From Gemmatimonadota bacterium (lineage in GTDB: Bacteria > Gemmatimonadota > Gemmatimonadetes > Longimicrobiales > Gaopeijiaceae): a stretch of 58,746 nt of DNA. The stretch spans positions 1-58,746 of the forward strand of contig JAPOYJ010000025.1 in assembly GCA_026706635.1 (NCBI GenBank). Direction: 5' to 3'. The position numbers and the translations under genes were made by a program. Below are positions 1-58,746 of the stretch, in pieces (within the stretch, counting starts at the first letter, position 1; each line of letters begins with the position of its first letter). A model generated the notes under the pieces. That model was not told the origin of the DNA, searched no databases, and worked only from the letters and a program-made list of their open reading frames with translations.

Positions 1-467
1 CCGGGCACCGGATCGGTGCCATCCGCAAGCTCCGCTGGCCGGATATCGACTTCGAGGACAAGACCATCCGCTGGAGGGCCGAGCACGAGAAGACAGGCTA
101 CGAGCACACCACACCCTTGACGGCCGAGGCGCTCGACGCCTTGGAACACGCACGGAAGATGGGCCGTGGAAAGAAGAGCGGCCCGGTGCTCCCCTCTTCG
201 AGGGATGCCACGAAGTGCACGAACCGCGTTTCCGCCTTTCTGTGGTGGAAGAAGGCCCAGACGCTCGCGGGACTGGAGCCGAAGCCGGGCCGGGGCTGGC
301 ACTCGCTGCGGCGGAAGTTCGCCACGGACCTGATGGATCTGCCGCTCAAGGTCCTCTGTGAGCTTGGCGGATGGAAGAGTCCCCAGACGGTCCTGCGCTG
401 CTATCAGCAGGCCGACGCTGGACAGCTTAGGACGGCGTTGGAGAACCGCCCGAGGGCTCGCACCTGA
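1..467 (+). CDS. Tyrosine recombinase/phage integrase, C-terminal part (5' end outside window)
   Basis: The reading frame is open from the window edge to TGA at 465. It shows the catalytic half of a tyrosine recombinase. The first arginine lies in GHRIGAIRKLRW, the HxxR box in WHSLRRKFATDL, then GGW where many members have GH or GW, and the nucleophile tyrosine in VLRCYQQ. These residues cut and rejoin DNA through a 3'-phosphotyrosine. The N-terminal arm and core-binding domains lie upstream of the window. The gene is followed by repeat and pseudogene debris rather than phage genes, so it may be the remnant of an integrated element. The family assignment is firm; the substrate and attachment site cannot be told. 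Confidence 0.85.
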   Translation, partial: GHRIGAIRKLRWPDIDFEDKTIRWRAEHEKTGYEHTTPLTAEALDALEHARKMGRGKKSGPVLPSSRDATKCTNRVSAFLWWKKAQTLAGLEPKPGRGWHSLRRKFATDLMDLPLKVLCELGGWKSPQTVLRCYQQADAGQLRTALENRPRART

Positions 468-608
468 AATCCCAATAGGAGGGAGTCAAACGGAGGGAAT
501 CGGGCCAGCAAATCCCGTAAGCTCAACGAACACAGGAAGATGCGAATCTGTGTTAGTGTGCGGGGTAGGCAGGTTGCCGCATAGAAGGTCCACGAGGCGA
601 AGTTCCTG

Positions 609-653
609 CGGCACCGCTCGGGTGCCGTGGGAGGTTTGTCCACGGGCTGCTAG
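609..653 (+). repeat. Right-end remnant of the CTAG-bounded mosaic repeat
   Basis: The sequence GCCGTGGGAGGTTTGTCCA continues to CGGGCTGCTAG, which is the right terminus shared with the copies ending at 37491 and near 43050. The left part is missing or decayed. It separates the integrase tail from the carboxypeptidase-like fragment. Confidence 0.75.
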
Positions 654-654
654 T

Positions 655-830
655 TCGCCACGGCAGAAGATCGGCCGCTCGCACGACGGGCGGCCGATCT
701 TCGCGTACACGATCGGTGGCGGCCCCCTCCGGGTGAGCCTGGTCGGCGGCTGCCACGCCGACGAGACCGTCGGGACGCGGTTCCTCCTGCGCCGGGTACT
801 GCCTCGTGGAGCGGTCGTGGTGGCCGCGTG
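655..830 (+). pseudogene. Fragment of an M14-type zinc carboxypeptidase-like gene
   Basis: One frame reads IGRSHDGRPIFAYTIGGGP and then VSLVGGCHADETVGTRFLL. This matches the start of the M14 catalytic domain, where a GRS-x-GRPI segment is followed by a zinc-binding HxxE in a GxHADEPVG context. Nothing recognisable follows after about 30 more residues, and no start codon or rest of the domain (second zinc histidine, catalytic glutamate) is found. It abuts the repeat end at 653, so the gene was probably cut by rearrangement. The assignment rests on a short motif region only. Confidence 0.5.
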
Positions 831-878
831 CGCCGGGAGATGGCCCGGCCGATACCCGTCCCCTATCTTACGACCGGT

Positions 879-2812
<1,934 letters not shown>

Positions 2813-2818
2813 GCGTGG

Positions 2819-4192
2819 CTACCCCTCGACCTGCACGGTCTTGACGTTTACGAACTCGCGGATCCCGAAGTCGCCCAGCTCGCGGCCGAAGCCGCTCTCC
2901 TTGATCCCTCCGAAGGGGAGGCGCGGGTCGGACTTCACGAAGTCGTTGACGAAGCAGGCACCGGCTTCGACTGCGTTGCGCGCGATGCGCTCCCCCCGCT
3001 CCAGATTCGAGGTGAAGACCGCGGCCCCGAGTCCGTACCGGCTGTCGTTGGCCAGTCGGATCGCCTCCTCCTCGCTCTCGGCTACGCTGATGCAGGCGAC
3101 CGGCCCGAAGGTCTCTTCGTCGTACGCCGGCATGCCCGGGGCGACGTCCGTGAGCACGGTGGCCGGATAGTACCACCCGGGGACGTCGGGGACCCTGCCG
3201 CCCAGCCTCAGGCGGGCCCCGGCCGCGACGCTTCGCCGCACCTGCCCCGCCAGGTGGTCGCGCAGATCCTCCCGTGCGAGGGGACCGACGTCGGTCCTCT
3301 CGGCCATCGGGTCGCCTATCCGCAGACCGGCCATCCGCTCCACTACGCGGTCGGCGAAGTCGTCGGCCACGCCCCGGTGGACGATCATGCGCTTGGCAGC
3401 GATGCAGCTCTGGCCGCCGTTGACGACGCGGCCGGTCACGCAGGCCTCGACCGTCCGGGCAAGGTCCGCGTCCTCGAGCACGATGTAGGGATCGCTGCCC
3501 CCTAGCTCGAGCACGCACGGCTTCACCGCCGCCCCGGCGATCGCCGCCACGCTGCGGCCTGCCCGCGTGCTTCCGGTCAGGGTGACGGCGCTCACTCGCC
3601 GGTCCCGGATGAGGGCGCCCGTCTCGGCGACGTCGACGAAGAGGTTCGCGAAGAGCCCTTCGGGAAGACCGCCCGCCGGACCGAAGAGGCGCGCCAGCTC
3701 CAGGGCGCACCCTGGCACGCTCGGGGCGTGCTTCAGCAGCACCCCGTTGCCCGCCACCAGCGCCGGAACGGCCGCCCGCACCACCTGCCAGAGCGGAAAG
3801 TTCCAAGGCATGATCGCAAGAACAAGTCCCAGCGGACGCAGCGTCACCAGGCTCCGCAAAGCCTCGGTTTCAACCACCCTATCGCGCAGGAACGACGCGC
3901 CAAGATCGCCGTAGTACTCGCACGCAAGCGCTGACTTGTCGACCTCGGCAAGCGCCTCCCGGAGCGGCTTGCCCATCTCCATCGTGACGATCTCGGCGAG
4001 CCTCTGGCGATTGGCGCGGAATAGCTGCGCCACCGCTCCGACGAGCTGCGCCCGCTCCTCCGCGGGGACAAGCCGCCACGATCGCTGCGCGACGGCCGCC
4101 ATCTCCACTGCCGCCTCGACGTCGCGCCCTTCGGCGAAGGGGTAGCGGGCCAGCATCTCGCCGCTCGTCGGGTTGATAGCCGTGAATCCCAT
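2819..4192 (-). CDS. NAD(P)-dependent aldehyde dehydrogenase, succinate-semialdehyde type
   Basis: Oxidises an aldehyde to its acid. The closest family resemblance is to succinate-semialdehyde dehydrogenase (GabD/YneI type), and the 457 residues fit. The catalytic cysteine is in GGQSCIAAKR, the general-base glutamate in CVLELGGSDP, the cofactor-binding turn in TGSTRAGRSVA, and the C-terminal EETFGPV and PFGGIKESGFGRE segments are intact. The ATG at 4192 begins the usual N-terminal INPTSGE stretch. It is transcribed away from the fatty acid kinase gene and converges on thiC across a repeat. The exact substrate is inferred from family resemblance. Confidence 0.85.
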   Translation of the reverse strand: MGFTAINPTSGEMLARYPFAEGRDVEAAVEMAAVAQRSWRLVPAEERAQLVGAVAQLFRANRQRLAEIVTMEMGKPLREALAEVDKSALACEYYGDLGASFLRDRVVETEALRSLVTLRPLGLVLAIMPWNFPLWQVVRAAVPALVAGNGVLLKHAPSVPGCALELARLFGPAGGLPEGLFANLFVDVAETGALIRDRRVSAVTLTGSTRAGRSVAAIAGAAVKPCVLELGGSDPYIVLEDADLARTVEACVTGRVVNGGQSCIAAKRMIVHRGVADDFADRVVERMAGLRIGDPMAERTDVGPLAREDLRDHLAGQVRRSVAAGARLRLGGRVPDVPGWYYPATVLTDVAPGMPAYDEETFGPVACISVAESEEEAIRLANDSRYGLGAAVFTSNLERGERIARNAVEAGACFVNDFVKSDPRLPFGGIKESGFGRELGDFGIREFVNVKTVQVEG

Positions 4193-4199
4193 GTGGACG

Positions 4200-4228
4200 T
4201 TGCCCGAGCGCAGGTCGTGGAGTACGGT
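4200..4228 (+). promoter_or_regulatory. Possible sigma-70-like promoter for the fakA-fakB fusion gene
   Basis: TTGCCC at 4200-4205 and TACGGT at 4223-4228 are separated by 17 bp and lie about 48 nt before the ATG at 4276, in the gap between divergent genes. This rests on pattern resemblance alone. Confidence 0.3.
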
Positions 4229-4275
4229 AGTGGAAGTTCGTGTCTAATCTCGCACGAGTCTGCCGAGGTCGCTCG

Positions 4276-6156
4276 ATGTACGAAAGGCCACGCATCGCCT
4301 ACCTGGACGGGCGGCGGCTGCGGTCCGCTCTCCTCGCCGCCTGCCGAAGCGCCCAGCTGGAAAAGGGCGAGTTGAACCGGATCAACGTCTTCCCGGTGCC
4401 GGATGGCGACACCGGTACCAACCTGAGCCTCACCGTGGAGGCTGTCCACGACGGGCTGCGCACACTCCGGAGCGACCGCGCCGACGAGGTCATGGCGGCG
4501 GCGGCCCACTCCGCACTCCTCGGGGCCCGCGGCAACTGCGGCGTGATGCTGTCGCTCTTCCTCCTGGGGTGCGCACGCCACCTGGAGGGGGTCGCCCGGG
4601 TGTCCGTGGGGGATCTGGCGGAGGCGCTCGTTGCCGGATCGCGAAAGCTCGACGGGGCGGTACAGGATCCGGTCGAGGGCACGATCCTCACCGTGGCGCG
4701 CGAGACTGCGGCCAGGGCGGCCGAGGTCGCGGCGAAGGGGCAGCGGGACTTCGCCGTGGCGGTGGACGCCATACTGGAGACCGCCACTGAGTCGCTGGCG
4801 CGTACGCCCGACCTCCTCCCGGTGCTCGCCGAGGCGGGTGTGGTCGATGCGGGCGCCCAGGGCTTCGTCGCCATGATAAGGGGTGTCGCCGGACTGGTTG
4901 CGGAGGGACGGGAGGGCGTAGCGGCGCCAGCACCCTCCAGGGGGGCCCGGGAGCGGTCTCCGATCGGAGCGGCGGGACACTCCCTCGGGTCTGGCACCAG
5001 ACGCTACTGCACCGAGATCCTCGTCGAGGGCCCCGCCCTGCCGGACGAGGACGAGGTTCGGGCCGCCCTCGCCGACGGCGCGGAGGAACTGCTCGTCGTC
5101 CGGAGCGGCGAGCTCATCAAGGTCCACCTCCACACGGACTCGCCGGAGGAGGCCATCGCCTACTGCAGGACGCTGGGCGCCATCGCCGCCCACAAGGCCG
5201 AGGACATGTTCGCACAGCACGAGGCCGCCCGAGGCGCAGCTGCCGGAGCCGTGCGCAGGCCAGTGGGCATCGTGGTGGACTCCGCATCCGACCTCCCCGA
5301 CGCGGTGAAGCGCGCGCACGGGATCCACACGGTCCCGATGCTGCTGATCGACGGCGACACGACGCTCAGGGACGGAGTGGAGATTACGCCCGGGGAATTC
5401 TACGCCCGTCTCGCCGCGGAGGGACCGCTACCGACCACCTCGCAGGCGCCGCCCGGCGACTTCATGGAGGGCTTCCGGAGCGCCTCGACCGAGGCAGAGG
5501 TGATCGTCGCGGTGCTGGTGGCGTCCTCGCTGTCGGGGACCATCCGGTCGGCCGAGAGCGGCGCGGAGCTCCTCGATGGGGTGGATGTGCGCCTCGTGGA
5601 CTCCAGGGCCGCCTCGATCCTGACAGGGCTCCTCGCGCTGAAGGCGGCCGAGCTGGCGGAGGGCGGAGCCGCCCCCGACGAGATCGTCGCCGAAGTCGAG
5701 CGGATCCGCCGACAGTCGGGGATCCTCTTCACCGTGCGCACCCTCGACCGCCTGATCGCCTCGGGGCGCGTCCCCCACTTCGCCGGGTGGCTTGCCGGCC
5801 TCCTGGGAGTCAGGCCGGTACTCGGACTCGGCGGCGACGGCACGGTGCAGTCCTTCGGCAAGGCCCGGGGGACGCGCCGAGCCCGGCAGCTCATGCTGGA
5901 CCAGGTGGCGGCGGCAATCCCGCCGAGGGCCAGGCGGGTGCGCTTCGGGATCGTGCACGCCGCCGCCCCCGAAGTTGCCGCGGAGATGGAGGAGGAGCTG
6001 GCAGCGCGCTACCCGGGGTGCGATATCCTGACGTCGCCCATCACCCCGGTGATCGCCACCCACCTGGGACTCGGGGCGTGGGGCGTCGCCTACATGCTGG
6101 AGGATCTCCCAGGGCCCCGCCGACCGAGCACCAGCCATTCATACGTCGCCATCTGA
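4276..6156 (+). CDS. Fused FakA-like fatty acid kinase and DegV/FakB-like fatty acid binding protein
   Basis: A 626-residue protein joins two partners that are usually separate. Residues about 1-200 are a DhaL/DAK2 kinase domain with the nucleotide and metal loop NVFPVPDGDTGTNLSLT and GARGNCGVMLS. A FakA middle domain follows, with RYCTEILVEG and LIKVHLHTDSPEEA. From about residue 330 the DegV fold begins with GIVVDSASDLP, and the lipid headgroup motif LPTTSQAPPGDF follows. In known systems FakB carries a fatty acid that FakA phosphorylates for phospholipid synthesis; the fusion suggests kinase and carrier act in one chain. ATG 4276 (MYERPRIAYLDG) fits the family better than the in-frame GTG at 4240. 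Its last 67 nt overlap the convergent small gene. Confidence 0.88.
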   Translation: MYERPRIAYLDGRRLRSALLAACRSAQLEKGELNRINVFPVPDGDTGTNLSLTVEAVHDGLRTLRSDRADEVMAAAAHSALLGARGNCGVMLSLFLLGCARHLEGVARVSVGDLAEALVAGSRKLDGAVQDPVEGTILTVARETAARAAEVAAKGQRDFAVAVDAILETATESLARTPDLLPVLAEAGVVDAGAQGFVAMIRGVAGLVAEGREGVAAPAPSRGARERSPIGAAGHSLGSGTRRYCTEILVEGPALPDEDEVRAALADGAEELLVVRSGELIKVHLHTDSPEEAIAYCRTLGAIAAHKAEDMFAQHEAARGAAAGAVRRPVGIVVDSASDLPDAVKRAHGIHTVPMLLIDGDTTLRDGVEITPGEFYARLAAEGPLPTTSQAPPGDFMEGFRSASTEAEVIVAVLVASSLSGTIRSAESGAELLDGVDVRLVDSRAASILTGLLALKAAELAEGGAAPDEIVAEVERIRRQSGILFTVRTLDRLIASGRVPHFAGWLAGLLGVRPVLGLGGDGTVQSFGKARGTRRARQLMLDQVAAAIPPRARRVRFGIVHAAAPEVAAEMEEELAARYPGCDILTSPITPVIATHLGLGAWGVAYMLEDLPGPRRPSTSHSYVAI

Positions 6157-6548
6157 GCTCTGGAGGGCTCGGGCGGAAGCCCGACTAGGAGGGCGCGCGT
6201 CCGCCGGTCCTCGGGTAGGTGAAGGATCATGTCCACCGGCTCTCCGGGGGGCGAATAGGGGGATGACCGCCCCTTCCGGTCCACCGCCACCGCCCGCCCC
6301 GGGGCCGCCGCCTCTGCAAGGCGCAACCCGAATGCCAGCCATGCGGCGATCGGATCGACCCCCTGCTCCGCGATGGACGGGATCAGCATATCCTCGTAGT
6401 ATGCCACGATCTCGGCGTAGCCTGCGGGACTCGATTGCTTCAGCTCGGCGAGGCGGTCGCGGTAGTAGTCGCGCGGGTCGCGGCCACCGGTATCCGCAAG
6501 CGCGGCGGCGAAGCGGGCGTCGGCAGCCCGCTGGAGGTCGGTTGTCAT
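6090..6548 (-). CDS. Conserved-looking hypothetical protein, 152 aa
   Basis: I do not recognise this protein. It is largely helical and acidic in its first half, with DPRDYYRDRLAELKQSS and AEIVAYYEDMLIPSIAEQG. A more basic, proline-rich tail contains DMILHLPEDRRTRALLVGLP. No signal peptide, membrane segment or metal motif is seen. Its 3' end overlaps the convergent kinase fusion gene by 67 nt. Codon use is like its neighbours, with strong third-position GC, which supports it being coding. Confidence 0.65.
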   Translation of the reverse strand: MTTDLQRAADARFAAALADTGGRDPRDYYRDRLAELKQSSPAGYAEIVAYYEDMLIPSIAEQGVDPIAAWLAFGLRLAEAAAPGRAVAVDRKGRSSPYSPPGEPVDMILHLPEDRRTRALLVGLPPEPSRAQMATYEWLVLGRRGPGRSSSM

Positions 6549-6583
6549 CGTCAGGCGCTATCTTTCCGCAGCGAGGAGGGTCC

Positions 6584-6632
6584 CTCACATTACAGCATGG
6601 AGGCGGGTGGAGCGATCCAGCGGGGATGCGGG
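6584..6632 (+). repeat. Decayed mosaic repeat remnant
   Basis: CACATTACAG followed by GGAGCGATCCAGCGGGGATGC resembles the segment right of the TGTAA module in the copy at 42960-43010. The remainder of the gap 6549-6768 is G-rich and holds no recognisable feature. Confidence 0.45.
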
Positions 6633-6768
6633 GGAACCGGGGCCGGGCGGCGGGGTATGGGTACGACGGAGGTGTGGGCATGTATTTCGGGGCACGGGAG
6701 GGGCAGGCGGCGAGCGGTGAACTGAGCTGGCCGGAGGCGCTGGCTCGAAAGGAGCACTGGAGGTGCGT

Positions 6769-8568
6769 ATGAGAAAGATGATCGTCACGGCCAGCATCCC
6801 GTTGCTGGCCTGCTCGGACTTCGCGCTGGATGCCGACCGGGTCCCAACCACCCTGGAGCTCGAGCCGCAGTGCTCCCAGGTCGCGAGCGCCAGCCCGGTG
6901 CAGCTGAGGGTCCGGGTCAGGGACCAGGAAGGTGCCCTGATGCCCGTCCCCGGCTGGGCGCCGATCTCGGTAAAGGTGTCGGACTCGTCGATCGCCCGGG
7001 TGGGAGAGGACCTAGTGATGACCGGGAGGGGTGCCGGCAGGGTGGTGGTGACCGCAAGCATGGGCGACTTGGAGGGCGACGCGATCTTCCACATCAACGC
7101 CCCTCCCCTGCAGCTCTCGGCACCGCTGATCTACCTGACGCAGGCGGCCCAGAACGCCGAGAACTCCGTTCGGCTCATCGCCGGCAGGGACGCGCTGCTG
7201 CGAGTCTTCATGACGGGCGACGTCGCCAACAGCGCCTCCTCCGGGATCCGAGTCACTCTGCACCGCGAAGACGAGACGGTCCTCGACACGATGGTCCTGA
7301 CCGAGCGCGCCGGGATTCCCCTGGAGGTGGACGAGTCGACGCTGGAGGGATCGTACAACCTCTTGGTCCCCGGCGAGCACATTCAGCCCGGGACGGGCAT
7401 GGCCATCGAGCTGGACCCGATGTGTGGAACTCCCGTGGCCGAGGGCAGCCAGACGCGCTACCCCGAGTCGGGAGATACGCTGCTCGACATCGTGGCGCCC
7501 CAGACCTTTCGCCAGGTATTCGTCCCTACCCTGATGATCAACGACCCCGACTACGAAGTCTACACCTGGCTGGAGGGGATAGGCCCCAACTCCGAGCAGA
7601 TGCACCTCACACGCAACCTGTTGCCGGTCTCGGCGGACCTTGAGGTCGAGGTGCGCGACACCTTCTGGACGACCGCCAACCTGCGCACCTGGAATGGATG
7701 GCTGACCTGGCTCGACGAGATACAGGCGTTGAATATCCAGGAGGGGCGGCGCGGGTACTACTACGGGGTTATCGCCAGGCCGTACTTTGGCCTCCTCGGC
7801 TACGCCAACTTCGCCGTGCCATGGAGTGTCGGCATAGCGGATCCCGACACCTACACCCACGAGGTCGGGCACAACATGAACCTCAGGCACGCCCCCTGCG
7901 GCGGTGCCGGCGGGCCCGACCCCGACTATCCGCACGGAGGCGGGCGCATCGGGGTGTGGGGCTACGACAACGACAACCACGAGCTGAAGAACCCTTCCGA
8001 GTATCTCGACGTCATGTCGTACTGCGAACCCGTATGGATTAGCGACTACCACTTCGACCGCGCCACCACGCACCGGCTCGACGGCGACGGCGGCGTCGTT
8101 CTGAACGGTTTCGTGGAGCGCCGGGACGTGCTCGTCGTGTGGGGCAGCGTCTACGAGGGCCGCCTCCAGCTGGACCCGGCGATACTGCTGCGCGGACCGG
8201 TCGAGATGCCGAGTGCACCCGGTCCCTACACCGTCGAGGGTCTGGGTCCCGATGGCGAGCGCAGGTTCGCCTTCTCCTTCGCGCCCCTACCGACCGACCA
8301 CGGTGGCAGCACCTTCGTGTTCTTCGTCCCCTACGACCCCGAGTGGGATGAGGGCCTGCAGCGCGTGACGCTTGTCGGGCCGGAGGGGACGGACGAGGTG
8401 TTTCGGGGGAGCGCCCCCCCGGTCGCCGTGGTCACTCACCCGGAAACGGGCGCCATCAAGGCGATAGTCCGGGATTGGGACGGGACCGAGCTCCCAGTCA
8501 TGGACGGCATGGAGGTGTCGGTCTCGACAGGGCTGCCCGGACCTAGCAGCCCGTGGAAGAAACCCTGA
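6769..8568 (+). CDS. Lipoprotein zinc metalloprotease with N-terminal Ig-like (BIG2-type) domain
   Basis: The start chosen is ATG 6769, because GGAGG lies five bases upstream, rather than the in-frame GTG at 6763. The N-terminus is a lipoprotein signal with the lipobox IPLLACS, placing the protein in the outer membrane or periplasm. Residues about 25-110 form a bacterial Ig-like domain (VSDSSIARVGEDLVMTGRGA). Around residue 364 the zinc motif HEVGHNMNLRH matches the HExxHxxxxxH metzincin pattern, so peptidase activity is likely. The substrate is unknown. The last seven residues (SSPWKKP) and the TGA stop are encoded by the left end of a mosaic repeat that begins at 8543, so the original C-terminus may have been altered. 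Confidence 0.8.
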   Translation: MRKMIVTASIPLLACSDFALDADRVPTTLELEPQCSQVASASPVQLRVRVRDQEGALMPVPGWAPISVKVSDSSIARVGEDLVMTGRGAGRVVVTASMGDLEGDAIFHINAPPLQLSAPLIYLTQAAQNAENSVRLIAGRDALLRVFMTGDVANSASSGIRVTLHREDETVLDTMVLTERAGIPLEVDESTLEGSYNLLVPGEHIQPGTGMAIELDPMCGTPVAEGSQTRYPESGDTLLDIVAPQTFRQVFVPTLMINDPDYEVYTWLEGIGPNSEQMHLTRNLLPVSADLEVEVRDTFWTTANLRTWNGWLTWLDEIQALNIQEGRRGYYYGVIARPYFGLLGYANFAVPWSVGIADPDTYTHEVGHNMNLRHAPCGGAGGPDPDYPHGGGRIGVWGYDNDNHELKNPSEYLDVMSYCEPVWISDYHFDRATTHRLDGDGGVVLNGFVERRDVLVVWGSVYEGRLQLDPAILLRGPVEMPSAPGPYTVEGLGPDGERRFAFSFAPLPTDHGGSTFVFFVPYDPEWDEGLQRVTLVGPEGTDEVFRGSAPPVAVVTHPETGAIKAIVRDWDGTELPVMDGMEVSVSTGLPGPSSPWKKP

Positions 8569-8720
8569 CGGCATTCGAGGGGCGCTGCATCCGCGCTGGA
8601 CCGCTTCGCTCTGCGTTGCTTCTTGCACGAATAGCGCTGCTATTCGCGCTGCGAAGCGCCTTGCCAGCCCGGCGCAGCGCCCCTCTCGGTGCTCGCCTGA
8701 GTTTATCCACGGACTGCTAG
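8543..8720 (+). repeat. Complete CTAG-bounded mosaic repeat, 178 bp
   Basis: The copy starts at CTAGCAGCCCGTGGA and ends at TTATCCACGGACTGCTAG, so the two ends are inverted repeats and both carry CTAG. An inner perfect hairpin is CGAATAGC-GCT-GCTATTCG. It is nearly identical in sequence and orientation to the copies at 41296-41471 and 51565-51740. It forms the 3' end of the metalloprotease gene. Confidence 0.9.
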
Positions 8721-8761
8721 GGGCGGCCGATGACCAGCCCGGCAGCAAGCAGGAGGAGAGG

Positions 8762-9118
8762 GTGACAAGAAGGGTCGATTGGGCGTACCACCGCCCCGGG
8801 TGACGGAGTTGCAAGCGTACGCAGGAGTTTCTTGCGCGAAGCGGGGTCGCGGTGGTGGAGGTGCGAGACGCCAGGAAGAGCCCGGTGGACGCCTCCGAGG
8901 CGGTCTCGCTCCTCGGGGGCGCCACCGAGGTGTATGTGGCGAAGTCTCGGAAGTTCCTGCACTTCGACCTGGCGGCGAAGGGAGGCGCATCCGACGACGA
9001 GGTCGCCGCGCAGATCGTGAGTCGGTGGGGGAGGCTCAGGGCCCCCACGCTACGCGTAGGCTCTACCCTCGCCGTCGGCTACAACGAGGAGATGCTGACG
9101 GAGGTTGTCGGCTGCTAG
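8762..9118 (+). CDS. ArsC-family thiol-redox protein with in-frame TGA at the first redox cysteine (candidate selenoprotein)
   Basis: A strong ribosome site, AGGAGG at 8751-8756, precedes GTG 8762. Translation gives MTRRVDWAYHRPG, then TGA at 8801-8803, then RSCKRTQEFLARSGVAVVEV and 85 further residues to TAG. The total of 118 codons is the normal length for small ArsC/YffB-like proteins. In this family the position of the TGA is a cysteine in a HRPGCxxC-type motif, so reading TGA as selenocysteine would give UxxC. Conserved ArsC features continue on both sides (DARKSP, GRLRAPTLRVG, LAVGYNEE). Without TGA readthrough only a shortened protein from an internal GTG, lacking the redox site, could be made. 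A point mutation creating a pseudogene is the main alternative. No selenium-insertion genes lie in this window. Confidence 0.7.
8811..8835 (+). promoter_or_regulatory. Candidate bacterial SECIS hairpin after the TGA codon
   Basis: GCAAG at 8811-8815 can pair with CTTGC at 8831-8835. AC at 8819-8820 can pair with GT at 8827-8828, closing a GCAGGA loop that starts with G and holds GG. The loop lies 17 nt after the TGA, within the distance known for bacterial SECIS elements. The stem is short and was found by eye, so it is weak support. Confidence 0.3.
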
Positions 9119-9197
9119 CTCCTCGCACGAGCAGCTCCTCGCAGCTCGGATGCCCCCGGGGGAGACTCCACGGGTGCGGGATCGGGCAGGAGGTCGG

Positions 9198-9953
9198 CTA
9201 CCCTGTCCCGAAGCCGATCTGAAGGCCGATCCCGCTGGCGGAGAAGCTGTAGTCCCATGTGACCTCCTCTGGATCCACCTCCTGCGACTCCGGGTCGAAC
9301 GTGTGGTCCTTGCTGTAGCCGGTGACACCTGACCGCTCGTACCGCAGGCGAATGTCGATTGGGCGCTCGCCCGGGACGGTAAGGCCGATTCCAACGGCCA
9401 GCGACCACCTCGGCACGACGCCGTCTTCCGGGCGGTCGGTGAACTCGCCGATGGCCCCGAAGCCGGAGAACTGCACTGAGGCCATCTCCGTCGACCACCG
9501 GCGCAAACCCGCCACGAGGTAGCTGGATAGGTTGCGGGAGCGCAATTTGCGCCCAACGAAGCCGCTGACACCGACACCGACCTTGTTCTCGAACTCCCAT
9601 CTGCCCAGCCCCACCCTGCCCGCGCCACTTCCCTGGGGTTCCATCGTGCCACCGACGGTCCGCCGCGACGAGATCAGCCCCTGCAGCTCGCCACCCACGA
9701 GCAGACCGCGTTCGGTGGCACCGAGGTGCCCTATCGCGATCCCGGCGACGAAGTCCGCACCAGTCCCGGTTCCAGTGCCGGTGCTCTTTCCCGCCGACTC
9801 GGTAAGCGCCTTGGTGTGCTTGACGCGCAGCATGTTGATCTCGGGCGTGACGCGCACGTAGACTGGCGCCTGCGCAGCCGCCAGCGCAGGCAGGAGAATG
9901 CTGAGGGCCAACGCGGCAAGGCTAGCAGCCCGCGAACAAACCTCCCACGGCAT
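9198..9953 (-). CDS. Predicted outer-membrane beta-barrel protein
   Basis: The 251-residue protein has a hydrophobic signal, SLAALALSILLPALAAAQA, then alternating polar and aromatic strands with glycine-rich turns such as LVGGELQGLIS and FENKVGVGVSGFVGRKL. It ends in SASGIGLQIGFGTG, typical of small barrel porin-like proteins with no known ligand. The only convenient ATG (9953) lies inside a mosaic repeat, so MPWEVCSRAA is translated from repeat sequence and fuses directly to the signal core. Further upstream in-frame codons are also repeat sequence. The insertion probably replaced the original start. The threonine-glycine run GTGTGTG near residue 60 comes from a short simple repeat. Confidence 0.7.
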   Translation of the reverse strand: MPWEVCSRAASLAALALSILLPALAAAQAPVYVRVTPEINMLRVKHTKALTESAGKSTGTGTGTGADFVAGIAIGHLGATERGLLVGGELQGLISSRRTVGGTMEPQGSGAGRVGLGRWEFENKVGVGVSGFVGRKLRSRNLSSYLVAGLRRWSTEMASVQFSGFGAIGEFTDRPEDGVVPRWSLAVGIGLTVPGERPIDIRLRYERSGVTGYSKDHTFDPESQEVDPEEVTWDYSFSASGIGLQIGFGTG

Positions 9954-10102
9954 TCGAGCAGCGCTGCATCCCCGCTGGACCGCTTCGTCGCGCCTTGCCA
10001 GCGGGGCGCTTCGCCGGTCTTCGTGCTCGCCCGGGCCCGTCCACGGACCGCTAGCGCTTCGCCGCTCTCGGTGCTCGCGCGAGATTGTCCACGGACTGCT
10101 AG
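9922..10102. repeat. Two mosaic repeat modules joined at CTAG (9922-10054 and 10051-10102)
   Basis: CTAG occurs at 9922, 10051 and 10099, dividing the stretch into a 133-bp unit and an adjoining 52-bp unit (GCGCTTCGCCGCTCTCGGTG to TTGTCCACGGACTGCTAG). The modular tiling shows that the family is built from exchangeable pieces bounded by CTAG. The left unit provides the start codon and first residues of the beta-barrel gene on the minus strand. Confidence 0.85.
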
Positions 10103-10225
10103 GAAACGGCTGTTGCTGCACTGTTGCTCCTCCATTCTGGACGCCCACCGGCGAAGCTACTAGAATCCCGGCGTGCGTGCCAAAACGCTGTGCGGTGACG
10201 GTGGGCCCCTGACAGGGCAGGGCGG

Positions 10226-10750
10226 GTGACCAGTCGCCTTCCTGTAGTCGGGGTGATGGGCGCTGGGGCCCACGACCACCGGGATCTCGCCGAACCCCTA
10301 GGGCGCGGTCTGGCGCACCTGGGGGTCCACCTCCTGACGGGCGGGGGGCCGGGTGTCATGGCGGCGGTGTCGCGCGCATTCGCCGAGGTGGGCGACCGGG
10401 CCGGCCTCGTGATCGGAGTGCTGCCCCTGATGGAGGGCACTCCGGAGACCGGGCCTGCGGCCGCGTACCCGAACCGGTGGGTTGAGATCCCCATCCGGAC
10501 CCACCTGGGGAGGCTGGGGGCCGACCCCCTCTCGCGCAACCATGTCAACGTGCTCACCTCGGACGTGGTGGTCGCCCTCCCGGGGAGTGTCGGCACTGCC
10601 TCCGAGGTGGAGCTGGCGACTGCCTATCGTCGCCCGATCGTCCTCCTGGGCGACCTTGACCGCGCCAGGGGGCTTCCGGGGGCGGTCGCCACCGCATCGA
10701 GCGTGGCCGCCGCGCTCGCGTTCGTGCGGCGGGAGCTCGGGATCCGGTGA
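10226..10750 (+). CDS. LOG-superfamily (TIGR00725-like) nucleotide-binding protein
   Basis: A 174-residue Rossmann-like protein with GVMGAGAHDH at the N-terminus, the loop LLTGGGPGVMAAVSRAF and the second signature ALPGSVGTASEVELA. These are the hallmark loops of the lysine-decarboxylase-like or LOG family and its molybdenum-cofactor-carrier-like relatives. Its true substrate cannot be told. The start is GTG 10226. Its last 70 bp have been copied together with the following lipoprotein gene and reappear at 12049-12119. Confidence 0.8.
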   Translation: MTSRLPVVGVMGAGAHDHRDLAEPLGRGLAHLGVHLLTGGGPGVMAAVSRAFAEVGDRAGLVIGVLPLMEGTPETGPAAAYPNRWVEIPIRTHLGRLGADPLSRNHVNVLTSDVVVALPGSVGTASEVELATAYRRPIVLLGDLDRARGLPGAVATASSVAAALAFVRRELGIR

Positions 10751-10893
10751 ACGGTTCTCCTTGGGCCGGTCGTGGCGGCAGCAGAGGGCTCGCTCTGGAC
10801 GGACCCCTGCGGGTGCGTTACTTTCGGGGTCGGGAACGGCGGCCACTCTCGGGATGCCGCCTCAAGTGTCGTATCTGCGCCCAGGAGGTACCG

Positions 10894-11592
10894 ATGGTAG
10901 TTGATTGTCAGAGAGCGATAGCGAAGTTGTCGGCGGGGCTTCTGGCCCTCCTCGTCGTGGCGGGAGCGGGCTGCGGCGAAGAGGAGGTCCATCCATGCGA
11001 CAGCGAAGACCCTCCTCCCGAATGTAACCAGTGTCCGCGTCCGTTGGGGATCATGCCGGATGATACTCTAGTGGTGGGCGACTCGCAACGCGTAAACGTC
11101 ACCGACTTTTTTGAGGATGCAGACTCGAACGATATCCTCATCTACACGGCCGAATCGTCGGACGAGTCGAAGGTGACGGTGGAGATGGACGGTGCTGTGC
11201 TGACCTACATCGGAGTAGATGCCGGCGAATCCGACATTACGGTCAATGCAACCGACAAGGAAGACTGTGCCGCCAAGCAGGAGTTCGAGGTGACGGTGAT
11301 GTATCCGAACCGACCGCCGATATGCGAATTTTTCCCACCGACGGACATTTGGCCCATCGGGACTACCGGTGAAAAGGACGTGCCTTGCTCGGACCCGGAC
11401 GGCGACGATATGACGTTTACGCTGGAAAGTAGCGATCCCGACGTCTTTTCGGTGACCTTGAGAGGGAATAAATTCGACTTCGAGGCGGTGAGCCTGGGCA
11501 CAGCCACGGTCACGGCCACGGCGACCGACACCGAGGGCAACACCGGGGATGCCGACTGGGGGATTACGGTCGTGGAAGAGGAAGACAACTAG
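10894..11592 (+). CDS. Ig/cadherin-like lipoprotein, duplicate 1
   Basis: ATG 10894 is set by AGGAGG five bases upstream, not the longer frame starting at 10747. The 232-residue product has a lipoprotein signal (LLALLVVAGAGCGEEE). Two acidic beta-sandwich repeats follow, with the recurring motif NVTDFFEDADSNDILIYTAE and TATDTEGNTGDADWGITVV, as in putative Ig-like surface adhesion domains. It is probably surface or periplasm anchored, with no enzyme motif. The gene, its leader region and the downstream hairpin are repeated at 12266. The TAG stop is part of CTAGCAG, the terminal motif of the mosaic repeat. Confidence 0.75.
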   Translation: MVVDCQRAIAKLSAGLLALLVVAGAGCGEEEVHPCDSEDPPPECNQCPRPLGIMPDDTLVVGDSQRVNVTDFFEDADSNDILIYTAESSDESKVTVEMDGAVLTYIGVDAGESDITVNATDKEDCAAKQEFEVTVMYPNRPPICEFFPPTDIWPIGTTGEKDVPCSDPDGDDMTFTLESSDPDVFSVTLRGNKFDFEAVSLGTATVTATATDTEGNTGDADWGITVVEEEDN

Positions 11593-11675
11593 CAGGCTGC
11601 GGATAGGGTGGCCTTCCCCGCTCTGGGGGGCTACTGTATCAGCTTTACCCCACACTGTGTGAGGCTCGGTTCTCT

Positions 11676-11949
11676 TCGGTCGACCGGCTGGAGCAGCCGC
11701 TCCAGCCGGTCGGGCCTGTCGGCTGGCATGTCTCGGGGTGGCCCCCGCCACGTTGACGTGCCTCGGCTTGCGCCCCGGGTGGGGGGTCCTCGTCGCAAAG
11801 GTGGGGGTGCACCCCCGGTTAGGCAGCAACCGCCGTAATGTCGGGCATCTCCCCGATGGTGTTCGGCATGGCGGTGGGGGTTCGCGCTCGTAGCACCGCG
11901 AGCGGCAGTCCCGTGACGGCTCTGAGGTGGTTCTCGAAGTGACTCGCCT
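11676..11949 (-). pseudogene. Decayed 3' fragment of purK
   Basis: This stretch aligns over about 270 bp with the 3' part of the intact purK at 13424-13694, including CCACGTTGACGTGCCTCGGC, GTCGGGCATCTCCCC and GCGAGCGGCAGTCCCGTGAC. The frame is broken by several small changes. Homology stops exactly at a CTAG (11948), where a mosaic repeat remnant begins. It is the trailing end of the first unit of a tandem duplication. Confidence 0.85.
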
Positions 11950-12048
11950 AGCAGCAATCCGTTGGATAATCTGGCGCGAGCACCGAGACCGGCGATGCGG
12001 TGCGCGGAGATGCAGCGCTGCTCCTGCCGTGCGGCATAGGGGCTGACG
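11948..12048. repeat. Mosaic repeat remnant at the duplication junction
   Basis: CTAGCAGCAATCCGTTGGAT and GGCGCGAGCACCGAGACCGG match the left end of the repeat family, followed by the GATGCAGCGCTGCTCCTGCC segment of its right part. It lies precisely between the purK fragment and the copied end of the LOG gene. Confidence 0.8.
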
Positions 12049-12119
12049 GGGCGGTCGCCACCGCACCGAGCGTGGCCGCCGCGCTCGCGTTCGTGCGGCG
12101 GGAGCTCGGGATCCGGTGA
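12049..12119 (+). pseudogene. Copied 3' end of the LOG-family gene
   Basis: The 71 bp repeat 10680-10750 nearly exactly and encode AVATAPSVAAALAFVRRELG and the stop. There is no upstream remainder, so it is a duplication scar rather than a gene. Confidence 0.9.
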
Positions 12120-12265
12120 CCGGTTCTCCTTGGGCCGACTGTGGCGACAGCAGAGGGGTCGCTCCTGGACCGACCCCGGCGAGTACGTTATCCTCAGGGT
12201 CAGGAACGGGCGCCCCATTCTCGGGATGCCGCCCCAAGTGTCGTATCTGCGTCCAGGAGGTACCA

Positions 12266-12946
12266 ATGGTAGTTGATTGTCAAAGAGCGGTAGCGAGATT
12301 GTCGGCGGGGCTTTTGGCCCTCCTCGTCGTGGTGGGAGCGGGCTGCGACGATCCTCCTCCCCCTGAGGAGCCGAACCGGCCTCCGATTCCGTTCGGGATC
12401 ATTCCGGATGACACAGTAATTGTGGACGAGTCGAAACGCCTGAACGTCAAAGACTTTTTTAAGGATCCAGACTCGCTTGATATCCTCGTCTACACGGCCG
12501 AATCGTCGGACGAGTCTAGGGTGGCGGTGGAGATGGAAGGTGCTGTGCTCACCTACACTGGGGTAGCAGCGCCTGGAGATTCCAGGATTACGATCACTGC
12601 GACCGACCCGGAAGACGAAAGCGCCGAGCAGAAGTTTGAGGTGACGGTGTTGCATCCCAATCGACCGCCGGAATGCGGGTTTTTTCCGGTCACTTTTCCA
12701 ATCGGCGTTACTGTTGAGGAGGATCTAGAGGTTATTTGCTATGATCCCGACAACGACGAGATTACATCATACGCCGTAGAAAGTAGCGACCCCGATATCG
12801 TTTCGGCGCGTTTGGTGGATAAGACTCTTATTTACGAAACGGTGAGCGTTGGAACAGCTACGATCACGGTCACGATGACCGACACGGAGGGCAACACCGG
12901 GGAGGCCGACCTCGTTGTTACGGTTGTGGAGGAGGAAGGAAGATAG
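12266..12946 (+). CDS. Ig/cadherin-like lipoprotein, duplicate 2
   Basis: Paralogue of the gene at 10894, with the same leader, ribosome site (AGGAGG) and signal peptide (LLALLVVVGAGCDD). The 226 residues again contain two Ig-like units, with DFFKDPDSLDILVYTAESSD and TMTDTEGNTGEADLVVTVV, but the proline-rich linker (PPPPEEPNRPP) and the loops differ. The two copies differ mostly by in-frame changes, suggesting both proteins remain under selection. The stop TAG is immediately followed by CTAGCAGG. It is probably envelope anchored; no ligand can be assigned. Confidence 0.75.
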   Translation: MVVDCQRAVARLSAGLLALLVVVGAGCDDPPPPEEPNRPPIPFGIIPDDTVIVDESKRLNVKDFFKDPDSLDILVYTAESSDESRVAVEMEGAVLTYTGVAAPGDSRITITATDPEDESAEQKFEVTVLHPNRPPECGFFPVTFPIGVTVEEDLEVICYDPDNDEITSYAVESSDPDIVSARLVDKTLIYETVSVGTATITVTMTDTEGNTGEADLVVTVVEEEGR

Positions 12947-12996
12947 CTAGCAGGCCGCGGATAGGATGCCTTATCTGCTTTGGGGGGGGCTCCACT

Positions 12997-13332
12997 ATGT
13001 CAGTCAGCTCTGTAAACTTTACCTTGCACTGTGACGAGCCGAACCGGCCGCCAGCTTCGAATGGGATCATTCCGGGCGACTCCGTAGAGGCAGGGGAGTC
13101 GGTACGCGTAAACGTCACCGACTTTTTTCACGATCCAGACTCGCTTGATGTCCTGGTCTACACGGCCGAATCAGCGGACGAGTCGAGGGTGGCAGTGGAG
13201 ATGGACGGTCCTGAACTCACCTACACCGGGGTAGCAGCGCCCGGAGATTCCAAGATTACGGTCACGGCGACCGACCCGGGGGGCCTCTCCGCGGCGGACA
13301 TCTGGATCGTTGCAGTCGTGGAAGAGGGCTAG
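12997..13332 (+). pseudogene. Third, truncated Ig-like lipoprotein copy without signal peptide
   Basis: From about 13033 the sequence repeats the first Ig-like unit of its neighbours (DEPNRPPASNGIIPGDSVEA, VTDFFHDPDSLDVLVYTAES). It lacks the leader, the ribosome site and the lipobox; the upstream part is the terminator-like and TGTAA region of the preceding copy. An ATG at 12997 allows a 111-residue frame, but nothing supports export or translation. It is most likely a partial duplication product; a small cytoplasmic protein is less likely. Confidence 0.6.
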
Positions 13333-13349
13333 CAGCGCCGTGCAATGGT

Positions 13350-13378
13350 GGAGGCCCCCCGCGCTTGGGGGGGCCTCC
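13350..13378. terminator. Strong GC hairpin between the lipoprotein cluster and purK
   Basis: GGAGGCCCCCC pairs with GGGGGGCCTCC around a short GCGCTT-type loop, a very stable stem between convergent genes. No T tract follows. A decayed version is present at about 11607-11630 in the first duplicated unit. Confidence 0.7.
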
Positions 13379-13387
13379 GCTATGTCA

Positions 13388-13421
13388 ACTATACCTTACA
13401 CTGTGTAAGGCGTGGTTTACT
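13388..13421. repeat. TGTAA palindrome module, shortened (copy D)
   Basis: CTTACACTGTGTAAGG and TGTAAGGCGTGGTTTACT retain one palindrome and half of the other. On the minus strand the TAA supplies the stop codon of purK. Related debris occurs at 11644-11672 and 13008-13032 in the other duplicated units. Confidence 0.75.
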
Positions 13422-14517
13422 TTCCGTCGACTAGCCGTAGCAGCCGCTCCAGCTGTTCGACCCTGTCGGCCAGCGTCTCTCCGTTGGCCCCCACGACGTT
13501 GACGTGCCCGAGCTTGCGCCCCGGGCGGGGATCCTTGTCGTAGAGGTGGAGGTGCACCCCCGGCAAGGCGGCAACCGCTGTCACGTCGGGCATCTCCCCT
13601 ATGATGTTCAGCATGGCGGTGGAAGCTCGGACTCGCGGTGCCGCGAGCGGCAGCCCCGTGACGGCTCTGATGTGGTTTTCGAACTGGCTCGCCTGGGTGC
13701 CGTCTAGCGTCCAGTGCCCGGAGTTGTGCACTCTTGGCGCGATCTCGTTCGCTAGCAGGCGGCCGTGGCTCTCGAAGAGCTCGATGGCGAGCACGCCGAC
13801 GTACTCGAGTCGGTCCATGAGGAGCGTCGCATAGCGCCCGGCCGTCCTGAGGAGTGCCCGTTCCAGCCCGGGGGCGGGAGCCCAGCTGGCTCTCAGGATG
13901 CCACCCCTATGGTGGTTCTCGGTTACCGGGTAGCAGACGCGGCTCCCGTCGGCCGCCCGCACCCCTATGACACTCAGCTCGCGCCCGAATGGGACCTGGC
14001 TCTCCGCGATCAGTCCCGGACCCAGGGCCTTCGCCGCCCGCTCGGCCTCCGCCGCCGTGCGCACCACGGCCTGCCCCTTGCCGTCGTAGCCGAATCGCCG
14101 TGTCTTGACCACTGCCGGTAGGCCGACCGCGTCGAGGGCGTCGCCGAGTTCGGCTGGCGTATCGAGCGTGCGGTACGGCGCCACCGGAATTCCCAGCTCC
14201 TCGAAGAGCCGCTTCTCGGCGAGTCGGTCCTGGGTCGCGTCGAGCGCTGCCGGAGGCGGGAAGACCGGCACCTTCTCCGCCAGAAGGCGCGCGCTCGCCG
14301 CCGGGACGTTCTCGAACTCGTAGGTGACCACATCGACGGCGTCGGCAAGGCGATCGAGAGCCGCAGGGTCGTCGTACGGAGCGGAGATGATGGTTCCCAC
14401 CGCCGCCGCCGGAGGTTGGGGCGCAGGCTCCAGAAAGGCGAAGCGATTCCCGAGCGGGATTCCCTCCAGCGCCAACATGCGCCCGAGCTGTCCGCCCCCA
14501 AGCACTCCGATCCTCAC
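13417..14517 (-). CDS. purK: N5-carboxyaminoimidazole ribonucleotide synthase PurK
   Basis: An ATP-grasp enzyme that carboxylates AIR in de novo purine synthesis. The 366 residues start with MRIGVLGGGQLGRMLALEG, the family's opening, and contain VVTYEFENVP, TRRFGYDGKGQ and the C-terminal NEIAPRVHNSGHWT signature with the metal-binding residues. It lies 31 bp downstream of purE and is presumably cotranscribed with it. Its TAA stop is provided by a TGTAA repeat. A broken copy of its 3' end lies at 11676-11949. Confidence 0.96.
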   Translation of the reverse strand: MRIGVLGGGQLGRMLALEGIPLGNRFAFLEPAPQPPAAAVGTIISAPYDDPAALDRLADAVDVVTYEFENVPAASARLLAEKVPVFPPPAALDATQDRLAEKRLFEELGIPVAPYRTLDTPAELGDALDAVGLPAVVKTRRFGYDGKGQAVVRTAAEAERAAKALGPGLIAESQVPFGRELSVIGVRAADGSRVCYPVTENHHRGGILRASWAPAPGLERALLRTAGRYATLLMDRLEYVGVLAIELFESHGRLLANEIAPRVHNSGHWTLDGTQASQFENHIRAVTGLPLAAPRVRASTAMLNIIGEMPDVTAVAALPGVHLHLYDKDPRPGRKLGHVNVVGANGETLADRVEQLERLLRLVDGK

Positions 14518-14548
14518 CGGCCGCGCTCCGGCAGGGTGGCCAGTGGGC

Positions 14549-15061
14549 TCAAGACAGGTCGCGTGGCGGCTTCCGAGGGTCGGCCGAGGCCAGCACCTCG
14601 CTCTCGCGTCGCCGGACGTACTCGCAGACAGCGTCGCGCACCGCTCGATTGCCGATCCCCACGATGCGCGCCGCCAGCAAGCCGGCGTTCAGCGCCCCGG
14701 CCTCCCCGATGGCGAGCGTCCCCACCGGCACTCCGCCCGGCATCTGCACGATCGCGAGGAGCGAGTCCATCCCCCGTAGCGCTCGCGACCGCACCGGCAC
14801 GCCAAGGACCGGCAGCACGGTCTTGGCAGCCACCATACCGGGCAGGTGCGCTGCCCCCCCGGCCCCGGCGACGATCACCTTCAGGCCCCGCGCCTCGGCC
14901 GCCGATGCGTACTCGAAGAGACGGTCGGGGGTGCGGTGCGCGGAGACGACCTCGGCTTCGTGCGGGACGCCCAGCTCTTCGAGCACCTCGCAGGCGTGCT
15001 TCATCGTCGCCCAGTCGCTCCGCGATCCCATGATCACGCCAACCAGTGGGGTTTGCTCCAT
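14549..15061 (-). CDS. purE: N5-carboxyaminoimidazole ribonucleotide mutase PurE
   Basis: Class I PurE moves the carboxyl group of N5-CAIR to give CAIR. It has the signature [16 protein letters not shown], the [13 protein letters not shown] active-site helix and [17 protein letters not shown]. The start at 15061 gives the usual short N-terminus (MEQTPLVGV); an in-frame ATG at 15085 would add eight residues, and neither has a clear ribosome site. It is the first gene of a purE-purK pair, the usual bacterial order. Confidence 0.96.
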
Positions 15062-15139
15062 AGTCGCACCATCATGGCACCGCATGCGCCTTGGCTCAAG
15101 GGCAATCCCCGCACCGCCGCCGCCCGTGCGTTCGGGTGC

Positions 15140-15331
15140 CCGGTCGCTGGCCGCCCCATGTGGACAAACCGTCGCGCCCTGCCAGCGAGGCGGCCCGCGA
15201 ACAGGACCCCGACGGCATTCGCCCGTCCCGGTGCTCGTCCGGGCCTGTCCACGGTCCGCCAGCGTTTCGCCACACTCGGTGCTCGCGCGAGATTATCAGC
15301 GGGCTTGTGTTCTCTTTACGACGTGTGCTAG
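15140..15331. repeat. Diverged mosaic repeat copy upstream of the VPS10 gene
   Basis: The stretch contains CCGACGGCATTCGCCCG, GGGCCTGTCCACGGTCCGCC and CTCGGTGCTCGCGCGAGATT, all family segments, and CTAG at 15328. The left terminus is not recognisable. It occupies most of the gap between purE and the divergent secreted-protein gene. Confidence 0.7.
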
Positions 15332-15367
15332 CCACACCCACCTCCACCACTCGACCGAGGCACCGCG

Positions 15368-18300
15368 ATGTTCACCCACGCCAGAGCGCCCCTCGCCACC
15401 GTTCTGCTCGCGCTTGCGCTTCCCCACCTGCCCCCTGCGACGCCACTGGCAGGCCAGGCCGGCGACGCGAGCGGCGACCCGGCCGAGCTCAGTTCCAAGC
15501 TGCTCTCGTCGCTTCGCTGGCGGAGCATCGGACCGGCGGTCGCATCCGGGCGGATCGCGGACATCGCCATCGACCCGACTGACCGGAGCACCTGGTATGT
15601 GGCCGTCTCCTCCGGAAACGTCTGGAAGACCACCAACAGGGGCACCACCTGGACCCCCATCTTCGACGACTACGGCTCCTACTCGATCGGGGCCATCGCG
15701 CTCGACCCGGGCGACCCCCTCACACTCTGGGTGGGAGCCGGCGAAAACAACGGCCAGCGCTCGGTCGGATACGGCGACGGTGTCTACAAGTCGGTGGACG
15801 GGGGGCTGTCGTTTGCCAATATGGGGCTGGAGACATCGCGCCACATCGGTATGATCGCGATCCACCCCGACGACTCCCGGACGGTCTATGTGGCCGCGCA
15901 GGGCCCGCTCTGGGCCGCGGGCGGAGAGCGCGGCCTCTACCGCACGACGGACGGCGGCGAGAGCTGGGAGCTCGTCCTCGATATCGACGAGCACACCGGC
16001 GTCAACGAGGTCCACTTCGACCCGCGCAACCCCGAGGTGATCTACGCGACCTCGTGGCAGCGCAGGCGCCACCAGTGGACGATGATCGACGGCGGGCCGG
16101 GGTCGGGGATCCACAAGTCCACCGACGGCGGCAGCACCTGGCGCGAGATCAACCGCGGGCTCCCGTCGGGCGACAAGGGGAAGATCGGGATGGCGATCTC
16201 GCCGATCGATCCGGATGTCCTCTACGCGATCGTCGAGGCCTCGATGGGGGAAGGCGGCACCTTCCGCAGCGAGAACATGGGCGAGAGCTGGAGCCGCACC
16301 TCGCACTACCAGTCGGGGGCGGCGATGTACTACCACGAGCTCTACGCCGACCCCCACCGCTTCGACCGCATATACTCGATGGACACCTACCTGGAGATGT
16401 CCGACGGCGGCGGCAAAGGCTGGCACCGCCTCCCCACACGGGGCGTGCACGTCGACTTCCACGCCATGGCCTTCGACCCAGACGACCCCGAACACCTGAT
16501 CGTCGGCACCGACGGCGGTCTCTACGAGACCTTCGACTTCGGCGGGAGCTGGCGGCACTTCGCAAACCTGCCGATCACCCAGTTCTACAAGCTCGCCACC
16601 TCGAACGACGAGCCCTTCTACTACGTCTACGGCGGCACCCAGGACAACAACACCCTCGGCGGACCCTCGCAGACCCTTGGGGGAGGCATCCGCAACTCCG
16701 ACTGGTACGTCACGCTCGGCGGCGACGGCTTCGACCCCGCCATCGACCCCGACGACCCCGACATCGTCTACTCGCAGCTACAGTACGGGGTGCTTTCGCG
16801 CTTCGACCGGGGCACCAGGGAGCGGCTCGACATCCAGCCACAGCCGGACTCCGACGGTCCTCCGCTGCGCTGGCACTGGGACGCCGGGCTGCTCATGTCG
16901 CCGCACGACGGTCGCCGCCTCTACTTCGGTGCCCAGATCCTCTTTCGGAGCGACGACCGGGGTTCCACCTGGCGGGCCGTGTCGGGCGACCTGACCCGCG
17001 ACATCGACCGCAACGAGCTCGAGGTGATGGGGCGCGTGTGGAGCGTCGACGCGGTCGGGAAGAACCGGTCGACATCGCCATTCGGGCATATCGTCTCCAT
17101 CGCCGAGTCGCCGCTGGTGGAGGGACTCATCTACGTCGGGACCGACGACGGCCTGCTGCAGGTGACGGAGGACGGGGGCGCGACGTGGCGGCGGATCGAG
17201 AGCCTGCCCGGGGTGCCCGACACCAGCTTCGTGCACGATGTGGAGGCGTCGCTGCACGATCCGGACGGGATCTTCGTGGTGGTGAACAACTTCAAGCGAA
17301 ACGACTTCCGGCCCTACGTCCTCCGCTCCGAGGACCGGGGGCGGACGTGGACGATGATCACCGGCGGGCTGCCTGACAACAGTCCCTCCTTCGCGATCGC
17401 GCAGGACCCGGTCGAGCCGGGGCTGCTCTTCCTGGGCGCGGAGTTCGGCGCATTCGTCTCGGTCGACGGCGGGGAGTCGTGGATGGACTTCGCGAGCGGG
17501 CTCCCCACCATCTCGGTCCGCGATCTGGAGATCCAGCGGCGCGAGGGGGACCTCGTGGCGGCCACCTTCGGGCGCAGCCTGTACGTCGTGGACGACTACA
17601 CGCCGCTGCGGGAGCTCGCGCGCGGGTCGGAGGCGGTCCTGGCGTCGGAGGGACACATATTCGAAGTGCCCGACGGCGAAATGTACGTGCCGTGGAACCC
17701 GGGCGGCGCCAACGGCGACGACTTCTACCAGGCCGAGAACCCCCCATTCGGGGCGACCTTCACCTACTGGCTGGGCGAGACGCTCAGGACCCGGGAGGCA
17801 CGGCGCCGGGCGGCCGAGCGCGAGGCCCAGGGCGATGGCGAGGATACGCCCTACCCCACCTGGGAGGAGCTTCGCGAGGAGGACCGCGAGGAGGCGCCGC
17901 AGCTTCTGCTGACGATCCGCGACGATGCCGACGAGGTGGTGAACGTGGTGCGCGGCGCCACCTCGCGCGGCATTCACCGGGCCGTATGGGACTACCGCTA
18001 CCCTGGGTACGGTCCAGTTGCCGGCGACGAGGGGGGTGGTGAAGGATCGGGTGGCAGCGGACCGCTGGCGCTCCCGGGCAGCTACACCGTGACGCTCTCG
18101 CGGCGGGTGGAGGGCGAGACGGCGATCCTCGCCGGGCCCACGCGATTTCGAGTCCGGCCGATCGTCGAACCGGCGATCGAGCCCCAGGAAAAGGCGGCGG
18201 TGCTGGCCTTCCAGCGCGAGACCGGCGAGCTGCTCCGCGCTGTGGCGGGAAGCCAGCGCGTGGCTGCGGAGGCCGCGGCCAGGATCCGAGCGATCAAGCG

Positions 18301-18667
18301 AGCGCTGCAGGGGTCGCCCGCAGCGCCTGGCGAGCTAGCGGCAGAGGCACGGTCTCTCGAGCTCCGCCTCCTGGATCTGCAGGAGGCTCTGAACGGCTCG
18401 ACCACACGCACCTCGCGCTCGGAGCCAGATATGCCGGGGATCGCCAGGAGGGTGAACCAGATCGTGCGGGGGCACTGGCGCGGTCTTCACGGCCCCACCG
18501 GCACCCATCGGGAGCAGTACCGCATCGCCCGGGAGCTCTTCGAGGGCGTGCACCCGGAACTCGTGGAGCTGGTGGAGGTGGAGCTGCCGGCCCTGGAGGC
18601 GCGGCTGGAGGAGGTCGGCGTGCCGTGGACCACCGGTAGGGCGCTACCGGGCTGGCCGCCGGGGTAA
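15368..18667 (+). CDS. Secreted VPS10/sortilin-like BNR-repeat protein
   Basis: A 1099-residue protein with a signal peptide (APLATVLLALALPHLPPATP). Many BNR/Asp-box repeats follow (VWKTTNRGTTWTPIF, YKSVDGGLSFAN, YRTTDGGESWELV, HKSTDGGSTWREI, RSDDRGSTWRAV), forming one or two beta-propellers like those of sortilin-type or photosystem-assembly-like proteins. The last 300 residues are helical and charged (EAAARIRAIKRALQGSPAAP), a common C-terminal extension of this family. Such proteins are often annotated as glycosyl hydrolases, but no catalytic residues are evident, so a binding or scaffolding role outside the cytoplasm is safer. It stands alone between repeats. Confidence 0.8.
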   Translation: MFTHARAPLATVLLALALPHLPPATPLAGQAGDASGDPAELSSKLLSSLRWRSIGPAVASGRIADIAIDPTDRSTWYVAVSSGNVWKTTNRGTTWTPIFDDYGSYSIGAIALDPGDPLTLWVGAGENNGQRSVGYGDGVYKSVDGGLSFANMGLETSRHIGMIAIHPDDSRTVYVAAQGPLWAAGGERGLYRTTDGGESWELVLDIDEHTGVNEVHFDPRNPEVIYATSWQRRRHQWTMIDGGPGSGIHKSTDGGSTWREINRGLPSGDKGKIGMAISPIDPDVLYAIVEASMGEGGTFRSENMGESWSRTSHYQSGAAMYYHELYADPHRFDRIYSMDTYLEMSDGGGKGWHRLPTRGVHVDFHAMAFDPDDPEHLIVGTDGGLYETFDFGGSWRHFANLPITQFYKLATSNDEPFYYVYGGTQDNNTLGGPSQTLGGGIRNSDWYVTLGGDGFDPAIDPDDPDIVYSQLQYGVLSRFDRGTRERLDIQPQPDSDGPPLRWHWDAGLLMSPHDGRRLYFGAQILFRSDDRGSTWRAVSGDLTRDIDRNELEVMGRVWSVDAVGKNRSTSPFGHIVSIAESPLVEGLIYVGTDDGLLQVTEDGGATWRRIESLPGVPDTSFVHDVEASLHDPDGIFVVVNNFKRNDFRPYVLRSEDRGRTWTMITGGLPDNSPSFAIAQDPVEPGLLFLGAEFGAFVSVDGGESWMDFASGLPTISVRDLEIQRREGDLVAATFGRSLYVVDDYTPLRELARGSEAVLASEGHIFEVPDGEMYVPWNPGGANGDDFYQAENPPFGATFTYWLGETLRTREARRRAAEREAQGDGEDTPYPTWEELREEDREEAPQLLLTIRDDADEVVNVVRGATSRGIHRAVWDYRYPGYGPVAGDEGGGEGSGGSGPLALPGSYTVTLSRRVEGETAILAGPTRFRVRPIVEPAIEPQEKAAVLAFQRETGELLRAVAGSQRVAAEAAARIRAIKRALQGSPAAPGELAAEARSLELRLLDLQEALNGSTTRTSRSEPDMPGIARRVNQIVRGHWRGLHGPTGTHREQYRIARELFEGVHPELVELVEVELPALEARLEEVGVPWTTGRALPGWPPG

Positions 18668-18687
18668 GCGCGACGCGGCGAGCTGGC

Positions 18688-18850
18688 AGCTGTTGGACAA
18701 ACCTCCCACGGCAGGAGCAGCGCTGCATCCCCGCTGGACCGCTTTGCTCGTCTCTCCACACTGTAATGTTTGATTTACATTGTGTAATCCATGGCTTACA
18801 ATTTCCTACCCGTGGCTTCGCTCTGCGTTGCGCCTCGGGCCGGTAGCGCT
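18688..18850. repeat. Mosaic repeat copy with nested TGTAA module
   Basis: TTGGACAAACCTCCCACGGC and GCAGCGCTGCATCCCCGCTG begin the left half. The right half resumes with GTGGCTTCGCTCTGCGTTGC and GGCCGGTAGCGCTGCCA after an intervening TGTAA module. It separates two convergent genes. Confidence 0.8.
18757..18804. repeat. TGTAA double palindrome (copy E)
   Basis: TGTAATGTTTGATTTACA (18762-18779) and TGTAATCCATGGCTTACA (18783-18800) are spaced exactly 21 bp apart inside the larger mosaic repeat. Confidence 0.85.
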
Positions 18851-18883
18851 GCCACCAACACTTGTAGCCCGCAGATCGTCGAT

Positions 18884-18951
18884 GGTCATACCGTATAGCC
18901 ATACCGGAGACCCATAAAGCCATATTGACCCGCCGTACAGCCATACCGAAT
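18884..18951. repeat. Short tandem repeat, three units of about 21 bp
   Basis: The units share the core TATAGCCATACCGG, ATAAAGCCATATTGA and TACAGCCATACCGAA, with a partial fourth (GGTCATACCG) in front. They lie between the convergent VPS10 and ABC-ATPase genes in sequence far richer in A and T than the surroundings. No other function is visible. Confidence 0.7.
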
Positions 18952-19002
18952 CCTCAACGGGCCTTCTGGCGCGCTTGCTGGCACTGGCACCGCCAGCGCC
19001 GG

Positions 19003-19845
19003 TCAGGGATCGTCTTTCCTGAGCGGCACCACCTGCGGGGTCCCCGTGTCGACTCCGGGCCCCGGGTGGCGAGTCACTCGGAGCGGCCATCTGTAGACGG
19101 GCTCCAGGGTGGGCTCGGATAGCACCTCGGCGGGTCGCCCCTGCGCTCTCGCGACCCCACGGTCGAGCAGCAGGATGCGATCGGCGAAGCGGGCCGCGAG
19201 GTTCAGGTCGTGGGTGACGACGAGGAGCGCGAGCCCGTCCTCCCGCAGCTCCGCCAGGAGGCCGAAGAGCTCCATCGCGTAGCGCAGGTCGAGCCCGGCG
19301 GTCGGCTCGTCGAGGAGGATGACCGGGGCCTCCTGGGCCAGTGCGCGGGCAATTCGTACCCGCTGGGCCTCGCCGCCGGAGAGTCCGTCCAGCTCCCGGC
19401 CAGCCAGCTCCCAGACGTGGCACCGCCGCATCGCAACCTCCACCGCGGCGCGGTCGCCGCGGCTGGCTCGCTCCCACGGCCGCAGGTGCGGATAGCGCCC
19501 CATCTCCACCATCTCCTCGACCCGCACCGGGAAGGGGGACGCCTCGGACTGAGGCACCACGGCCAGCATCCTGGCCCGATCGCGGTCGCCTAGCCCACCG
19601 ACCACGACGCCTCCGAGTCGCACCTCCCCCGACTCCGGGTGCAGCAGCCCGGACAGCGCCCGGATCAGGGTGGTCTTCCCGGCACCATTCGGCCCGGCCA
19701 CGGCGAGGAGGCGGCCGGGAGAAACCTCCACCGAGACGTCCAGGAGGGCTGGCCTCTCTGCCCGAGGGTGCCTGTACGTCAGGCCGCGGCCACTCAGCGT
19801 CGGCCCGCGCCCGCCATCGTCGGGAGGGCGACCGCTCCGGCTCAC
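19003..19845 (-). CDS. FecE/BtuD-type ABC transporter ATP-binding protein
   Basis: Powers import through the adjacent FecCD-type permease. Walker A is GPNGAGKTT, the signature LSGGEAQRVRIARAL, Walker B VILLDEPTAGLD and the switch histidine VVTHDLN. The start chosen is GTG 19845 because it overlaps the permease stop as GTGA; the longer frame would lie inside the permease gene. That leaves 280 residues with a short N-terminus before GRGLTYRHP. No substrate-binding protein is encoded nearby, so the cargo (iron-siderophore, haem or cobalamin are usual) cannot be told. Confidence 0.9.
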   Translation of the reverse strand: MSRSGRPPDDGGRGPTLSGRGLTYRHPRAERPALLDVSVEVSPGRLLAVAGPNGAGKTTLIRALSGLLHPESGEVRLGGVVVGGLGDRDRARMLAVVPQSEASPFPVRVEEMVEMGRYPHLRPWERASRGDRAAVEVAMRRCHVWELAGRELDGLSGGEAQRVRIARALAQEAPVILLDEPTAGLDLRYAMELFGLLAELREDGLALLVVTHDLNLAARFADRILLLDRGVARAQGRPAEVLSEPTLEPVYRWPLRVTRHPGPGVDTGTPQVVPLRKDDP

Positions 19846-20840
19846 CGTCGCCCGCCTCGGATCAGCAGCGCCGCGAAGCACGGCACTCCCACGACGGCCG
19901 TCACCACCCCGGTGGGAAGCTCGACCGGGGCCACCACGACGCGAGCCGCCGTGTCGGCCAGGAGGAGGAACGCGGCTCCGGCGAGGACAGAGGCCGGCAT
20001 CAGGAAGCGGTGGTCGCTACCCCACGCCAGCCTCACCGCGTGCGGCACGATCAGCCCCACGAAGCCGATCACGCCCGCCGCGGCAACGGCCGCCGCCACG
20101 ATCAGCGACCCTGCCAGGTAGGCGACGAGCCTGACGCGCGTCACCGAGGCGCCCAGGTGGTGGGCGATCTCCTCGCCGCGAAGGAGCAGGTTGAAGGGAC
20201 GGGCAAGCGACAGCAGCACGAGGACGGCGGGGAGCAGGAACGCAGCCAAAAGCGCGTTCGAACCCCAGCCAGCGGTTCCTAGGTTGCCCATCATCCAGAA
20301 GACCGCAGAGCGGAAGGACTCCGCGTCCACCATGAGGAGCAGAAGGAGAATCACGGCGTTGAAGAACGCCCCGACGATTACGCCCGAGAGTATCAGCACC
20401 CGCGTGTCGAGCCTCCCGCGCGAGGCGCTCCGGGCGATCTGGAGCACCAGCGCCATCGCGCCGAGCGCCCCGGCGAAGGCACCGAGGGGAAGGAGCCAGG
20501 GAAGCGCGACGGCGAGCCCCGAGACCACCACGCCCACGGCACCGACCGCAGCTCCGCCGGAGATCCCCAGGACGTACGGCTCGGCCAGCGGGTTGCGGAG
20601 CAGTGCCTGGAAGGCACATCCGCTCAGCGCGAGCGCCCCCCCCACAAGCGCCGCCAACACGGCGCGCGGCAGCCGGAGCTGGAGGAGGATGGCCTCCGCT
20701 GTCGGGTCCACGCCACGCCCCAGGAGCAGCTCCACCAGATCCGTCGGGCCCACAGTGGAGGCGCCGACCGAGACGCTCAGAGCGGCCGCCACCACCGCGG
20801 CCGCGCCGAGAAGCCCCATGCGGTATCCGTAGGGGTTCAC
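19842..20840 (-). CDS. FecCD/BtuC-type ABC transporter permease
   Basis: A polytopic inner-membrane protein of 332 residues with about ten hydrophobic segments. The family motifs are ALSGCAFQALLRNPLAEPYV, LGISGGAAVGAV, the coupling region GEEIAHHLGASVTRVRL and GFVGLIVPHAVRL. It forms the channel for import of iron chelates or cobalamin-like molecules with the ATPase encoded next. GTG 20840 overlaps the stop of the preceding flavoprotein gene as GTGA, indicating translational coupling. Confidence 0.9.
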   Translation of the reverse strand: MNPYGYRMGLLGAAAVVAAALSVSVGASTVGPTDLVELLLGRGVDPTAEAILLQLRLPRAVLAALVGGALALSGCAFQALLRNPLAEPYVLGISGGAAVGAVGVVVSGLAVALPWLLPLGAFAGALGAMALVLQIARSASRGRLDTRVLILSGVIVGAFFNAVILLLLLMVDAESFRSAVFWMMGNLGTAGWGSNALLAAFLLPAVLVLLSLARPFNLLLRGEEIAHHLGASVTRVRLVAYLAGSLIVAAAVAAAGVIGFVGLIVPHAVRLAWGSDHRFLMPASVLAGAAFLLLADTAARVVVAPVELPTGVVTAVVGVPCFAALLIRGGRR

Positions 20841-21937
20841 GGCGTTGCCCTGGCCGACGCTCTGGCGATCGTATCGGAGCCCCCCCTTCCAAAGAAGACT
20901 GCCCCGGCGACCCGGCGACCCAGAGTGTGCGCCAGAATACCCGCCTCCAGAGCCCTTCCAACCGGCAGGCGGTCGTAGCCCCACCTGGCCAGCCGCTTCA
21001 ACGATCCCTTCGGGTAGGCTCTGCGCAGCGCTTCGCCCGGGTGCGGTCCTCCCTCGCGAAGGTGCGCCCAGGCGGCGTCGGCACCGATCCGGCCGTACCT
21101 GTAGGCGTTGTGGATCCCGCCCGCCGTCAGGGGGGACACCATCCCCGCGGCATCGCCAATCAGCAGCACCCGGTCGCTGTAGAACCTTGGCAGCAGACCG
21201 CCGATCGGAATGATCCCGCCCCGCTTCGCCACCACCCGGCGGTCCGACAGCCCGAAGCGGCCGGCGATCCTCTCGACGAAGCTGGCCAGGCGTGCGCGTG
21301 CGCGGCTGTGCACGGCAAGCCCCACCTGGGTGATCCCCACCCCCGGCACAACCCACCCGATGTACCCAGGGGCGCACTCGGGATCGACGAAGCAGTGAAG
21401 ACACCTATCCGTCTCGTCCACTCCCTCGAACTCCCACTCCACGCCCTTGAGCACCCGCGTGTTGCGGTCCAGCCCCACGCTCTCGGCGACGACGGAGCTG
21501 GCCCCGTCCGCACCCACGAGGAGCCGGCATCGCAGCCCGGTCCCCTTGACGCCCTTGACGAGCACATGCCGATCTTCGACCGTCGCCCCCCGGAAGCTCT
21601 CCCCAAAGCGGATCTCGGCGCCCGCACCGACCGTCTCGCGAGCGAGGTGGCGCATGAGGCGCGGAGTGTCGGTGGCGGCGAAGAAGTAGTCCCGGCGTTC
21701 GAGCTCGATGGATCGGTGCGTGGGCGTGTATACCTTCACGCGCCGTATCCTGCGCACCAGCTCGGGAGGCGCCGTCCACTCCCGGCACGCCTCCCGCACC
21801 AGTATTCCGGTGGTGCGGACCCGATCTCCCGGCTTCGCCTGCCGCTCCAGCACCACGACCGCCAAACCGAGCTCCGCCGCCCGTCTCGCGAAGGCGAGTC
21901 CGGCGAAGCCGGCACCGACGACGACTACATCGTGCAA
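20837..21937 (-). CDS. Geranylgeranyl-reductase family FAD-dependent oxidoreductase
   Basis: A flavoprotein with the N-terminal dinucleotide fold VVVVGAGFAGLAFARRAAEL, the central motif LVGADGASSVVAES and the FAD-contacting VLLIGDAAGMVSPLTAGGIH. The family hydrogenates isoprenoid chains (geranylgeranyl groups or the menaquinone tail) or halogenated and hydroxylated aromatics. Lying downstream of menaquinone genes, it could saturate the quinone side chain, which is inference. TTG 21937 is proposed as start because the family begins just there; the only longer starts lie in tyrS and in a repeat remnant. No Shine-Dalgarno is seen before this TTG, so the start is uncertain. It is coupled downstream to the permease. 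Confidence 0.8.
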   Translation of the reverse strand: MHDVVVVGAGFAGLAFARRAAELGLAVVVLERQAKPGDRVRTTGILVREACREWTAPPELVRRIRRVKVYTPTHRSIELERRDYFFAATDTPRLMRHLARETVGAGAEIRFGESFRGATVEDRHVLVKGVKGTGLRCRLLVGADGASSVVAESVGLDRNTRVLKGVEWEFEGVDETDRCLHCFVDPECAPGYIGWVVPGVGITQVGLAVHSRARARLASFVERIAGRFGLSDRRVVAKRGGIIPIGGLLPRFYSDRVLLIGDAAGMVSPLTAGGIHNAYRYGRIGADAAWAHLREGGPHPGEALRRAYPKGSLKRLARWGYDRLPVGRALEAGILAHTLGRRVAGAVFFGRGGSDTIARASARATP

Positions 21938-21972
21938 ACTATGGCCGCGACAGGCTGTCCACCGACTGCTAC
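21938..21972. repeat. Mosaic repeat end between tyrS and the flavoprotein gene
   Basis: Read on the minus strand, GTAGCAGTCGGTGGACAGCC matches the family terminus with few changes. The TAG is the stop codon of tyrS, and the rest abuts the proposed flavoprotein start. Confidence 0.65.
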
Positions 21973-23240
21973 CCCCCCGCCACTTCGATGAGGTGGTGTC
22001 GTCTGCGCCCCATCCGGAGCACCACGAAGCGTCCGCCGATTGCATCGCCGACCCGGACCACGAGACCCTCGTCGCCTACCCGCTCGCCATTCAGGTAGAC
22101 GCCGCCCCCGCGGATCAGCCGCCTGGCCTCGCCTCGCGACTTGGTCGCCCCCACCTCCGCCATCAGCGCGACCAGCTCGCGCCCCGCCTCGAGCAAGGAG
22201 CGCGACAACGCCGACGATGGCACATCGGCGAAGACCTCGGCGATCTCGGCCTCGCCGAGCCCCTCGATCGAGCCCCCGAAGAGCACCCTCGAAGCGCGCT
22301 CCGCCCCCTGCAGGCCGTCGGCACCGTGCACCGCGCACGTCACCTCGGTCGCCAGGCGCCGCTGTGCCTCCCGCTGGTGGGGTCGCTCGGCGGCCGCCTC
22401 CGCCAGCTCCGCGATCGCGTCCCGCTTCAGGAGCGTGAACATCTTGAGGTAGCGCACAACCCGGTCGTCGGGGGTGTTCAGCCAGAACTGGTAGAAGCGG
22501 TACGGCGAAGTGCGCTCCGGGTCCAGCCAGACGGTTCCCTCCTCGGTCTTGCCGAACTTCACCCCGTCGGCCGAATCGATCAGAGGCAGCACGACGCCGT
22601 GGCAGCGGACCGAACCCAGACGGCGCACGAGGTCGATCCCGGTCGTAATGTTGCCCCACTGGTCGGAGCCCCCCATCTGGAGGGTGCATCCGAAGCGCTC
22701 GTTCAGCTCCCAGAAGTCGTACGCCTGCAGTAGCTGGTAGCTGAACTCGGTGAAGGAGATCCCCGCCTCTTCGTCGGTGATGCGACGCCGCACGGACTCC
22801 TTGGCGAGCATCGCCTTAACTGAGAAGTGCTTGCCGATATCGCGAAGGAAGCCGACGAGATCCAGCTTGTCCAGCCAGTCGAGGTTGTTCGCCATGCGGG
22901 CCGGGGCCGTGCGCGAATCGAAGTCCAGGAACGCCTGCAACTGGGTGTGGATCCGAGCTGCGTTCTCCTCGACCTGCGCCCGGTCCAGGAGCGCCCGCTC
23001 GCCGAGCTTCCCCGAGGGGTCGCCGATCAGGCCGGTGCCGCCCCCGACGAGCGCGATCGGGCAGTGGCCGGCTCGCTGCAGGTGCACAAGCCCCATGATC
23101 GGCACCAGCGAACCCACGTGCAGCGAAGACGCCGTAGGATCGAAGCCGATGTACCCGGTGACCTGGCCGGCGGCGAGCGCATCCGCGGCGTGCTCGGTGG
23201 CGTCGGCGAGTAGGCCGCGCCAACGCAGCTCCTCGATCAC
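21969..23240 (-). CDS. tyrS: Tyrosyl-tRNA synthetase
   Basis: A class I synthetase that charges tRNA-Tyr. The ATP-binding HIGH-type motif is DPTASSLHVGSLVP, the tyrosine pocket includes QLLQAYDFWEL and GGSDQWGNIT, and the KMSKS-type loop is KFGKTEEG. A C-terminal S4 RNA-binding domain (KSRGEARRLIRGGGVYLNGE) is complete. The 423 residues match the TyrRS-1 form. The start GTG 23240 overlaps the menE stop as GTGA, an unusual but clear coupling of a tRNA synthetase to menaquinone genes. Its TAG stop coincides with a repeat terminus. Confidence 0.96.
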   Translation of the reverse strand: MIEELRWRGLLADATEHAADALAAGQVTGYIGFDPTASSLHVGSLVPIMGLVHLQRAGHCPIALVGGGTGLIGDPSGKLGERALLDRAQVEENAARIHTQLQAFLDFDSRTAPARMANNLDWLDKLDLVGFLRDIGKHFSVKAMLAKESVRRRITDEEAGISFTEFSYQLLQAYDFWELNERFGCTLQMGGSDQWGNITTGIDLVRRLGSVRCHGVVLPLIDSADGVKFGKTEEGTVWLDPERTSPYRFYQFWLNTPDDRVVRYLKMFTLLKRDAIAELAEAAAERPHQREAQRRLATEVTCAVHGADGLQGAERASRVLFGGSIEGLGEAEIAEVFADVPSSALSRSLLEAGRELVALMAEVGATKSRGEARRLIRGGGVYLNGERVGDEGLVVRVGDAIGGRFVVLRMGRRRHHLIEVAGG

Positions 23241-24727
23241 CTTCCACCTCCAGCTGCGACCGCCATACGCTCCTCGAGCCCCGCACGCACCACCTTGCCC
23301 GTCTGGGTACGCTCCAGCTCGTCGACTACCACGATGCGGGTCGGGCAGCGTCCCCGCGCCATCCGACGGCGGCAGTGACGGTCCACCCCATCAGCGTCAA
23401 CGAGATGCGAGTCTGCCTCGACGACCGCGGCCACCACCTGGCCCCACTCTTCGTCCGGCACCCCGAAGACCACCGCATCGCTCACTCCGTCGAGCTCCTG
23501 GATCACGCACTCCACCTGAGACGGGCTGACATTCAGGCCACCGCTCAGGATCATGTCGTCGGCCCGCCCCTCCACCCAGACCAGCCCCTCGTCGTCCACG
23601 CGGCCCACGTCGCCGGTCGCGAACCACCCCTCCCGATCGAGGGGGAGCGGCTCGGCGGCCACGCCCGGCCTACGCGCCAGCGCGGCGGCCAACGTCGGAC
23701 CCCTTGCCAGGAGCCGACCGGCCGAGTCGCACCGCACCTCGGTCCCCGCGAGCGGCGGCCCGGCCGTCCCGGGACGGCTGCGGGCGAGCGCGGGGGGTGC
23801 GCTCGCCACCTGCGAAGCAGTCTCCGTCATTCCCCACGTCGTCGCCACGGGTAGCCCAACCTCCCACGCCTCCTCCAGGAGGGAGGTCGGCGCCCCGGCT
23901 CCTCCGACCAGCACACATCGCAGTGTGGTCGGTGGCCTCCCGGTCCCGATGCGCTCCATGATCCTGCGCAGCATGACCGGCACCACCGAGAGGTGGGTGA
24001 CCTCGCCTTGCATCAGGGCCTGCGTCACCACGCCCGCATCGAAGGACGGCCAGAGGCAGACGGATGCGCCGGTCGCGACCGCACGCTCCAGCACCGAGAA
24101 GCCGCCGATGTGCCCGAGCGAAAGGCAGAGACCCCACCGGTCGCCCGAGGAGAGTCCCAGGCGGCTCGCCACCGCATTGGCCGAGGCTGCGAGACTCCGG
24201 CCGGTGAGAGCTACCGCCTTGGGGGCCGCAGAAGAACCGGAGGTGAGGATCGCGACGGCAACGTCAGGAAAGGATGCAAAGTCCCTGGAGCCGCCGCGGG
24301 CTACCCCGTCGAACGCAACACTGTGTAATCCATAGTTGTCATAATGTAAACTAGGATTTACAAGTCTGCGAGCGTATTCGAGCTCCTCGGGCGCGAGTCC
24401 CTCGTGCAGCGGCGCGGCCACGCAACCCGCCCGTCGCGCGCCGAAGAGCGCCGCAACCGTGCGCGGACTCGGCGGCGCCGAAATGGCGACCGCGGCGCCG
24501 CGCGCGACCCCCATGGCGCGCACACGCGACGCGAACTCCTCGACTCGACGGTTCATCTCTCCGTAGCTCATGCGACCGCGATCCCACGAGAGCGCGACCG
24601 ACCCGGGATCGTGGCTCGCCCGACTTGCCAAGGCGCACTCGGCTGCGTCCGGGACGCCCGGGGCCAACGATGCCTCGGTGCTCAAATCCAGGGACCTATC
24701 AGCCCGTGGACAGACCTCCCACGGCAT
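23237..24727 (-). CDS. menE: o-Succinylbenzoate-CoA ligase MenE, carrying an in-frame repeat
   Basis: An adenylate-forming ligase that activates o-succinylbenzoate in menaquinone synthesis. The P-loop ILTSGSSAAPKAVALTG, TWGMTETASQ, GWFATGDVGRVDDEG and the C-terminal catalytic lysine in ERTQTGKVVR are present. Residues about 122-137 (LVNPSLHYDNYGLHSV) are encoded by a TGTAA double palindrome read in frame, inserted between EGLAPEELEYARR and the P-loop. The frame stays open, so the enzyme may tolerate the extra loop. ATG 24727 lies inside a mosaic repeat and would add MPWEVCPRAD; TTG 24685 is an alternative that avoids it. MenE identity rests on the menaquinone gene context. Confidence 0.85.
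   Translation of the reverse strand: MPWEVCPRADRSLDLSTEASLAPGVPDAAECALASRASHDPGSVALSWDRGRMSYGEMNRRVEEFASRVRAMGVARGAAVAISAPPSPRTVAALFGARRAGCVAAPLHEGLAPEELEYARRLVNPSLHYDNYGLHSVAFDGVARGGSRDFASFPDVAVAILTSGSSAAPKAVALTGRSLAASANAVASRLGLSSGDRWGLCLSLGHIGGFSVLERAVATGASVCLWPSFDAGVVTQALMQGEVTHLSVVPVMLRRIMERIGTGRPPTTLRCVLVGGAGAPTSLLEEAWEVGLPVATTWGMTETASQVASAPPALARSRPGTAGPPLAGTEVRCDSAGRLLARGPTLAAALARRPGVAAEPLPLDREGWFATGDVGRVDDEGLVWVEGRADDMILSGGLNVSPSQVECVIQELDGVSDAVVFGVPDEEWGQVVAAVVEADSHLVDADGVDRHCRRRMARGRCPTRIVVVDELERTQTGKVVRAGLEERMAVAAGGGR
24317..24363. repeat. TGTAA double palindrome inside menE (copy F)
   Basis: TGTAATCCATAGTTGTCA and TGTAAACTAGGATTTACA, with the usual 21-bp spacing, lie within the menE reading frame. 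On the coding strand they are translated without a stop. It is the only copy found inside a conserved protein. Confidence 0.9.
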
Positions 24728-24793
24728 TCGGACCGCTGGCGCTTAGCCGCTCTCGATGCTCGCGCGAGACTGTCCACGGACTGCCGGCTGCTA
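24690..24793. repeat. Mosaic repeat between menA and menE
   Basis: CAGCCCGTGGACAGACCTCC begins it and TGTCCACGGACTGCCGGCTGC ends it, with the GCGCTTAGCCGCTCTCGATG module between. On the minus strand the far end supplies the TAG stop of menA, and the near end supplies ATG 24727 of menE. Confidence 0.85.
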
Positions 24794-25750
24794 CCCAACA
24801 AGCCCCGAGATCATCGCCCCGACTCCCAAGCCCAGGCCGTACAGCGCAACCCCGCGCGCAGTCGTTCCCAGCGCAGGGTTCAGGGTGCGCCTGTCCACTC
24901 TTGCGGGTGCGCGGAGCACCGCCAGTACGCGCATTTCCGCGGGCAGGCAGGTCGCCAGGCCAGCCAGCGACAGGAGCGTCCACGGCGACCAGCCCATCAT
25001 GGCGAGTCCGATGACGGGCACGATGCCCGCGGCTGTGAGCGACGCAAAGTACTGGACAACCGAGAAGCCGTCCCCGAACCGCACCGCCAGCGTTCGCTTC
25101 CCCGCGGCCTCGTCGGTCTCGCGGTCGCGCAGGTTGTTCACCACCAGCATTGCGGTGCTGAAGGCACCCAGCCCCACACCGACCAGGAGCGCGTCTACCG
25201 ACCACTGCCGGGCCTGCACGTAGTAGGTCCCCAGCGTCGCGACCGGTCCGAAGAAGACGAAGACGAAGGCGTCGCCCAGCCCGTGGTACGAGAGTGGGTA
25301 CGGCCCCCCCGTGTAGCAGACGCCCATCAGCATCGAGGCGAGGCCAATCACCAGAATCGGCCACCCCGCCAGGGCCACCATGTACGCGCCCGTAAGCGTC
25401 GCGAGTGCCAGCGTCAGGTACATGCCGCGCCGGACCGCACGAGGTGGAAGAATCCCCGCCGAGGTCACGCGAACCGGGCCGAGCCGCTCGCCCGTGTCGC
25501 CGCCCTTCAGGTAGTCGTAGTAGTCGTTCGCCAGATTGGTGGCTATCTGGATCAGGAGTGCGCCGAGGAGGGCGGCCAGCGCCGGGAGCGCCGCAAGGAC
25601 ACCGTCCGCGAAGGCAAAGCCGGTGGCGGCAACGACCGGGGCGGCGGCGGCCGAGAGTGTGCGCGGACGCGTCGCCATGACCCAGGCCCCCGCTCGGGTC
25701 GCCCCCACGGGAGGCGCCGCCCCACCCGCCAACGCTACCACGGCAGCCAC
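24791..25750 (-). CDS. menA: 1,4-Dihydroxy-2-naphthoate polyprenyltransferase MenA
   Basis: A membrane prenyltransferase that attaches the isoprenoid tail to dihydroxynaphthoate. It shows the first aspartate-rich motif in [20 protein letters not shown] and the second in [20 protein letters not shown], both needed to bind the polyprenyl diphosphate through magnesium. About eight hydrophobic segments span the 319 residues. The start GTG 25750 overlaps the menB end by 16 bp. The TAG stop is part of a repeat terminus. Confidence 0.94.
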
Positions 25751-26574
25751 GGGTACTTGCGGAAGTCGGGTCTACGCTTCTGCAGGTAGGCGTCGCGCCC
25801 CTCCCTCCCCTCCTCCGTCTGGTAGAAGAGGAGCGTCGCGTTGCCAGCGAGCTCCTGGAGTCCGGCCTGTCCGTCCACATCGGCGTTGAAGGCGGACTTC
25901 AGGAGACGAATCGCCAGCGGGCTGTGCCCGAGGATGCGCTCGGCCCACCTGTACCCCTCCTCCTCCAGCTCCCCGACTGGCACGACCTTGTTGACAAGCC
26001 CCATCGCGTGCGCCTCGGCGGCATCGTACTGGCGGCAGAGATACCAGATCTCGCGCGCCCTCTTCTGCCCGACTATCCGCGCCAGGTACGACGACCCGAA
26101 TCCGCCGTCGAAGCTCCCAACCCTGGGGCCGGTCTGGCCGAAGACCGCGTTCTCGGCAGCGATCGTCAGATCGCAGACGACGTGCAGCACGTGTCCCCCG
26201 CCGATGGCGTAGCCCGCGACCAGCGCGATCACCGGCTTGGGCATCGAGCGGATCAGCCGTTGCAGGACCAGGACATTGAGGCGCGGCACTCCGTCTCCTC
26301 CGACGTACCCGGCGTCTCCCCTCACACGCTGGTCGCCACCCGAGCAAAAGGCGTACTTGCCATCCTTGGCCGGGCCCTCGCCCGTCAGGAGCACGACCCC
26401 GATCGAGGTGTCTTCGCCAGCGTCGCCGAAGGCATCGAGGAGCTCAGAGAGAGTCTCGGGGCGGAAGGCGTTCCGTACCTCGGGACGGTTGATCGCAATC
26501 CGGGCAACCCCGTCCCGCTTCCTGTACGTGATGTCGCGGTAGCTCTTGGCGGTCTGCCAGACGGAAGCGCTCAT
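25735..26574 (-). CDS. menB: 1,4-Dihydroxy-2-naphthoyl-CoA synthase MenB
   Basis: A crotonase-fold enzyme that closes the second ring of the menaquinone headgroup. Diagnostic features are [55 protein letters not shown] and the C-terminal [14 protein letters not shown], all typical of MenB rather than other enoyl-CoA hydratases. The 279 residues are the normal length. ATG 26574 overlaps the menD stop as ATGA. Confidence 0.97.
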
Positions 26575-28454
26575 GAACCTCGTTTGTCCAGTGCCTCGAG
26601 CACGCGCCGAGCCACGCGCCTCCGGGTGCGCAGGTGGCTCCTCCGGCTACGCTCGCGGTCGGTCGCGACCCGGACGATCTCGGTGCCTGCTCGCCGCATC
26701 CCCGCCGCCACTGCCTCCTCCATCTCGGCCGGGCCCGCCACCTCTGTGTAGCGAAGTCCGTAGAGCTCGGCCGAGTGTCGGAAGTCGAGGCCGTGCGGAG
26801 CCGCGAAACAGGGCGTGAAGGCCGGCTCGAAGTCTCGTATTGGGAGAAGGTGAAAGATGCCGCCGCCATCGTTGTCCATCAAGGCGATCACCACGTTGAG
26901 GCGCCGGTCGCGCGCCGCCAGCAGTCCGTTCATGTCGTGGTAGAGGGCGATATCGCCGACAATTCCGACGACCGGGCCAGCCCCCCCACCGGCGCACCCC
27001 ATCACCGAGGAGACGATGCCGTCGATTCCGCTCGCGCCCCGGTTGCCGAGCACCTGTATGTCCCGCGCCGCCGGCTGCGCGTAGGCGTCGACGTCCCTCA
27101 CCGGCATCGACGACGAGACGAAGAGGGTCGATCCGGGCACCATCGCTCGCACCACCGCCGCGGTGAAGGCACCCTCGTGGTCGATATCGGCCAGATCCTC
27201 GGCGATCGCCTCCCACGCCGCGGTCTCGGCGCATCTCCAGCCCTCGCGCCACCGGTCGCCACGGTTGGACCCGGTGCTCGCTCTCCGCGAGGGGGTGCGC
27301 TCGGCCACCCACTCCAGCAGCTCGGCGGCGGGTGCCCGCAGGTAGTGGTCGGCCAGGCGCTGGTGGTCCTTTGGGTGCGATCCGTCGTCGACGACCACCT
27401 GGGTGCAATCGCCCCACACCGCGAGCGCCGCCTCGAGTGCCCCCGAGGTGGGGGTCCGGCCCACCCGCACGATCAGGTCGGGGGTGAGCAACGCCGTCAC
27501 CGGTGGCGACCTCAGGTAGTGGTCGTATCCTCCGAGAATCGTTGGCGGTCCGCCCTCCCCCCGGGGGTCCTCCGCGGAGTCGAGGCGGCGGTCGAAGCGA
27601 GCGCCGGAGAGCGGATCGGCGAGGGTGGGGATACCGAGGCGCTCCGCAAAGCGAAGCGTCGCCGGGCCCACCAGGCCAGGGTCGGTGGCAGGTCCCGCAA
27701 CCAGCAGCGGCCTGCGCGAGCCCTCCAGAAGCTCGGCGACCAAGGCGCCCTGGTCGCCGAGCCCGCGACCTGCACCTCGGACCGAATTGCGCCACCTCCT
27801 CCCCGAGCGCTCGGCCTCCCGGTGCGCGGCGGCCCTCATCTCGAGGGATCCCCGTTGCCTCCGGGGGTCCTCGGGCCCGAGGAGCCCCAGTCCCACCGGC
27901 GATGGCGGCTGAAGCGGCTTCGCGAAGGGCACGTTGAGGTGCACCGGACCGCCCGGAGGACCGAATGCCCGCCGCACCACCGCCTCGACAAGGCCAGCTA
28001 CCGACCGCCGTCCCACCTGACGCAGCCCTTCCACACTCGGGAGCGGCAGATCCACCTCGCCGCGCACGCTGCCACCGAAGATGCCCGTCTGCACAATCGT
28101 CTGGTTGGCATCCGCGCCCCGCACATCGGGTGGCCTATCGGCGCTCACGACGATCATCTGCACATCGGAGTGGTCGGCCTCGACCACCGCGGGCAAGAGG
28201 TTGGCGACTGCCGTGCCCGAGGTGGTGACGACGGCTGCAGGTCCCAGGTGGGCGCGCGCGTACCCGACGGCGAAGAACCCGGCCGAACGCTCGTCGAGGT
28301 GCACCCGCACCCGGAGCCTCGACTCCGCGAGCGCCGCCAGGACGAGGGGTGCCGACCTCGACCCCGGGGCGACCTCCACCTCCTCGATGCCGTACTCGAC
28401 GAGCACCTCCACTATCGCTCGCGCCCAGGCGAAGTTGAGCTCTCCGCCCGTCAT
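26571..28454 (-). CDS. menD: SEPHCHC synthase MenD
   Basis: A thiamine-diphosphate enzyme that joins isochorismate with 2-oxoglutarate in the first committed step of menaquinone synthesis. The start ATG 28454 ([16 protein letters not shown]) has AGGGA just upstream and overlaps the menF stop as ATGA. Visible motifs are [29 protein letters not shown] and the ThDP-binding region [17 protein letters not shown] followed by [13 protein letters not shown]. The length, about 627 residues, is slightly above average because of charged insertions in the middle domain. Confidence 0.95.
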
Positions 28455-29776
28455 TTCCCTGCAGCGCCTGGGTGCCCACCCGCGCACTGCGCCCGCGCCA
28501 TCGCACGCAGCATCGGGCGGAACTTGAGCTCCGTCTCCTCCCATTCACGCTCGGGGTCGGACCCCCCCACGATCCCGGCCCCGGCATAGAGTCGCCACGA
28601 GTCGCCCTTCCGGATGGCAGAGCGGAGCGCAGGCACGAAGCGGGCGTCGCCGTCGGAGGCGAGCCATCCGACCGGCCCCGCGTACCATTCGCGGTCGAAG
28701 CTCTCGGCCTCCTTCAGGATCGCCCGGGCGGCGTCGCGAGGGTAGCCGCAGACGGCGGGCGTCGGGTGCAGGGCGGCGAGGAGCTCCAATGCGGTCACAC
28801 GTGGTGGCAGCTCCGCCGTGACTTCGGTCTCCAGGTGCTGGATCGCGCCGAGGTCGAGTACGGCGGGACTCACGTCGCGCCGCACGCGGCACCCGAGATC
28901 CGTCAGGGTGCCCTCGATGTGGCCAGCCACGAAGTCGTGCTCGTCCCGATCCTTGGCGCTCTCCAGGAGGCGTACCGCGGAGCGTCTCCGCTCGGCCGCG
29001 GAGACCGGCGACGGGGCGCTCCCAGCCACCGCGGTCGCACGGATGGTGCGGCCTCGCACCTCCGCGAGGACCTCCGGCGACGCCCCCACCAGAGCCGTCT
29101 CCTTCCCTGGCTCAAAGAAAAAGACATGGCTGCGGCTATTCCCGCGCCAGAGCGCAAGCGCGAGCTCGACGGGGTCCATCCGGCGCCCCGGCCGAAAGTC
29201 CAAAGCACGGGCGAGCACGACCTTGTCGACCTCGCCCGCGGCGATCCGCCCGAGCACGGCCCCCACCTCCCGAGTCCAGGCTCCATATGCGGCCTCTGGA
29301 GAGCCACCGTCGGCCTGGGTGAGCGTGCCTAGAGGCTGCGACGGCACCAGGCCCATACCCGGCGCCTGGCGCCGCTTCATTCGGTGGACGATGGCATCCG
29401 CCCAGCGATCCCACGCCTCGTCCGCCTCCGCACGACTGCGCCCGCGAGCTATGAGCGTCCACACGCCCCTCCGGTGCTTCAGCTCGACTTCCGGCAGGTA
29501 AAGGATCGCAGCCGGGAAGGAGGACACCGTCCGGTCACCCTCCGTGGAGAAGGAGAACCCTCCGTACACCCGGGCGACGCCCTCTCCATCGAGGCGTCCG
29601 AAGAGCTCCGCGGCCGCGTCGCCAGCTACCGTGAACCGCCGATCGCCCTCGTCGGCCCACACCTCCGCGCTTGCGATCGGAGCCGCGTGCGCAATCCAGC
29701 TCTCTCCATGCGCCCAGAGGCCGCGAGGACTATCCCGGGCGGCTTCCAGCAGCGCCGCTGGCCCGGTCGCCGACAC
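28451..29776 (-). CDS. menF: Isochorismate synthase MenF
   Basis: Converts chorismate to isochorismate, feeding menaquinone synthesis. The chorismate-binding domain contains VDKVVLARALDFRPG, FFFEPGKETALVGASPE, LHPTPAVCGYPRDAA, the catalytic EWYAGPVGWLASDGDARF and YAGAGIVGGSDPEREWEETE. GTG 29776 is preferred because AGAGG precedes it at a good distance; the longer frame reads into unlike sequence. It heads the menF-D-B-A run, each gene overlapping the next. menC and menH are not in the window. Confidence 0.94.
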   Translation of the reverse strand: MSATGPAALLEAARDSPRGLWAHGESWIAHAAPIASAEVWADEGDRRFTVAGDAAAELFGRLDGEGVARVYGGFSFSTEGDRTVSSFPAAILYLPEVELKHRRGVWTLIARGRSRAEADEAWDRWADAIVHRMKRRQAPGMGLVPSQPLGTLTQADGGSPEAAYGAWTREVGAVLGRIAAGEVDKVVLARALDFRPGRRMDPVELALALWRGNSRSHVFFFEPGKETALVGASPEVLAEVRGRTIRATAVAGSAPSPVSAAERRRSAVRLLESAKDRDEHDFVAGHIEGTLTDLGCRVRRDVSPAVLDLGAIQHLETEVTAELPPRVTALELLAALHPTPAVCGYPRDAARAILKEAESFDREWYAGPVGWLASDGDARFVPALRSAIRKGDSWRLYAGAGIVGGSDPEREWEETELKFRPMLRAMARAQCAGGHPGAAGK

Positions 29777-29855
29777 GGCCCGGCCTCTCTGGTAGATGCC
29801 CCCCTCTGCCTCGCGCGAGCCGCGACGTGGAGCGAGCCGACCCAGCGGCGTCGAA

Positions 29856-30428
29856 CTAGTCGATGTCGGTCGTGACCGTCGGGCTAGCCCTCGTCGGCGA
29901 TCGCGGCATCGTGCCCTCGAGCGCGAGGGCATTGCCGCCACGATCTAGACCTGAGATGTCGGATGCACCGCAGCTCATGAGCAGCATTCGGGCGTCGGCC
30001 TTGCCAGTCTCCGACGGAACCGTGGTGTCCTCGCCGCGCTCGGGCTCGTCGTCGCCCAGCCCAAACAGGCTCGCGTCTTCGTCGATAATCCGCGTGGCGA
30101 CGACCCTTAGGTGCGTCTTGCCGGTGGCGGGGTTGTCGAAGGCGCTGGCTGTCAGAACATCGTGGTAGGTGTCGCCCGTGAAGACCTGGACGCCCAGCCC
30201 GGAGGTCTGCTTCCGCCCCCTTACGTAGCCCACCCCTTCGTTGCCGTCCTCGATCGTGTAGCCCATCATGTTCAGCTGGGCGTTTGCGCACTCGAATGCC
30301 GCGTCCTTCCCCGGGGGGACGGTGCCGACAAAGGATACTGGGGCCGCGGACGCGCACGCCGAGCTGGCGAGCGCGGCTAGCAGGACGGCCAGCCGCAGCG
30401 CCGATCGTGTTCCTGAACTCGCTTCCAT
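29856..30428 (-). CDS. Hypothetical lipoprotein, about 190 aa
   Basis: The start at ATG 30428 has GGAG six bases upstream. A signal peptide ends in the lipobox ALASSACAS. The mature part contains FECANAQLNMMGYTIEDGNE and VRGRKQTSGLGVQVFTGDTY, resembling small periplasmic lipoproteins of no known function, then an acidic tail (DDEPERGEDTTVPSETGKAD). It precedes menF by 79 bp, but nothing links it to quinone synthesis. Confidence 0.7.
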   Translation of the reverse strand: MEASSGTRSALRLAVLLAALASSACASAAPVSFVGTVPPGKDAAFECANAQLNMMGYTIEDGNEGVGYVRGRKQTSGLGVQVFTGDTYHDVLTASAFDNPATGKTHLRVVATRIIDEDASLFGLGDDEPERGEDTTVPSETGKADARMLLMSCGASDISGLDRGGNALALEGTMPRSPTRASPTVTTDID

Positions 30429-30451
30429 TCTCATCTCCGTAGTGTGTGGTG

Positions 30452-30477
30452 CCCCGTGGACAGACCCCTAGCAGCCA
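30452..30477. repeat. Short mosaic repeat end remnant
   Basis: CCCCGTGGACAGACCCCTAG followed by CAGCC carries the terminus motif and CTAG in scrambled order, in the gap between the lipoprotein gene and ppk1. Confidence 0.5.
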
Positions 30478-30576
30478 GCCACGTTGCGGCCAAATTGTCT
30501 GTAGCGACCCCCTCCGGTCAAGCCGACGGAGTCTCTGCGATATGGCTTCGCGGAGCCATCCCCATAGTTTTGCCAG

Positions 30577-32865
<2,289 letters not shown>

Positions 32866-32892
32866 TCGGACTGCCAGCTAAGCCGCGGGTAC

Positions 32893-33016
32893 GGACAATG
32901 TAAGTCATGGGTTACAAATTGCAAAGTTTACATTACACTTTGGACAGGGCAAGCGGAGCGATCCAGCACGGATGCAGCGCCACTCCTGCCGTGGGAAGCT
33001 TGTCCGCGGGCCGCTA
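32893..33016. repeat. TGTAA module plus mosaic right end (copy G)
   Basis: TGTAAGTCATGGGTTACA and TGCAAAGTTTACATTACA form the double palindrome at 32898-32936. The right part of the larger repeat follows (AGCGATCCAGCACGGATGC, TGCCGTGGGAAGCTTGTCCG) and ends at CTAG 33013-33016. That CTAG gives the nicotinamidase gene its stop codon. Confidence 0.85.
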
Positions 33017-33736
33017 GCTCAGGAGCTCCGACACCGTCACCACCCTACCCACCCCCGCCCACCGCTCGAGCGTCACCTCCTCCGGCTCCAGCCCGAGGCC
33101 CCAGGTGGCGTCGCGGACCGCCGCCACGTCGTAGCCCCGCTCGATCAGGCCATCGACTGCCTGGGTGACGCAGACGTCGCGCGCCACCCCCGCCACGACA
33201 AAGGTGGTCGACCCGCCCAGCGCGGCCACCAGCGCCCCCACGAACGCCTCGCATGCGGCGTTGCCTTCGAAGACATCGAAGCGCGTCTTCTGCACGAAGA
33301 CTGGGAGTCGACCATCGACGGCCCGGCGGGCCGTTTGCTCGGCGTCGGCCAGCCCCCCATCGTGAGGCAGGATCAGCGGACCGGCCGGGCGTATCTCGCC
33401 GATGATCTCGGCACCGGCCCGCTCGTCGGCGTCGGAGGAGCGTCCCATGCAGTGGGGCGGATAGGTGCCCGCCTCGGGGTCTGGCGCAACCGAGTCGATC
33501 TCAGGATCCTCGTGGCCGTGCCAGTCGCCCGTGTAGACGACCACGGCGCACCGATCGCGCATCCAACCGACGACATCCTCAAGCGCTGGCACGATCTGGG
33601 CAGCGCCCGCGTCCGAGTCGTCGAAGAGGTCGCGCACGTACAGCCGCCCATCCGGTCGCAAGAAGTCGACCTGGGCGTCGACCACCCACCCCACAAGCGG
33701 CGGCCCGACCGCCCCCATGTCTGCGGGGGTGCTCAC
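33014..33736 (-). CDS. Nicotinamidase (isochorismatase fold)
   Basis: Hydrolyses nicotinamide to nicotinate for NAD salvage. The catalytic triad is visible: Asp in VVDAQVDFLRPDG, Lys in FVQKTRFDVFEG and Cys in VAGVARDVCVTQAV. The metal-binding histidines lie in TGDWHGHEDP. GTG 33736 overlaps the stop of the nicotinate phosphoribosyltransferase gene as GTGA, so the two salvage steps are encoded in reverse reaction order in one unit. It has 240 residues, a little longer than PncA of Escherichia coli. Confidence 0.9.
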   Translation of the reverse strand: MSTPADMGAVGPPLVGWVVDAQVDFLRPDGRLYVRDLFDDSDAGAAQIVPALEDVVGWMRDRCAVVVYTGDWHGHEDPEIDSVAPDPEAGTYPPHCMGRSSDADERAGAEIIGEIRPAGPLILPHDGGLADAEQTARRAVDGRLPVFVQKTRFDVFEGNAACEAFVGALVAALGGSTTFVVAGVARDVCVTQAVDGLIERGYDVAAVRDATWGLGLEPEEVTLERWAGVGRVVTVSELLS

Positions 33737-34836
33737 TCCACGCGCTCCAGACGCGGATTCGGCCGATGCCAGCGGCCAGCCTTAGCCACCGGACTGCCGT
33801 CGACCAGCACGACATCCGCCGTGTAGTCGTACGAGCCACGCATGAGCGAGGACCCCACCCCATAGGAGTCCACCGGCACCCCCACCTCCTCGAACGCTCG
33901 GATTCTGGCTGCGGTGAACCCCCCCGACGCAACTATGCGCACACCTCCGAAGCCGCCCCGATCAAGCGCTTCACGCACCCTGTGGACGAGACGCGAATTC
34001 ACGCCCCGAGGGTCGAAGTCCCCCATCTCGCCCTCAAGGCACCGGTCCACCATCGTGGACGAGGTGTCGAGCCTGACCCCCCAGAGCCTCTCCCCGAGGG
34101 CACGCGCCACCGCGAGCGAGGTGGCCACGCTGTCGTTATCGAAGTCGACGAGCGAGACGACGCGGGCGTCCTCGGGGAGCCACTCCGCCATCGCCACAGT
34201 GGCTGCCACCGTGTCGCCGCCAAAGGCCGCAATCAGACCGTGCGGGACCGTTCCTATCCCCGACGACCCCCACCACTCGGCCTGGGCGTCGGTCGAGACG
34301 CCCGCCGCACCGGCGACATGCGCCGCCCATCCGTCCCCCGCCTGCACGGACCAGTGGTCGTGACGCGCGGGGAAGAAGAGGATCGGCTTGGGCCTGGCCG
34401 CCTCCACGACCGCGTACGTGTTGGTGGCGATTCGCGTCCGGCGGCTAAGCACTCCGGCGTATACGGTCTCCAGGTGAACGAAGGCCCGGTAAGGCCCCGT
34501 GATGGCCATGACCGTCTCCCAGGGGCCAACCCGAGCGCCGTCGCGCAACGCCTCGACCTCGAGATCGTCAAAGGCGTGCCCCTCCGAGAGACACAGCTTG
34601 AGGACGGCGACCGCCTCGTCGATCCCAGCCACGACAGCACTCTCCCTCTGAAAGACCTGCACGGTGACGGCGGGGCCGCCGCCACGGCCACGCAGCAGAT
34701 CCCGCGCCCGGAGGAAGTACTTGTCGGAGTAGTGGCCGCGCCGGATGCGCTCGACAGGCAGGCCGAAGACAGCCGGGGCAACCCGCGGCCGCCGCCGCGG
34801 GACCGGAGACGCCCCGCCTACCGGCGCGACACCCAC
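33733..34836 (-). CDS. Nicotinate phosphoribosyltransferase
   Basis: Adds phosphoribose to nicotinate, giving NAMN for NAD synthesis. Recognisable parts are RRGHYSDKYFLRARDLLRG, FFPARHDHWSVQAGDGWAA, LVDFDNDSVATSLAVARA and the C-terminal phosphate-binding IVASGGFTAARIRAFEEVGV followed by DSYGVGSSL. GTG 34836 is proposed; the frame stays open to GTG 34956, but that extra stretch is glycine- and proline-rich and unlike the family. No ribosome site decides between them. It is paired with the nicotinamidase gene. Confidence 0.88.
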   Translation of the reverse strand: MGVAPVGGASPVPRRRPRVAPAVFGLPVERIRRGHYSDKYFLRARDLLRGRGGGPAVTVQVFQRESAVVAGIDEAVAVLKLCLSEGHAFDDLEVEALRDGARVGPWETVMAITGPYRAFVHLETVYAGVLSRRTRIATNTYAVVEAARPKPILFFPARHDHWSVQAGDGWAAHVAGAAGVSTDAQAEWWGSSGIGTVPHGLIAAFGGDTVAATVAMAEWLPEDARVVSLVDFDNDSVATSLAVARALGERLWGVRLDTSSTMVDRCLEGEMGDFDPRGVNSRLVHRVREALDRGGFGGVRIVASGGFTAARIRAFEEVGVPVDSYGVGSSLMRGSYDYTADVVLVDGSPVAKAGRWHRPNPRLERVE

Positions 34837-34962
34837 GTAACAGGCCGGACACGACGAGGGAGGCAGAGAGGCCCGCCCACGATCACCCCACGAGCCAATC
34901 CCCCCCAGGGGCTGCGCCCCGACACCGGGGAGCAGCCCTCCAGGGGGCGAGGTCACGCCAGG

Positions 34963-35499
34963 CTAACTTGGCCGGCGATTCGGCGTGCAGTTTGTCGGGA
35001 AGGTGTAGTCGAGGAGCGGCGAGCTCTGGTCTCCAATCCAGCGTCCCTCCGGCGCATCGTCCGGGCCAGCCGCCGCCTTGTCGTACCAGGAGTAGTTGGC
35101 ACCGTAGAATCGGAAGACCCGCACGTACAGGTTGCCCGTCGCCAGAACGACACGGCGTGTGCCGTAGCAGATGTCCCTCGGAACCAGCCCCCACCAGGTG
35201 AACGCATAGACCCTTTTGACTCCTTCCGACGGGAGACTCAGGAGCCCGAAATCCCCGTCGTCGGTTTGCCAGACGTTCGTGATCCTGTTGGTCTCGTTCA
35301 GCAGGAAATCGCGTTCCATGTTGATCTCGAAGCCGTGTATGGAGTCGATGGCTTCGTTGGTGACCCCCCACGCCAGAGTGTCGCCGAACGAGCGCACGAC
35401 CGAGACCGGCATCTGGGGCCGCACAACATAGTCCCCCGGAAGGCAAGCGGTCGCCATCACGGCCAGCGTCGGCAGAAAGAGGTAGTAGCGTTTGCTCAT
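34963..35499 (-). CDS. Hypothetical lipoprotein, 178 aa
   Basis: ATG 35499 is preceded by CAGGAG. A short signal (KRYYLFLPTLAVMATAC) ends in a lipobox with cysteine. The mature region has ten or more beta-strand-like stretches (RVYAFTWWGLVPRDICYG, LYVRVFRFYGANYSWYD) and two further cysteines. I do not recognise the family. A plausible promoter lies about 100 bp upstream at 35596-35626. Confidence 0.7.
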   Translation of the reverse strand: MSKRYYLFLPTLAVMATACLPGDYVVRPQMPVSVVRSFGDTLAWGVTNEAIDSIHGFEINMERDFLLNETNRITNVWQTDDGDFGLLSLPSEGVKRVYAFTWWGLVPRDICYGTRRVVLATGNLYVRVFRFYGANYSWYDKAAAGPDDAPEGRWIGDQSSPLLDYTFPTNCTPNRRPS

Positions 35500-35595
35500 C
35501 TCCTGTCGCTCCTTTTGGAATCGGTATCAGGACCCCGGCGCACCGGGTCTGGAAGACCCCAGGGCCACTCCGAACCCCGGGGGACGCCCGTAGAG

Positions 35596-35626
35596 ACAAT
35601 AGGGGGGTATCCTCCGCAAATGTCAA
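35596..35626 (-). promoter_or_regulatory. Possible promoter for the 34963 lipoprotein gene
   Basis: On the minus strand TTGACA (35626-35621) and TATTGT (35601-35596) are separated by 19 bp, slightly longer than ideal. The surrounding 357-bp gap holds no gene apart from this and the repeat at 35732-35781. Confidence 0.4.
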
Positions 35627-35731
35627 GCGCAGGCGCCTGAGGCGACCTCGGGCTCCGTGCCTTGGGGGCGATGAGACGCCCAAGCGCGACTCTCCGCGCA
35701 CCGGACGCAGGCCGGTCTCCCAAAGGCAGAA

Positions 35732-35781
35732 CCAGCCCGTGCCGCTCTCGGTGCTCGCGCGAGGTTATCCAGGACTGCTAG
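35732..35781. repeat. Short 50-bp mosaic repeat module
   Basis: GCCGCTCTCGGTGCTCGCGC continues to GAGGTTATCCAGGACTGCTAG, equal to the small module at 10051-10102. It ends at CTAG and lies 75 bp before the hydrolase lipoprotein gene. Confidence 0.8.
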
Positions 35782-35856
35782 CTTTCGGTCCGCCCCCATT
35801 CGCCCCTCCGCGGGTCGGATGCGCACTCATGACCGCGGAATCAGGGAGACCGCCCG

Positions 35857-37209
35857 ATGGCACCACGTCGATTCGCCAGCGCCTCCACCCTCCTGTTTGC
35901 GTCCGCACTTGCCGCCTGTGCCGGTGAGTCCGGCCTCGAACCAACCACCGTCGAGCTGGTGTCCGGCTCGGACCAGCGCGCGGTGCAGGGACTCTCGCTC
36001 GAAGATCCGATCGTGGTCCGGGTTCTGAACGAGCTCGGCGACCCGGTGTCCGGATATGAGATCTCGGCCGAACCGGCACCGGGGCACGGACGGACCGACT
36101 CGGTCACCGTCACCGACGGCGACGGCGTAGCGGAGGTCTACTGGACCCTGGGCCCCGATGGGGGCGAGCACACGAACACCGTCACCGCGGGAGAGGCGTC
36201 CACGACGGTATCGGCGACTGCTCTCGACCTCGAAGCCGAGCTAGACACCCTGTTCGTCCCAGCCACCGACGGCGAGATCGAGACGATCGCCGCGGAGTGG
36301 AGGACCCGCGACTACTCGGCGGGCGAGGTAGCCGTGGAGCTCACCGGGACGATCGCCTTGGGGGGAACCACGGCCGTGCTCCGGATCGTCTCGCACGAAG
36401 TGGACGGCGTCCTTCACTACGGCGCGATCGCGGTCCCGGAGGGGGCCGACCCCGGCAGTCTCTACCTCCTTGCCTACCTGCACGGCGGCGACGCCGGCGT
36501 CTCGGTCACCGACCTCCAGTACTTCGGCATCGCCCTCGGCGACCTCGCCGAGAGCTTCGCTTTCGTCGTTCCCTCCTTTCGGAGCGAGGAGCTTCGCCAC
36601 GGCAGTCGGAGATGGACTTCCGAGGGACCCTCCAGCCACTGGGACCATGACGTAGACGACGCGATCGCACTCGTCAACGTCGCCTTCGAGACCACCCCGG
36701 AGTTGAAGGCGGGGAGCTACAGTGTGATCGGCGGCAGCCGGGGTGCCGGGGTGGCGCTCCTTGCGGGCGCCCGCGACGAGCGACTCGAGCGGATCATCGC
36801 CTTTTTCGGACCCACCGACTTCTTCGGGGAGTGGGTCAGGGACATCGTCCGCGACATGGCGCTTCGCATGCCCCCTTCGCTCACCGGCGTCACCCATCTC
36901 GACTCCACGCTCGTCCAGCCCTTCATCCGCGGGGATATGGCGCGGGCCGAAGCGCGTCTCGACATGGTGCGCCGTTCCGCCGTCCTCTATGCCTCGGAGC
37001 TGCCGTTGGTGCAGGTCCATCACGGCACCCTCGACGAGGTGGTCGATGTGTCGCAGGCCTATTCGCTGATCGCGGTGATGGAGGAGCTCGGCCGTGAGCC
37101 TCCCGACTTCGAAGCCTTCATCTACGAGGGGGGCGGGCACGACGTCTTCTTCCTCGAGGAGGCGATCGAGCGGGGGGTCGAGTTCATCTCGGAGGTGCTG
37201 GACGGCTAG
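35857..37209 (+). CDS. Lipoprotein with Ig-like domain and alpha/beta-hydrolase domain
   Basis: The signal peptide ends in SALAACAGES, a lipobox. Residues about 30-125 form an Ig-like domain (IVVRVLNELGDPVSGYEI, DSVTVTDGDGVAEVYWTLG). The C-terminal 270 residues are an S9/dienelactone-type hydrolase: nucleophile in SVIGGSRGAGVALLAGA, acid in HHGTLDEVVDV and histidine in EGGGHDVFFLEE. A surface-anchored esterase or peptidase is likely; the substrate is unknown. It ends in TAG of CTAGCAG, the repeat terminus motif. Confidence 0.82.
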   Translation: MAPRRFASASTLLFASALAACAGESGLEPTTVELVSGSDQRAVQGLSLEDPIVVRVLNELGDPVSGYEISAEPAPGHGRTDSVTVTDGDGVAEVYWTLGPDGGEHTNTVTAGEASTTVSATALDLEAELDTLFVPATDGEIETIAAEWRTRDYSAGEVAVELTGTIALGGTTAVLRIVSHEVDGVLHYGAIAVPEGADPGSLYLLAYLHGGDAGVSVTDLQYFGIALGDLAESFAFVVPSFRSEELRHGSRRWTSEGPSSHWDHDVDDAIALVNVAFETTPELKAGSYSVIGGSRGAGVALLAGARDERLERIIAFFGPTDFFGEWVRDIVRDMALRMPPSLTGVTHLDSTLVQPFIRGDMARAEARLDMVRRSAVLYASELPLVQVHHGTLDEVVDVSQAYSLIAVMEELGREPPDFEAFIYEGGGHDVFFLEEAIERGVEFISEVLDG

Positions 37210-37491
37210 CAGCCCTGCCGCAGCCCCGCCGATCGGCGCAGCAGCAGCGTGTCGGCACCGCGCTAGCAGTCCATGGATAATCTCGCGCGAGCACCGAGAG
37301 CGGCGGAGCGCTGGCGGTCCGTGGACAGGCCCGGACGAGCGCCGAGACCGGCGAAGCGCCCCGCTGGCAAGGCGCGACGAGGGGCCAATAGCCGCAGCGC
37401 TATTGGTCCGAGGAGCAACGCAGAGCGCAGCGGCCCAGCGGGGATGCTCCGCTGCTCGAATGCCGTGGGAGGTTTGTCCACGGGCTGCTAG
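37206..37491. repeat. Mosaic repeat region with a complete 229-bp copy (37263-37491)
   Basis: CTAG sites at 37206, 37263 and 37488 delimit the modules. The complete copy starts CTAGCAGTCCATGGATAA and ends TTGTCCACGGGCTGCTAG. It contains the inner hairpin arms CCAATAGC and GCTATTGG. Its orientation is opposite to the three 176-178 bp copies. It provides stop codons for both flanking genes, the hydrolase lipoprotein (37207) and dapD (37488). Confidence 0.9.
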
Positions 37492-38321
37492 CGGAGGAGC
37501 TCCTCAAGCAGGACCCTGGCGTCGGTGCGGTCGTCCCGGTACTTGACGATCACCGGCGCGCTCAGCGACAGCCCCCACTCCCGCCCGACGCCGCGCCTCA
37601 ACGGTCGCGATCCCGGCACGACCACCGCCTCGGCGGGGATCACCAGGGGGCCGTCGTCGCGGGCTCGCAGCACCTCGCCGCGAGCTATGTCGTAGACCGG
37701 GGTGGTGCGCGTCAGGATCACGCCAGCCCCCAGGACCGCACCCCGCCTGACGACCGCCCCCTCGTACACGCCGCAGTTGCCGCCGACGAGCACATCGTCC
37801 TCGATGATCACCGGAAGGGCCCCGACAGGCTCGAGGACGCCCCCGATCTGCGCGGCTGCGCTTAGATGGCACCGCTCCCCTACCTGGGCGCAGCTTCCGA
37901 CGAGGGCATGCGAGTCGATCATCGTGCCGTGGCCGATCCAGGCGCCGACATTCACGTACATCGGCGGCATGCAGGTGACTCCGCGCCCGACGAAGGCCCC
38001 TTCGCGGACGGCGGACCCTCCGGGCACGATCCGCGTGCTCCGGCTCGGCGGCGACGACTTCGGCGGGAAGGTCGACTTGTCGGAAAAGTGAAGTAGCCCG
38101 CCGCCGATCTGATAGCGTTCGATCGCGCCGATGCGGAAGCCCAGCAAGATGCCTCGCTTGACCCATGGGTTCACCCGCCAGCCGTGCTCCACCGCGGGAT
38201 CGGGCTCGGCCGCCCTGACCGCACCCCTGCCGAGCAGACCCCTGAACTCGAGGAAGAGCTCGTGGTCGTCGTCGGTGGGCTCAGGACGTCCGAACGCCTC
38301 CTCTATCCGCTCGGCGATCAC
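37488..38321 (-). CDS. dapD: Tetrahydrodipicolinate N-succinyltransferase DapD
   Basis: A left-handed beta-helix acyltransferase of the succinylase branch of lysine and diaminopimelate synthesis. The hexapeptide-type repeats are clear (AWIGHGTMIDSHALVGSCAQ, VIIEDDVLVGGNCGVYEGAV, RRGAVLGAGVILTRTTPVYD). GTG 38321 overlaps the dapA stop. The last gene of an asd-dapB-dapA-dapD run. Its TAG stop is a repeat terminus. Confidence 0.94.
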   Translation of the reverse strand: MIAERIEEAFGRPEPTDDDHELFLEFRGLLGRGAVRAAEPDPAVEHGWRVNPWVKRGILLGFRIGAIERYQIGGGLLHFSDKSTFPPKSSPPSRSTRIVPGGSAVREGAFVGRGVTCMPPMYVNVGAWIGHGTMIDSHALVGSCAQVGERCHLSAAAQIGGVLEPVGALPVIIEDDVLVGGNCGVYEGAVVRRGAVLGAGVILTRTTPVYDIARGEVLRARDDGPLVIPAEAVVVPGSRPLRRGVGREWGLSLSAPVIVKYRDDRTDARVLLEELLR

Positions 38322-39247
38322 ACCCTGGCTGTCGCCATCGGTAGCCCCGCGGCCCTCATGGCATCCAGGACGCGCCTACGGCTGGCCTCCGTGATCGGGG
38401 CAAGCGGCAGGCGATAGCGCGGCTTCAGCAGGCCCATCTCGTACATGGAGTACTTCACGGGGCCGGGATTGGTCTCGCAGAAGTTCGCCTCCATCAGCTC
38501 CAGCCACCTACTGTGCAGCTCGCGAGCGGCGAAGAAGTCACCCTCCAGGCAGAGGTCGCAGAGCTTCGCCATCGGCCCCGGTATCTGATTCGAGACGACC
38601 GATATCAGGCCGTGCGCTCCCAGCGCCATCGCAGGCAGAGCCGCGGCGTCGTCGCCCGAGAGGACCGCAAAGCCCTCCGGAGCCGCCTGCACCACCCGGC
38701 CCATCTGCATGATGTCGCCCGCCGCCTCCTTCACCCCCTCGACCCCCGGGATCGACGCCAAGCGAGCCAGAGTGGCCGGGGATACGTTGACACCGGTGCG
38801 GCTCGGAACGTTGTAGACGACGATCGGCAGGGCGGTAGCCTCGGCAAGCGCGCCGTAGTGCGCGAAGAGCCCGTCCGGAGTGGGTTTGTTGTAGAAGGGT
38901 GTCACCACCAGGAGACCGTCGGCCCCGGTTGCCTCGATCTCGCCCGCCAGATCGATCACCTCGGCCGTGTCGCTCCCCCCACACCCCGCAACCACTGGCA
39001 CGAGGCGGTCGGCCGCCTCGACGACCAGCTCGGCAATTCGGACCTTCTCGGCGCTCGCGAGGGTCGCGCTCTCCCCGGTGGTGCCGCACGGTACCAGGAA
39101 GTGCGCTCCCGCGTCGACCTGCCGACGGGCAAGCGCCACCACCCCCTCCTCGTCGATCGCGCCGTCGCCCAGGAAGGGAGTCACCAGGGCTGTGCCGCAC
39201 CCGCGCAGCGGAGGCATCCTGCCGCCCGAACCGGAATCGTCGCTCAC
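38318..39247 (-). CDS. dapA: 4-Hydroxy-tetrahydrodipicolinate synthase DapA
   Basis: Condenses pyruvate with aspartate semialdehyde. TIM-barrel landmarks are GCGTALVTPFLGDGAIDEEG, VPCGTTGESATLASAEK, the tyrosine in VVYNVPSRTGVNVSP and the Schiff-base lysine in VEGVKEAAGDI. The start GTG 39247 overlaps the dapB stop as GTGA and gives 309 residues; the longer frame reaches back into dapB and is rejected. Confidence 0.95.
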   Translation of the reverse strand: MSDDSGSGGRMPPLRGCGTALVTPFLGDGAIDEEGVVALARRQVDAGAHFLVPCGTTGESATLASAEKVRIAELVVEAADRLVPVVAGCGGSDTAEVIDLAGEIEATGADGLLVVTPFYNKPTPDGLFAHYGALAEATALPIVVYNVPSRTGVNVSPATLARLASIPGVEGVKEAAGDIMQMGRVVQAAPEGFAVLSGDDAAALPAMALGAHGLISVVSNQIPGPMAKLCDLCLEGDFFAARELHSRWLELMEANFCETNPGPVKYSMYEMGLLKPRYRLPLAPITEASRRRVLDAMRAAGLPMATARV

Positions 39248-39993
39248 CGCGTCCCTCCTCTGGTCTCTACCGCGGCCACCTCCTCCCAGCACTCGCCGAA
39301 GTCGTACACCCCGGGGCGCCCGTGTATCCAGTGCGCGGCCGCCAGCGCGCCCTCGGCGAAGACGGTCCGCGACCGCACGGTGTGCCGAATCGCCAGCGTG
39401 TCGCCCTCGGAGTCGAAGCGCAGCTCGTGCGTGCCCGGAAGATAGCCGGTTCTCTGGCTCGTCACGTCGATTCGCCCCTCCCAGCCGACGCTGCGAATCT
39501 CGTGCGTCAGCCGCAGGGCGGTGCCAGACGGCGCGTCGCGCTTGCCCCGGTGGTGCGACTCGAAGATCGCCAGATCGCGCCGCCCCACCCCGGCCATCGC
39601 CCTCGCCGCGTCGCGGGCAATACCGTAGAGGGCGTTGACCCCGAAGGCGAAGTTGGCGCCGTGCACGAGCCCGATGCCGCTCCTCTGGGCCAGATCGAGA
39701 AGCTCGTCGCTTCCATCGTGCCAGCCCGTAGTGCCCAGCACGGTGTCGACCCGGTACTCGCAGAGCCTCTCGAGGTTCCCCGGGACCGCCTCGGCTGTGG
39801 AGAAGTCGATGGCAACATCGGTCGCGCCAAGCGCCTCTCGGGAGAGTCCGGTGCCGTCGGCATTCAGAGAGCCGTCCAGACGCAGGACGACGACCGCCTG
39901 GTGCTCGGGGGCCAGGCGCTCGACGAGGCGCCCCATGCGGCCGAGTCCAAGCAGCGCAATCCTAATCCGCGAGCGGCCCGGGTCCTCGGCCAC
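39244..39993 (-). CDS. dapB: 4-Hydroxy-tetrahydrodipicolinate reductase DapB
   Basis: Reduces the DapA product with NAD(P)H. The dinucleotide loop is IALLGLGRMGRLVER and the catalytic signature ESHHRGKRDAPSGTALRL. GTTGWHDG is the usual substrate-side loop. At 249 residues it is of normal length. GTG 39993 follows the asd stop by one base. Confidence 0.94.
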   Translation of the reverse strand: MAEDPGRSRIRIALLGLGRMGRLVERLAPEHQAVVVLRLDGSLNADGTGLSREALGATDVAIDFSTAEAVPGNLERLCEYRVDTVLGTTGWHDGSDELLDLAQRSGIGLVHGANFAFGVNALYGIARDAARAMAGVGRRDLAIFESHHRGKRDAPSGTALRLTHEIRSVGWEGRIDVTSQRTGYLPGTHELRFDSEGDTLAIRHTVRSRTVFAEGALAAAHWIHGRPGVYDFGECWEEVAAVETRGGTR

Positions 39994-39994
39994 T

Positions 39995-41101
39995 TCAGCG
40001 AGCAGCCATCCGCGGGAGCACAGGATCGCTGCCGATCAGCCCCTCGCGGAGCATCAGCTCCGCATTCAGTATCGAGGCCCCGGCGGCTCCACGGATTGTG
40101 TTGTGGCCCAGAGCGACAAGGCTGATCCCAAGCACGGGACAGGGGCGGATGCGCCCCACCGTGACGGTCATTCCTCCGCTGGCCATCGCGTCGCGGCGGG
40201 GCTGCGGACGATCGGCATCGCTGGCAACCACGATCGGTCGTCGGGGTGCGCTCGGAAGGCCAGCGACCCCTTCGGACGCCGCAAAGCTCGCCATCTCGCG
40301 CAGCACATCGGCTGGCTCGGCCCTCGCCTCGAGCTCCACCGAGACGCAGAGAAGGTGCCCGTCGAGGGTCGCCACCCGGTTGCAGTGGGCGCTCACCAGC
40401 ACCGGAGCTGGGACCACCGTCGCCAAGTCGGGGTCGAGGCTGCCGAAGAGCTTGCGGAGCTCCACCGGGATCTTCTCCTCCTCGCCCGCAATGTGGGGCA
40501 CGACGTTGGCCAGCGCGTCGATCGCCGAGACTCCGGGGTGCCCAGCGCCGCTAACCGCCTGCATTGTGGTGACCACGACCCTCCGTATTCCCCGGTGGCG
40601 AATCGGCGCCAGCGCCAGCGCGAGGGTGACGGTGGCACAGTTCGGGTTCGTGACGATCGCGCCCGACCAGTCGCGCTCCCGGCGCTGGCGCTCGATCAGT
40701 GCCAGGTGCCCCGTGTTCACCTCGGGGATCAGCAGCGGCACGTCGTCGGCCAGGCGGTGGCTCCGCGCGTTGGAGAGCACGATGTGCCCGGCGTGCGCGA
40801 AGCTGCGCTCGATTGCGCCCGCCACCCCGCCGTCGATCGCGGAGAAGACCAGCTCCGGGGTTGCCGCGCCCGGTTCAGCCGACTCTACGACCAGATCCGC
40901 AACCCCCGTTGGCATGGGACGGTCGTGCACCCACCGCACCGCGTCGGCGTAGCTTCGCCCCGCGCTTCGCTCGCTGGCACCCACCCAGGCAAGTCGGAAC
41001 CAGGGGTGGTCATGCAGCAGCACGGCAAAGTTCTGACCGACCATCCCCGTAGCGCCGAGCAGCCCGACCGGAATGCGGGCACCGGGGTGCGATAGGGTGA
41101 T
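39995..41101 (-). CDS. asd: Aspartate-semialdehyde dehydrogenase, with apparent ATC start
   Basis: Reduces aspartyl phosphate to aspartate semialdehyde for the dap genes downstream. The active-site cysteine is in [16 protein letters not shown] and the histidine in [16 protein letters not shown]. The NADP-binding loop [17 protein letters not shown] is complete only if translation starts upstream of the first ATG (41044), which lies inside that loop. No ATG, GTG or TTG exists in frame between the loop and the upstream repeat. However, GGAAGGAG at 41108-41115 sits six bases before an in-frame ATC at 41101, giving a family-like N-terminus ([12 protein letters not shown]). A rare ATC start or a sequence error of ATG is therefore likely. 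Confidence 0.85.
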
Positions 41102-41121
41102 GGTCGGCTCCTTCCTCGCCT

Positions 41122-41210
41122 CGGGCGAGATTGTCCCGCGGACTGCGACAGCCCGTGGACGAAGCTCCCACGGCAGGAGCGGCGCGCGAGATCATCCACG
41201 GACTGCCAAG
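41122..41210. repeat. Mosaic repeat remnants upstream of asd
   Basis: GGCGAGATTGTCCCGCGGAC, CAGCCCGTGGACGAAGCTCC and CGAGATCATCCACGGACTGC are three family pieces in rearranged order. They lie in the 413-bp gap between asd and the divergent aldolase gene; 41211-41295 holds nothing recognisable. Confidence 0.7.
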
Positions 41211-41295
41211 CTGCCCGGCAAGCCCCGAGGGGACAACGCCCGGCGGATGGGGCGGCCCCGGACTGGACAACGGCCGCGCGCACCTTCACACTAAC

Positions 41296-41471
41296 CTAGC
41301 AGCCCGTGGACAACCTCTCCCGGCATTCGAGGCACGCTGCATTCGCGCTGGACCGCTTCGCTCTGCGTTGCTTCTTGCACGAATAGCGCTGCCATTCGCG
41401 CTGCGAAGCGCCTTGCCAGCCCGGCGCAGCGCCCCTCTCGGTGCTCGGGCGAGACTATCCAGAACTGCTAG
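41296..41471 (+). repeat. Complete CTAG-bounded mosaic repeat, 176 bp
   Basis: It begins CTAGCAGCCCGTGGACAA and ends ATCCAGAACTGCTAG. The interior is nearly identical to 8543-8720, including the hairpin around CGAATAGC with one arm change. It lies 43 bp before the aldolase start codon, so it may contribute to that gene's leader. Confidence 0.9.
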
Positions 41472-41514
41472 GAAGCCGTCCTGCGCCCAGACTTCACCCC
41501 CAAGGGGAGCACCA

Positions 41515-42573
<1,059 letters not shown>

Positions 42574-42576
<3 letters not shown>

Positions 42577-43050
42577 GAGTCCGTGGATGAACCCTGGCGA
42601 GCGCCGAGAGGCGCGAAGCGCCGGCGGTCCGTGGACCGGCCCGGACGAGCACCGAGACCGGCGAAGCGCCCCGCTGGCAAGGCGCGACGAAGCGGTCCGC
42701 GGTTGCGCCCGGGCGAGCACAGAGAGGGGCGAAGCGCCAGGCTGGCAAGGCGCTTCGCGGGGCGCATGGCGGAGCCATTCGCCCAAGAAGCAACGCAGAA
42801 GCGAAGCGATCCAGCATGGATGCAGCGCCCCTCGAATGCCGCCAGGGTGCATCCGCGGGCCGCATGGGCTGGTAGCAGCGCTACCGGCCCGAGGAGCAAC
42901 GCAGAGCGAAGCCACAGGTGTGGGAATTGTAAACCATGGATTACACAATGTAAATCACACATTACAGTGCGGAAAGACGAGCGAAGCGGTTCAGCGGGGA
43001 TGCAGCGCCGCTCGAATGCCGTGGGAGGTTTGTCCACGGGCTGCGAGGGG
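42574..43050. repeat. Longest mosaic repeat array, about 480 bp
   Basis: At least three modules are joined: GTCCGTGGATGAACCCTGG, GGTCCGTGGACCGGCCCGGA and TTGCGCCCGGGCGAGCACAG starts are each followed by GGCGAAGCGCC-type segments. A TGTAA module (42926-42971) and the standard right end TTTGTCCACGGGCTGCGAGG come next. It fills the gap between the aldolase and sixA-like genes. Confidence 0.85.
42926..42971. repeat. TGTAA double palindrome (copy H)
   Basis: TGTAAACCATGGATTACA and TGTAAATCACACATTACA, again 21 bp apart, nested in the larger array. Confidence 0.85.
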
Positions 43051-43055
43051 CTGAC

Positions 43056-43580
43056 GTGCTCCGACTGCTCCTCGCGAGGCACGCCAAGTCGAGCTGGCAC
43101 GAGGCGGATCTCCCCGACCACGACCGTCCGCTGAGCAAGCGCGGGCTCAGAGCCGCGCCGCTCGTCGCGAGGGCGCTTGCCGAGGGCGGGCACGCGCCGG
43201 AGCTCGTCTACTGCAGCACGGCGCGCCGGACGCGGAGCACATGGGAGCTCATGAGCCCGTACATAGGTGCCCGTGCGGAGGTCAGGTACCTCCCCGAACT
43301 CTACCTGGCCCCGGCGGAGAGGGTGCTGGAGGTGATTTCGGGTGCCCCGGCCAGCGTCGGTACGCTGATGGTGATGGGCCACAATCCGGCCACCCACGCG
43401 GTGGCCGTGCACTTCGGAGAGCTGCCCACGCCTCCGCTCCGTGTCTTTCCGACCGGCGCCGTCGCCGTCGTGGAGCTCGCCTCCGAGAGCTGGCGCAACG
43501 CGGTTTCCAGGGGCCGGATTGTGGATTTCGTCGCGCCGAAGGCGGTCGGACGGGTGCGGCCCGATCGGGCACCGGGTTGA
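43056..43580 (+). CDS. SixA-like phosphohistidine phosphatase
   Basis: A histidine-phosphatase fold protein of 174 residues. The catalytic RHAKSSW motif opens it (LLLARHAKSSWHEADLPD). DHDRPLSKRG and the second histidine in LMVMGHNPATHAVAVHF complete the site. SixA proteins remove phosphate from histidine phosphotransfer domains or phosphocarrier NPr; no partner is encoded here. GTG 43056 lies only a few bases after the end of a mosaic repeat, so its ribosome site is mostly repeat sequence (GAGGGG). Confidence 0.85.
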   Translation: MLRLLLARHAKSSWHEADLPDHDRPLSKRGLRAAPLVARALAEGGHAPELVYCSTARRTRSTWELMSPYIGARAEVRYLPELYLAPAERVLEVISGAPASVGTLMVMGHNPATHAVAVHFGELPTPPLRVFPTGAVAVVELASESWRNAVSRGRIVDFVAPKAVGRVRPDRAPG

Positions 43581-43703
43581 CCAGACGGAACCGGTAGCCC
43601 ATTGTGGGGTAGCTGGGATTGGGTGCCGGGTCCCGCACTCGGCATCGCGGCCGCAGTGTGGTCGACCCGCGCTACCACCCTTGCTCGCGAATGGCGGTGA
43701 AGG

Positions 43704-46052
43704 ATGATCGGTGCCCCTCTGGTGATCGCCGCGCTGCAGCAGGCCACCCTTACGGGGGTGGTGCGCGATAGCGTGGATCTGCAGCCAATCGCCTTCGCAC
43801 AGGTGACAGCCACGGCTGCGGCCGACGCGGCGACCACGGTGCGCGGCGCCGCCGATCAGTACGGTGCGTTCTTCCTTCCGGGGCTCCCGTCCTCCTCGGA
43901 GATCCGGGTGGTCGTGCGAGCACCTGGGCATGCGCCCTGGGAGAAGAGCTACGGGGAGGTTCCGAGCAATCCGATCCGGGTGCTGCTAGAGCGCGCACCA
44001 ATCGCCCTGCAGTCGCTCGAGGTTACCGGCAACCGCGGTGGCGATCCGATTGCCCTTTCGCGGGACGCCTTCGTCTTCGACTCGGTCCTCATTCGAAGCC
44101 TGCCGCCGATTCTGGAGTCGGATGTGCTGCGCGCAACCGTGGTGTCTCCCTCGGCCTCGGCACCGTCGGACTACAGCTCGGTCCCCTTCATACGGGGCGG
44201 CACCAGCGCTGGCACCCCCGTTATGCTGGACGGCGTGCGCCTATTCAACGCCGTCCACATGGGGGGCTTCGTTTCGGCGGTAAACGCCGAGGTGGTGGAA
44301 CGGGCAACTCTGCTGGCCGGCTCCGGGGGCGACGGCCTCGTGGTCGGGTCGCTCTCCGGCGCGATAGACATCGCAACGCGGGACGGCTCGCGGGAGCGAC
44401 GCCGGATCAGCGGCTCGCTGGGGGTGGGGTCGTCGCGGCTCGCGCTGGAGGGACCGATCGGGGACAACGTCTCGTACCTGCTGGACGGACGGCGGACGTA
44501 CATCGGCTCGTTCACGACCCAGCTGGAGAGGTACGACGTGGTGGAAGACGACGTTCCGTACTATTTCCAGGATGTGCACGGCAAGCTCACCTTCGACCTT
44601 GGCGGCGTGCGGCGCCTTTCCTTCAGCGGCTACGCCAGCACGGAGGATCTTACCACCTACGACGCCCAGGAGACGCTGGCGCTCGCGATGCAGGCGACCA
44701 ACATCGCCTTCTCGGGCCACTTCCGCGACCGCCTCGGTGCCAGCGGGGTTTTGGACGCGAGCGTGGGATACAGTCGGTTCGCCAACGATCTCGAGTTCCT
44801 CGGCGGTTTCGGCCGCCGCGACGAGGAGAGTGACACCGCCGAAATCCCCAGGGAGATTCTCCTCGCCGGGGAGGGCTCGATGGAAGAGGCGAGGGCCGAT
44901 CTCCGCCTCACCTGGCGCGCCAAGGTGGCGGCGATCACGGTCGGCGCGCAGGCGACCCGCTTCGTCACGGATCACGACTACGACGCCACCGAGGTGATCG
45001 ATTGGGACGATGATACCTACTTCGCGCCACTCCTGCTCAGACGGAGCCACCTTCGCCTCGCTGGCTACGCGAGCGCTGACATCGACCTGACTGGCGGGTA
45101 CAACGCGCGCACGGGGGTGCGCGCGGATCGCTTCAACGGCTTTGCGACGACGGTAGGACCCTTCGCCGAGCTCGGCTACACGGGAGACTGGTGGAGCGCT
45201 CGCATCTCGGGGTCGCGGTCGTATCAGGAGCTGGCATCGGTGCGAAACGAAGAGGCCCTGGTGAGCAGTTTTCTCGCCTACGACATACTTGTTCCGGTTA
45301 CCAGGGGTCCCATGCCACGTAACACCGAGGTCTCCATTGGCTGGCAGGGCACGGCCGGGCAGCTCAGGGTTCGCTTGGACGCCTACGCCCGGTGGCTCGC
45401 CGACCTGCGCCTGCCGGACCCGGGGTACAAACCGCTCACCAGCATTGTCCTGGGCGACCCGGCCGATTGGTACCTCTCGACGGGGACGGCGCGAGGCTTC
45501 GAGTCGTCGTGGAGCTGGCGCTCCGAGGCCGGAGTCGCGTTCCTGGGGAGCTACCGGTGGGCGACCGTATCCAGGCAGGTCGGAGATAAGGGCGAAGAGG
45601 TGGACAGGCCCCGCTTTGACGAAGTATACAGGCCCCGCTTCCACCGGAACCACGAGCTGGAGCTGGGAGTCTCCTACCGCCGCGGGGCGTCGCTGTGGTC
45701 GGCCCGCTACTCGCTACGGTCGGGACAGCCGGTGACACCCTCCGAGGTGATCGCGCCCTTCCGGGAGCAGGGACCCTTCGGCGCGGTGAAGCTGCTTACG
45801 CTGGGAGGCTCCTACAACTCCGCCACGCTGCCCTTCTACAGGAGGATCGATTTGGGGTGGCGCTACGAGTCCGAAATTAGTTGGTTCGGCGGCGGCTCCG
45901 TGTCGCCGTACGTCTCAGTTGCCAATCTCCTGAATTCCCCGAACGTGGTCGGCTGGATAGTGCAGCGCGGATGGTACAGCGCCAATGTCGAGCGAGTCTA
46001 TATGCGGCAGCTGCCAATGCTGCCCTTTTTCGGCGTGGAGTTTCGGTTTTGA
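43704..46052 (+). CDS. TonB-dependent receptor with carboxypeptidase-regulatory-like N-domain
   Basis: A 782-residue outer-membrane transporter. Residues about 10-95 are a CarboxypepD_reg-type domain (TLTGVVRDSVDLQPIAFAQV). The plug follows (PFIRGGTSAGTPVMLDGVRL, GGFVSAVNAEVVERATLLAG), then a 22-strand-like barrel ending in aromatic phenylalanine (FFGVEFRF). An in-frame stop just before ATG 43704 fixes the start region. The signal peptide is very short (MIGAPLVIAALQQA) and lacks a basic n-region, which is odd. The ligand cannot be told. The stop overlaps the next gene's TTG. Confidence 0.88.
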   Translation: MIGAPLVIAALQQATLTGVVRDSVDLQPIAFAQVTATAAADAATTVRGAADQYGAFFLPGLPSSSEIRVVVRAPGHAPWEKSYGEVPSNPIRVLLERAPIALQSLEVTGNRGGDPIALSRDAFVFDSVLIRSLPPILESDVLRATVVSPSASAPSDYSSVPFIRGGTSAGTPVMLDGVRLFNAVHMGGFVSAVNAEVVERATLLAGSGGDGLVVGSLSGAIDIATRDGSRERRRISGSLGVGSSRLALEGPIGDNVSYLLDGRRTYIGSFTTQLERYDVVEDDVPYYFQDVHGKLTFDLGGVRRLSFSGYASTEDLTTYDAQETLALAMQATNIAFSGHFRDRLGASGVLDASVGYSRFANDLEFLGGFGRRDEESDTAEIPREILLAGEGSMEEARADLRLTWRAKVAAITVGAQATRFVTDHDYDATEVIDWDDDTYFAPLLLRRSHLRLAGYASADIDLTGGYNARTGVRADRFNGFATTVGPFAELGYTGDWWSARISGSRSYQELASVRNEEALVSSFLAYDILVPVTRGPMPRNTEVSIGWQGTAGQLRVRLDAYARWLADLRLPDPGYKPLTSIVLGDPADWYLSTGTARGFESSWSWRSEAGVAFLGSYRWATVSRQVGDKGEEVDRPRFDEVYRPRFHRNHELELGVSYRRGASLWSARYSLRSGQPVTPSEVIAPFREQGPFGAVKLLTLGGSYNSATLPFYRRIDLGWRYESEISWFGGGSVSPYVSVANLLNSPNVVGWIVQRGWYSANVERVYMRQLPMLPFFGVEFRF

Positions 46053-46930
46053 GGAGTCGTGGAGAAGGCTCGGTCGCGATCGTCGCGGCGGTGGCGGTGG
46101 CGCTCTCCGGGTGTGAGCTCGTGCGCGGTGTCGATCCGCTGGAGGCGCACCCGGACGTGGTTGTGGTCCTGGGGATGCTTGTCGCTGGCGAGAGGGAGGC
46201 CCGAATCCTCGCCTCCCATCCCCATCGGCTGGAGTTCGAGCCTAAGCCCCAGGTTACAGCCACCCTCCAGGGTCCCGGATGGACGGCCGACTTCACCGAG
46301 GACCTGCCGCTGGTGGATTGCTTCGACGTGGGGGGCAACTGGCATGCGCCATCCAAGTGCATCGGTGCGATCCTGCCAGAACAAATTGGCGCTGGCGTCA
46401 CCTATGGGCTCTCTGGGACAGCGCCCTTGGGGTCTTTCAGTGGGCAGGCCACAATGCCGATGGGTCCGGAACTTGTCCACCCCGCCTTCGCACTTGGAAT
46501 TCCCGCCCAGGACGAGTGGGGTCCGGTCGATGTGCCTCTGTCGTACAGGGTGGAGGCTGACGCCGGGATGGTGCTCGCGGATGTCGGGGAGATCTTCGAG
46601 CTGCAACTTGATGGAACCAAGGAGGCGCTGTCCGACGTCGGCTATCGTGAATTCCCCAAGGTTCTCGCCAGCTTCGAGGCGGACACGATCTCCGTATTTC
46701 AGCGTCGCAAGCCGCTTCGCTTCGTGGTGACCGTCCTCACCGTTGGCTGGACGTACGTGAACTTCGCCGAGTTCCACGGAATCGACCCCCTGCCAAGCCC
46801 CTGGCCCGACTTTGGTCTCACGGGCGAGGGGGTGTTCGGGTACTTCGCGGGCAAGACACCGTCACGACCCATCGAGGTGCATGTGGGGCCTTTCGACAAT
46901 CCCGACGTGGTCGACCCCGAGGACCCGTAG
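46049..46930 (+). CDS. Lipoprotein partner of the TonB-dependent receptor
   Basis: TTG 46049 overlaps the receptor stop as TTGA and has GGAG eight bases upstream. A signal peptide with lipobox (AVAVALSGCELV) is followed by about 270 residues of beta-rich sequence (VVVVLGMLVAGEREARIL, FPKVLASFEADTISVFQ). The tight coupling suggests a surface or periplasmic partner in substrate capture, similar in arrangement to DUF4249-type lipoproteins beside receptors in Bacteroidota. I do not recognise the family with certainty. Confidence 0.75.
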   Translation: MRSRGEGSVAIVAAVAVALSGCELVRGVDPLEAHPDVVVVLGMLVAGEREARILASHPHRLEFEPKPQVTATLQGPGWTADFTEDLPLVDCFDVGGNWHAPSKCIGAILPEQIGAGVTYGLSGTAPLGSFSGQATMPMGPELVHPAFALGIPAQDEWGPVDVPLSYRVEADAGMVLADVGEIFELQLDGTKEALSDVGYREFPKVLASFEADTISVFQRRKPLRFVVTVLTVGWTYVNFAEFHGIDPLPSPWPDFGLTGEGVFGYFAGKTPSRPIEVHVGPFDNPDVVDPEDP

Positions 46931-46952
46931 ACAGATAGTGGCCACTATCTGT
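46931..46952. terminator. Perfect 22-bp palindrome between convergent genes
   Basis: The half-site ACAGATAGTGG is followed directly by its reverse complement. It begins one base after the lipoprotein stop and lies between convergent genes, so a bidirectional terminator or a protein binding site is possible. No T tract follows. Confidence 0.55.
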
Positions 46953-47004
46953 CGCGCAGCTCGCTCCAGCTGCGGCGACGCCCGCTTACTCCTTCCGCAT
47001 GAGG

Positions 47005-49926
47005 TCATGGGGCGGGCGGCACTCCGGGCAGTCGATACGCGCTCCGAGTGGGGCGGACCGGCCGGAGCAGCCAGTAGGGCCTGCGGGTTCCGTCTGGAGA
47101 GTGATGCGCGGCCGGGCGCGAGAGCTCCAGCCACCTCCGGAAGGCGTCTCGTGATCGGGCGGTGTCCACCGAGACGTCGCCGTATCGGTCGCCCGGCTCG
47201 GCGCGCTTCACGCGTACCGCCTGGTGCCAGCAGTGCGCTCCCGACACGGGGTCCGGCTGCACCGGAAAGGTCAGATTCTGGTGCACGCCCACATCCTTCC
47301 ACCAGATCCGCGCGGTATCCGGGTCGGGCGAGCCGAATGCGCCCGCCCCTCCCTTCCTGCGAATGCCCCACCCCGTGCCGTCCCGACTCAGATCGACCGT
47401 GGCGGTCGCCTGGCGGGCACCGCCGTTCAGCTTCCAGCGCCCCATGTGGTGCGAGCACGCCACCACCCCAGGGTGAATGCCCTCCGTGACCCACGCCTTC
47501 ACCACATAGTGGCCGATCGCGGTCTCGATGCGCACGAGGTCGCCCGTCTCAACCCCCACCCGAGCGGCGTCCTCGGGGTGCAGCCAGAGCGGGTTGGTGT
47601 GCGCGATCTCGTTCAGCCACTTCGCGTTGGCGCTCCGGGTGTGGATCTGCACCGGGAGGCGAAAGGTGGAGATCAGGCACATCTCGTCGCTCGCCAGATT
47701 CGACCTGTGCACATGGCTCCTCATATAGCCGGGCACTGCGCCCTCCGCCCACCCCCACTCGGCCAGAGTGCGCGACCAGAACTCAAGGCGTCCAGAGGGC
47801 GTCGGGAAGCCCCGTCGCACCACGCCGTCCACCAGAACCCCGACCCGCCTGCGACCGTCGCCGTCGCCTTCGAGGGGCGGCATCGGCACGACGTTCACTG
47901 TCGGCGGCGCCACACTCCGCGTGAAGACGCGGCCCATCGAGTCGACGTGCGTCTCCTCCAGCTCATCGGCTGCGATCGGCTCCTCATGGCGCCTTCCCAC
48001 CTTGGCGTCGATCTCGAAGGCCCCGTAACGCCGCATGTACTCGAGCGGCTCGAGTCCCTCGCTCCTCGCCTTCTCCGGGAGCCCCGGCACCGAGTTCTCG
48101 AAGATCCAACCGTAGTACTCGTCCACACCCATCTTCTCGCCGGGGCGCTCCCGCGACTCGAAGAACTCCCGGACGCCTCGTGATCCGTCCGGGTCGATTC
48201 GCCAGGTGAGCTCCATCCAGAACTCGTTCTCCTCCCACACTTCTCCCGGAGTGACGTCGCGGGTGCTCTCGACCGCCTCGCCGAAGAGCTCCCGCGCCGT
48301 CCGCAGCACCGGTTGGCGAAATCCGATCCAGCGCCCGTCGTACTGCTCGTACGACGTCAGGTCGTGTCGTTCCGAGGAGTGCCCCATGGGAAGCACGTAG
48401 TCGGCGAAGTAGGCGGTCTCGTTCCACGTCGGCGTCAGCGCCACATGCAGCCCGATTCTCTCGGGATCGGTGAGCATCTCGATCCAGGAGAAGCCGTCGG
48501 GGTTGGTCCAGACGGGGTTGTAGACCCGGGTGAAGTAGACGTCCAGCCGGCCCGCGCGCTCGGCCGTGAGGTGCGGCAGGAGGAAGGACATCTCCATCAG
48601 GCTGAGCGGGTAGTCGCCGGGCCAGGTAAGGTCGTTCCAGTGTTCGGGGTGCCTCGATGGCATCCTGATCGGTCTGGGGACGAACTTGTTCCACGCGTTG
48701 GGGTAGGTCCCTCCTGGCACGGCGATGGCCCCGAGCAGCGCATTCAACAGGAATAGGGCGCGCGTCACCTGCCACCCTCCCAGGTTCCCGGCAGCTGCGC
48801 TCCGCCAGCAGTGTGTCGAGAGCCTGGCACCGGCTGTGGCCACCAGCTCGGCGACGGCCTCTATCGTGCCTCTGGCCACCCCACTCTCGGCCTCTGCGAA
48901 CTCGAAGGTGTAGCGGGCATATAGGTCGCGCAGGATCCTCTCGAAGTCGCCGAAGTCGCCCTCCGCCTCTCCGTGCACCTCCTCCAGATACTCGCGCCAG
49001 TTCCACCAGCGCTCCACGAAGCCGCGATCGTAGCTCCCGCTCTGGATCAGGTGGTTGGCCACGGCCAGGAGCACCGCCGCCTCCGAGCCGGGATAGCTCG
49101 CCAGCCAGTGGTCGGCGTGGGTGGCGGTGTTCGAGAGGCGGGTGTCGAACACCACGAGCTTCGCCCCCCGCTTCCTGCCCTCGATGACCCGCTGGGCGTG
49201 GGGGTTGAAGTAGTGACCCGCCTCGAGGTGGCTGCTGACTAGCAGTATCACCCTGGCGTTCTCGTGGTCCGGGCTCGGCCGGTCCATCCCCATCCAGAGG
49301 TGGTAGCCGGTGCGGGCGCCCGAGGAACAGATGTTGGTGTGCGAGTTGTGGCCATCCACACCCCAGGCGGCGAGCATGCGCTCGGTGAATCCGTCCTCGC
49401 CGGGCCGGCCCACATGGTACATGATCTCGCGGTGCCTTCCCTCGTCGAGAGCCGCCCGGATCCGCCCCGCGATCTCGTCGAGCACCTCGTCCCACTCGAC
49501 CCGCTCCCAGCGACCGTCGCCACGCTCGCCAACTCGCCTAAGCGGGTGGAGGATTCGGTCCGGATCGGCGATCTGAGTAACTGTGGCGGGGCCCTTGGCG
49601 CAGTTCCTACCCCGCGATCCGGGGTGCTCGGGATTCCCCTCGAACTTGCGCACTTCGAGGCTGTCGCGATCCACGTAGGCGAGCAGGCCGCACGCCGACT
49701 CGCAGTTGAAGCAGGTAGTGGGCACCAGCGAGTAGCGACGCTCGACCCGCTCGGGCCAGCTCTTCGAGTCAAGCTCGGTCCAGTCGCCCCAGCGCTCCCT
49801 CGGGGGATAGGCGGCAAGCTCGCCGCCGCTCGCGCCAGGGTGGAAGGTCTCGCCGCGCTTCTCCACCTCGGGCCTCGCAGCCGAGACCCGTCGGCCGCAC
49901 TCGCACTTGCCCGCCCTGCGAGTCAC
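47005..49926 (-). CDS. Molybdopterin oxidoreductase catalytic subunit (PsrA/PhsA-like)
   Basis: A 973-residue bis-MGD enzyme of the DMSO-reductase family. The N-terminal 4Fe-4S site is CFNCESACG with the fourth cysteine in GRNCAKGPATV. HNSHTNICSSGARTGYH offers a cysteine near the metal, the usual molybdenum-ligand region. C-terminal MGD-binding parts include LWLHPEDAARVGVETGDLVR and VVACSHHMGRWKL. No twin-arginine leader is seen, although CECGRR with two extra cysteines precedes the domain. GTG 49926 overlaps the stop of the ferredoxin-NrfD gene. The substrate could be a sulfur, selenium or arsenic oxyanion and is not resolved. Confidence 0.85.
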   Translation of the reverse strand: MTRRAGKCECGRRVSAARPEVEKRGETFHPGASGGELAAYPPRERWGDWTELDSKSWPERVERRYSLVPTTCFNCESACGLLAYVDRDSLEVRKFEGNPEHPGSRGRNCAKGPATVTQIADPDRILHPLRRVGERGDGRWERVEWDEVLDEIAGRIRAALDEGRHREIMYHVGRPGEDGFTERMLAAWGVDGHNSHTNICSSGARTGYHLWMGMDRPSPDHENARVILLVSSHLEAGHYFNPHAQRVIEGRKRGAKLVVFDTRLSNTATHADHWLASYPGSEAAVLLAVANHLIQSGSYDRGFVERWWNWREYLEEVHGEAEGDFGDFERILRDLYARYTFEFAEAESGVARGTIEAVAELVATAGARLSTHCWRSAAAGNLGGWQVTRALFLLNALLGAIAVPGGTYPNAWNKFVPRPIRMPSRHPEHWNDLTWPGDYPLSLMEMSFLLPHLTAERAGRLDVYFTRVYNPVWTNPDGFSWIEMLTDPERIGLHVALTPTWNETAYFADYVLPMGHSSERHDLTSYEQYDGRWIGFRQPVLRTARELFGEAVESTRDVTPGEVWEENEFWMELTWRIDPDGSRGVREFFESRERPGEKMGVDEYYGWIFENSVPGLPEKARSEGLEPLEYMRRYGAFEIDAKVGRRHEEPIAADELEETHVDSMGRVFTRSVAPPTVNVVPMPPLEGDGDGRRRVGVLVDGVVRRGFPTPSGRLEFWSRTLAEWGWAEGAVPGYMRSHVHRSNLASDEMCLISTFRLPVQIHTRSANAKWLNEIAHTNPLWLHPEDAARVGVETGDLVRIETAIGHYVVKAWVTEGIHPGVVACSHHMGRWKLNGGARQATATVDLSRDGTGWGIRRKGGAGAFGSPDPDTARIWWKDVGVHQNLTFPVQPDPVSGAHCWHQAVRVKRAEPGDRYGDVSVDTARSRDAFRRWLELSRPAAHHSPDGTRRPYWLLRPVRPTRSAYRLPGVPPAP

Positions 49927-51491
49927 GAGATCGGCACCGACTGCCCGGCCTGCACATAGGCGTGCTCGTACGCCAGCAGCCCGAGGAGCGCCACTGGCAC
50001 GACCGGCCATCCGACCCAGGTGCCCACCGTCCCCGCGAGCGCACCCAGGAGGCCGACCGCAAAGAAGCGCCGATAGCTGCCGCGCGTCATCTCGCGCTCG
50101 GCGAGGCGGGCGTGGGAGGTTGGCGCAGGCATCAGGACCTCGCCGGCGATAAGCGCCGCGTGCGCCACACTCGAGACCGCGAGGACCACGAACGCCGCTC
50201 GGAGGGCGTCGGGAGGAGCTCCCACGAGGGCGGCTGCAATCGCGGTGGTGCCCCCGCCCGCCACTCCCGCCTGAACCGCGAAGTGCGCCGGGAGGAGGGG
50301 GCTCTGCCACAGGTCGCGGGCCTTGGCCTGCCCGAAGAGGAAGGCAGTGTAGACGGCCGTCAGGAGCGCGAGTACGCCGCCCGTCCACCCGATCCACAAC
50401 GGTACCGCGCCGACGTGAAGCGCAATCCCGAGGTGCGCCCCGAGAATGGCGCCGAAGGCACCGATCACGAACCCTCCCCGCACCAGCCAGCTCCGCCACT
50501 GCGGCCGCAGGAAGATGAGGTGGAAGCGACCTGGGTGCTCCAGGTCCCAGATCAGGATCGCGCCGGTAAGGGCGAGGAAGGTCCCGGCCAGGAGGGGGGC
50601 GCCCAGCGTCCAGAGGGGGCTGTCGGTGGCGAGGACGCCCATCGCCACGAGGAGGAGCGGCACGAGGTACGTTCCGGCCGCGATCGACTTGGTCCAGGTG
50701 TAGAGGGAGACGCGGAAGTCCCACGGGCGGTTGTGGGGAATGTCGTAGCTGAGCACGGCGGCGGCCGAGGAGCTCCAGCCGTCCAGAGCAGCCGGGCCGC
50801 CTCCGGGGTCCCGATCGCCCTGCTCGCTCCACATGTAGATGCCCCCGGGTGGACGCCTGGCGGCGAGCGGGTCCAGCGTCGCCTCGTCCGCGCCCTTGTA
50901 GTACAGCTGCGGGCGGGTGCCCTTCTCGGGTCGGCGCACCGCCACTGCGTCGCGACCCACGATCTCGGCGACTCTCGAGGAAGGGTCGGCCAGGTCGCCC
51001 ACCAGCAGCGCCTCGGTCGGGCAGACGACCACGCAGGCGGGCTCGAGGCCGATGTCGAGGCGGTGGGCGCAGAAGTTGCACTTCTCGGCCGAGTGGTCGG
51101 CGGGGTTGATGAAGATCGCGTCGTAGGGACAGGCGGCGATGCACGCCTTGCAGCCGATGCAGACGCTCTTGTCGAAGTCCACGATCCCGTCCGCCCGCTC
51201 GAACATCGCCGCCGTCGGGCAGGCCTCCACGCAGGGCGGGTCCGCGCACTGGTTGCAGCGCGTGACCTGAAAGGAGCGCTGAGCACTCGGGAAGATCCCG
51301 GTGTCGACGTACTTGACGTAGGTGCGCGTCACGGAGAGCGGCACCTCGTTCTCGGACTTGCACGCGGTGGTGCAGGCGTGGCACCCGATGCACCGGGTCT
51401 GGTCAACCACCTTGGCCCACCGGCGTGGGCTGGCGCCATTCGCCTCGGACGAAGCTGTCTCGGTCAGTGCCATCCCTTCACAATAGGCCAA
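49923..51491 (-). CDS. Fused 4Fe-4S ferredoxin and NrfD/PsrC membrane subunit
   Basis: One 522-residue chain combines the electron-transfer and membrane-anchor subunits that are normally separate. The first 200 residues hold four cysteine clusters (TRCIGCHACTTACKSENEV, TRCNQCADPPCVEACP, KSVCIGCKACIAACPYDA, KCNFCAHRLDIG). From about residue 230 there are eight or more hydrophobic helices of the NrfD type, ending in LLAYEHAYVQAGQSVPIS. It should pass electrons between menaquinol and the catalytic subunit encoded next. TTG 51491 is preferred over ATG 51473 because GGGGAGG lies four bases upstream. Confidence 0.88.
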   Translation of the reverse strand: MAYCEGMALTETASSEANGASPRRWAKVVDQTRCIGCHACTTACKSENEVPLSVTRTYVKYVDTGIFPSAQRSFQVTRCNQCADPPCVEACPTAAMFERADGIVDFDKSVCIGCKACIAACPYDAIFINPADHSAEKCNFCAHRLDIGLEPACVVVCPTEALLVGDLADPSSRVAEIVGRDAVAVRRPEKGTRPQLYYKGADEATLDPLAARRPPGGIYMWSEQGDRDPGGGPAALDGWSSSAAAVLSYDIPHNRPWDFRVSLYTWTKSIAAGTYLVPLLLVAMGVLATDSPLWTLGAPLLAGTFLALTGAILIWDLEHPGRFHLIFLRPQWRSWLVRGGFVIGAFGAILGAHLGIALHVGAVPLWIGWTGGVLALLTAVYTAFLFGQAKARDLWQSPLLPAHFAVQAGVAGGGTTAIAAALVGAPPDALRAAFVVLAVSSVAHAALIAGEVLMPAPTSHARLAEREMTRGSYRRFFAVGLLGALAGTVGTWVGWPVVPVALLGLLAYEHAYVQAGQSVPIS

Positions 51492-51564
51492 TTGGCCTCC
51501 CCTTGCAGCGGGTGGCCCGATCCGGTGTCGGCTTTGCGCGGCCGAAGGTCGTGGCGTACGCTAT

Positions 51565-51740
51565 CTAGCAGCCCGTGGACAAACCTCCCCCGGCAGGAGG
51601 CGCGCTGCATCCGCGCTGGACCGCTTCGCTCTGCGTTGCTTCTTGCACGAATAGCGCTGCTATTCGCGCTGCGAAGCGCCTTGCCAGCCCAGCGCAGCGC
51701 CCCTCTCGGTACTCGGGCGAGGTTACCCACGGGCTGCTAG
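51565..51740 (+). repeat. Complete CTAG-bounded mosaic repeat, 176 bp
   Basis: It begins CTAGCAGCCCGTGGACAA and ends TTACCCACGGGCTGCTAG, with the perfect hairpin CGAATAGC-GCT-GCTATTCG inside. It lies between two divergent genes, 38 bp before the doxX start. Confidence 0.92.
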
Positions 51741-51778
51741 ACCGATTCACTCACCCGCTCAAGGAGGCGACCCACCCG

Positions 51779-52180
51779 ATGTTATGCAAGGACCAACCCA
51801 GACTGAGAGAATGCACGCTCCTGGCGCTTCGCGTCGTGGCAGGCGCCATGTTCCTGATGCACGGCGCCGGGAAGCTCTTCGGCGAATCGTCCGCGGAGGT
51901 CGCCAGCCTGCTGTGGGTTGCCGGTGTGCTGGAGTTCGTCGGCGGAGCGCTGGTGGCGGCCGGGCTCTGGACGAGACCGGTGGCCTTCCTCATCTCGGGA
52001 CAGATGGCTGTCGCCTACTTCAAGGCCCACGCACCCAGGGGCTTCTCGCCGCTCGAGAATGGCGGCGAGCTGGCGGTCCTGTACTGCTTCCTCTGGCTCT
52101 TCCTGTTCGCGAACGGCGCCGGGCAGTACTCGCTCGACGGGTGGTTGGCGTGCAGGAGGTCGGAGAGCGAAGCGGGGTAG
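51779..52180 (+). CDS. DoxX-family membrane protein
   Basis: A 133-residue integral membrane protein with four hydrophobic helices (LLALRVVAGAMFLMHGAGKL, VAGVLEFVGGALVAAGL, PVAFLISGQMAVAYF, LAVLYCFLWLFLFANGAGQY). It has the DoxX features FLMHGAGKLFG and APRGFSPLENGGELA. ATG 51779 has AAGGAGG eleven bases upstream. DoxX-type proteins are linked with thiol or quinone redox in some bacteria; here it converges on a bacilliredoxin gene. Confidence 0.88.
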   Translation: MLCKDQPRLRECTLLALRVVAGAMFLMHGAGKLFGESSAEVASLLWVAGVLEFVGGALVAAGLWTRPVAFLISGQMAVAYFKAHAPRGFSPLENGGELAVLYCFLWLFLFANGAGQYSLDGWLACRRSESEAG

Positions 52181-52200
52181 CGTCGCCGCCGCGTCGCCGC

Positions 52201-52617
52201 TCAGCAGTGCTCCTCGAAGGCCGCCTGGAGGTCGGTGGCGATCGCGGGGGCGGAGCGTCCTTCGATCTGATGTCGCTCGAGCATGAAGACGATATCTCCG
52301 TCCTTCAGCAGGGCGATCGAAGGCGACGAGGGGGGATAGCCCACTAGGTGCCTGCGCGCTGCGGCCGTGGCCTCAATGTCCTGCCCTGCGAAGACCGTCA
52401 CTTTGTGATCCGGCTGCTTCCCGCCCTCCAGCGCCAACGACACTGCGGGCCGGAAGATCCCGGCGGCGCAGCCGCAGACGGAGTTGACGGCCATCAGGAC
52501 CGTGCCGTCCATGGCGTCCATCGCCTGTTCGACCTGCTCCGAGTCGCGCAGCTCCTGGAATCCTTCGCGAACCAGCTCGTGGCGCATCGGCGCGACCATC
52601 ATCTCGGGGTAGGGCAT
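52201..52617 (-). CDS. BrxA/BrxB-family bacilliredoxin
   Basis: A thioredoxin-fold protein of 138 residues with the CxC redox motif in AVNSVCGCAAGIFRPAV, a hallmark of YphP/YqiW-type bacilliredoxins. Such proteins remove bacillithiol from oxidised cysteines, which implies that this organism may make bacillithiol or a similar thiol. The C-terminus (AAFEEHC) adds a third cysteine. It converges on doxX and is divergent from the thioesterase gene. Confidence 0.9.
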   Translation of the reverse strand: MPYPEMMVAPMRHELVREGFQELRDSEQVEQAMDAMDGTVLMAVNSVCGCAAGIFRPAVSLALEGGKQPDHKVTVFAGQDIEATAAARRHLVGYPPSSPSIALLKDGDIVFMLERHQIEGRSAPAIATDLQAAFEEHC

Positions 52618-52662
52618 CTGGGCTCGGCGAACTCCGTCTGATCGACAATCGAATGGTGGGAA

Positions 52663-53148
52663 ATGGGCAGCGACAATTCTAATCTGGGACGGTGCGACGC
52701 AACAAGAGGTGCCGGGCTAGGTTCTGGCGGAGCCGGGCCCGCCAACAGCTGCTTTGTCTGCGGCCCCGACAACCCGATCGGCCTTCACCTTCACTTCCGC
52801 CTAGATGACGACGGGCGATGCGTGGCCGATTTCTCGCCCACCGAGCACCACGTCGGGTATCCGGGAGTGGTCCACGGGGGCATCATCTACAGTGCGCTCG
52901 ACGACTCGATGGCCAACTGGCTGTACCTGCGGGGTGCACGCGCCTACACTGCCCGTTCGAGCGTGCGCTACCGGGCTACGGTGGCCCCGGGCGAAGCTCT
53001 GCGCCTGGAGGGCCGCGCAGTCAGCCGCAGGGGCAGGGTAGTCGAGATGGCGGGGGTGGCCTCGAGGGCGTCGGACGGAGAACTGATGGCCGAGGCCACT
53101 GCGACCTTCGTGGTAGTCGAGGGCCGCGATAGGATTCGGGAAGTGTGA
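52663..53148 (+). CDS. PaaI-type hotdog thioesterase
   Basis: A 161-residue hotdog-fold protein with the family signature GYPGVVHGGIIYSALDDSMAN and RYRATVAPGEALRLEG. The N-terminal CFVCGPDNPIGLHLHF with two cysteines is common in this subgroup. It probably hydrolyses an acyl-CoA ester; its substrate is unknown. Confidence 0.85.
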   Translation: MGSDNSNLGRCDATRGAGLGSGGAGPANSCFVCGPDNPIGLHLHFRLDDDGRCVADFSPTEHHVGYPGVVHGGIIYSALDDSMANWLYLRGARAYTARSSVRYRATVAPGEALRLEGRAVSRRGRVVEMAGVASRASDGELMAEATATFVVVEGRDRIREV

Positions 53149-53169
53149 AGTCGAGGCCGCCGGACAGAG

Positions 53170-54381
53170 TCACTCGGTGCTTGTCCGTACGGCCATGCCT
53201 TCGGTGGCGAACTGGATGCCGGTAACGACGAGGTGCTGCCCGGGCTCGAGGCCGCCGGTTAGGTAGACGGTGTCGTCGGTGCGCTGCAGCACGCGGACGG
53301 GCACGATCGTGACCTCGTTGCTGCCGCTAAGGGCCCACACCTCGTTGCCCGTGCGCAGCGCGGCCCGCGGGACCGTGAAGTAGCGCTCGGGCGCGGCTCC
53401 GTCGATCTGCACGTCGACGAACTGGCCGACCAGGAGCGGGGGGGCCGTGCGAGGGTCGTCGGAAGCGACCCGCTCTTCGCCCACGGGCGCGCCGCCAGCC
53501 ATCGGGTTCGGGATCCGGATCACGACGTCGATCGTCCGGGTCTGCTCGTCGAGCGCGGCTTCGGCGCGGTCCACGTAGCCGTCCCATCGGTAGCGCGTGT
53601 CCCCGTGCCGGGTCGAGACCGAAGCGGGAACCGCGGTGCTCGCGTCACCGGCGGCGAGCTCCCAGAGCCCCGGGATCAGCGCCGCGTCCAGGTCCGACAG
53701 CGGCACCACCACCTCGACCGCGTCGTCGGCGTACAGTCGGCCCACGCTCTGTCCGGCCCCGATGATCTGACCCAGATCTACCGACTCGAAGCGCACGATG
53801 CCGCTGAAGGGCGCGGTCACCTCGGTGCGCGCCAGGGCGAGCTCGGCGTCCGCGAGCCCGGCGCTGTCGCGGGCGAGCGCGGCCCGGGCGGCGCGCAGCT
53901 GGGGCTCGAACAGCGTGAGCGGACTGGCCTGCTCCCCTGCCTCGCCCCACTGGCGCCGGTAGCCTTCGTACTCCTCGCGCGCGATCCGCGCCTCCTCTTC
54001 GGCCTGCAGGAGCGCGACCTCCTGCGCGGCCACATTGGCGCTCGCCTGCTGCACGCGGTTGCGGTAGTCGGCATCGTCAATCCGGAAGAGAAGCTGGCCC
54101 GGGGCCACCCGCCCGCCGCTCTGGAAGGACGAGGCCACCCACGCGACCTTCCCGTTGATCTGGGCGGCCACGTCGATCTCGGCGCGCGGCCGGACGGTTC
54201 CGGCCCCGTAGACCGGGATCGCGCCCTCGCTGGCCTGGGCCGGCACCGTGGTCACGAAGGGTACCCGCGACGGCGGTTCCCTGAGCGGAGGTTCCGGCCT
54301 CAGCAGGATCATGACCATCGCTATGACGACGGCGGCTCCGATAATCCACACCGGGAGCAGTCGGCTGCGCAAAGCACTCAT
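53170..54381 (-). CDS. RND efflux membrane-fusion (adaptor) protein
   Basis: A 403-residue periplasmic adaptor with one N-terminal membrane helix (LPVWIIGAAVVIAMVMILL). The first half-motif is GAGTVRPRAEIDVAAQINGK, then a coiled-coil hairpin rich in Ala, Glu and Arg, the second lipoyl half APFSGIVRFESVDLGQIIGA, and a beta-barrel with ERYFTVPRAALRTGNEVW. It is transcribed away from the RND pump gene and presumably pairs with it. No outer-membrane channel gene is present nearby. Confidence 0.9.
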   Translation of the reverse strand: MSALRSRLLPVWIIGAAVVIAMVMILLRPEPPLREPPSRVPFVTTVPAQASEGAIPVYGAGTVRPRAEIDVAAQINGKVAWVASSFQSGGRVAPGQLLFRIDDADYRNRVQQASANVAAQEVALLQAEEEARIAREEYEGYRRQWGEAGEQASPLTLFEPQLRAARAALARDSAGLADAELALARTEVTAPFSGIVRFESVDLGQIIGAGQSVGRLYADDAVEVVVPLSDLDAALIPGLWELAAGDASTAVPASVSTRHGDTRYRWDGYVDRAEAALDEQTRTIDVVIRIPNPMAGGAPVGEERVASDDPRTAPPLLVGQFVDVQIDGAAPERYFTVPRAALRTGNEVWALSGSNEVTIVPVRVLQRTDDTVYLTGGLEPGQHLVVTGIQFATEGMAVRTSTE

Positions 54382-54831
54382 CGAGGTTTCGTTCCCTTCG
54401 GAGGGTTGTCGTTGCCCGCATCCGGCCCCGGCGCGGACGCCGTGCGTCCATCAAGCACGTCGGCGGCGATCCTACGCATAGTGCGAGTGATGGTTGTCGT
54501 CAAGTCAACGCTCTCAAAGCAGCCTCACAGGCCGTCGACAGGTCCCACTCGGAGCGCGGTTTCCTGCAAATGTTGGCCAGCGCTGGCGGTCGCGTCAAGG
54601 CTGTCCTCGCCGCATCCAGGTCTCGAAGAGACCATCCCCGGATGCGCTGACCGGCGCACCCCGAAGGCGACCTGAGAGCACGGCCGATCCCCTTCTCCCG
54701 CTCGCTCGCTTCGTCAGCGTCGCTCGCAGCCCCTCTCCACCGCTTGTTAGGCGAGAGGAAAAACCACATCATACACCATCAACCCCAAGAACCAACCGTC
54801 CGCGGAAGCGGGGTGGCCTCAGGGAGGAGCC
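54382..54831. other. 450-bp gap between divergent pump genes, no gene seen
   Basis: No frame with coding character is visible. The stretch 54680-54760 is C-rich and followed by a run of A and C (AGAGGAAAAACCACATCATA), the likely promoter zone for the plus-strand genes. No copy of the mosaic repeats is present here. Confidence 0.5.
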
Positions 54832-55326
54832 GTGGTCCGCGTTGCCGCACCTTCGATCGGCGTCCTCGCCGTCGTTGGCCCGCTTGCCATCGGGTGCACC
54901 TCGGGCCACCCGCGCCATCCGGTCGGAGCCGAGGCAGCCGCCCCCAATGCCGAACGGTGGGTGCTGAATGCGGCCGCCAGCGACAGCCTGGCCCCGGAGC
55001 TCCCGGCGAGCGCACCGAGGTCCGTGCGCAATGCGGTCCGCGAGCTGATGGATAACCGCCCCCAGCAGGTCGTCGTTCAGCTCGATGGAACCGAGCTTCG
55101 GATCGACTTGCATCCAGAAACCAACGTGGGACGGGTTATGAGCCTCCATTGCACCCAATACGCAGAGAGGTTCCGGCTGGCCAGCGGCCGGCTGTACCTT
55201 GATCATCGCCTCACCTGCGGACAATTCCAGTTCGAGGTCGTGCTGGTGTTCGAGCGGGAGTACGACGGGCTGGATGAACCTTCCGCTCCCCTGTCCCCTT
55301 CCGCTGGGTGGATGAGTCCGAAGTGA
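54832..55326 (+). CDS. Hypothetical lipoprotein preceding the RND pump
   Basis: GTG 54832 has GGAGG upstream. The signal GVLAVVGPLAIGCTSG carries a lipobox. The mature 140 residues contain PRSVRNAVRELMDNRPQQVV, a strand-rich centre and two more cysteines (LHCTQYAERF, LTCGQFQF). The family is not recognised. Its end overlaps the pump gene by about 19 bp, so it is translated with it and may be an accessory subunit. Confidence 0.65.
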   Translation: MVRVAAPSIGVLAVVGPLAIGCTSGHPRHPVGAEAAAPNAERWVLNAAASDSLAPELPASAPRSVRNAVRELMDNRPQQVVVQLDGTELRIDLHPETNVGRVMSLHCTQYAERFRLASGRLYLDHRLTCGQFQFEVVLVFEREYDGLDEPSAPLSPSAGWMSPK

Positions 55327-58300
55327 CCGGCCACCCTGCCGGACCGATCGCGTTCATGGCCCGCAACGGCGTGGCCGCGAACGTTCTGATGCTCTTCCTG
55401 GTCCTGGCCGGCCTTGCGGCGGCGCGGAATCTGGTTCAGGAGGTCCTCCCCGACCTGTCGCTGGACCAGGTTCAGGTCCTCGTCGTCTACCCCGGCGCCA
55501 TCCCCGGCGAGATCGAGGAGTCGGTCGTCGGGCAGGTCGAGGAGCGGATCCGGGGGGTGGAGGGGCTGGACCAGCTGGAGGCGACCGCTTCCGAGGGCTT
55601 CGGGTCGGTTGTGGCTCACTTCAGGGCGGGCACGGATCTCGACCGCGCGATGAACGAGGTCAAGGCCGAGGTCGACCGCATCGCTCTGCCCGCCGAGGCG
55701 GAGCGACCCCAGGTGCGGGAGGTCACGAGCCGGCAGAACGTCATCCGCCTGCTGGTTCACGGGAACGTCCCAGAGCGCACCCTCAAGGAGTGGGCGTACG
55801 ACATCGAGGAGGGGATCTCGGCGCTGCCCGAGGTGTCGCTGGCCGAAGTGAGCGGCGCCCGACCCTACGAGCTCTCGATCGAGGTGCCGGGGAGTCGGCT
55901 CCGGGCTCTCGGCCTCACACTCGAGGACGTCGCGTTCGCGGTGCGGCAGGGCTCGCTGGAGCTGTCGGCGGGCAGGCTGTCGACCGGCGACGAGGAGATC
56001 CTCGTCCGGACCCTGGGCCGAAACTACGACCAGGGCGACTTCGAGGAGATCATCGTCCTGACCCGCACCGACGGGACCGCGGTCCGCCTGGGGGAGATCG
56101 CAACGGTGCGCGACGGGTTTGCGGACACCGACCTCAGCCTGCGCTTCAACGGCCAGCCCGCGGTGGCCGTCGACGTGTACCGCTCCTCTAACGAGAAGGT
56201 CTTGGAGATCGCCGAGGCGGTGAGGGAACACCTCGACAGCGAGGTTCTCCCCGCCCTTCCCGCCGGAATCGGCGTCGAGATCTGGAAGGACGACTCGGTG
56301 GAGGTGTCGGGCCGGCTCGGCCTGATGATCGAGAACGCGCTCCTGGGTCTGGCGCTCGTGCTCGCGGTGCTCACCCTCTTCCTGGAAGTGCGGCTGGCGG
56401 CGTGGGTGGCCACCGGCCTGGCGGTCTCCTTCCTCGGGACCTTCCTCTTCATGGAATGGCTCGGCCTCTCCGTCAACATGTTCTCGCTGATGGCGCTCGT
56501 CCTCGCGCTGGGGATCGTGGTGGACGACGCGATTGTGGTGGGAGAGAGCGTCTTCTCCGAACGGGAGCGGGGTGTGCGCGGGCTGGCCGCGGCGATCCGG
56601 GGGACCCGGCGGGTCAGCGCGCCCGTCATCTTCTCGGTGCTCACCACGGTGACGGCCTTCGCCGCCCTCCTGCCCCTTCCCGGCCCGCAGGGGCAGCTCG
56701 GTCGCCCGATCCCGATGGTGGTGATCATCGTCCTGCTCATCTCCCTGGTCGAGTCGCTCCTGGTGCTGCCGAACCACCTGTCGCACCTGCCCGCTCCGGC
56801 CGCTGGCGGCGAGGGTCGGCTCTCAGGGCGGCTCGCCCGCATCCGGGGGCAGGTGGACATCCTGCTCAGGCGTATGGTGAACGGCCCGCTCGACCGCGGG
56901 CTGCGCCTGGCGGTACGCCGGCCCGGCGTTGTGCTCGCTTCGGCCGCCGGACTGACCGTCATCACCCTGGCGGCGGTCCGCACGGGGGTGGTGCCCAATC
57001 AGTTCCTGACGCCCATCGAGGGCGAGGTCGTCTTCGCCAACCTCGAGATGCCCGTTGGCACGCCGGCGGAGCGTACATCGGCGGTTGCGCGGCAGATCGA
57101 GGCGGCAGGGCATCGCGCGGTGGAGCGCCTCTCGCGGGAGCAGGATCCCGATGCGGACCCCCTGGAGGCCGCGGTCGCGGTGACCGTGGGCCGTCAGGCG
57201 GCGCTCTTCGACCCGCTCGGAGGCAACGCCACGGAGGCGGCCCGCGGCCACCTGGGCGCCGTCCAGTTCAAGCTCGAGGGCTGGGAGCGCCACGACATCG
57301 CCTCGTCCACCTTCGAGAGGGCGTGGCGCGACGAGGTCGGGGCGCTGCCGGGCGTCAGATCGCTGACAATCTCCTCGAACCTGATCACCCTCGGGCTCCC
57401 CGTCCACTTCAACCTCTCGCACCCGGACCCTGAACGGCTCGCCGCGATCGCCGACGAATTCGTCGGCGAGCTTAGCCTCATCGACGGCGTCTTCGACGTG
57501 CGCAGCAACCTCGACCAGGGGGCCCGCGAGCTGCAGCTGGAGCTGAAGCCGGCGGGGCGCACCCTGAATCTCACCGTCGGACACTTCGCGTCGCAGCTCC
57601 GCTCCGCCTTCTTCGGCGCCGAGGTGATCCGTGTGCAGCGCGGGCGCGAGGACGTGGGCGTCTTCGTGCGCCTGCCCGAGGAGGAGCGCAACTCCGCCGA
57701 CGACGTGGAGCGCTATCTGGTGCGCACCCCCGCGGGCGAGGTTCCGCTGGGGCAGGTGGCTTCGGCCGACTTCGCGCGTTCCGCGGCCACCATCCACCGC
57801 ATGGACGGACGCCGCGCCGTCACGGTCACTGCGGACGTGGATGCGGCGATCGCGACCGGCCAGCAGGTCAACCGGACCCTCGACGAAGGCATCCTCGCCC
57901 GCCTTTCGGCCGAGGACGGCCTCTTCGAGCACACGTACGGCGGCCAGCGCGAACAGCAGGAGCAGGCCAACGCGGATCTGCGCCGCTCGCTCTTCCTGGC
58001 GATCCTCGTCATGTACGCCCTGATGGCGATTCCCTTCGGATCCTACGTCCAGCCCCTGATCATCCTGGCCGCGGTTCCCCTTGGAGCGATCGGAGCGGTC
58101 GCCGGACATATGCTCCTCGGGCTGAGCCTGAGCATCTGGTCGATGTACGGGCTCGTCGGGGTGAGCGGCGTGGTCGTCAACGACTCGCTTATGATGATCA
58201 AGTTCGTGAACGACCTGAGGGCGTCGGGAATGCCGGTCCGCGAGGCGATCGTCACAGGGGCGAAGGACCGCTTCCGGGCCATCCTGCTGACCTCGGTGAC

Positions 58301-58481
58301 GACGTTCGTGGGGGTGGCGCCGCTGGTCTTCGAGACCAGCACGCACGCTCAGCACCTGGTGCCGCTCGCCGCCTCGGTCGGGTTCGGGGTGCTTGTCGCC
58401 ACGGTGCTTCTGATGCTGGTGGTGCCAGCGCTCCTGGCCGCGCACGCTGCGCTCATGGGCGGAAGGGGAGAGGTACCATGA
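55308..58481 (+). CDS. RND-family efflux transporter permease
   Basis: A 1057-residue inner-membrane pump. It has the twelve-helix layout with two large periplasmic loops, the first helix after MARNGVAANVLMLFLVLAGL, the intramembrane acidic pair in ALGIVVDDAIVVGESVFS, and the second-half helices SLFLAILVMYALMAIPFGSY, VGVSGVVVNDSLMMIKF and LVATVLLMLVVPALLAA. It resembles AcrB/MdtB-type HAE pumps more than metal pumps, but substrates cannot be told. The start is GTG 55308, or GTG 55323 if the overlap is shorter. It works with the divergent adaptor. Confidence 0.93.
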   Translation: MDESEVTGHPAGPIAFMARNGVAANVLMLFLVLAGLAAARNLVQEVLPDLSLDQVQVLVVYPGAIPGEIEESVVGQVEERIRGVEGLDQLEATASEGFGSVVAHFRAGTDLDRAMNEVKAEVDRIALPAEAERPQVREVTSRQNVIRLLVHGNVPERTLKEWAYDIEEGISALPEVSLAEVSGARPYELSIEVPGSRLRALGLTLEDVAFAVRQGSLELSAGRLSTGDEEILVRTLGRNYDQGDFEEIIVLTRTDGTAVRLGEIATVRDGFADTDLSLRFNGQPAVAVDVYRSSNEKVLEIAEAVREHLDSEVLPALPAGIGVEIWKDDSVEVSGRLGLMIENALLGLALVLAVLTLFLEVRLAAWVATGLAVSFLGTFLFMEWLGLSVNMFSLMALVLALGIVVDDAIVVGESVFSERERGVRGLAAAIRGTRRVSAPVIFSVLTTVTAFAALLPLPGPQGQLGRPIPMVVIIVLLISLVESLLVLPNHLSHLPAPAAGGEGRLSGRLARIRGQVDILLRRMVNGPLDRGLRLAVRRPGVVLASAAGLTVITLAAVRTGVVPNQFLTPIEGEVVFANLEMPVGTPAERTSAVARQIEAAGHRAVERLSREQDPDADPLEAAVAVTVGRQAALFDPLGGNATEAARGHLGAVQFKLEGWERHDIASSTFERAWRDEVGALPGVRSLTISSNLITLGLPVHFNLSHPDPERLAAIADEFVGELSLIDGVFDVRSNLDQGARELQLELKPAGRTLNLTVGHFASQLRSAFFGAEVIRVQRGREDVGVFVRLPEEERNSADDVERYLVRTPAGEVPLGQVASADFARSAATIHRMDGRRAVTVTADVDAAIATGQQVNRTLDEGILARLSAEDGLFEHTYGGQREQQEQANADLRRSLFLAILVMYALMAIPFGSYVQPLIILAAVPLGAIGAVAGHMLLGLSLSIWSMYGLVGVSGVVVNDSLMMIKFVNDLRASGMPVREAIVTGAKDRFRAILLTSVTTFVGVAPLVFETSTHAQHLVPLAASVGFGVLVATVLLMLVVPALLAAHAALMGGRGEVP

Positions 58482-58489
58482 GGCCAGGG

Positions 58490-58746
58490 CTGCCGCAGTC
58501 CGTGGGCAGGCCCGGACGAGCAACGCAGAGCGGAGCCGAACCCCTGGGCACGGGCATTGTAAACTATGGATTACATATTGTAAAGTACGGATTACATTTT
58601 GGAAGGGCGAGCTAAGCGCTCCAGCGCGGATGCAGCGCTGCTCGAATGCCGTGGGAGCCTGTCCTCGGGCTGCCGCAGTCCGTGGGCAGTCTCGCGCGAG
58701 CACCGAGAGCGGCGAAGCGCTCCGCTGGCAAGGCGCGACGAAGGGC
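58490..58746. repeat. Mosaic repeat array with nested TGTAA module, continuing past the window edge
   Basis: CAGTCCGTGGGCAGGCCCGG and AGCAACGCAGAGCGGAGCC begin the array. The right-end segment GATGCAGCGCTGCTCGAATGC and GCCGTGGGAGCCTGTCC follows the TGTAA module, then a second module starts with CAGTCCGTGGGCAGTCTCGC. Confidence 0.85.
58556..58602. repeat. TGTAA double palindrome (copy I)
   Basis: TGTAAACTATGGATTACA and TGTAAAGTACGGATTACA, 21 bp apart, nested in the array after the RND gene. Confidence 0.85.

Follow-up and report, generated by a model that had tools for sequence, protein, structure and literature searches.

A catalogued ArsC-family selenoprotein gene in a Gemmatimonadota genome: conserved UGA, covarying putative SECIS hairpin and a probable redox role

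Introduction

The glutaredoxin-coupled arsenate reductase ArsC and the redox regulator Spx are built on the ArsC branch of the thioredoxin fold and have a cysteine position in common. ArsC requires three arginines, Arg60, Arg94 and Arg107, together with its Cys12 (PMC5155266). In Spx, activation depends on Arg60 and Lys62, located beside and within helix 4 (PMC2801614). Selenoproteins with related names have been catalogued as well. A 2026 review lists both an ‘Arsenate reductase-like protein, UxxC’ and an ‘Arsenate reductase, UxxS’ (PMC13188914), the former name is also used with UxxC in a 2022 review (PMC9312934), and the selenoproteome of the Global Ocean Sampling contains an ‘Arsenate reductase 2’ (cd03032) with UxxC (PMC2398784). 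The UxxC protein of the two reviews is the family that NCBIfam models as NF041106, ‘ArsC family (seleno)protein’, and ‘Arsenate reductase 2’ is probably this family too. No experimental characterisation of the NF041106 family was found in the literature searched.

This work describes a gene of this kind from a Gemmatimonadota genome. It lies in a stretch of 58,746 nucleotides, the whole of which is called the window here. The selenoprotein family is already catalogued, and the window gene is an additional member rather than the founder of a new family. New here is the comparative part: an apparently exclusive use of selenocysteine (Sec), a covarying SECIS hairpin, co-occurrence with SelA, and the observation that the label arsenate reductase is inappropriate.

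Results

The gene and its reading frame

A preceding sequence-only reading of the window had proposed a selenoprotein gene with a ribosome-binding site five bases before a GTG start and a TGA in place of the first cysteine of a CxxC-type motif; these elements are present (Table 1). The frame from GTG 8762 reads VTRRVDWAYHRPG-TGA-RSCKRTQEFLARSG... and runs over 118 codons to TAG, with U14-R-S-C17 as the active-site motif of the encoded protein, and the GTG is in register with the ATG starts of relatives in the alignment. Without recoding, the mechanical ORF list of the window offers only a frame of 88 aa, from GTG 8852, just as had been foreseen for an ordinary gene caller. Gene callers that ignore UGA as a Sec codon reduce the protein to this 88-residue stub, which has no active site.

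Table 1. Features of the selenoprotein locus (positions in the window).
Feature	Position	Strand	Basis or remark
Ribosome-binding site AGGAGG	8751-8756	+	Sequence; 5 nt upstream of the GTG start
Gene of the probable ArsC/Spx-fold selenoprotein	8762-9118	+	GTG start, TAG stop at 9116-9118, 118 residues
In-frame TGA, codon 14, almost certainly read as selenocysteine	8801-8803	+	TGA in 160/160 locus records
TGC, Cys17, predicted resolving cysteine of the UxxC motif	8810-8812	+	Cys in 159/160 locus records
Putative bacterial SECIS hairpin	8820-8836	+	Arms 8820-8826 and 8830-8836; apical loop GUU 8827-8829

Two repeat structures lie in the surroundings of the gene. A dispersed repeat of about 50 nt has one copy at 8672-8721, whose end is about 30 nt upstream of the ribosome-binding site in Table 1, and further copies at 10006, 10054, 15214, 15262 and 24739. 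Between 10662 and 13694, lipoprotein-like genes are tandemly duplicated (10747-11592, 12116-12946 and 12997-13332), with repeat blocks that are 71-92% identical.

Family membership and distribution

The recoded protein matches NF041106 over residues 5-111 with 111.6 bits (cut-off 85), and its UxxC motif stands at the N-terminus of helix 1, which begins at residue 15 of the AlphaFold model. The earlier statement that ArsC-like UxxC proteins occur among bacterial selenoproteins is borne out by this model and by the selenoprotein literature cited above. Among 394 genomes of the class, 77 matches above the cut-off were found in 76 genomes, each with exactly one TGA. Another group, at genus level, reaches 64-74 bits, and its members likewise have a single TGA. 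A protein-only scan of contigs found nothing, and an alignment query of contigs gave 69 loci, all with TGA. Most of the named records of these loci belong to Gemmatimonadota, with both Longimicrobiales and Gemmatimonadales represented, and some to Acidobacteriota and Planctomycetota. A few records are titled Gammaproteobacteria; since their contigs coincide with those of genomes from the family to which the window belongs, these titles are probably wrong. Within the source genome, no other ArsC-family gene was found with PF03960 at E ≤ 0.001, a weak test since the UGA gene itself scores below the cut-off of that model.

The ORFs within approximately 5 kb of the gene were clustered for loci from more than 20 genera, and no conserved partner gene emerged. 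The clusters that extend across many genera are antisense frames of mixed position or lie over the gene itself. With no conserved neighbour, the substrate of the protein can therefore not be guessed from its context.

Predicted fold and the likely role of the protein

The AlphaFold model of the 118-residue protein has a mean pLDDT of 94 and a pTM of 0.87. A PDB sequence search with the family profile placed Spx first (6ghb and 1z3e, E = 4e-10), followed by an ArsC-related protein and glutaredoxins. Foldseek and VIA-align likewise gave Spx and ArsC-related proteins as the best matches (Z 8-9.3, about 90 of the 118 residues), with NrdH redoxins and glutaredoxins next (Z 7-8 over 70-76 residues); all of these Z values are moderate. 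The invariant residues of the family gather at the UxxC motif and at an R-A-P loop. As set out below, two of the three arsenate-binding arginines of ArsC are replaced throughout the family, and both the score and the key residues expected of Spx fail. What is left is a thioredoxin fold that bears a UxxC active site and an invariant R-A-P loop, and a selenol/thiol-disulfide oxidoreductase is therefore the most likely product. Provided that selenocysteine is inserted, a redoxin is to be preferred, with reasonable confidence, to an arsenate reductase or a regulator.

A selenium version of Spx, that is, a redox switch that binds the C-terminal domain of the RNA polymerase alpha subunit and controls stress genes, would fit the leading position of Spx in the sequence search and its place among the best structural matches, the retention of the CxxC switch position as UxxC, and a Gly aligned with Spx Gly52 that is kept in most members. 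We consider it unlikely nonetheless, as the protein reaches only 28.5 bits with TIGR01617 (Spx/MgsR; cut-off 75) and an invariant Ala takes the place of Spx Arg92. The helix-4 region is altered as well: residues 56-69 are a predicted β-hairpin in a stretch whose Spx counterpart contains Lys62 of helix 4, and there are four residues fewer than in Spx just before it. Lys is common in the family at the places of Spx Arg60 and Lys62; taken overall, the activation residues of Spx are not reproduced. Spx is furthermore described as conserved amongst Gram-positive bacteria (PMC2801614), not in this phylum, and the open-access literature searched, which is a part of the whole literature, held no report of a selenocysteine Spx.

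A broader variant of this idea, to which we give a slim chance, is a selenium-based redox sensor: a relative of Spx in which a Sec-Cys pair in place of Cys-Cys would switch a protein partner, possibly RNA polymerase. The identity of the closest structural relatives and the absence of an operon partner allow such a role. The changed helix-4 region, like the Ala in the position of Arg92, argues against the mode of action of Spx but not against a role as sensor. If true, Gemmatimonadota would possess a transcriptional redox switch based on selenocysteine.

The description of the gene as ArsC-like, which the sequence-only reading had given, holds for the fold and for membership of NF041106 but does not extend to arsenate reduction. 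In a selenocysteine arsenate reductase, Sec14 would attack arsenate in the manner of Cys12 of R773/E. coli ArsC. The ArsC-family fold and the cysteine position shared by Spx and ArsC are compatible with this, and the class does hold other genes, of the true ArsC type, with an in-frame TGA (L181-L183). The role is quite improbable for the window protein, however. The place of Arg94 is occupied by the invariant Ala of R-A-P, that of Arg107 is never Arg in the sequences aligned, and that of Arg60 mostly holds Lys or a different residue, whereas the equivalent positions have retained arginine in true ArsC genes of the class. TIGR00014 has no match in the protein or in the genome, and ars genes do not recur near the gene across the loci. 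Since the equivalents of Arg94 and Arg107 are missing, an arsenate reductase is not expected, and the name ‘arsenate reductase-like’ is misleading. The three genes of the second UGA-containing ArsC kind in the class carry the true ArsC arginines and a UxxS or UxxC motif, and are candidate selenocysteine arsenate reductases.

Conservation of the UGA codon

Decoding of codon 14 as selenocysteine is almost certain in our assessment, with the conservation of the TGA, compensatory changes in the downstream hairpin and the presence of the insertion machinery all pointing to it, in agreement with the original proposal. The comparison of homologues at this position covered 160 locus records from three phyla, many of which are the same genomes in two collections and are thus counted more than once. 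Codon 14 is TGA in every record and TGC or TGT in none, one of the search patterns having been written for a Cys codon. The residue at +3 from the TGA is Cys in all records but one (L086), where the resolving Cys is replaced by Tyr (TAC), either a real variant or an error. The window copy has a TGAC context, and most relatives have TGAA.

The eight codons upstream of the TGA show a pN/pS of 0.20 in frame, compared with 2.3 and 2.1 for the two alternative frames (80 distinct sequences), and this segment is therefore translated as part of the protein.

A covarying putative SECIS hairpin

The weak SECIS-like hairpin that had been noticed 17 nt downstream of the TGA exists and covaries across relatives, but is unremarkable by itself. 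It consists of CGCAGGA-GUU-UCUUGCG, its first base is the 17th after the TGA and its loop starts 23 nt after the TGA. The GUU loop, the stem of 7 bp, the distance of 23 nt and the compensatory changes in relatives agree with a bacterial SECIS. As a single sequence, the window hairpin is not significant. Its energy is -7.1 kcal/mol alone and -11.8 for the 50-nt region, with a published limit of -7.5; the 50-nt fold has z = +1.2; and under bacterial SECIS rules an equally stable hairpin follows 15% of all TGAs in the window. With energies that straddle the limit and equally good hairpins at this frequency, the single sequence proves nothing.

The comparison of relatives is more informative. Across 61 distinct sequences, 96% of the cells are paired. 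Cells changed on both sides number 28, versus 5.0 +/- 1.8 in shuffles (0/500 shuffles as high), and the covariation score is 0.284 versus 0.137 +/- 0.010 (0/500 reach it); these counts are inflated by the relatedness of the sequences and do not represent a formal probability. When the stem is slid, pairing drops to 31-69%. Typical stem variants are CGCAAGA/UCUUGCG, CUCGAGA/UCUCGAG and CCCAGGA/UCCUGGG, and in the second of these the protein tracks the RNA, with Thr-Gln-Glu-Phe-Leu-Ala becoming Thr-Arg-Glu-Phe-Leu-Glu. The stem is thus kept by compensatory changes, which is strong comparative support for a SECIS. A divergent group (L104-L110; family f4, genus g62) keeps the UGA and UxxC and has no GUU hairpin. 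In the window, Rfam gave no meaningful match on 8500-9400.

Selenocysteine machinery in the source genome

The source assembly (2.81 Mb, 86 contigs, 96% complete) contains selA, selB, selD and selC, as a SelB-dependent selenoprotein requires. All four products, for which a search of the genome had been suggested, score above the curated cut-offs: SelB on contig 5 (330 bits, cut-off 242), SelA on contig 65 (474 bits, cut-off 268), SelD on contig 1 (386 bits, cut-off 125) and, on contig 30, a tRNA-Sec whose anticodon is TCA (77 bits with the covariance model, cut-off 47). The lack of this machinery, which had been named as a ground for rejecting the selenoprotein proposal, thus does not apply. 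The selD gene itself (contig 1, 1264-2184, - strand; L009) has one in-frame TGA, at residue 11 of the match, and a downstream hairpin with a GUU loop as in the window gene. The gene for the formate dehydrogenase alpha subunit, fdhA (contig 13, 63080-65083, - strand; L184), which scores 717 bits and lies above its cut-off, has one in-frame TGA and, downstream of it, a hairpin whose loop is GGUCU. With the window gene, at least three selenoprotein genes would therefore use this machinery. The AhpD-related selenoprotein NF041238 has no match in the genome. The window also contains, at 47437-49719 on the - strand, a large molybdopterin-oxidoreductase-like frame (1465 codons) without in-frame TGA and with partial similarity to formate dehydrogenase.

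At the level of the class, 75 of the 76 genomes that carry the gene have SelA, versus 208 of the remaining 318 (Fisher p = 2e-11). The one carrier in which no SelA was found, G256, has the UGA gene twice, at L026 and at another site on contig 102; as this genome is 89% complete, its SelA may be missing from the assembly.

An ordinary stop or an assembly error, with the 88-residue frame from GTG 8852 as the real product, could appeal to the existence of that frame and to the modest stability of the hairpin taken alone. It is extremely improbable in view of a TGA that recurs in every locus record, across independent assemblies and three phyla, the protein-level constraint upstream of it, the compensatory stem changes and the presence of the machinery; the stub, moreover, would be without strand 1 and helix 1 of the predicted fold. 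A sequencing error at the TGA in particular appears very unlikely because the codon is conserved across independent assemblies.

UGA also serves as terminator, both of the selenoprotein gene (101 of 158 loci) and of its upstream neighbour in the window (6763-8568). It is therefore both stop and sense, as expected for selenocysteine and unlike a code change. A code change, by which UGA would be read as an ordinary amino acid in this genome, would explain the in-frame UGA and a tRNA with a UCA anticodon, but its probability is negligible with these TGA terminators and with that tRNA being tRNA-Sec by the covariance model.

Discussion

We conclude with high confidence that the gene encodes a selenoprotein with a redox role, no particular substrate being implied. 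In the proposed mechanism, SelB would bind the hairpin, bring Sec-tRNA-Sec with it and insert selenocysteine at the UGA. The product would belong to the ArsC/Spx branch of thioredoxin-fold proteins and have Sec14-x-x-Cys17 at the N-terminus of helix 1, most likely as a small, cytoplasmic, stand-alone selenol/thiol-disulfide oxidoreductase. Sec14 would attack a disulfide or an oxidised thiol of the substrate, Cys17 would resolve the intermediate by forming a selenenylsulfide, and the protein would then be recycled by a thiol reductant of the cell.

The locus points to the use of selenocysteine in a small redox protein of Gemmatimonadota and some Acidobacteriota and Planctomycetota, represented mostly by uncultured assemblies. 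As far as searched, Sec is kept in this family and Cys never occurs in its place. A family that is seemingly intolerant of Cys would offer a good test of the chemical benefit of selenium.

Compared with the other members of NF041106, the window copy is the same in score, length, UxxC motif and its single in-frame UGA; it is 37-56% identical to the relatives aligned, and no difference removes it from the family. With Spx, the RNA-polymerase-binding redox regulator of Bacillus subtilis (1z3e, 6ghb), it shares the ArsC-branch thioredoxin fold, the position of the redox pair and the VGYNE segment, but it has Sec for Cys10, Ala for Arg92 and a predicted β-hairpin at the helix-4 region. The glutaredoxin-coupled ArsC (TIGR00014; E. 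coli/R773) has the same fold and the same catalytic Cys/Sec position, whereas the window protein lacks equivalents of Arg94 and Arg107. The UGA-containing true ArsC genes also have UGA at the catalytic position of the ArsC fold, but they retain all three arginines and form a family separate from NF041106. NrdH redoxins and glutaredoxins have in common with the window protein the thioredoxin fold, a dithiol-type active site and, likely, the chemistry; they belong to a different family, are shorter and are without the ArsC-type insertion.
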